Shown here piece after piece: positions 1 through 32,584 of a stretch of DNA of 32,584 nt (positions are counted from its first letter, which is position 1; every line of letters starts with the position of its first letter). A program made the position numbers and the translations under genes. Source of the stretch: Gammaproteobacteria bacterium (GTDB lineage Bacteria; Pseudomonadota; Gammaproteobacteria; Ga0077536); the NCBI GenBank assembly GCA_019747795.1, contig JAIEQK010000069.1:1-32584 (forward strand). The letters run 5' to 3'. The notes beneath the pieces are model-generated. The model was not told the DNA's origin. It saw only the letters and a program-made list of their open reading frames with translations, and searched no databases.

Positions 1-858
1 GTCGACTGGCGCGGCGGGCTGTCGCTGGCGGCGCTCGAACTCGAGCCGCGCATCGCCTGGGCGGACGGGATCCGCGCCCGCTGGCCGGCCGGTGAGCACG
101 CCGCGCACCTCGCGCTGGACACGTTTCTCGACGAGCGCGTGGGTGAGTACGCCGCGCGCCGCGATCGGCCGGCCATCACCGGGACGTCAGCACTGTCGCC
201 CTACCTGGCGGTGGGCGCGCTCAGCGCGCGCAGCGCCTGGCACGCAGCGGGGCAGGGCGGGCGCGCCGCCGCCGATGCCTGGCTGCGGCAACTCGTGTGG
301 CGCGAGTTCGCCTACCACCTGCTGTTCCATTTCCCGCACACGCCGACCGCGCCATTTCGTCCGGAGTGGTCGGCATTCCAGTGGTGCGAGGCGCCTGTGG
401 CCCTGGCGCGCTGGCAGCGCGGCGAGACCGGTATTCCGCTGGTGGACGCCGGCATGCGCGAACTGTGGGTCACGGGATACATGCACAATCGAGTGCGCAT
501 GGTGGTGGGGTCGCTGCTGTGCAAGCACCTCGGCGTGCACTGGCTGGAAGGCGCACGCTGGTTCTGGGACACCCTGGTCGACGCGGACCTGGCCAACAAC
601 ACACTCGGCTGGCAATGGACCGCCGGCTGCGGCGCGGACGCGGCGCCCTATTTCCGCATCTTCAACCCGGTGAGCCAGGGCGTGAAGTTCGACGCCGACG
701 GCGCCTACGTGCGCCACTGGCTGCCGGCGAGGGCGCACCTGCTGGACGCGGCGGTGCACGACCCCGCCGTGCCGGCGCCCGGCTACCCTGCGCCCATCGT
801 CGATCTCGCCGCGGGACGCGAGGCCGCCCTGGCGCGCTACGCAGACCTCAAGCGGTGA
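1..858 (+). CDS. phrB: Deoxyribodipyrimidine photolyase (cryptochrome/photolyase family), 5'-truncated by the window edge
   Basis: Frame 1 is open from base 1. FAD-binding-domain motifs: TGTSALSPYLAVGALSAR, LVWREFAYHLLFHFPH, TGIPLVDAGMRELWVTGYMHNRVRMVVGSLLCKHL, DADLANNTLGWQWTAGCGADAAPYFRIFNP. Confidence 0.93.
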   Translation, partial: VDWRGGLSLAALELEPRIAWADGIRARWPAGEHAAHLALDTFLDERVGEYAARRDRPAITGTSALSPYLAVGALSARSAWHAAGQGGRAAADAWLRQLVWREFAYHLLFHFPHTPTAPFRPEWSAFQWCEAPVALARWQRGETGIPLVDAGMRELWVTGYMHNRVRMVVGSLLCKHLGVHWLEGARWFWDTLVDADLANNTLGWQWTAGCGADAAPYFRIFNPVSQGVKFDADGAYVRHWLPARAHLLDAAVHDPAVPAPGYPAPIVDLAAGREAALARYADLKR

Positions 859-1298
859 GCGCGCCTCGCGCCGCGCTGCTGCTGTGCCTGCTGCTCGGCG
901 CCGAGGCTGGCGCTGACGAGCACGGCGCGCTGCGCATCGAGCGCGCCGATGGCGTGCAGGTGGTGTTCGAAGTCGAACTCGCGCGATCGCTCGCGGCGCG
1001 CCGCACGGGCCTGATGGGGCGCCAGGTGCTGCCCGCGCGCCACGGCATGCTGTTCGACTTCGCGCGACTCGGCACGGTCACGATGTGGATGAAGGACACG
1101 CCGCTGCCGCTCGACATGCTGTTCCTGGACGAGTCCGGACGGGTACTGTGGCTGTACGCCGATGCCGCGCCAGGTTCGCTCACGCTCATTTCCGCGCCGA
1201 TGCCGGCGCGTTACGTGCTCGAGATCAACGGTGGTGAGGCGCGGGGACTCGGTATCGCGGTGGGCGATGTGGTGCTCGGCGCGCCCCTGCGGCGCTGA
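855..1298 (+). CDS. DUF192 family protein with signal peptide
   Basis: GTG start overlaps the photolyase stop by 4 bp. Motif RTGLMGRQVLPARHGMLFDF...VTMWMKDTPLPLDMLFLDESG is typical of DUF192. Confidence 0.85.
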   Translation: MSAPRAALLLCLLLGAEAGADEHGALRIERADGVQVVFEVELARSLAARRTGLMGRQVLPARHGMLFDFARLGTVTMWMKDTPLPLDMLFLDESGRVLWLYADAAPGSLTLISAPMPARYVLEINGGEARGLGIAVGDVVLGAPLRR

Positions 1299-1440
1299 CA
1301 GGCTGATGAAAAACTACTGCGCTCGTCATTTTGCGTTCACGGCGGTGCTCGGAATCCTCACGTCGTCCGTATGCGCTACGGTTCCTCCGCGCCGGCGTGA
1401 ACGCAAACTGCCGTCGCTCGCGAGGTTTTTCTTCAGCCTG
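1299..1440. repeat. Imperfect inverted-repeat (MITE-like/palindromic) intergenic element, 142 bp
   Basis: Ends CAGGCTGATGAAAAAC / reverse complement CAGGCTGAAGAAAAAC. Inner arms TTTGCGTTCACG...GAATCCTCACG / TTTGCGTTCACG...GGAACCGTAGCG. T5 tract near each outward end. Confidence 0.8.
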
Positions 1441-1953
1441 CTAGCCGGTCTTGGCCATGAAGGCCTTGAACGCCGCGCCGAAGCCGTCCAGGGAAAGCGG
1501 TACCTTGATGGGCTTGCGCGCGCCGTCGTAGAAGGTGATTTCGAGCTGACGTCCCTGCGCGAGCTGCTGCGCGGTGCTGTCGCGTAGTTTCATCGCGGCG
1601 CGGCAGCCGTCCGGTTCACATCGCTCGATGGGAAAGGTGGCGGGCGTACCGGCGTCAATGCGTATGGTCACGCCCGGCGGCAGCGCGATGCCGAGCGGCA
1701 GGCTCAGCAGCACCGTCGGCTGGGTGTCCGGCGGCACGCGACCGACGCCGAACTGCAGCACGGGTTCGCCACCGGTCTTCAGAACCAGGTTCTGGAACAG
1801 GATGCACTCGGGCCGGCCGTCCTGGTCGGCGCAGCGCAGGGTCCAACTGCCGAACACGTCCTGACTGTCCTCCGCAAATGGCGCCGGCGGCGCGGCGAGC
1901 AGCACGAGGAGCAGCAGCAGGGACAGGTGGCGGTGCATCGGCGCGATACGCAT
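1441..1953 (-). CDS. Invasion-associated locus B (IalB)-like secreted protein
   Basis: Signal peptide, then FGSWTLRCADQDGRPECILFQ...LPLGIALPPGVTIRIDAG...CEPDGCRAAMKL, typical of the IalB family. Confidence 0.8.
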   Translation of the reverse strand: MRIAPMHRHLSLLLLLVLLAAPPAPFAEDSQDVFGSWTLRCADQDGRPECILFQNLVLKTGGEPVLQFGVGRVPPDTQPTVLLSLPLGIALPPGVTIRIDAGTPATFPIERCEPDGCRAAMKLRDSTAQQLAQGRQLEITFYDGARKPIKVPLSLDGFGAAFKAFMAKTG

Positions 1954-1977
1954 GAGGATGGCGCACTCTACCGCAGT

Positions 1978-2439
1978 TCACCCCCGCCCGGCAGCGCGCG
2001 CGCGCCACCACGCCGGCACGCGCGGGGCCTCGACCACGTCGTAATCGTCGTAGGGCTTCAGATCCAGCACCGGACTGCCGTGCCAGGCGTCCAGGCGCCG
2101 CACCGTGAGGCGTGCACCGTCCACCGCCAGCAGTTCCACCACCGCGAGCCCTATGCCGTTCGGATGGTTGCGCCCGCGCGCCGCGAACACACCCACCGGC
2201 GGTCGTTGCGGGTCGTGGCGCAAGTTCACGCGCAGATCCGGCGCTGGAGTGGCGCGATCCAACCCGAACAGCACGAACAGGTGCGAGTAGTCGCCGATGC
2301 CGACCAGGCCCTGGTCGTAGGGCGGGAACATCTCGATGGTGGAGATCATCTCCCTGCGTCGACGCGCCACTTCGTCATTGGGCACATCGGTCAGGATTCG
2401 GCCCAGCGGGCGCCAGTGGAAGCTCTGCTCGGGATGCAT
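1978..2439 (-). CDS. trmO: tRNA (t6A37) N6-methyltransferase TrmO/TsaA (YaeB/UPF0066) family
   Basis: C-terminal part of the 1978..3780 antisense ORF. Contains HPEQSFHWRPLGRI...FGLDRAT...LRHDPQRPPVGVFAARGRNHPNGIGLAVVELLAVDG..LDAWHGSPVLDLKPY. Start at 2439 is a choice; upstream starts are possible. Confidence 0.8.
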   Translation of the reverse strand: MHPEQSFHWRPLGRILTDVPNDEVARRRREMISTIEMFPPYDQGLVGIGDYSHLFVLFGLDRATPAPDLRVNLRHDPQRPPVGVFAARGRNHPNGIGLAVVELLAVDGARLTVRRLDAWHGSPVLDLKPYDDYDVVEAPRVPAWWRARAAGRG

Positions 2440-2550
2440 GTCGCGTCGTCCGTCGTCGAGGTAAAGGCGCCGCGGCACCAGGCCGATAAGGCGGTCACGG
2501 CCGAGGATGCGGCCGTTGACCACGCACACTGTATAAGACCGCGACGACGC

Positions 2551-3795
2551 ATGCTGCCCGCCCGCAACCAGGAATCGGTGATGCCCGGACGGCTGCGGCC
2601 GTTCGCGCCCTTCGCGCGGCTGCCGGCCGACCAACTGATCCTGGCCGCAGGACGCACGTTGCTGAAGCGCTTCCGCGACGGCGATGTGCTGCTCCCGCGT
2701 GGCAGCCGCGACGCGGCCGACTTCTTCCTGCTCGAGGGGCGCGTCAGCCTGCTCGACGCGGACGGCAACTCGCGCCTGATCGCGAGCGGCACGCCGGAGG
2801 CCGCCAACCCGCTCTCGCCGCTGCGACCCTCGCTGTTCGAGGTGCGCGCGCTCGGTCCGGTGGCCTGCGCCAAGGTGGCGCGCGACGACATCGAGGTCCT
2901 GCGCGGCGTGGCTCTGCGACTGTCCAACGCGCCACCGAGCGCGGCGCCGGAGCCCGACGCGACCATCGGTCTGTTCGATTCGCTCGAAGCGGACATCGCC
3001 GCCGAGCGGCTCAAGCTCCCCAGCCTGCCCGATCATGCGCTGCGCGTGCGCGCCGCGATCGCCGACGCCAACTGCGACGCGCGACGCATCGCCGACCTGC
3101 TCGCGGCAGACCCGGCGGTGGCCGCCAAGATTCTCAAGATTGCCAACAGTCCGCTGTGCCGAGGCGCGACCGCGGTGAATTCCCTGCGTGAAGCGGTCAA
3201 TCGCATCGGGCTCTTCACGGTCGGCGAACTGGTGGTGTGCTTTTCGCTCAAGGATCTGTTCAAGACCAGCGCGCCCGGGCTGCGCGAGCGTTTCGGCGAA
3301 CTCGTCATCGAGGCCGTGCGGGTCGGTGCCGCGGCGAACGTGGTCGCGGCGCGCGTGCGCGGCGTCGGCGGGGAACAGGCGCTGGTCGCCGGCTTGCTCA
3401 GCAATATCGGCGACTACGTGGTGCTGGAGCGCCTCGCCAGTCAGCCGTCGCTGCTCGCCGATGCGTCGCGCCTGGAACGCGCGCTGGCGCAGCACGGTCC
3501 GCGCATCGGGGCGCTCGTGTGCCGGCACTGGCAGCTTGGCGACGACGTCGTGGAGGCGGTGGCCCGCGCGCACGACTGGGGTCATCAGGCCGACGGCGCG
3601 CCCTCCCTCGCAGAGGTGGTGCTGTGCGCGCGCTACCACGCGCTGCTCAGCCTGCAGAAGACGGCGCAGCTGGTGAAGTCGGCCGAGATTCCCGCGCTGC
3701 GGGTGCTGGGGGAGACACTCACGCCCCAGGTGAGCGTGGAAATCATTCGCGAGTCGCGCGCGCGGGTCGAGGCGCTGCAACAGGCACTCGGCTGA
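2551..3795 (+). CDS. HDOD domain protein with N-terminal cyclic-nucleotide-binding-like domain
   Basis: HDOD signature KLPSLPDHALRVRAAIAD...DPAVAAKILKIANSPLCRGATAVNSLREAVNRIGLFTVGELV...GLLSNIGDYVVLERL. N-terminal ~130 aa resembles a cNMP-binding fold (RFRDGDVLLPRGSRDAADFFLLEGRVSLLDADG). Confidence 0.82.
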   Translation: MLPARNQESVMPGRLRPFAPFARLPADQLILAAGRTLLKRFRDGDVLLPRGSRDAADFFLLEGRVSLLDADGNSRLIASGTPEAANPLSPLRPSLFEVRALGPVACAKVARDDIEVLRGVALRLSNAPPSAAPEPDATIGLFDSLEADIAAERLKLPSLPDHALRVRAAIADANCDARRIADLLAADPAVAAKILKIANSPLCRGATAVNSLREAVNRIGLFTVGELVVCFSLKDLFKTSAPGLRERFGELVIEAVRVGAAANVVAARVRGVGGEQALVAGLLSNIGDYVVLERLASQPSLLADASRLERALAQHGPRIGALVCRHWQLGDDVVEAVARAHDWGHQADGAPSLAEVVLCARYHALLSLQKTAQLVKSAEIPALRVLGETLTPQVSVEIIRESRARVEALQQALG

Positions 3796-3850
3796 GTATC
3801 ACCGGCGGTCGCGCATGGCCGCCCGCCCGCGAAAGCGCTACCCTCGGCGC

Positions 3851-6800
3851 ATGCTCCCCGAGTTCTTCGATCCCGCGGTCGCGCGCTGGTTCACGGCGAC
3901 ATTCCCGGCCGCCACGCGCTGCCAGCTGCGCGCCTGGGCCGCGCTTGCCGACGGTCGCCACACCCTGGTCGCGGCGCCCACCGGCTCGGGCAAGACGCTC
4001 GCCGCCTTCCTGGTCGCGCTGAACACGCTCGCCGAGTCCGCGCGGCGCGGCGCGCTGGCGCAGGAGACGGCAATCCTCTACGTCTCGCCGCTGAAGGCGC
4101 TCGGCAACGACATCCAGCGCAACCTCGAGCAGCCCCTCGCCGCCATCCAGGCCCTGCTCGCCGAGGACCTGGGCGAGGCGCCGGCCATCACCACCGCGGT
4201 GCGCAGCGGCGACACCTCCCCATCCGCGCGCCAGCTGATGCGCAAGCGCCCGCCGCACATCCTGGTCACCACGCCCGAATCGCTCTACATCCTGCTGACC
4301 AGCGAGCGTGGTCGCGAGACCCTGCGCACGGTGCGCACGGTGATCATCGACGAGATTCACGCCGTGGTCGGCAACAAGCGCGGCGCGCACCTCGCCTTGA
4401 GCCTCGCGCGGTTGGACGCCTGCGCCGCGAACCCGCCCCAGCGCATCGGCCTGTCCGCCACCCAGCGGCCCATCGAACGGGTGGCCGAGTTCCTGACCGG
4501 CGGACAGGCGCCGTGCGCGATCGTCGACGAGGGTCACGCGCGGGCGCGGGACCTTGCCATCGAGATGCCGCCTTCACCGCTGGAAACGGTGGTGTCCGCC
4601 GAGGTCTCGGCCGAGATTCGCGCGCGCATGGTCGAACTCATCGAGGCCCATCGCAGCACGCTGGTGTTCGTCAACACGCGACGCATGGCCGAGCGTCTCG
4701 CGCGCGCGCTCGCCGACGAACTCGGCGACGGCGCGGTGTGCGCGCACCACGGCAGCATGGCACGCGAGCGGCGCCTGGACGCTGAAACACGCTTGAAGCG
4801 CGGCGAACTGAAGGCCCTGGTGGCGACCGCCTCGCTCGAACTCGGCATCGACGTCGGCGACATCGACCTCGTGTGCCAGCTCGGCACCACGCGCACGCTG
4901 GCGATGATGCTGCAGCGTGTGGGACGCGCCGGCCACGCGGTCGATGGTGTGGCGCGCGGCCGCCTGTTCCCACAGACCCGCGACGAACTGGTGGAGTCCA
5001 TCGCGCAGCTCGACATGGTGAGCCGCGACGAACTCGACAGCGTCGAGATCCCGCCCGGTCCGCGTGACGTGCTGGCGCAGCAGATCGTCGCCGAGGTCGC
5101 GATGGGCGAGCGCGGCTGCGACGAGCTCTACGGCCTGTGCCGGCGCGCCTGGCCCTACCGCGCGCTGGCGCGCGAGGCCTTCGACGGCATCCTGCGCATG
5201 CTGGCCGAAGGCTTCAGCCTGGCCCACGGCCGGCGTTCCGCCTACCTGCATCTCGACGAGGTCAACGGGCGGGTCAGCGCGCGGCGCGGCGCACGCCTGA
5301 CCGCCGTGACCTGCGGCGGCGCGATCCCCGACAACGCCGACTACGACGTCATCGCCGAGCCCCAGGGCGAACTGGTCGGCACGGTGAACGAGGACTTCGC
5401 CATCGAGAGCCTGCCGGGCAACATCTTCCAGCTCGGCAACACCGCGTGGCGCGTGCTGCGCGTCGAGCCCTCGGGGCTGCGCGTCGAGGACGCCGCCGGG
5501 CAACCGCCCAACATGCCCTTCTGGCTGGGCGAGGCGCCGGCACGCAGCGCGGAGTTCTCCTCCGCCGTGGCGCGGCTGCGGCAGCGCGCGGCGGACGCCA
5601 TCGACGCTGGCGCACGCGATCCCGCGGGCCTCGCTGTCGAACTCGCCACCATTCCCGGCGTGGGCGCAGTCGCCGCGCGCCAGGCCGCCGAGTACCTGCT
5701 CACCGGTTACCTGGCGCTCGGCGCGATGCCGACCCAGGACACGCTCGTGATGGAGCGCTTCTTCGACGAGTCGGGCGGCATGCAACTCGTCATCCATTCG
5801 CCTTTCGGCAGCCGGCTCAACAAGGCCTGGGGACTCGCGCTGCGCAAACGCTTCTGCCGCACCTTCAATTTCGAACTGCAGGCGGCGGCGGTGGAAGACG
5901 CCATCGTGCTGTCGCTGGGCGCGGTGCACAGCTTCGATCTCGCCGAGGTGTGGCGCTACCTGCACCCGACCAGCGTGCGCGACGTGCTGGTGCAGGCGGT
6001 GCTGACCGCGCCAATGTTCACCGTACGCTGGCGCTGGGTGGCGGGCTGCGCGCTCGCCATCGAGCGCTTTCGCGCGGGGCGCAAGACGCCGCCGCGCCTG
6101 CTGCGCATGAACGCCGAGGATCTCGCCGCGGTCGTGTTCCCGGACCAGCTCGCGTGCGCGGAGAACCTGGCCGGCCGCCGCGAGGTCCCCGATCACCCGC
6201 TGGTCAACCAGGCGCTGGACGACTGCCTGTTCGAGGCGATGGACATCGCCGCGCTCGAGCAATTGCTGGACGACGTCCACGCCGGACGCAAGCGACTGGT
6301 GGCGCGCGATCTGACCGAGCCATCGCCCTTCGCGCTGCAGGTGCTGAACGCCAACCCCTACGCGTTCCTCGACGACGCGCCGCTGGAAGAGCGGCGCACC
6401 CAGGCGGTGAGCAGCCGGCGCTGGTTGGACGCGGGCAGCGCACGGGATCTCGCCGCGCTCGATCCGGCCGCCATCGAACGGGTGCGGGACGAAGTGTGGC
6501 CACGCGCGCGCGGCCTGGACGAACTGCACGACGCCGTGCTGCTGCTCGGGCTCGTGAGCGACGCTGAACTCGCGAGCTGCGCCGAGCCGGACGCGGTGCC
6601 GCGCCTGCGCGCCTGGCTGGACACGCTGTACGAACAGGGCCGCGTGCTGCGCGTGCGTGGCGCGCGGGCGACGTGGTGCGCGACCGAGAGGCAGCACGAA
6701 GCGCGCGCGCTGCTGGCGAGTGATGCCCTCAGCGGCAGCGCCGCCGCCGAGGCTTTTCGCGCGCCGCCGACGCCACCGCGCGAGGTTGCGCTCGCCGCCC

Positions 6801-8185
6801 TGGTGCGCAGCCGCCTGGAGCTCTGCGGGCCGGTCACGCTGGAGACGCTCGCCGAACATGTACCCGCGACGCCGCGCGAGATCGAGCACGCGCTGCTCGG
6901 TCTCGAACAGGCCGGCATTGCGCTGCGCGGCCAGTTCACGCCGGGCGAGACCGGTCGCGAATGGTGCGATCGGCGTCTGCTCGCGCGCATCCATCGGCTC
7001 ACGCTCAACCGTCTGCGCCAGGAGATCGAGCCGGTCCCGAGCGGCGCCTTCCTGCGCTTCCTCGCCGACTGGCAGCATGTCGCGCAGGACGCCCGCGTCG
7101 AAGGCGCCGGCGGCCTCGGCGCGGTGCTCGCCCAGTTGTCGGGCTTCGAAGCCCCGGCCAGTGCCTGGGAGAGCGACCTCCTGCCGGCGCGGGTGCGAGG
7201 CTACGACGGCCGCTGGCTGGACGATGCGCTGCGCGCCGGGCGCGTGGTGTGGCTACGCCTGAGTCCCAAGCGCAGCGCGGCGCCGCGTCTCGCCGGCACG
7301 CTGCGCTCGACGCCCGTCAGCCTCGTTCTGCGCAGCGAGTTGCCTGCGTGGCTGGCGCTGGCCGGGCAGGACGAGGCGCCGCCGCTCAGCGCGGCGGCGC
7401 GCCAGGTGCTGGCCCACATCGAGAGCCGCGGCGCGGCCTTCTTCGACGACATCGTCGCTGCCGGTGGGCTGTTGCGCAGCCAGGTGGAGAATGCCCTGGA
7501 CGAACTCGCCGCCGCGGGGCTCGTGACCTGCGACAGCTTCACCGGGCTGCGCGCGCTCACCACGCCGGTCGCCAAGCGCAATCCGCTTGGTCGCCGCGCG
7601 CGACGCACGACCTTGCCCGGCATCGAGGATGCGGGGCGCTGGGATCGGGTGCCGCGTCCGGCGAGCGTGGACGAGTCCGCGCTCGACGAGGCCAACATCG
7701 AGGTGCTGGCGCGTGCGCTGCTGCGTCGCTATGGCGTGGTGTTCCGCCGCGTACTCGAGCGCGAAGGCGGCGCGCCGCCCTGGCGCCTGCTGGTGCGAGT
7801 GCTGCGCCGACTGGAAGCGGCGGGCGAGGTCCGTGGTGGACGCTTCGTCGCCGGTGCCACGGGCGAGCAGTTCGCGCTGCCGGAAGCGGTCGGCGCGTTG
7901 CGCGAGTGCGCCCGGCGTGAAGCCGTCGCCGCGCCGCTGCGTCTGAGCCTCGCCGATCCGCTCAACCTCACCGGCGGCGTCCTGCCAGGAGAGCGGCTGG
8001 CGGCGCTGCCCGGCGGGCATTTCGCGCTGCTGCACGGCGAAGCCGTGGCGGTGAAGCAGGGCGCGGAGGTGCGGCTCCTGCGCGAACTGGATGCGGCCGC
8101 CGCGCTGCGCGTCCGCACCGCGCTCATCGGTGGGCTGGGCGGCTCGAGCGCCGGCCTCGGTCCGCGACGCCGGCGTCTGCGCTGA
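3851..8185 (+). CDS. lhr: Lhr-type large DEAD/H-box ATP-dependent helicase
   Basis: APTGSGKTLAAFL (Walker A), VIIDEIHAVVGNKRGAHLALSLARLD, GLSATQRPIE, SLELGIDVGDIDLVCQLGTTRTLAMMLQRVGRAGHA; about 1444 aa with a long C-terminal region. Confidence 0.93.
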   Translation: MLPEFFDPAVARWFTATFPAATRCQLRAWAALADGRHTLVAAPTGSGKTLAAFLVALNTLAESARRGALAQETAILYVSPLKALGNDIQRNLEQPLAAIQALLAEDLGEAPAITTAVRSGDTSPSARQLMRKRPPHILVTTPESLYILLTSERGRETLRTVRTVIIDEIHAVVGNKRGAHLALSLARLDACAANPPQRIGLSATQRPIERVAEFLTGGQAPCAIVDEGHARARDLAIEMPPSPLETVVSAEVSAEIRARMVELIEAHRSTLVFVNTRRMAERLARALADELGDGAVCAHHGSMARERRLDAETRLKRGELKALVATASLELGIDVGDIDLVCQLGTTRTLAMMLQRVGRAGHAVDGVARGRLFPQTRDELVESIAQLDMVSRDELDSVEIPPGPRDVLAQQIVAEVAMGERGCDELYGLCRRAWPYRALAREAFDGILRMLAEGFSLAHGRRSAYLHLDEVNGRVSARRGARLTAVTCGGAIPDNADYDVIAEPQGELVGTVNEDFAIESLPGNIFQLGNTAWRVLRVEPSGLRVEDAAGQPPNMPFWLGEAPARSAEFSSAVARLRQRAADAIDAGARDPAGLAVELATIPGVGAVAARQAAEYLLTGYLALGAMPTQDTLVMERFFDESGGMQLVIHSPFGSRLNKAWGLALRKRFCRTFNFELQAAAVEDAIVLSLGAVHSFDLAEVWRYLHPTSVRDVLVQAVLTAPMFTVRWRWVAGCALAIERFRAGRKTPPRLLRMNAEDLAAVVFPDQLACAENLAGRREVPDHPLVNQALDDCLFEAMDIAALEQLLDDVHAGRKRLVARDLTEPSPFALQVLNANPYAFLDDAPLEERRTQAVSSRRWLDAGSARDLAALDPAAIERVRDEVWPRARGLDELHDAVLLLGLVSDAELASCAEPDAVPRLRAWLDTLYEQGRVLRVRGARATWCATERQHEARALLASDALSGSAAAEAFRAPPTPPREVALAALVRSRLELCGPVTLETLAEHVPATPREIEHALLGLEQAGIALRGQFTPGETGREWCDRRLLARIHRLTLNRLRQEIEPVPSGAFLRFLADWQHVAQDARVEGAGGLGAVLAQLSGFEAPASAWESDLLPARVRGYDGRWLDDALRAGRVVWLRLSPKRSAAPRLAGTLRSTPVSLVLRSELPAWLALAGQDEAPPLSAAARQVLAHIESRGAAFFDDIVAAGGLLRSQVENALDELAAAGLVTCDSFTGLRALTTPVAKRNPLGRRARRTTLPGIEDAGRWDRVPRPASVDESALDEANIEVLARALLRRYGVVFRRVLEREGGAPPWRLLVRVLRRLEAAGEVRGGRFVAGATGEQFALPEAVGALRECARREAVAAPLRLSLADPLNLTGGVLPGERLAALPGGHFALLHGEAVAVKQGAEVRLLRELDAAAALRVRTALIGGLGGSSAGLGPRRRRLR

Positions 8186-8199
8186 GCGCGCAGTCCGGC

Positions 8200-9348
8200 A
8201 TGAAGATCGTTCTCGCCCCTGATTCGTTCAAGGAGAGCTTGCCAGCCGCCGAGGTCGCCGCCGCGCTGGCCGAAGGCCTGGCACTGGCCCTGCCCGACGC
8301 GCGCCTGGTGTGCGTACCGGTGGCGGACGGTGGCGAAGGCACGTTGGACGCGCTGCTCGCGGCCACCGGCGGCCACGCGTACCCGGTGACCGTGCAAGGC
8401 CCGCTCGTCGGCACGGTGACGGCGCGCCTGGGCGTGCTGGGTGACGACGAAGTGGCGGTGATCGAATCGGCGCAGGCCGCCGGCTTGGCGCTCGTACCGC
8501 AAACTCTCAGGGACCCGATGCGGACCACGTCTTTCGGCATCGGCGAACTCGTGCTCGCGGCCCTGGACCGCGGACTGCGGCGCTTCGTGGTGTGCCTGGG
8601 TGGCACGGCCACGGTCGATGGAGGCGCCGGCATGCTGCAGGCGCTGGGGGCGGTGTTCCTGGACGCGCAGGGACGGCCGCTGGCGGCGCCCTTGCGCGGC
8701 GCCGACCTGGACCAGGTGGCGGGCGTGCGATTGGACCGCTTCGACCCACGCGTCGTCGCGAGCGACTTTCAGATCGCCTGCGACGTCGACAATCCTCTCA
8801 CCGGGCCACTGGGCGCCGCCGCCGTGTTCGGTCCGCAGAAGGGCGCGACGCCGACGCAGATCCCGCGCCTGGACGCGGGGCTCGACAAGCTCCACCGCGC
8901 GCTTGCAGTCAGTACCGGCCGACAGGTGGCCGAGTTGCCCGGCGCCGGTGCGGCAGGTGGCCTCGGTGCCGCCGCCCTGGCCTGCCTCCCCGGAGGACTG
9001 CGTCCAGGCATCGACCTGGTGATGGACGCGGTCGGTCTCGCCGGCCATCTCGTCGACGCCGACCTTGTGGTGACGGGGGAGGGCAGGGTGGACAGCCAGA
9101 CCCTCCACGGCAAGGCGCCGGCCGGCGTTGCCCGCCTTGCGCGCTCGCTCGGCGTGCCGGTGATCGCGGTCGGCGGCAGCCTGCCGGCCGACCGGAACCT
9201 GCTGCTGGACGAGACCTTCGACGCCTTCGAATCAGTCGTCACCAACCCCTGTGACCTGGCCGAGGCCCTGGCAAATGCCCGTCCGCAACTGGTGGCGGCC
9301 GGTGTACGTGTCGGCCGCTGGCTGACTCTGCTCGACACCCGCCCCTAG
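8200..9348 (+). CDS. Glycerate kinase (GarK/GlxK family)
   Basis: MKIVLAPDSFKESLPAAEVAAALAEG, PVADGGEGTLDALL, CLGGTATVDGGAGMLQALG, LVVTGEGRVDSQTLHGKAPAGVAR. Confidence 0.93.
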   Translation: MKIVLAPDSFKESLPAAEVAAALAEGLALALPDARLVCVPVADGGEGTLDALLAATGGHAYPVTVQGPLVGTVTARLGVLGDDEVAVIESAQAAGLALVPQTLRDPMRTTSFGIGELVLAALDRGLRRFVVCLGGTATVDGGAGMLQALGAVFLDAQGRPLAAPLRGADLDQVAGVRLDRFDPRVVASDFQIACDVDNPLTGPLGAAAVFGPQKGATPTQIPRLDAGLDKLHRALAVSTGRQVAELPGAGAAGGLGAAALACLPGGLRPGIDLVMDAVGLAGHLVDADLVVTGEGRVDSQTLHGKAPAGVARLARSLGVPVIAVGGSLPADRNLLLDETFDAFESVVTNPCDLAEALANARPQLVAAGVRVGRWLTLLDTRP

Positions 9349-9525
9349 AACGTTCCTTCGCTCTGATGATGTTCTGATCACCCGTTCGGGCAAAAAAATT
9401 TTGTTCGAGGTTTGCATACGGGAAGAAATGGGGCGTGCGGTCCGGTTCCCGAACTTCGAAGGTGGTTCGCATCCTTCGTGTTCGAGATGTATCTTGCGAA
9501 GATTATCCATGCGTACGGGAAATTT

Positions 9526-9744
9526 ATGTCTCCGGAAGAGTTCGGTCGCCTCGTTCGTGCCGAAAGGCGGCAACAGAAACTCAGGCAGGGCGAATTGGCC
9601 GCGCTGGCGGGGGTCGGTAATCGTTTCCTGTCCGACCTCGAGAACGGCAAGCCGACGGTCGAACTGGGGCGGGCGCTCCAGGTGCTGGGCATGCTGGGCC
9701 TCACGATGAGTGTCAGGCCTCGCGACTGGCGGGACGTCGAGTAA
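9526..9744 (+). CDS. hipB: HipB-like XRE-family HTH transcriptional regulator
   Basis: EFGRLVRAERRQQKLRQGELAALAGVGNRFLSDLENGKPTVELGRALQVLGMLGL is a canonical HipB HTH, immediately upstream of a HipA homolog. Start could be 9487 instead. Confidence 0.85.
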   Translation: MSPEEFGRLVRAERRQQKLRQGELAALAGVGNRFLSDLENGKPTVELGRALQVLGMLGLTMSVRPRDWRDVE

Positions 9745-9749
9745 GGGAC

Positions 9750-11051
9750 ATGCAATACACGCAACTCGATGTCCATCTCGCCGGGCGGCGCGTCGGCCGC
9801 TTGAGCGAATCGCCGTCGGGCCAATGGTCCTTCGTGTATGCCGCCGCGCCGGCCGACCCGCCGCCGGCGCCCATCTCGCTCGCGCTGCCGCGGCACCAGA
9901 ATGCCTACCACGGCGACCGCGTGCGGGCGGTGTTCGCCAACCTGCTGCCGGAGGGGGAAATCCGGCTACGGCTGACCCAGAGTCTCGGCATCTCGGAACG
10001 CAACGACTTCGCTCTGCTGGCACGCCTGGCTGGCGACTGCGCAGGGGCTCTCAGCCTGCGCGCGCCCGACGCCCCGCCCGCGGATCGCCGCCCGCCCCGT
10101 GCGTTGAACGACGCGGAACTGCGCAACGCCATGGCCATCCTGCCGGTGCATCCGCTGCTCGCGGAGGCCGACGGCCTGCGCGTCACCTTGCCTGGCGAGT
10201 TCGACAAGCTGCCGGTGCGCTTCGCGGACGGTCAGGCGACGCTGATGCTGGACGGCGGACTCACCACCCACATCCTCAAGCCGGCGCGGCCCGGGCTGCG
10301 CGAGTCGGTGGTGAACGAGGCCTACACCAGCGAACTGGCGGCGGCCTTTGGTCTGCCCGTGGCGCGTTGCGAAGTGATCCACGGCCAGGTCGCCGTGCTG
10401 TGCGTGACGCGCGTCGACCGGGAGTCCGACGCGGACGGCGTACGTGCGCTCCCGATGGAAGACTTCTGCCAGGTGGCGGGCCTCAGCCCCCATCAGAAGT
10501 TCACGCGCGAAGGCGGACTGGGCCTGCCGGCCATCGCGCGCATCCTGCGCGATGTCAGCGCGCGCCCGGCGGCCGATCTCCGCGCCCTGATCCAGTGGAC
10601 CATCTTCTGCTTCCTGGTCGGCTTCGGCGCTGCGCATTGCAAGCAGATAGCCCTGCGTCACGGGCCGCGCGCGCCACGCCTGGCGCCGTTCTTCGGGCTG
10701 TGGTCGACCCACGTCTACCCCGGCATGAACTACCGCATGGGCTTTCCGGTCGGCGGGGAGGATCGTCCGGACTGGATGACCGCCGGTCGGTGGCTGGAAT
10801 TCGGACGTCAGATCGGTGTGCGGCCGGTGTATGTGCTGGAGTCGCTGCGTGATGCCGCTGCGAGCCTGCCGCGCCTTGCCGCGGACGTGGAGGAACGCTT
10901 CCAGAAGCAGAACGGCTACGCGGCCATCGTCAAACAGATCCGGGCACTGATCGATCAGCGCGCGCGCCAGGTGCTGGTGTCGATCGAAGCGGAGACCGCG
11001 CGCGGCGAGGAGATGCCACTCGCGGAGGCGGAGGGGCCGACGTCGGCCTGA
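9750..11051 (+). CDS. hipA: HipA-family protein, predicted catalytically dead (pseudokinase)
   Basis: N-terminal HipA_N/couple_hipA pattern (GQWSFVY...ISLALP...VRAVFANLLPEGEIR...FALLARLAGDCAGALSL) and HipA_C pattern (TTHILKP, MEDFCQVAGL, RLAPFFGLWSTHVYPG), but core catalytic residues are substituted. Confidence 0.87.
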   Translation: MQYTQLDVHLAGRRVGRLSESPSGQWSFVYAAAPADPPPAPISLALPRHQNAYHGDRVRAVFANLLPEGEIRLRLTQSLGISERNDFALLARLAGDCAGALSLRAPDAPPADRRPPRALNDAELRNAMAILPVHPLLAEADGLRVTLPGEFDKLPVRFADGQATLMLDGGLTTHILKPARPGLRESVVNEAYTSELAAAFGLPVARCEVIHGQVAVLCVTRVDRESDADGVRALPMEDFCQVAGLSPHQKFTREGGLGLPAIARILRDVSARPAADLRALIQWTIFCFLVGFGAAHCKQIALRHGPRAPRLAPFFGLWSTHVYPGMNYRMGFPVGGEDRPDWMTAGRWLEFGRQIGVRPVYVLESLRDAAASLPRLAADVEERFQKQNGYAAIVKQIRALIDQRARQVLVSIEAETARGEEMPLAEAEGPTSA

Positions 11052-11054
11052 GAC

Positions 11055-11933
11055 TCAGGACGCGAGCGCGGTGGGCGGCACGTAGGTGCCGTGGGCGGAG
11101 ACGTCGGTCAGCACGATCACGTCGCCGTCCAGCGGTTGCGCGAGCAGGTGCTTGCGCGAGACGTTGCGGAAGTCGGCGTCGAGCGGCACGTCGTTGTCGC
11201 GACCGCGACCGACCGAATTGACGCCCGGGTGCAGCGTGTAGCACTTGCCGTCGTCGGTCATGAGGCTCCAGCCGCGCTGGTGGCTCAGTGAGAACCGGTG
11301 ACGCGCGAGCTTGAGCGAGATGCTGGCGCCGCGCGCGAGCTTGATGGTCACGGCTTCGCCTGGCGGCAGCCGACGAAGCTCGTCGCGCTCGAACTGGGCC
11401 GTGGTCTGGTCCGCGCTGAACACCAGGGTCGGCTGAGGATGGGCCATCGCGGGCGCCGGCCGCCTCGAGTCACGCACCAGCGCGAGCACATCGCGCCGTG
11501 CGGCGAGGTAGGCGAGATAGGCGTCGACGGCGACGCGCAGATAGCTTTCTTCGGCGCGCGGGCGCTCCAGCAGCGCCGCGAACATCACCCGCCAGTCATG
11601 GTCCTTGCTGAACACCGCCACGCCGAGTTCATCCAGCGCCGCGGCGTAACTGCCCGCGCCCGCTTCGCAGCGCGCGCGCAATTCGGTGAGACGCCGCTCC
11701 AGGGCGACGATGCCGCGCGCTTCTTCCTCCAGGTCGGCGGCCGCGCGGTGCTGCCAGTCATGGATCCGGGCCGGCGTCACACCGGTGCGCGCAGCCAGCG
11801 CGAAGGCGAAATCGGCCGGCGCGTCGAAGCGCAGGCGCTGTCCGCCCAGGCGTAACTCCACGGCCGGTCCGGCCTTGGCGAACCAGCCGGCGAGACCGCC
11901 CTTCAGGAAGTTCTTGAGGAGAGTGAAAACCAT
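11055..11933 (-). CDS. C-terminal FHA domain protein with uncharacterised N-terminal region
   Basis: C-terminus GVNSVGRGRDNDVPLDADFRNVSRKHLLAQPLDGDVIVLTDVSAHGTYVPP matches the FHA GR..SRxH..GTxV pattern. N-terminal ~200 aa not recognised. Confidence 0.75.
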   Translation of the reverse strand: MVFTLLKNFLKGGLAGWFAKAGPAVELRLGGQRLRFDAPADFAFALAARTGVTPARIHDWQHRAAADLEEEARGIVALERRLTELRARCEAGAGSYAAALDELGVAVFSKDHDWRVMFAALLERPRAEESYLRVAVDAYLAYLAARRDVLALVRDSRRPAPAMAHPQPTLVFSADQTTAQFERDELRRLPPGEAVTIKLARGASISLKLARHRFSLSHQRGWSLMTDDGKCYTLHPGVNSVGRGRDNDVPLDADFRNVSRKHLLAQPLDGDVIVLTDVSAHGTYVPPTALAS

Positions 11934-12054
11934 GTGGCTCAGATGCTTGAGAGAACAACCTCAGACTGCATCGATGATGCTAGTCCCAGGCTAGTCAAGA
12001 TTCAAGGTGATGTCTGTGACCCGGTTGGAGAATCCCGCCGGGCGGCGGCGCGCG

Positions 12055-12387
12055 TCAGTCGAGCGGCCAGAAATCCATGAGCTTCAGCATGAATGGTGTC
12101 CAGGCCAGTACCAGCAGGACGAACACCACCAGTTCGGCGCGAATCGCGCGGGACAGGCGATGCTTCTCGGCGGCGACGGCATCGCTCATGAAGACCTTGG
12201 CCATGCACACGTCGAGTGGAATCGCGAACACCAGCATCATCATCACCGACGGCGCGATGACGGTGGGCAACAGTCGCCAGTCGTGCAGCTGCGCCGAGCC
12301 ATCGGCGAACGGCGCCGCCGCGATGCAGGCCAGCGCGGCCGCGAGCAGCAGGCTGCGCAGAGTGCCGAGGTCGTGAATGAGCTTCAT
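12055..12387 (-). CDS. Small hydrophobic membrane protein (DUF2798-like)
   Basis: MKLIHDLGTLRSLLLAAALACIAAAP...TVIAPSVMMMLVFAIPLDVCMAKVFM...ELVVFVLLVLAWTPFMLKLMDFW has several hydrophobic segments. Family assignment is tentative. Confidence 0.55.
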   Translation of the reverse strand: MKLIHDLGTLRSLLLAAALACIAAAPFADGSAQLHDWRLLPTVIAPSVMMMLVFAIPLDVCMAKVFMSDAVAAEKHRLSRAIRAELVVFVLLVLAWTPFMLKLMDFWPLD

Positions 12388-12488
12388 GAAAAAGAGGAAC
12401 TGCAGGCTGGGCGGCGCTGTACGCGGGTGCCGGAACGCTGGGCGCGATAATACACTACGCGCCCCACAGCCACGCGCGACGATCGTCC

Positions 12489-13748
12489 ATGGCCTACAAG
12501 TTCTCCACCCTGGCCTCGCGCTATGTCGGGCACACCGGCACACGCCTGTTGATGGATGACCTCGGCGAGGCCCTGGAAAGCGATCGCGACCTGTGCAACC
12601 TCGGGGGCGGCAATCCCGCGCGCATCCCCGCGATGGACGAAGTGTTCCGCGCGGCCATGGCGCGCGAACTGGAAAGCGGCGCGTTCACCCGACTGGCGGC
12701 GGTCTACGACGGGCCGCAGGGCTACAGGCCCTTCCTGCGTGCGGTCGCGGGCCTGTTTCGACGCCATTTCGGCTGGCCGATAACCGAGGAGCACGTCGCC
12801 GTCACCGCCGGCAGCCAATCGAGCTTCTTCATGCTGTTCAACCTGTTCAGCGGCGAGGGTGCCGACGGCGTGATGCGTCACCTGCGCCTGCCGCTGACGC
12901 CGGAGTACATCGGCTATGGAGACCTGGCGGCGCGCCCGGACGCCATCGTGTCCTCGCGCCCCAGCATCGAACTGCGCGATGGGCGCGACTTCAAGTATCA
13001 CATCGACTTCGACGCCTTGACCCTGGGACCCGAGACCGGCGCGGTGTGTGTGAGTCGCCCGACCAATCCGACCGGCAACGTGCTGTCCCAGGACGAAGTG
13101 GCGCGGCTCATGACGCTGACCGGCGAGGCCGACGTGCCGCTGATCCTGGACAACGCCTACGGCGCGCCCTTTCCCAACATCCTGTTCGCGGCCGGCGAAC
13201 CGCTGTACGCGCAGCACCTGGTGTACTGCCTGAGCCTGTCCAAGCTCGGATTGCCCGGGCTGCGCACCGGCATCGTAATCGCGCACCCGGAGCTCATCGA
13301 GGCGCTGCGCAGCTTCAATGCGATTCTCACCCTGGCCTCCAGCAGCCTGGGCGCGAGCCTGGTGACGCCCCTGTTCGAGAGCGGCGAGGTGCTGCGCCTG
13401 GCCAACGAAGTGGTGCAACCGTTTTACCGAGAGCGCGCCGCGCTGGCCGTGGCCTGGTGTCACCGCTACCTCGCGGACACGCCGTTCCGCATCCACGTGG
13501 CGGAGGGCGCGATCTTCCTGTGGCTGTGGTTTCCCGGTCTGCCGGTGAGCTCACAGCGGCTCTATGAACGACTCAAGGCGCGCAACGTGCTGGTCATTCC
13601 CGGGCAGTATTTCTTCCCGGGCCTGGCCGAACCTTGGGATCACCGCGACGAGTGCCTGCGGATCTCCTACGCGCAATCGGCGCGCGAGGTCGAGCAAGGC
13701 ATCGCGATTCTCGGCGAGGAAGTGCGTCGCGCCTACGCCGAAGGGTGA
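12489..13748 (+). CDS. avtA: Valine--pyruvate aminotransferase
   Basis: MAYKFSTLASRYVGHTGTRLLMDDLGEAL, NLGGGNPARIPAMDEVFR, VAVTAGSQSSFFMLFNLFSG, CVSRPTNPTGNVLSQDEV, YCLSLSKLGLPGLRTGIVIA (PLP-Lys). Confidence 0.92.
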   Translation: MAYKFSTLASRYVGHTGTRLLMDDLGEALESDRDLCNLGGGNPARIPAMDEVFRAAMARELESGAFTRLAAVYDGPQGYRPFLRAVAGLFRRHFGWPITEEHVAVTAGSQSSFFMLFNLFSGEGADGVMRHLRLPLTPEYIGYGDLAARPDAIVSSRPSIELRDGRDFKYHIDFDALTLGPETGAVCVSRPTNPTGNVLSQDEVARLMTLTGEADVPLILDNAYGAPFPNILFAAGEPLYAQHLVYCLSLSKLGLPGLRTGIVIAHPELIEALRSFNAILTLASSSLGASLVTPLFESGEVLRLANEVVQPFYRERAALAVAWCHRYLADTPFRIHVAEGAIFLWLWFPGLPVSSQRLYERLKARNVLVIPGQYFFPGLAEPWDHRDECLRISYAQSAREVEQGIAILGEEVRRAYAEG

Positions 13749-13754
13749 AGCGGC

Positions 13755-14741
13755 TCAGGTCCGCTCGAGCGCGCGGGCGAGGCGCGACTCCAGCGGACCG
13801 AGCAGGCGCGCGGCCAGTCCACGTCGCCGCTCGCTGCGGATCTCCAGCACGTCGAACTCCGCCATCCGGTCGATCAGGAAGGCATCGCTGGTCGCCAGCG
13901 CATCGACCAGGCCGAGTTCGCGCGCGCGGGTCGCGAGCCAGTATTCGCCCGTCGCCACCTGCTCGATGTCGAGGCCCGGCCGGTGCTGGGTGATGAAGGC
14001 CTTGAACAGGCGATGGGCCTCGTCCAGCTCGGCTTGGAACTTGGCGCGACCCTCGCTGGTGTTCTCGCCGAACAGCGTCAGCGTGCGTTTGTGGCGGCCG
14101 GCGGTGACGAGCTCGAAATCGATGTCGTGCCGACGCAGCAGCCGGTTGAAGTTCGGCAGCTGCGCCACCACGCCGATGGAGCCGATGATGGCGAACGGCG
14201 CGGCGACGATGCTGTCGGCGACGCAGGCCATCATGTAGCCGCCGCTCGCCGCCACCTTGTCGACCAGCACCGTCAGGCGGAGCCCGCGCGCGCGTACCCG
14301 TTCGAGCTGCGAAGCCGCGAGCCCGTAGCCGTGCAGCGTGCCGCCCGCGCTCTCCAATACGACAGCGACTTCATCGCCGTCGTGCGCGACCCCCAGGATG
14401 GCCGAGATTTCCTCGCGCAGGGATGACACGCCGGTCGCGCGCATGTCGCCATGGAAGTTGCAGACGTACAGCCGCCGGGCGGCGGCTGGCGCGCCCTTGC
14501 GCGCCTTGGCGACCTGCTTCATGCGTGCCTTGAACTCGCGCGGCGGCAGCATGGCGGCTTCCAGGCTGAGGCGCGCGTCCTCGTGTCGCTCGTTCAGTTT
14601 GCGCACCACCAGGCGCGTCTCTTCCTGGCGGGTGGCGGCGCGACCGCGCGAGACGATGACGAGCACGAGCGGTGCGGCGAGCAGCAGCGCCACGGTCAGC
14701 GCCTTGGCCGCGAAGGGCAGGTAGTCAGCCAGAAAGTCCAT
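13755..14741 (-). CDS. sohB: SohB-like S49 family peptidase
   Basis: MDFLADYLPFAAKALTVALLLAAPL N-terminal TM; FHGDMRATGVSSLREEISAIL; VVLESAGGTLHGYGLAASQLERVR; VDKVAASGGYMMACVADSIVAAPFAIIGSIGVVAQLPNFNRLL. Confidence 0.93.
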   Translation of the reverse strand: MDFLADYLPFAAKALTVALLLAAPLVLVIVSRGRAATRQEETRLVVRKLNERHEDARLSLEAAMLPPREFKARMKQVAKARKGAPAAARRLYVCNFHGDMRATGVSSLREEISAILGVAHDGDEVAVVLESAGGTLHGYGLAASQLERVRARGLRLTVLVDKVAASGGYMMACVADSIVAAPFAIIGSIGVVAQLPNFNRLLRRHDIDFELVTAGRHKRTLTLFGENTSEGRAKFQAELDEAHRLFKAFITQHRPGLDIEQVATGEYWLATRARELGLVDALATSDAFLIDRMAEFDVLEIRSERRRGLAARLLGPLESRLARALERT

Positions 14742-14807
14742 GAGTCGAGATGCCGGTCAGCGGGAAAGGCGCCAGTCTAACTGGCCCGCAACGGCAGATG
14801 TCCGAGG

Positions 14808-15260
14808 TCAGGCGCCGAGGTGAGCGGTCGGGCGGCCGCGCAGGGCGCATTCCGCGTGACAGATTTTCTCCACCAGTCGCGCGCGCGCCGCGTCGTCCTC
14901 GTTGGCGAACCACAGGCCGATGTCGAAGCCCTCGAGGCATTCGCGTACGAGGACCACGGTCACCGTGAAGCGCTGCGCCCGTCCGCGCAGTGGGATTTCG
15001 AGATCCAGCGTCGTGCCAGCCGGGATGTATTCGGGCGCGTGGAAGCTCAGGCCGACGGTACCGCCGACCGGCTCGCGCTTGCGGAGAAACCGCGGCATCA
15101 GTGACCGTCGCCTGGAATAGCGCAACGGAAACTGAGCCGGGTGGGAAATGAAGTCCTCGTTATTCTCGTCGAGGCGGGCTGGACCAGCACCCGCGTTCGC
15201 GCTGGGCATCATCGATGATGCAGGGAGGAGACGGCTTTCGCGGTCGCGAGCTTGCATCAT
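14808..15260 (-). CDS. PilZ domain-like protein
   Basis: FPLRYSRRRSLMPRFLR...VGLSFHAPEYIPAGTTLDLEIPLRGRAQRFTVTVVLVRE...FDIGLWFANEDDAARARLVEKI resembles PilZ. Start at 15260 is preceded by a good RBS (GAGG, 5-nt spacer). Confidence 0.65.
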   Translation of the reverse strand: MMQARDRESRLLPASSMMPSANAGAGPARLDENNEDFISHPAQFPLRYSRRRSLMPRFLRKREPVGGTVGLSFHAPEYIPAGTTLDLEIPLRGRAQRFTVTVVLVRECLEGFDIGLWFANEDDAARARLVEKICHAECALRGRPTAHLGA

Positions 15261-15265
15261 CCAGA

Positions 15266-15302
15266 CCTCGCAAAATCTTCCTATTAATAATAGGTTGCGA
15301 AG
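15266..15302 (-). promoter_or_regulatory. 5' leader hairpin overlapping the RBS of the PilZ-like gene
   Basis: Minus RNA CUUCGCAACCUAUU-AUU-AAUAGG-AAGAUU-UUGCGAGG; 6-bp apical plus 8-bp basal stem with a 6-nt bulge. The GAGG RBS lies in the 3' arm. Confidence 0.55.
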
Positions 15303-15306
15303 CTTA

Positions 15307-15335
15307 TTTATAGTCAGTTCGAATTAAAACGTCAA
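15307..15335 (-). promoter_or_regulatory. Sigma70-type promoter for the PilZ-like gene
   Basis: Minus strand TTGACG (15335..15330) - 17 nt - TATAAA (15312..15307), in an AT-rich intergenic region. Confidence 0.75.
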
Positions 15336-15388
15336 GTGCGGACAGTGTGCTCGAGTATTTGCTTGCAAGTAACTGATGCAGAAGGCGG

Positions 15389-16228
15389 CTAGTCGCCAGC
15401 ATCCCGGGCGCTCACATCCAGCCACGCGCCGACCACCTCGATCGTGCGGCCCTCGCCATCGCGCACCGCGCGCAACGAATCGACCACGCGCAGGTAGCTG
15501 CCGTCGCGATGCCGGACGCGATACTCCAGCACCGCGAAGCCCCGTTCCGGGCCGGCGAGCGCGAGCAGTGTCTCGCGATAGCGAGCGAGGTCGGCGGGAT
15601 GGACGAGACCGGGCCAGAAGTCCGCGTCGACGACCGCCGCGGTGCGCTCGTAGCCGGTGAGGCGGAGAAAATTCTTGCCCACGTAGCTCGGATGCAGATG
15701 ACCGCTTTCGCAGGACAGGCTGTAGAGCACGGCGGGACTGAACTCCACCCAGTACTCGAGCAGTTCATTGGCCTCGTCGAGCTCGCGCACCCGCTCGTCC
15801 AGTTCGGCGTGGATACGCTCGAGTTCGGCCCGCGCGCGGGTGTCGTCGGCCTGGCGCGCGCGCGCCTGCAGCGCTTCACGCACGGTGGCCCGCAGCGCCT
15901 CGGGCTCGGCCGGCGTCGCCACGTAGCGCGTGACGAGTCCCGACTGCAGGGCGTCCACCACACGCGCGAGGTCGGTGGGCGGCGCGGCCAGAACCACCGG
16001 CGTGGACGGCGAGTGCGCGCGAAAGTCGTTCAGCAGCGCGCGCGCATCAGGGTTCGAGAGATCCATGGCCGCAACCACGGCGCTCCATGCCGTCTGGCGC
16101 AGCCCGTCTGCTGCCTCGGTCTGGTTCGCGGCCCACTGCAGCCGCCCGAGCCGTGACAGTTCGTCCTGCGCGGCGCGCAGCGCGGACTCGGCCAGGACGT
16201 CAATGCACAGTAGCGAGGCTTGGGGCAT
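15389..16228 (-). CDS. Receiver-like (degenerate) plus PAS domain sensory protein
   Basis: N-terminal CheY-like pattern (MPQASLLCIDVLAES...AVVAAMDLSNPDA...PVVLAAPPTD...YVATPAEPEALRATVREAL), coiled coil, then PAS/PAC (YVGKNFLRLTGYERTAAVVDADFWPGLVHPADLARYRE...LEYRVRHRDGSYLRVVDSLRAVRDGEGR). Confidence 0.8.
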   Translation of the reverse strand: MPQASLLCIDVLAESALRAAQDELSRLGRLQWAANQTEAADGLRQTAWSAVVAAMDLSNPDARALLNDFRAHSPSTPVVLAAPPTDLARVVDALQSGLVTRYVATPAEPEALRATVREALQARARQADDTRARAELERIHAELDERVRELDEANELLEYWVEFSPAVLYSLSCESGHLHPSYVGKNFLRLTGYERTAAVVDADFWPGLVHPADLARYRETLLALAGPERGFAVLEYRVRHRDGSYLRVVDSLRAVRDGEGRTIEVVGAWLDVSARDAGD

Positions 16229-16328
16229 GGTGGGGCGGACGAGCTTTCTTGCGTGGGTGCCGGATCAGCGGCCCGCCACCCGCGGGACTGTAGCCCGGAA
16301 AGCGCACGGGGCCGGTACTATTGCACCC

Positions 16329-16685
16329 ATGGAGCTCTTCTTCCGATTTGATTTCGCCGCGGCCCGCTACCTGCCGCGTCTGCCGGACAGCCATCGTTGC
16401 AGTCGCCTGCATGGCCACACCTTCCAGGTCGAATTCGCGATCCGCGGCCAGCCAGGCGCGGACAGCGGCTGGCTGGTCGACTTCGACGAAGTGGAGGCGA
16501 GCATCGCCCAACTCAAGGGCGACCTGGACCACCACTGCTTGAATGAACTCGCCGGGCTGGAGAATCCCACGACCGAGGCGCTGGCGGCCTGGCTTTGGCG
16601 GCGACTGGTGACCTTGTATCCGGGGCTGCACCGAGTGACGGTGCAGGAGCATCCGTCACGCGGGGTGAGTTGCTTCGGGGATTGA
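16329..16685 (+). CDS. queD: 6-pyruvoyl-tetrahydropterin synthase/QueD (6-carboxytetrahydropterin synthase) family
   Basis: FDFAAARYLPRLPDSHRCSRLHGHTFQVEFAIRG..GWLVDFDEV...LDHHCLNEL...NPTTEALAAWLW...VTVQEHPSRG. Confidence 0.9.
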   Translation: MELFFRFDFAAARYLPRLPDSHRCSRLHGHTFQVEFAIRGQPGADSGWLVDFDEVEASIAQLKGDLDHHCLNELAGLENPTTEALAAWLWRRLVTLYPGLHRVTVQEHPSRGVSCFGD

Positions 16686-16693
16686 GGCGTGCC

Positions 16694-17512
16694 TCAGGTC
16701 GGCATCGGGTGCCAGCCGGCGTCTGCCCACAGCTGGCCGCTGACGGCGGAGTTGCGGATCAGGAAGGAGATCGCGTCGGCGATTTCCTCGGGGCGGATGA
16801 GGCGCTTGATCTGCGTGGCCGGCAGCACCTGGGTCTGGATGTAGTCTTCGCCAAGCGCACGCACCATGGGTGTGTCGGTGAAGCCCGGATGCAGCACGGC
16901 GCAGCGCACGCCGTAGTAGATGGCCTCCTTCATCAAGGTCGAGGCCGCGCCCTCGAGGCCGACCTTGGTGGTCGCGTAGGAAATCTGGCCCTTGTTGCCC
17001 TGCGAGGACACCGAGCCGATGAACACGATCACGCCCTGCGTGCCTTCGTCAGGGCTCCACTGCTTGAGCCCGCGCACGAAACGGTCTTCGGCGAGCTGCG
17101 CGACCATCTCCAGCGCCCAGTACACCGGCGCCACCAGGTTGACCTCCATCACCAGGCGGAAATGCTCGATCGGATAGAGGTTGGCCTTGCCCTTTTCCTT
17201 GTTCATCTTCACGGCGAGCGCATCGCGCGTGATGCCGGCCGCGGGCACGCAGATGTTGATCGGGCCGAACTGGTGACGCATGGTCTCGAAGACTTCATGG
17301 CGAAAGGTCGCGTCGGTGGTGTCGCCGCGGAAGGCGCGCGCCACCTTGCCGCCGTGTTCGGCGTTGAGGCTGTTGGCGACCTCGACCACCGCCTCCGAGA
17401 CATCGACCAGCGCCAGACCCGACACGCCCTGCTTGTACAGTTCGGCGGCCGCGGCGCGCCCGATGCCACTCGCGGCGCCGGTGATGACCGCGACCTTACC
17501 CTTGATATCCAT
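16694..17512 (-). CDS. Short-chain dehydrogenase/reductase (SDR)
   Basis: VAVITGAASGIGRAAA (TGxxxGxG); SVSSQGNKGQISYATTKVGLEG (S..YxxxK). Confidence 0.93.
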   Translation of the reverse strand: MDIKGKVAVITGAASGIGRAAAAELYKQGVSGLALVDVSEAVVEVANSLNAEHGGKVARAFRGDTTDATFRHEVFETMRHQFGPINICVPAAGITRDALAVKMNKEKGKANLYPIEHFRLVMEVNLVAPVYWALEMVAQLAEDRFVRGLKQWSPDEGTQGVIVFIGSVSSQGNKGQISYATTKVGLEGAASTLMKEAIYYGVRCAVLHPGFTDTPMVRALGEDYIQTQVLPATQIKRLIRPEEIADAISFLIRNSAVSGQLWADAGWHPMPT

Positions 17513-17541
17513 TGAAAAATCTCTTGTGCAACCAAAGGATC

Positions 17542-17569
17542 ATTATAGGAAGTTGATGATGCACCGCAA
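17542..17569 (-). promoter_or_regulatory. Sigma70-type promoter for the SDR gene
   Basis: Minus strand TTGCGG - 16 nt - TATAAT (perfect -10 at 17547..17542), about 30 bp upstream of the SDR ATG at 17512. Confidence 0.6.
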
Positions 17570-17605
17570 TAACACGACCCTGCCCAAACACGCGGCAGGG
17601 CACGC

Positions 17606-18634
17606 GTGAGTCGAATGACCGGCATCGACCCTCAGCATTTGCAGGCCGCAGACTGTCCCGCGCTGCGCGCCGCCCATGCACACTCGACGCGACTGCTGAC
17701 GGCGATGGAGACGCGCTTCGCGGCACAAGCCGGGCGGCTCGAAGGCGTCGTCACCGTCGCGGTCGGCGGTTCGCTCGGGCGCCTGGAAGCAAGCGCGGAT
17801 TCGGACATCGACTGCATTGTGGTGGTGGACGATGCGGTCGAGGAGGGTGACGCGCGCGAGCTCATGCGCACCGTGCAAGCCCATCTGGCCGAGTCATCCC
17901 TGAAGCTCCCCAAGCCCGACGGCATCTACCGCGTGCCCATCGCGCCGCGAGCCTTGCTCGCACCGAGCGGGCTCGGCAGCCTCGAAGAACCACCCGCGGT
18001 GTTCGGCAAGCGCATGCAACTGCTGCTCGACGCGCGGCCGGTCTACGGTCACGCGGGATGCGTGTCGCTGCAGCGCGCGGTGCTCGACTGGTACGCGAGC
18101 GACTTCATCGCCGCGCGCGCGACGCGCGGCTGGACGCTGCTGATGAACGACCTCATGCGCTACCTGCACGCCTACGCGGGCTGGCAGCAGTTCAAGTTCG
18201 CGCGCGGCGTCGATGACAGCTGGCAACTGCGCCAGGCCAAGCTGCGCGGCAGCCGCCTGCTGACCTTCGCCGGGCTCCTGTTCCTGCTCGGCGAGAGCGA
18301 CGGCCGGGCGGACAAGCTCGAGTGGGTGGCCGCGCGCCTGGGCGCGCCGCCTCTCGCGCGCCTGGCGGAGGTCATGGCAGGCGATGACGAGGAGGCCTAC
18401 GCGCGCCTCCTCCGCGACTACGAAACGGTGTTCGCCATGCTCGCCGACCCCACCCTGCGTGCACGCCTGGTAGCGACCGGACCGGACGAGACGCGGCGTC
18501 TGGACGCGCCGCTGGACCCGACCTTCGAGCGTCTGCGCGCCGCCGGCGCGGGCATTTCCGCCGGGCTCACGCGTTTCGCGCTCAGCCGGGTCGAACGCTG
18601 GGGGCTGCGCTTCTTCGAGCGCTGGCTGCTCTGA
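17606..18634 (+). CDS. Stand-alone nucleotidyltransferase-fold protein
   Basis: VTVAVGGSLGRLEASADSDIDCIVVVDD is a pol-beta-type GGS...DxD NTase motif with a helical C-terminal region. GTG start at 17606, or ATG at 17615. Confidence 0.7.
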   Translation: MSRMTGIDPQHLQAADCPALRAAHAHSTRLLTAMETRFAAQAGRLEGVVTVAVGGSLGRLEASADSDIDCIVVVDDAVEEGDARELMRTVQAHLAESSLKLPKPDGIYRVPIAPRALLAPSGLGSLEEPPAVFGKRMQLLLDARPVYGHAGCVSLQRAVLDWYASDFIAARATRGWTLLMNDLMRYLHAYAGWQQFKFARGVDDSWQLRQAKLRGSRLLTFAGLLFLLGESDGRADKLEWVAARLGAPPLARLAEVMAGDDEEAYARLLRDYETVFAMLADPTLRARLVATGPDETRRLDAPLDPTFERLRAAGAGISAGLTRFALSRVERWGLRFFERWLL

Positions 18635-18641
18635 GGCCCGA

Positions 18642-19889
18642 TCAGTCGAAATGTACGGCTCGCGCCGGCTCGATGGCGGCCGCGCGCAGCGCCGGGTACA
18701 CGGTCGCGAGGAGCGACAGCGCGAGGCTCGCCGAACTCACCGCGAGCAGGTCGGGCAGGCGCAGCTCCGCCGGCAGGTAGTCGAGGAAGTAGACGTCGGG
18801 ATTCAGCAGGTCGACGCCGAGCAGACCCTCGAGGAAGTTCATCACCGTCTGGCTCTCGCTCGCGCCCCAGGCGCCCAGTCCCACGCCGAGTGCCGCGCCC
18901 AGCGCACCGAGCAGCAGCCCGTTGACCAGGAACAGGCCGAGGATCTGCCCGCGGCTGGTGCCGATGGTGCGCAGGATGGCGATATCGCGAGTCTTCTCGG
19001 TGACCGTCATGATCATGTTGGCGGCGATGTTGAACGCGGCCACGGCGATGATCAGCACGAGAATCACGAACATGATGCGCTTCTGCGACTCGAGCGCGAG
19101 GAAGAAATTGCGTTCGTACTGGGTCCAGTCCACCGCGCGCAGGCCGTCGCCCAGACGCGCGGCCAGCGCGGCACTGCGTGCCGGGGCCTCGGCGGCGTCG
19201 GCGAAACGGGTGCGTACGCCGGAGATGGCCGTGCCGAAGTTGAACAGCACGCGGGCGCGGTCGATGTGGGTCAGGAGCAGGCGGCCGTCGTACTGGTGCA
19301 TGCCGGTGTGGAAGGTGCCCGCGATCGTCAGTCGCTCGTAACGCGGCGGCGCGCTGCGGCCGTCGGCCAGCCACTGCGGCACGACCAGCGTGACGGTGTC
19401 GCCGACCTTGGCCTCGAGCTTGGCCGCCAGCGTGTCGCCCAGGAGCACGCCCTGACCGGTCGGTGAGAGGGTCTCCAGCAGGCCGGGCGCCAGGTAGTGG
19501 GCGAGGTCGGTCACCTGGATCTCGCGCTGCGGGGCGATACCCTCGACCATCACGCCCGTGACCTTGCCCTTGCGCGTCAACATGCCGCTCGCGCGCAGGT
19601 AGGGCGTGGCCGCCACCAGGCCGTCCTCGCCGCGCAGACGCGCATCCAACTCGGGCCAGTCGAGGATGACGCCTTGCGCGCTGAGCAGTACGGCGTGGGA
19701 CGACATGCCGAGCACGTGGCGCACCACCTCCCGTTCGAAGCCGTTCATGACCGACAGCACGATGATCAGCGCGGCGACGCCGAGCGCGATGCCCGCCACG
19801 GACACCACGCTGACGAAGCTCGCGAAACGATTGCGACGCTTGGTCGTGACGTAGCGCAGGGCGACGAACAGCGGAAAGGGTTGGAACAC
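18642..19889 (-). CDS. LolC/LolE-type lipoprotein-releasing ABC transporter permease
   Basis: FPLFVALRYVTTKRRNRFASFVSVVSVAGIALGVAALIIVLSVMNGFEREVVRHVLGMSSH...EKTRDIAILRTIGTSRGQILGLFLVNGLLLGALGAALGVGLGAW...YPALRAAAIEPARAVHFD. GTG at 19889 preferred over 20060. Confidence 0.9.
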   Translation of the reverse strand: MFQPFPLFVALRYVTTKRRNRFASFVSVVSVAGIALGVAALIIVLSVMNGFEREVVRHVLGMSSHAVLLSAQGVILDWPELDARLRGEDGLVAATPYLRASGMLTRKGKVTGVMVEGIAPQREIQVTDLAHYLAPGLLETLSPTGQGVLLGDTLAAKLEAKVGDTVTLVVPQWLADGRSAPPRYERLTIAGTFHTGMHQYDGRLLLTHIDRARVLFNFGTAISGVRTRFADAAEAPARSAALAARLGDGLRAVDWTQYERNFFLALESQKRIMFVILVLIIAVAAFNIAANMIMTVTEKTRDIAILRTIGTSRGQILGLFLVNGLLLGALGAALGVGLGAWGASESQTVMNFLEGLLGVDLLNPDVYFLDYLPAELRLPDLLAVSSASLALSLLATVYPALRAAAIEPARAVHFD

Positions 19890-19917
19890 AGGCGGGCCGG
19901 GTTGGGCGACTGCGTGG

Positions 19918-19946
19918 ATTATGTCACGGCGCGCGACTGCGGTTAA
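19918..19946 (-). promoter_or_regulatory. Sigma70-type promoter for the lolC-like gene
   Basis: Minus strand TTAACC (19946..19941) - 17 nt - CATAAT (19923..19918), leaving a leader of about 20 nt to the GTG at 19889. Confidence 0.5.
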
Positions 19947-19976
19947 AAACGAGGGGGCGTCTTTCGACGCCCCCTC
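19945..19976 (-). terminator. Intrinsic (rho-independent) terminator
   Basis: Minus strand GAGGGGGCGTC-GAAA-GACGCCCCCTC-GTTTTT: perfect 11-bp stem, GNRA loop and T5 tract. Confidence 0.92.
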
Positions 19977-20032
19977 AGAAGGGTCGCACTTAGAGAGGAG
20001 TAACACCCGACCATTGGGCAGAGCCGCGTGTT
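19945..20032 (-). ncRNA. Candidate small RNA (or long 3' UTR of the GFA gene) ending at the terminator
   Basis: Upstream sigma54-like TGGCAC-N5-CTGCA at 20059..20044 (minus); predicted 5' hairpin AACAC/GUGUU; single-stranded ACUCCUCUCU; then the terminator. Confidence 0.4.
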
Positions 20033-20157
20033 GGGTGTGATTCTGCAGCAAGTGTGCCAATGCGCACTTAGCCGTGGATCAGTCACTTGAGCGCGGCGCC
20101 TGCCGAGGCTCTGCACCGCCGACGCACAGCGCGGCACAGCGCTGGTGCGCCGCGCGT

Positions 20158-20571
20158 TCAATCGACAGTTCGCGCGGCGAGGGTGCCGCCGTGGCGTTCC
20201 CAGTCACGGCCGTCGAACGCGTCCACCCACACGGTTTCGAGTGTCCCTGGGGCGATGCAGCGCAGGTTGACGCTGTAGCCATCGGGGTTGGAGCGTGGGA
20301 CGTAGAACGGCTTGACGCCGCAGTGGCGGCAGAACGTATGCCGAGCGGTGCCGGTGTTGAACGTGTAGGTGACCAGCGCCTCGGCCCCGCGGAGAAGCGT
20401 GAAGCGCCGTGCGGCCACCAGCCAGTGCAGGTAGCCGGCCTTGCGACAGATGGAACAATTGCAGTCTTCGACGCGAATCTCGCTCGGCCCGAGCACTTGG
20501 AACTGCACGGCGCCGCAGTGGCAGGCACCGAGGTGCGGGCGCAGGTCAGCGCCTGGCCGCGCCTCAGGCAT
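20158..20571 (-). CDS. GFA/CENP-V family (glutathione-dependent formaldehyde-activating enzyme-like) zinc protein
   Basis: GACHCGAVQFQVLG, CNCSICRKAGYLHW, YTFNTGTARHTFCRHCGVKPFYVPRSNPDGYSVNLRCI. Confidence 0.9.
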   Translation of the reverse strand: MPEARPGADLRPHLGACHCGAVQFQVLGPSEIRVEDCNCSICRKAGYLHWLVAARRFTLLRGAEALVTYTFNTGTARHTFCRHCGVKPFYVPRSNPDGYSVNLRCIAPGTLETVWVDAFDGRDWERHGGTLAARTVD

Positions 20572-20935
20572 CGCGGATCGCGCAGCGCTCCAGCACTTCC
20601 AGCGGCACCATGCCGAGCACCGAGCGGTGCGTCGCGCCCAGGTGCACGCGGGCGATGATGCCGGCCTCGAAGGCCTCTATCCAACGCGAAAGACACACGC
20701 ACCAGCGATCGCCGGGAAGCAGGCCGGGAAAACCGATCTCGAGCCGCGGCGCGATGAGGTCGTTGCCGCGCGCGCGAGAGAACAGCAGGAACTCCTCGCT
20801 CATCTCCACGCAGATGGTGTGCTCGCCCAGGTCCTCACCGGAGGTGTTGCAGCAGCCGTCGCGATAGTAGCCGGTGAGCGGATCGCGCGAGCAGGTCTCG
20901 AGCGGCTGACCGAGGACGTTGAGGCTGGGGTGCAT
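20564..20935 (-). CDS. DUF2237 family protein
   Basis: MHPSLNVLGQPLETCSRDPLTGYYRDGCCNTSGEDLGEHTICVEMSEEFLLFSRARGNDL...GDRWCVCLSRWIEAFEAG. Overlaps the GFA start by 8 bp. Confidence 0.85.
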   Translation of the reverse strand: MHPSLNVLGQPLETCSRDPLTGYYRDGCCNTSGEDLGEHTICVEMSEEFLLFSRARGNDLIAPRLEIGFPGLLPGDRWCVCLSRWIEAFEAGIIARVHLGATHRSVLGMVPLEVLERCAIRDA

Positions 20936-21041
20936 GGGGACACTCGTGGCGGGGAAGGGCGCGCGGCGCGCGGGCCGGCGCGGGCCAATGGTAGACTTCG
21001 ACGCACGCGAGCGGCAAGCGAGCCGCGCAGCCGCGACCATC

Positions 21042-21590
21042 ATGAGCACAGCCCGCACCCATCGCTCGCTCCTCACTTTCTGGCTTGCGCTCATGTGGCT
21101 CGCCTGTTCCGCGTGGGCGGCGCCGAGCCAGGCGCCTGACTGGATGCTGACGCGGAGCGACAGTCAACCGCTGAGCTTCCAGGAGGACGCACGCGGCCGC
21201 CACGCGGTGCTGTTCTTCTGGACGACCTGGTGCCCGCACTGCGCGCGGGCCCTGCCGCACATGGAAGCGCTGCAGCGCGAGTTCGCGCCGCGCGGCGTGC
21301 GTTTCTACGCGCTCGACATCTGGGAAGACGGCGACGCGGTCGCCTATTTCCACGCGCACGGCTACCATCTGCCCTTGTTCCTGGCGGCTGACCTGGTGGC
21401 GGAGGATTACGGCATCGAGGGCACGCCGGGCATCGTCGTGGTGGATCCCGCGGGCCGGCTCGTCGACCTCGCCCTCGATGGTCTGCCCCCGGCTCGCATG
21501 GCGGAGAAGCTGCGCGCTTACCTCGCGCAACACGTGCCGCCCGCGACGGTCGAAACTTCGTCCCCGCCGCCGCCCGGCGGCACGCACTGA
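21042..21590 (+). CDS. TlpA/ResA-like thioredoxin-fold protein, exported
   Basis: Signal-peptide-like N-terminus; LFFWTTWCPHCARALPHMEALQREF (CxxC) and EGTPGIVVVDPAGR (cis-Pro). Confidence 0.87.
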   Translation: MSTARTHRSLLTFWLALMWLACSAWAAPSQAPDWMLTRSDSQPLSFQEDARGRHAVLFFWTTWCPHCARALPHMEALQREFAPRGVRFYALDIWEDGDAVAYFHAHGYHLPLFLAADLVAEDYGIEGTPGIVVVDPAGRLVDLALDGLPPARMAEKLRAYLAQHVPPATVETSSPPPPGGTH

Positions 21591-21605
21591 ACTGGAGAAG
21601 CAAGC

Positions 21606-22244
21606 ATGATGTTCGGACGACGCAAGGCAATGAACCTGCCGGCCCCGCACGAGGCGCTGCCGGGACGCGCGGCGACCATGCCGGTGCCCGAGCGCCATTT
21701 CGTGCTCGGCACGCCGCTGGTCGGCCCGTTTCCCGCGGGCTGCGAAGTGGCGTATTTCGGTCTCGGCTGTTTCTGGGGCGCGGAGAAGCGCTTCTGGAAC
21801 ACCCCCGGGGTCTACACCACCGCGGTCGGCTACGCGGGCGGCATCACGCCCAACCCGACCTACCACGAGGTCTGCACCGGCATGACCGGGCACAACGAAG
21901 TGGTGATGGTGGTGTTCGACACCGCCAAGACCGACTTCGGCTCGCTGCTCAAGGTGTTCTGGGAGTCCCACGACCCGACCCAGGGCATGCGCCAGGGCAA
22001 CGACCTCGGCACGCAGTATCGCTCGGGCGTGTACTGCACGAGCGAGGCCCAGGCCCAGCATGCGCAGGCCTCGCTGGAGCGCTACCAGAGCGCCTTGGCC
22101 GGCGCGGGCTACGGTCCCATCACCACCGAGGTGCTGGCCGCCCCGGCGTTCTACTACGCCGAGGAATATCACCAGCAGTACCTGGCCAAGAACCCCGATG
22201 GCTACTGTGGCCTCGGCGGCACGGGCGTGCGCTGCTCGAACTAG
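21606..22244 (+). CDS. msrA: Peptide-methionine (S)-S-oxide reductase MsrA
   Basis: [97 protein letters not shown]. Confidence 0.96.
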
Positions 22245-24487
22245 GCGCCCAGTGACAGGGGCAGCCGCCTGCGCGGGCGGCCGTCCAGCGCCAACAGGGC
22301 GTTGGCCACGGCGGGCGCGATGGGCGGCGTGCCCGGTTCGCCGACGCCGCCGGGCGGTGCGTCGCTCGGCTCGATGTGCACCTCGATACGCGGCGCGTCG
22401 GCCAGGGTGACGAGCCGATAGTCAGCGAAGTTGCGCGTGCTGATCGCGCCGTCACCGAACACCGCCTCGCCGCGCAGGGCCGCGCTCAGGCCGAACAGGA
22501 TCCCGCTCTCCATCTGCGCGGTGACGATGGCGGGATTCACCACCGTGCCGCAGTCGACCACGCACACCACGCGGCGCACGTGCACGTCGTCGTCGCGCAC
22601 TTCCACCTCGGCGCACTGCGCCACCATCGACCCGAAGGACTCGTGCAGCGCGAGCCCGCGCGCCACGCCGGCGGGCAGTTGCGCGCGCCAGTCGCTGACC
22701 TCGGCCAGGCGCGTCAGCACGCGCCACGCGCGGCTGTCGGCGGCGAGATGCGCGAGCCGGAATTCGAGGGGATCCTGCCCGGCGGCCCGCGCCAGTTCGT
22801 CCATGAAGCATTCGGTGAAGTAGGCGTTGTGGGAATGGCCCACGCTGCGCCAGAAGCCCACCGCCAGCGGCACGTCGCACACCGCGTGGGCGACGCGGCG
22901 GTCGGGGATGCGATACGGCAGCCAGGCCGCGCCCTCGACGTTGGTGCGCTCGAAGCCGAGCAGCGGCAGCCCGGGGAAGGCGCGCTGTAGCACCGCGCGA
23001 GTCACTGCCGGCGAGGCGATGAGATTCTCCCACGCGACGATGCGTCCTTCTGCGGACAGGCGCGCGCGAAAGCGTGACAGCGCCGCGGGTCGGTAGCTGT
23101 CGTGCTGCATGTCCTGCTCGCGTGAGTAGATCAGCTTGATCGTGCGGCCCGGCAGGGCGCGGGCGATGGCGAGCGCGCGCAGCATCACGTCGGGTTCGAT
23201 GCGTCGGCCGAAACCACCGCCCAGCAAGGGCGTGTGCAGCGTGACCGCCTCCTGCGACAGATCGAGCGCGCGGGCCGCGATGAGCCGCAGCAAATCCGGC
23301 GCCTGGTTGCCACACCAGATCTCCGCGCGTTCGGCATCGACCTTCGCCGTGCAGTTCATCGGTTCCATGCAGGCATGGGCGAGAAAGGGCGCGCGGTACT
23401 CCGCCGCGATCGTCTCTGCGTTCCCGGCGAGCGCGGCGCTCGCGTCGCCCAGGCTCTCGTAGGTCTGCGTATCCCCAGCGTCCAAGGCCTGCGCATAGGC
23501 GGCGAACACCGCGTCGGTCGAATCGAGTCCGACTTCACCCCTGGCGAAGCTCGGGGGCGCCGACTCGAGCGCGCGCTCTGCCTGCCACCAGCTCTGCGCC
23601 ACGACCGCCACGGCGTCCGGCAGCGTCACCACGGCGACCACGCCGGGCTGCCGCTTGAGCGCGGCTTCGTCCACCGCGCGCGGCGTGCCGCCGCCGGCCG
23701 GCGCGATGCGGATCGCCGCGTGCAGCATGTCGGGGGCGCGCGCATCGATGCCGAAGACCGCGCTGCCATCGCACTTGCCGGCGGTGTCCAGGCGAGACGC
23801 GGGTGTGCCGAGCAGGCGCCAGGCCGCGCGCGGCTTGCAGACAATGGGATCGGGCGGAGGCAGCAGGGCGGCCTCCGCCGCCAGCGCGCCGTAGTCGACG
23901 CGACGGCCGCTGGCGGCATGCAGCACGGCGCCATCGGCGGTCGTGAGCTCCGCCACCGGCACGCCGAGCCGCGCGGCGGCCGCGCGCAGCAGCATGTCGC
24001 GCACGGCGGCGCCGGCGGAGCGCATGGTCAGCCAGGCGTCGCGCACGCTGGTGCTGCCGCCCGTGGCCTGTACGCCCAGCGCGCGCGCCGCGCGCTCGAG
24101 CGCATAGCGACCGGTTGCCGCCAGGGCGCCGTCGTCTTCGTCGTCCAGCGGCAGTGACGCGACCACCGCCACGACGTTGCCGTAGACCTTCGCCACCGGC
24201 GCCTGTTCGACCGCCACCGCGGACCAAGGCACGTCCAGTTCCTCGGCGACCAGCATCGGCAGCGCGGTATAGACGCCCTGTCCCATCTCGGCGCGCGGCA
24301 CGGCGACGGTGACGCGCCCGTCGGATGCGATGCGCAGCCAGGCATTGAGCGCGTGCTCGTCGGCGGCGCCGGGCAGAACGGTGGCGTCGCCCAGCAGATC
24401 GCGCGGCGCGCGCAGGACATGACCGAGGACCAGGGCCCCGCCGAGGCCCAGGCCGGAAACGAGCAGACGTCGACGTGTGAGGCGCAT
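22241..24487 (-). CDS. Xanthine dehydrogenase-family molybdopterin-binding large subunit (isoquinoline 1-oxidoreductase beta-like), Tat signal
   Basis: [17 protein letters not shown] (Tat-like); [84 protein letters not shown]. Confidence 0.9.
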
Positions 24488-24599
24488 GGCGCGGGCACTT
24501 TCCCTTGAACCTGGCCCACGCTAGCCGTGGGCAGCCGGCAGTGTAAAGGGTCACGCGCGTGGACAAGCGGCGATGCCCGGCTAAGATGCGCGCCTGTCC

Positions 24600-25364
24600 A
24601 TGACGAGCGCGGCGATGAATCACCAGACCTGGAATCCAGATGACTACATTCGCCACGCGAGCTTCGTCGCCGACATGGCCGCTGACCTGGTGGACTGGCT
24701 GGCCCCGAAGGCCGGTGAGCGGGTGCTCGATCTCGGCTGCGGTGACGGCGCGCTGACCTTGCAAGTGCAGGCCCGCGGCTGTGCCGTGCTGGCCGTCGAC
24801 AGCAGCGCAGAGCAGGTGGCGCGCGCGGCGGAGCGCGGGCTGGACGCGCAGGTGATGGACGGTGAGCGCCTCGCCTACCGCGGGGCGTTCGACGCGGTGT
24901 TCAGCAACGCCGCCCTGCACTGGATGAAGCGCCCCGCGGCGGTGATCGACGGCGTGTGGCACGCGCTCAAGCCCGGCGGACGCTTCGTCGCCGAGATGGG
25001 CGGCGCCGGCAACGTGCAGAGCGTGATCCTCGCGGCGGGCGAACTGCTCGCGGCGCGGGGCGTGGACGTGGCCGCGTGGAATCCCTGGTATTTCCCCACG
25101 CCGGAGGCCTACCGCGAACTGCTCGAAGCGCGCGGCTTCGAGGTCGACGCCATGCAGCTCTTCCCGCGGCCGACGCCACAGGGCGGCGACGTGGTGCACT
25201 GGCTGCGGCTATTCGCCCAGTCCTTCGCCGCGCCGCTGCCGGTGGCGGCGCGCGAGCCTTTCTACGCGGAACTCGCGGAGCGCCTGCGTCCCACGCTGCA
25301 GGACGCCGATGGCCGCTGGGTGCTCGACTACGTGCGCCTGCGCTTCAGCGCGCGGCGTCCTTGA
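24600..25364 (+). CDS. Class I SAM-dependent methyltransferase (trans-aconitate methyltransferase-like)
   Basis: WNPDDYIRHASFVADMAADLVDWLAPKAGERVLDLGCGDGALTLQVQARGCAVLAVDSS...FDAVFSNAALHWMKRP. ATG at 24615 also possible. Confidence 0.9.
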   Translation: MTSAAMNHQTWNPDDYIRHASFVADMAADLVDWLAPKAGERVLDLGCGDGALTLQVQARGCAVLAVDSSAEQVARAAERGLDAQVMDGERLAYRGAFDAVFSNAALHWMKRPAAVIDGVWHALKPGGRFVAEMGGAGNVQSVILAAGELLAARGVDVAAWNPWYFPTPEAYRELLEARGFEVDAMQLFPRPTPQGGDVVHWLRLFAQSFAAPLPVAAREPFYAELAERLRPTLQDADGRWVLDYVRLRFSARRP

Positions 25365-25375
25365 GGAGAATCGGC

Positions 25376-26152
25376 ATGAGCATGGAATTCGAGATGCGCA
25401 CGCTCGACGAGGGCGTCGCGCTGGTCGCCCGGCTGCGCGGCGCGCTGCGATTGAACCTGGTGGATCGCGACATCCTCGAACGCGCCGCGCGCGAACTGCG
25501 CGCAGCGCTCGAGAACCCGGAGATCCGCTGCGTGCTGCTGACCGGCGTCGATGAGCAGGCCTTCATCGGCGGGGCCAACCTGCGCGTGCTCGGCAGCCTC
25601 GACGCCGACACGGCCGAGGGCTTCATTCGCTCGATACATGACTTCTGCGCGCTGCTGCGCGAGGCCTCGGTGCCGGTGATCGCGGTGCTGCGCGGCCACT
25701 GCCTCGGCGCCGGTCTCGAGATCGCCGCCGCCTGCGACATCCGCATCGCGGACCACAGCGTGGTGTGCGGCATGCCCGAGGTGCGGGTCGGCGTGCCTTC
25801 CGTGGTGGAGGCCGCGCTGCTGCCGGGACTCATCGGTTGGGGCCGCACCCGTGAACTCGTGCTGCGCGGACATCTGATCGGCGCCGAGGAAGCCCATGCC
25901 ATAGGGCTTGTGCAGCACGTGACCGATGCGGCGGATCTCGACGCCCTGGCACTCACCATCGCCAACGACATCGCGGCCGGCGCGGCCGGCGCGCTGGCGG
26001 CGCAGAAGCGCCTCATGCTGCGTTGGGAGGAGGCGGGCATGACGGCCGCCATCGAGGCCGGGGTCGAGGCCTTCGTCGAAACCTACCGCGCGGGAGACGA
26101 ACCTCGCCGCTACACCGAGCGCTTCTTTACCCGCAGCCGCAAGCCGCGCTGA
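25376..26152 (+). CDS. Enoyl-CoA hydratase/isomerase family protein
   Basis: CVLLTGVDEQAFIGGANLRVLGSLD; VPVIAVLRGHCLGAGLEIAAACDIRIADHSVVCGMPEVRVGVPS. RBS GAGGAG upstream. Confidence 0.9.
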   Translation: MSMEFEMRTLDEGVALVARLRGALRLNLVDRDILERAARELRAALENPEIRCVLLTGVDEQAFIGGANLRVLGSLDADTAEGFIRSIHDFCALLREASVPVIAVLRGHCLGAGLEIAAACDIRIADHSVVCGMPEVRVGVPSVVEAALLPGLIGWGRTRELVLRGHLIGAEEAHAIGLVQHVTDAADLDALALTIANDIAAGAAGALAAQKRLMLRWEEAGMTAAIEAGVEAFVETYRAGDEPRRYTERFFTRSRKPR

Positions 26153-26162
26153 CCCGCGACGC

Positions 26163-27107
26163 TCACAAGGGCGCGCGCAGCCGCTCCAGGTGTGCGCTGA
26201 CGCAGTCGCCTAGCCGCGCGAGGTTGTAGCCGCCCTCGAGCACCGACAGGAGACGGCCGCCGGCGTGATCGGCGGCCACCTCCATCAGCCTCTCGGTCAT
26301 CCAGCGAAAGCAGCCGGTGGAGAGATGGACGTCGGCCAGGGGATCGTCGCGATGGGCGTCGAAGCCTGCCGAGATGATCACGCACTCGGGCTTGAACCAC
26401 GCGAGCTTGGGCAGGATCTCCTCGAAGAAGGCCCGCTCGTAGGCGGTGTCGGTCGCGCCGGCCGGCATCGGGCAGTTGAGCGTCGCGCCACGACCGCGCC
26501 CGCTGCCGGTCTCGTAGGCCGCGCCCGTGCCGGGGTAGTAGGGGTACTGATGCGTGCTGACGTAGAGCACCGAGGGATCTTCCTCGAAGCTGTGCTGGGT
26601 GCCGTTACCGTGGTGCACGTCCCAGTCGACGATGGCCACCTTGTCGAGGCCGTGCCCGCGCTGCAGGTAGCGCGCGAGTACCGCCACGTTGTTGAACAGG
26701 CAGAAGCCCATGGCCGACTCGCGTTCGGCGTGATGGCCGGGCGGACGCAGCAGCGCGAAGCCGTTGTCTATCTGGCCCTCGATCAGCGCGTCGGCCAGCG
26801 CCAGCGGCGCGCCCGCGGCGAGCAGCGCGACCTCGTAGCTGTACTCATTGATGGCGACGTCCGGCACGTCGAGGTACGCCGCGCCCGCGGCGCACACCCG
26901 CGCGGCGCGACGCAGGTAGTTCAGCGAATGCACCGCCTCGAGTTCCTCGATGGCGGCTGGGCGCGCGGTCACGTCCACGAGTTCGTCCCGCCAGGCCTGG
27001 GTGGCCAGGGCCTGGCGCACCGCGCCAACCCGCGCCGCGCACTCCGGGTGGTGGGGGCCGGTGTCGTGCAGGAGGAAACGATCGTCGTCGATGAGGCCTG
27101 TGGCCAT
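26163..27107 (-). CDS. Histone deacetylase-family protein (HDAC-like amidohydrolase)
   Basis: HDTGPHHPECAARVGAV; ALLRPPGHHAERESAMGFCLFNNVAVLARYL; VAIVDWDVHHGNGTQHSFEEDPSVLYVSTHQYPYYPGTGA; VIISAGFDAHRDDPL. Confidence 0.94.
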   Translation of the reverse strand: MATGLIDDDRFLLHDTGPHHPECAARVGAVRQALATQAWRDELVDVTARPAAIEELEAVHSLNYLRRAARVCAAGAAYLDVPDVAINEYSYEVALLAAGAPLALADALIEGQIDNGFALLRPPGHHAERESAMGFCLFNNVAVLARYLQRGHGLDKVAIVDWDVHHGNGTQHSFEEDPSVLYVSTHQYPYYPGTGAAYETGSGRGRGATLNCPMPAGATDTAYERAFFEEILPKLAWFKPECVIISAGFDAHRDDPLADVHLSTGCFRWMTERLMEVAADHAGGRLLSVLEGGYNLARLGDCVSAHLERLRAPL

Positions 27108-27210
27108 GGCGGCTGTTCCGGGCGCGAAGTCACCAGGAGTCTAACGGGCGCGGCGGGGGCTTGTAAGATCGCGGCGCGCGGCGTCCGCCTCAGCGACCAG
27201 GAACGATTGC

Positions 27211-27753
27211 ATGCCCGAGACCTTTCCCGATTTCCTGCCCACGCGCCTGGTGGTGCTGTCGGTCGGCATCAATCCCTCGCTGCACGCGCTGCGCGCCGGC
27301 TATCCCTTCGCCTTCGCGCGTAACCGTTTCTGGCCCGCGCTGAACGCCTCGCGCCTGGTGGACGCGCTGCTGACGCCGGGACTCGCGGCCATCGAGTACT
27401 TGGGCGAGGCGCAGGGTATCGGCTTCACCGACGTGGTGAAGCGCGCCACCCCCGGCATGCGCGGGCTCACGGCCCGTGACTACGACCGCGATGCGCCGCG
27501 CCTCGCCGCGCTGATCGCGGCGAGGCGGCCGGCGCTGCTGTGGTTTCACGGCAAGGTGGCGGCGCGCGAATTCCTGAAACGCGCGGTGTCGCGCGAGGTC
27601 GAGCCCGTGTGGGGCGAACAGGACTTCGATGTGAGCGGTGCGCGGGTGTTCGTCGCGCCGAACCCGAGCCCGGCCAACGCCAGCTACTCGGTGGCCGATC
27701 TCACCGCGGCCTACGACGCGCTCGCCGACCTGCGCGCGCGTCTCGGCGTGTAG
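27211..27753 (+). CDS. Mug/TDG-family mismatch-specific DNA glycosylase
   Basis: LVVLSVGINPSLHALRAGYPFAFARNRFWPAL; GIGFTDVVKRAT; VFVAPNPSPANASYS. Confidence 0.87.
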   Translation: MPETFPDFLPTRLVVLSVGINPSLHALRAGYPFAFARNRFWPALNASRLVDALLTPGLAAIEYLGEAQGIGFTDVVKRATPGMRGLTARDYDRDAPRLAALIAARRPALLWFHGKVAAREFLKRAVSREVEPVWGEQDFDVSGARVFVAPNPSPANASYSVADLTAAYDALADLRARLGV

Positions 27754-27759
27754 TCCGGC

Positions 27760-29949
27760 TCAGCGGACCTCGGCCGGGGTCTGGCGCGCGGGCTGCGTCA
27801 CGCCGCCACCCGGTGCGCGCTTGGCGGACTCGTTGTCGACCAGGCGTTGCTCCGTGCCGTCGCTGTGAATCCAGTCGGTGAGGACGTTGCCGGCCTCGGT
27901 CAGGACCACGTCGAGCGCCTTGTCCTTCTCGTCCGGCTTGCTGAACTCGTCGTCCTCTTCCTCGTCCTCCGGCGTCAACTGGTCGGCCGGCAGCGGCGGC
28001 AGGCCGCGCGCGACGCGGATCTGGTTCTCTCTCTCGCGCTGTTCGGTGCGCGCCTTGTCGTGCTCGGCGCGACGCTTGTCCTCGCGCAGCGACAGGCTGT
28101 GCTGCTGCTGCGCGTCGTACATCGCGCGCTCGCTGGCGAGCAGTGCCTGGAACGCGGTGTCGGACGCGACGCGCTTCTCATGCAGCGCGCGCACGCTGTC
28201 GATGCGCGCCGGCGAGAAGTTCACGGGCGTGAAGCGCGCCGGGTCGATGGCGGCCCAGGGCAGGGCGTTATCGAGCGAGCGCTCGCCGTGATCTTCGTCG
28301 TCGACGGTGGGAAAGCCGATGTCGGGCTCCACGCCCTTGAACTGGGTGCTGCTGCCGCTGACGCGGAAGAACTGCGCGATGGTCGCCTTCAACTGTCCGA
28401 GCTTGCCGTTCATGCTCTGGTCGAAGCGGTTCAGGTCGACCAGGTTCTGCACCGTGCCCTTGCCGAAGGTCGGTTCGCCCACCACCATGCCGCGGTGATA
28501 GTCCTGGATGGCGCCGGCGAAGATCTCGGACGCCGACGCGCTGTTGCGATCGACCAGCACCATCAGCGGGCCCTTGTAGGCCACCTCGGGCTCGGTGCTG
28601 CGCTCCACTTGCACCCGACCCTGGGAATCGCGCACCTGCACCACGGGTCCGGGGCCGATGAAGAGGCCCGTCAGTTCGGTGGCCTCGCTGAGCGACCCGC
28701 CGCCGTTCGCGCGCAGATCGATCACCAGGCCCTCGACGCCCTTGGCGGTCAGCTCGCCGATGATCTTGCGCACGTCGCGGGTGGTGCTGCGGTAGTTCTC
28801 GTCGCCGGCGCTGCGCGCCTCGAAATCCATGTAGAAGGTCGGCAGGGTGATGACGCCGATCTTGGCCACGCCGTTGCCGCGCTTGACCTCGAGCACCGAG
28901 CCCTTGGCCGCCTGCTCGTCGAGCTGGATGGTGTTGCGCGTGATGGCCACCATCGTGGTCGGCCCGCCGAGCGCGGTACCCTTGGGCAGCACCTGCAGGC
29001 GCACCACGGAGTTCTTCGGTCCGCGGATGAGGTCGACCACGTCGTCCAGGCGCCAGCCGATCACGTCGACCACCGGTCCCTTGTCGTCCTGGCCGATGCC
29101 GACGATGCGATCGTCGGCGTGCAGCTTGCCGCTCATTTCCGCCGGGCCGCCGGTCACCACTTCGCGCACCACGGTCAGCTCGTTGTCGCTCTGCAGGACC
29201 GCGCCGATGCCTTCCAGCGAGAGACTCATGCGGATCTTGAAGTTCTCGGACGTGCGCGGCGAGAAGTAGGACGTGTGCGGGTCGATGGACGTGGTGTAGG
29301 CGTTGATCAGCGTCTGGAACACGTCCTCGCTGTTCAGCTGCGCGGTGCGCCGGTAGAGCCCGTTATAGCGGTTCTTCAGCGTGTCGCCGATCTCCTTCTG
29401 CGGCTTGCCGGCGAGCTTCAGCGACAGGATGTCGTTCTTGACCCGCTTGCGCCACAGCTCGTCCAACTCGGCGGTGGTCTTCGGCCAGGGCGCGTCCTTG
29501 CGGTCGAAGTCGAAGGATTCGTCCACGTTGAAATCGAACTTGCCGTCGACCGCCTTGACCGCGTAGTCGACGCGTTCGCGCAGACGCTCGCGGAAGCGCA
29601 CGAACATCTCGAACAGCGGATTGAGGCTGGAGCTGCGCAGGTAATCGTCGACCCGGGTCGCGTGCTGGTTGAATTCGTCGATGTCGGCCTGGGTGAAGTA
29701 GCTGCGGGCCGGGTCCAGGGCGTCGATGTAGCGGGTCAGGATCTTCTTCGACAACGCGTCGTCCAGGGGCACGTTGCGGTAGTGGTAGTTGCTGATGACG
29801 TGGGTCGTGAGCCGCGTCGCGCGGCGGTGTTCGGGCAGCGGCTTCAGGTCCTCCAGCGGCACCATCGGCGCGTTGGCCCAGGCGACGGCGCCGGACAGCA
29901 ACGACAGCAACAGTGTCAGCGACAGGAGCGAGCGGGCCGGGTGTCTCAT
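27760..29949 (-). CDS. prc: Carboxy-terminal (tail-specific) processing protease
   Basis: Signal peptide; DPHTSYFSPRTSENFKIRMSLSLEGIGAVL (PDZ entry); VDRNSASASEIFAGAIQDYHRGMVVGEPTFGKGTVQ (Ser/Lys dyad). Confidence 0.95.
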   Translation of the reverse strand: MRHPARSLLSLTLLLSLLSGAVAWANAPMVPLEDLKPLPEHRRATRLTTHVISNYHYRNVPLDDALSKKILTRYIDALDPARSYFTQADIDEFNQHATRVDDYLRSSSLNPLFEMFVRFRERLRERVDYAVKAVDGKFDFNVDESFDFDRKDAPWPKTTAELDELWRKRVKNDILSLKLAGKPQKEIGDTLKNRYNGLYRRTAQLNSEDVFQTLINAYTTSIDPHTSYFSPRTSENFKIRMSLSLEGIGAVLQSDNELTVVREVVTGGPAEMSGKLHADDRIVGIGQDDKGPVVDVIGWRLDDVVDLIRGPKNSVVRLQVLPKGTALGGPTTMVAITRNTIQLDEQAAKGSVLEVKRGNGVAKIGVITLPTFYMDFEARSAGDENYRSTTRDVRKIIGELTAKGVEGLVIDLRANGGGSLSEATELTGLFIGPGPVVQVRDSQGRVQVERSTEPEVAYKGPLMVLVDRNSASASEIFAGAIQDYHRGMVVGEPTFGKGTVQNLVDLNRFDQSMNGKLGQLKATIAQFFRVSGSSTQFKGVEPDIGFPTVDDEDHGERSLDNALPWAAIDPARFTPVNFSPARIDSVRALHEKRVASDTAFQALLASERAMYDAQQQHSLSLREDKRRAEHDKARTEQRERENQIRVARGLPPLPADQLTPEDEEEDDEFSKPDEKDKALDVVLTEAGNVLTDWIHSDGTEQRLVDNESAKRAPGGGVTQPARQTPAEVR

Positions 29950-30127
29950 AGATTTCCTGGGACTTGCGATGCCTGGGGATGTTACGGTTCGCACCGCGCG
30001 TCTAGTCTAGCGTAGTCGTTGCATTTTTCAGCATAAATCCTTGTTCCGCGCGCGCTTCGCAAGCGCGGAACGATGTGCCGCAGGACCGGTCGCGACGCCG
30101 CTTGCGGCCCGCCGGAGCAGGCCTTCG

Positions 30128-31243
30128 ATGACCCTTACACCCGCCCCCGCCTTCGATTACGTGACCGAACCCGCCGCGCTCGCCGCGCTGTGCGACGCGC
30201 TGCGCGCCGCGCCCTGGGTGGCGCTCGATACCGAGTTCGAGCGCAGCCGGACGTTCCACGCCGAGCTCTGCCTGGTGCAGATAGCGGCACCCGGCGTGCT
30301 GGCCTGCATAGACCCGCTGGCGCTGACCGACCTCACGCCGCTCGCCGCCGCGCTGGCCGAAGGCACCGGCGCCAAGCTGCTGCACGCGGCGCGCCAGGAC
30401 CTCGAGGTGCTCGCGCGTCTCGATGGCCGCCTGCCAGCGCCACTGTTCGACACCCAGGTGGCGGCCGGGCTGGCGGGCTTCGCCGACAACATCGGCTACG
30501 CCGACCTGGTGCGGCAGCTGCTCGACATCACGCTGGACAAGTCCCAGACGCGCACCGACTGGCGGCAGCGCCCGCTGACACGCGCGCAGTTGGACTACGC
30601 CGCGGCCGATGTGTTGCACCTGGAGCCCCTCGCCGCGCGGCTGAGGGAGAAACTGGCGTCACTCGGACGCCTGGCCTGGCTGGCCGAGGACTGCGCGGCG
30701 CTGCTCGACCCCGATCTCTACCGCCAGGCGCCCGAGACCGCCTGGCAGCGACTGCGCGGTCTCAATGCCCTCGCCCCGGCGGCGCAGGCGCGTGCCGTCG
30801 CGCTGGCGGCCTGGCGCGAGCGCCTGGCGCAGGCGCGCAACCTGCCGCGCGGCTGGGTGCTGAAGGACGACGAACTGCTGGCCATCGCCGCGGCCGCGCC
30901 GCACGAGGCGCGCGAGCTGACCCGTTTTGCGCCGGACAACGGCAACCTGCGCCGGCACGGCGAGGCGCTGGTGGAAATCCTGCACGGCCCGCTGCCCGAG
31001 CAGCCGCCGGCCACGCGGCGCCTGACGCCGGCCGGGCGCAACGCGCTGAAGGCGCTCACCGCCAAGGCGCAGGCCATCGCGTCGAGCCTCGGGCTGGCCG
31101 CGTCGCTGCTGGTCACTCGACGGGAACTGGAAGCGCTGGTCTGCGGCGAGGTGCCGCGACGCCTGCGCGACGGCTGGCGCGGCGAGGCGCTCGCCGCGCT
31201 GCTCGCGGAACCGCCGACGAGAGAAGTACCGCTGTGGGAGTAA
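30128..31243 (+). CDS. rnd: Ribonuclease D
   Basis: WVALDTEFERSRTFHAELCLVQIA; KLLHAARQDLEVL; LFDTQVAAGLAGFADNIGYADLV; DWRQRPLTRAQLDYAAADVLHL (DEDDy); HRDC-like C-terminus. Confidence 0.95.
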   Translation: MTLTPAPAFDYVTEPAALAALCDALRAAPWVALDTEFERSRTFHAELCLVQIAAPGVLACIDPLALTDLTPLAAALAEGTGAKLLHAARQDLEVLARLDGRLPAPLFDTQVAAGLAGFADNIGYADLVRQLLDITLDKSQTRTDWRQRPLTRAQLDYAAADVLHLEPLAARLREKLASLGRLAWLAEDCAALLDPDLYRQAPETAWQRLRGLNALAPAAQARAVALAAWRERLAQARNLPRGWVLKDDELLAIAAAAPHEARELTRFAPDNGNLRRHGEALVEILHGPLPEQPPATRRLTPAGRNALKALTAKAQAIASSLGLAASLLVTRRELEALVCGEVPRRLRDGWRGEALAALLAEPPTREVPLWE

Positions 31244-31252
31244 GCGGCGTGG

Positions 31253-31271
31253 GGCGGCCATCACGGCCGCC
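31253..31271. terminator. GC-rich hairpin between convergent genes (possible terminator)
   Basis: GGCGGCC-ATCAC-GGCCGCC, 7-bp perfect stem between rnd and the minus-strand CDS; no T-tract. Confidence 0.35.
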
Positions 31272-31276
31272 GCCGC

Positions 31277-31555
31277 TCACAGGTAGTTGCCGATTTCCTT
31301 CTCGAAGCGCGGGTGGGAGAGCTGGAGCACGTTCACGTCGAAGCTGGTCAGCAGATCGCCCTTGGTCTGGCGTTCGAGCAGGAAGCGGAACACGGCCTCG
31401 ATGCACGCCACCGGCGTGACCCGCCCGCCGGTCAGCCGGTGGTAGGTGTCGTCGCTCAGGGTCACGCGATGCTGAGTGCGTCCCGCGGTGTCCGACACCG
31501 TCACGCTGAACACCATCTGCGCGCCGTCGCTTTGCTTCTGTTCGACCTGGATCAT
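31277..31555 (-). CDS. Small conserved-looking hypothetical protein
   Basis: MIQVEQKQSDGAQMVFSVTVSDTAGRTQHRVTLSDDTYHRLTGGRVTPVACIEAVFRFLLERQTKGDLLTSFDVNVLQLSHPRFEKEIGNYL. Protein-like composition; no overlapping better ORF. Confidence 0.65.
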   Translation of the reverse strand: MIQVEQKQSDGAQMVFSVTVSDTAGRTQHRVTLSDDTYHRLTGGRVTPVACIEAVFRFLLERQTKGDLLTSFDVNVLQLSHPRFEKEIGNYL

Positions 31556-31616
31556 GTCCTCGACCCGCTTGTCGCCGGCAGTCTAGGGTGGGCCGTCGGC
31601 GCTGGCAAACGGCGGG

Positions 31617-32291
31617 TTACTTCACCACCTCGAGCAGTTCGATCTCGAACACCAGGGTCTCGTTCGGGCCGATGGCCGCGCCCGCACCCTCCACGCCATA
31701 GGCGAGGTCCGGCGGAATGGTCACCTGCCAGCGGGCGCCGGTCTTCATCAGCGGCAGGATCTTCTGCCAGCCGGGGATCACGCCGTTGACCGGGAAGGTG
31801 ACGGGCTGGCCTTCGCGGCGCGAGCTGTCGAACTCGCGGCCGTCGATCAGCTTGCCGGTGTAGTGCACCTTGACCGTGCTGTCCGCCGTGGGTTGCGCGC
31901 CCGTGCCTTCGCGCAGGACCTCGTACTGCAGGCCATCCGGCAGGGTGGTGACACCCTTCTTGCTCTTGTTCTTGGCCATGTAGGCCTTGCCGGCCTCCAT
32001 GTTCTTCACGGCCATTTCCTTCTTCTTGCCACCGGCTGCCTGGGCCGCGCTCTTGAGTGCGCTCTGCATGACCTCGGCACTGAGCCGCGGCTCGGAACCG
32101 CTGAGCGCGTCCTTCAAGGCCATGTACACCGCGTCGGCGTCCAAGGGCGCCCCTTGGCGCATCATGCTCTGGGCGAAATTGAGGCCGACCGCGTAGCTGA
32201 ACTTCTCGGCGTCGGTTTCGAGGGACGTACCGGCCGCCATCAGCGAGGCGCTGGCCAGGCTCAAACCGGCCGCGAGCAGGGTCTTCTTCAT
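31617..32291 (-). CDS. FKBP-type peptidyl-prolyl cis-trans isomerase (FklB/Mip-like)
   Basis: MKKTLLAAGLSLASASLMAAG signal; SYAVGLNFAQSMM; VKVHYTGKLIDGREFDSSRREGQPVTFPVNGVIPGWQKILPLMKTGARWQVTIPPDLAYG. Confidence 0.95.
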   Translation of the reverse strand: MKKTLLAAGLSLASASLMAAGTSLETDAEKFSYAVGLNFAQSMMRQGAPLDADAVYMALKDALSGSEPRLSAEVMQSALKSAAQAAGGKKKEMAVKNMEAGKAYMAKNKSKKGVTTLPDGLQYEVLREGTGAQPTADSTVKVHYTGKLIDGREFDSSRREGQPVTFPVNGVIPGWQKILPLMKTGARWQVTIPPDLAYGVEGAGAAIGPNETLVFEIELLEVVK

Positions 32292-32370
32292 GGAGGGTCC
32301 TTGGCTTGGATGACAGGCGCGCATTCTTCCACACCTGTTCCGCCCTGGGTATGCCGCGCGGTCCCGAGCG

Positions 32371-32584
32371 TCACGCCGTCGACGACGCCACGAGGTGCGA
32401 ACGCAGCAGCGAGATCGCCGCCGCAGCGCTGGCCTGCGTTGCGCTCGCCGCCACGAGCGATGCGGCCGCGGGCCCTAGGCGGCGATACAGCAGGCGCAGC
32501 TGGGCCAGCTGTGCGTGGCCCAGGCGCCAGCGCGCGAGCAGCGGCGCCAAGGCGTGGTCCGCGAGCGGCGCGGGGGCGGCGAGC
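32371..32584 (-). CDS. C-terminal fragment of an unidentified protein, running off the window edge
   Basis: Open minus frame to the edge: LAAPAPLADHALAPLLARWRLGHAQLAQLRLLYRRLGPAAASLVAASATQASAAAAISLLRSHLVASSTA*. Not in the ORF track; low information. Confidence 0.35.
   Translation of the reverse strand, partial: LAAPAPLADHALAPLLARWRLGHAQLAQLRLLYRRLGPAAASLVAASATQASAAAAISLLRSHLVASSTA

Follow-up and report, generated by a model that had tools for sequence, protein, structure and literature searches.

The hipA-like gene at 9750..11051 on the plus strand of the 32,584-nucleotide stretch of gammaproteobacterial DNA analysed here (the window) encodes a protein for which the name HipA pseudokinase is appropriate and the name HipA toxin is not, given that it belongs to the family by domain content and fold and fails the features that define the kinase toxin. 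Selection preserves this gene alongside its DNA-binding partner, hipB, throughout a clade spread over a gammaproteobacterial order. With slightly more confidence than doubt, we favor a domesticated HipBA pair in which the pseudokinase serves HipB as a structural co-repressor or scaffold.

The open reading frame translates without stops into 433 residues and represents a full-length HipA homologue, in which both family domains exceed the curated Pfam cut-offs (PF07804 HipA_C, 109.4 bits against 30.5 bits; PF13657 Couple_hipA, 87.8 bits against 22.5 bits); the HipA_C profile match proposed as a check in the earlier note is thus present, and it is the sole HipA_C match in the 5.94 Mb assembly. 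Residues were mapped through alignments with E. coli K-12 HipA (hipA, b1507) and with PDB HipA chains, and both bear out the earlier claim that the catalytic base and the two metal ligands of the E. coli enzyme (D309, N314 and D332) correspond to A294, Q299 and G316. These residues lie within a degenerate catalytic motif, GFGAAHCKQ (10620..10646, plus strand; G291 at 10620-10622, A294 at 10629-10631, Q299 at 10644-10646), and a degenerate metal motif, LAPFFGLW (10680..10703, plus strand; G316 at 10695-10697), and the codon positions given originally were right. The Gly-rich loop is altered as had been described, reading RVTLPGEFDK (10179..10208, plus strand) where E. coli has RISVAGAQEK, with T146 at the position of S150, P148 at A152, E150 at A154 and the glycine between the latter two kept as G149. 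Both the D/N/D set and the S-x-A-G-A-Q-x-K loop of active HipA Ser/Thr kinases, here T-L-P-G-E-F-D-K, are absent, and Thr146 could in principle be modified. The broader claim that all key kinase residues are lost goes too far, since K177 (the equivalent of the ATP-binding K181; codon 10278..10280, plus strand), D223 (D237), R221, H296 (H311), K298 (K313), G149 and K153 are kept. An alignment artefact or a displaced catalytic Asp, which the earlier note had named as a possible counter-argument, is ruled out by the ungapped alignment of the active-site motif against both E. coli K-12 HipA and the PDB chains. Laboratory mutants at such positions are treated as kinase-inactive, among them HipA D309Q (structure PDB 3tpt) and HipT D233Q (PMC10627512). 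Catalytic death of the window HipA is well supported, and the loss of the kinase activity itself is inferred.

AlphaFold2 produced a complete HipA fold from an input of 27 sequences (pLDDT 86.8, pTM 0.89), which is the model reported here; an input of 3 sequences gave a pLDDT of 37.7. Residues 138-149 of the Gly-rich loop are of low confidence in this model. Its top 19 PDB matches are all HipA (TM-score 0.76-0.85 by query length), and these best 19 include HipA-HipB-operator complexes.

Relatives were searched for in 148 genomes, as well as across the order (36 genomes), class (387) and phylum (399), and the motif positions were read; the order-level and family-level searches cover an identical genome set. 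A degenerate HipA occurs in 18 of the 36 genomes of the window's order, with hipB upstream of it in all 18 carriers, and no degenerate hipA lacking hipB was found among the 36. Within clade 1 (ten genomes) the motifs read LPGxxxK, G[FYN]G[AG][AG][HF]x[KR]Q and [AGS]P[FL][FY]G, the first catalytic position being always A or G and the second and third invariantly Q and G, and in clade 2, corresponding to genus g4, the motifs are changed further and Arg takes the place of K177. Close orthologues retaining Asp/Asn/Asp, which the earlier note had said would mark a lone decaying pseudogene, were looked for and none was found in the clade. Judged from these motif positions, the residue loss is more than chance, because the orthologues share the same losses while D, N and D are all present in 97 of a further 100 HipA homologues, a set read from the searches of class and phylum and containing four more from the order.

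The three remaining homologues, all outside the clade, deserve mention on their own account. Two have lost the catalytic set in part, namely L163 (genome G498; E/N/G) and L087 (G203; N/N/D). The third, L121 (G098:C249:10101-11912), is a distant HipA with R/T/W at D309/N314/D332 and apparently shows that catalysis was lost completely and independently in another family; a canonical HipA (L021) is encoded in the same genome.

In a tree of 53 HipA sequences that included 17 of the 18 degenerate HipAs, these 17 form one clade (support 100/100) on a long stem (0.77), nested inside canonical HipAs beside L013, L014, L084 and the weakly grouped L087, and one change of state is needed. A single clade placed in this way indicates that the catalytic residues were lost once. 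The main groups of an Lhr tree of the same genomes match those of the HipA tree, and computation shows vertical inheritance of the hipBA pair after this single loss. Correspondingly, where the contig reaches, nearly all 18 carriers share the slot lhr, (glyK), hipB, hipA, (FHA), avtA. In the window, these flanks are the lhr helicase gene (3815..8185, plus strand), which is the conserved left flank; the glycerate kinase gene glyK (8200..9348, plus strand), which is the left flank in most genera and is located elsewhere in some; a gene for an FHA-domain protein (11055..11933, minus strand), a convergent right flank in several genera; and avtA, encoding valine-pyruvate transaminase (12489..13748, plus strand). 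Among the 23 genomes bearing lhr, hipBA is found in 18, a contig break intervenes in two (G008 and G023), and hipB and hipA are jointly and cleanly missing between intact flanks in three (G009, G011 and G024).

Several features of this neighborhood were noted in passing. The FHA gene, whose product belongs to a phosphothreonine-binding domain class, lies 3 bp from the pseudokinase gene, and it persists in G011 and G024 despite the absence of hipBA. Upstream of lhr, the window encodes an HDOD-domain protein (1927-3795, plus strand) with a weak cyclic-nucleotide-binding match, which is less conserved than its neighbors. Two same-genus orthologues (L005 and L006) extend at the C-terminus by ~50-60 residues, in which Ala, Pro, Glu and Thr are abundant and the last residues are QISLLPE; the window protein has no such tail. 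Additionally, a same-genus locus that matches at 77% protein identity and repeats the lhr-glyK-hipBA-FHA arrangement (L002, CAMCBY010000156.1) comes from a MAG contig titled Klebsiella pneumoniae, a record that is evidently mislabelled.

The partner gene hipB (9526..9744, plus strand) encodes a 72-residue HTH protein of the Y4mF-type antitoxin family (PF01381 HTH_3; TIGR03070 couple_hipB, 72.0 bits, just over the cut-off of 71.65), and its end at 9744 places the full-length hipA 5 bp downstream, as had been noted earlier. Its start was set from the orthologues L034 and L035 and is most likely the ATG at 9526, which yields a length like that of its relatives, rather than the upstream TTG at 9412. 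The HTH is kept, and most members have a Trp near the C-terminus that is common to the sister canonical HipBs; in E. coli, the C-terminal Trp of HipB sits in a HipA pocket (PMC10627512).

As in HipBA modules, palindromic sites predicted to be operators precede hipB. Canonical relatives carry copies of TTCCCGNNCGGGAA before hipB, usually three of them at 49-50 bp spacing. In clade 1, the best motif positions are -115 and -18, with mean mismatches of 3.0 and 3.8 against 5.56 for the best of 200 shuffled sets, and these sites are 97 bp apart. This distance is double the canonical one and looks as though the two outer operators survived while the middle one disappeared. Based on the conservation of these positions, the window has a putative HipB operator, TTTGCATACGGGAA, at -115 (9411..9424, plus strand; 3 mismatches) and a putative operator remnant, CATGCGTACGGGAA, at -18 from the hipB ATG (9508..9521, plus strand; 4 mismatches to TTCCCGNNCGGGAA); a further weak operator-like palindrome, CACCCGTTCGGGCA (9379..9392, plus strand; 3 mismatches), is not significant on its own. 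The putative operators are strong in most clade members and weak in the window (3-4 mismatches), where taken alone they give a shuffle p of 0.107. Exact and near operator matches over whole genomes, in G000 and in the order, did not exceed those of a reversed-pattern control; hence, the searches give no sign of a regulon, and support for a target is limited to autoregulation.

Genome G034 has an additional canonical hipBA in another context (L050/L020, G034:C431), with operators at 50 bp spacing and very similar copies in other families (f23, f74, f141 and f156), and this module looks recently mobile. That it carries three operators of the same consensus agrees with the idea that chromosomal HipB, buffered by an inert HipA, neutralizes or represses incoming mobile hipBA modules sharing its operator. 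Such an immunity or anti-addiction role is nonetheless very improbable: another HipA is present in only 3 of the 18 carriers (G017, G031 and G034), G034 holds both modules so that no exclusion is seen, and HipB differs outside the recognition region. As for the pseudokinase itself, a one-sequence scan of viral contigs returned no relative, an alignment-based scan returned only relatives at 30-39% identity, and plasmid matches were all below 60% identity (33-38% among the matches listed); an origin from a mobile element or phage was rejected on these identities.

Purifying selection on the pseudokinase hipA was shown by computation. NG86 omega for pairs within the clade is about 0.08-0.31, a rough range since dS is saturated in most pairs and YN00 is usable on few, and the check proposed in the earlier note, a dN/dS below 1 across the clade, thus had a positive outcome. 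In the reliable, unsaturated pair (L018/L019), omega is 0.16 by NG86 and 0.17 by YN00, and pairs of canonical HipAs give 0.16-0.17 and 0.23, respectively. Moreover, hipA matches its orthologues with an identity similar to that seen for the housekeeping neighbor genes. A lone decaying pseudogene is ruled out by the orthologues, omega and synteny. The idea that a dead, functionless toxin-antitoxin module is slowly decaying would accommodate the joint loss of hipB and hipA from G009, G011 and G024, the weakened operators and the drift of the pocket in genus g4 described below, but it is very improbable in view of frames that stay open over the matched region in the carriers, the omega values, an identity like that of core neighbors and the appearance of new invariant residues across the order.

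The distribution of constraint over the protein was assessed by pairwise column identity at a pocket set of 16 active-site positions. Canonical HipAs have a pocket identity of 0.89 against 0.38 overall. Clade 1 retains 0.72 against 0.50, a level reached by random sets with a frequency of only 0.0015 (0.15%), whereas in clade 2 the pocket (0.51 against 0.50 overall) is not above random. These figures indicate that clade 1 rebuilt its pocket and has retained it since, and that constraint on the pocket was lifted in clade 2. The clade 1 invariants comprise K177, G149, K153, R221 and D223 together with the new residues P148, Q299 and G316. It is possible, though doubtful, that the pair is a ligand-gated regulator in which the pseudo-active site binds ATP, ADP, an alarmone or a metabolite without catalysis and thereby switches HipB operator binding: these invariants and the more-than-random conservation of the clade 1 pocket speak for it, but both metal ligands are gone, and genus g4, with Arg for K177, has lost the pocket conservation and kept the operon, so this cannot be the role throughout the order. 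An extension of this idea to the order-wide branch as a ligand-sensing transcription factor, HipB binding the DNA and the dead pocket of HipA sensing a nucleotide or metabolite, is put forward just as tentatively. The constrained clade 1 pocket and the retained ATP lysine would also suit an enzyme with changed chemistry (e.g., AMPylation or metal-independent transfer) and toxicity either kept or replaced, and pseudokinases such as SelO did turn out to be enzymes. Such an enzyme is very improbable here, as the catalytic base and both metal ligands are lost, the motif offers no compensating conserved acid, and the pocket pattern disappears in genus g4.

Both clades do keep a set of residues that canonical HipAs mostly lack: W26, H321, R329, E337-D-R-P-D-W342, R404, R406 and Q407. 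Given these shared residues and the release of the clade 2 pocket, the order-wide function cannot rest on ATP or metal chemistry, and what is common to the order is probably a protein or DNA surface. The retained, non-catalytic HipA suggested in the earlier note is supported by the clade-wide residue loss, omega below 1 and the ungapped motif. Among the roles it had listed, a structural co-repressor or scaffold fits best because in genus g4 the pocket has ceased to be conserved although the gene, hipB and strong operators are all still present; a nucleotide sensor could apply to clade 1 alone; and a decoy for a HipA kinase of the same genome is unlikely since no other HipA_C protein is encoded.

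Under the co-repressor reading, a canonical chromosomal hipBA would have become fixed beside lhr in the ancestor of one gammaproteobacterial order, HipA catalysis would have been lost once through replacement of D309, N314 and D332, and the pair would then have been passed on vertically. HipB would still bind operators ahead of its own operon, and we infer that the pseudokinase binds HipB and co-represses with it, kept as a non-enzymatic partner that may shape or bridge HipB dimers on the remaining operators, as in known HipBA-DNA complexes. Toxicity to be neutralized by HipB is predicted to be absent, and the pseudokinase would neither kill nor arrest cells. In clade 1, the remodelled and constrained pocket may bind a nucleotide or some other ligand but perform no chemistry on it; genus g4 has lost this constraint, so ligand binding is not a function common to all. 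The positions of E. coli K379 and R382, which we take to be the DNA-contacting pair, are not conserved, and any DNA bridging thus differs in detail. A co-repressor pair is the most economical reading given that catalysis has been lost whereas HipB, the operator positions and new surfaces on HipA persist, and E. coli HipA is itself a co-repressor with HipB, flanking it on operator DNA (PMC3920265). Against it, the window's own operators are weak, the motif searches show no regulon outside the operon, self-repression by itself hardly explains why both genes are kept, and three lineages lost them.

Descriptions of the biology of HipA, the founding persistence toxin, are framed in terms of its kinase activity. 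Full-text searches of open-licence papers turned up no description of a HipA pseudokinase. A HipA that is dead by nature and that selection maintains with HipB across an entire order sets the regulatory role apart from the toxic one, illustrates cleanly how a toxin-antitoxin module can turn into a core gene pair, and supplies natural mutants with which the effect of HipA on DNA-bound HipB can be studied. The long-past loss of catalytic residues, together with selection that still preserves HipA with its DNA-binding partner, suggests a bacterial toxin turned into a harmless gene regulator.

In its hipB-hipA order, its couple_hipB-family HTH partner, its N-subdomain and HipA_C within a complete HipA fold and its palindromic operators ahead of hipB, the locus resembles the HipBA type II modules of E. 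coli K-12, Shewanella oneidensis and the Hip Tree, whose families are characterized by four conserved kinase motifs (Gerdes et al., 2021; PMC8262856). Unlike those modules, the window clade has replaced the catalytic Asp, the metal-binding Asn and Asp and the autophosphorylation Ser, is fixed in the core and vertically inherited, and carries one or two operator sites where those modules have three in a row. Its closest relatives in the tree, the canonical sister HipAs L013, L014 and L084 from other gammaproteobacterial families, share with it a HipB ending in PRGW or PRGY and the operator consensus, as well as EDRPDW in L013, but keep the S-L-A-G-x-Q, GN-x-D-A-H-x-K-N and Y-D metal motifs. Legionella HipBST is likewise a lineage-wide Hip module, with evenly spaced operators and a kinase, HipT, that joins HipB on DNA (PMC10653801); HipT, however, retains kinase activity and toxicity, and HipBST has three components. 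Finally, engineered HipA D309Q and HipT D233Q are changed at the same positions, whereas the changes in the window clade are natural, affect multiple sites and are conserved over an order.
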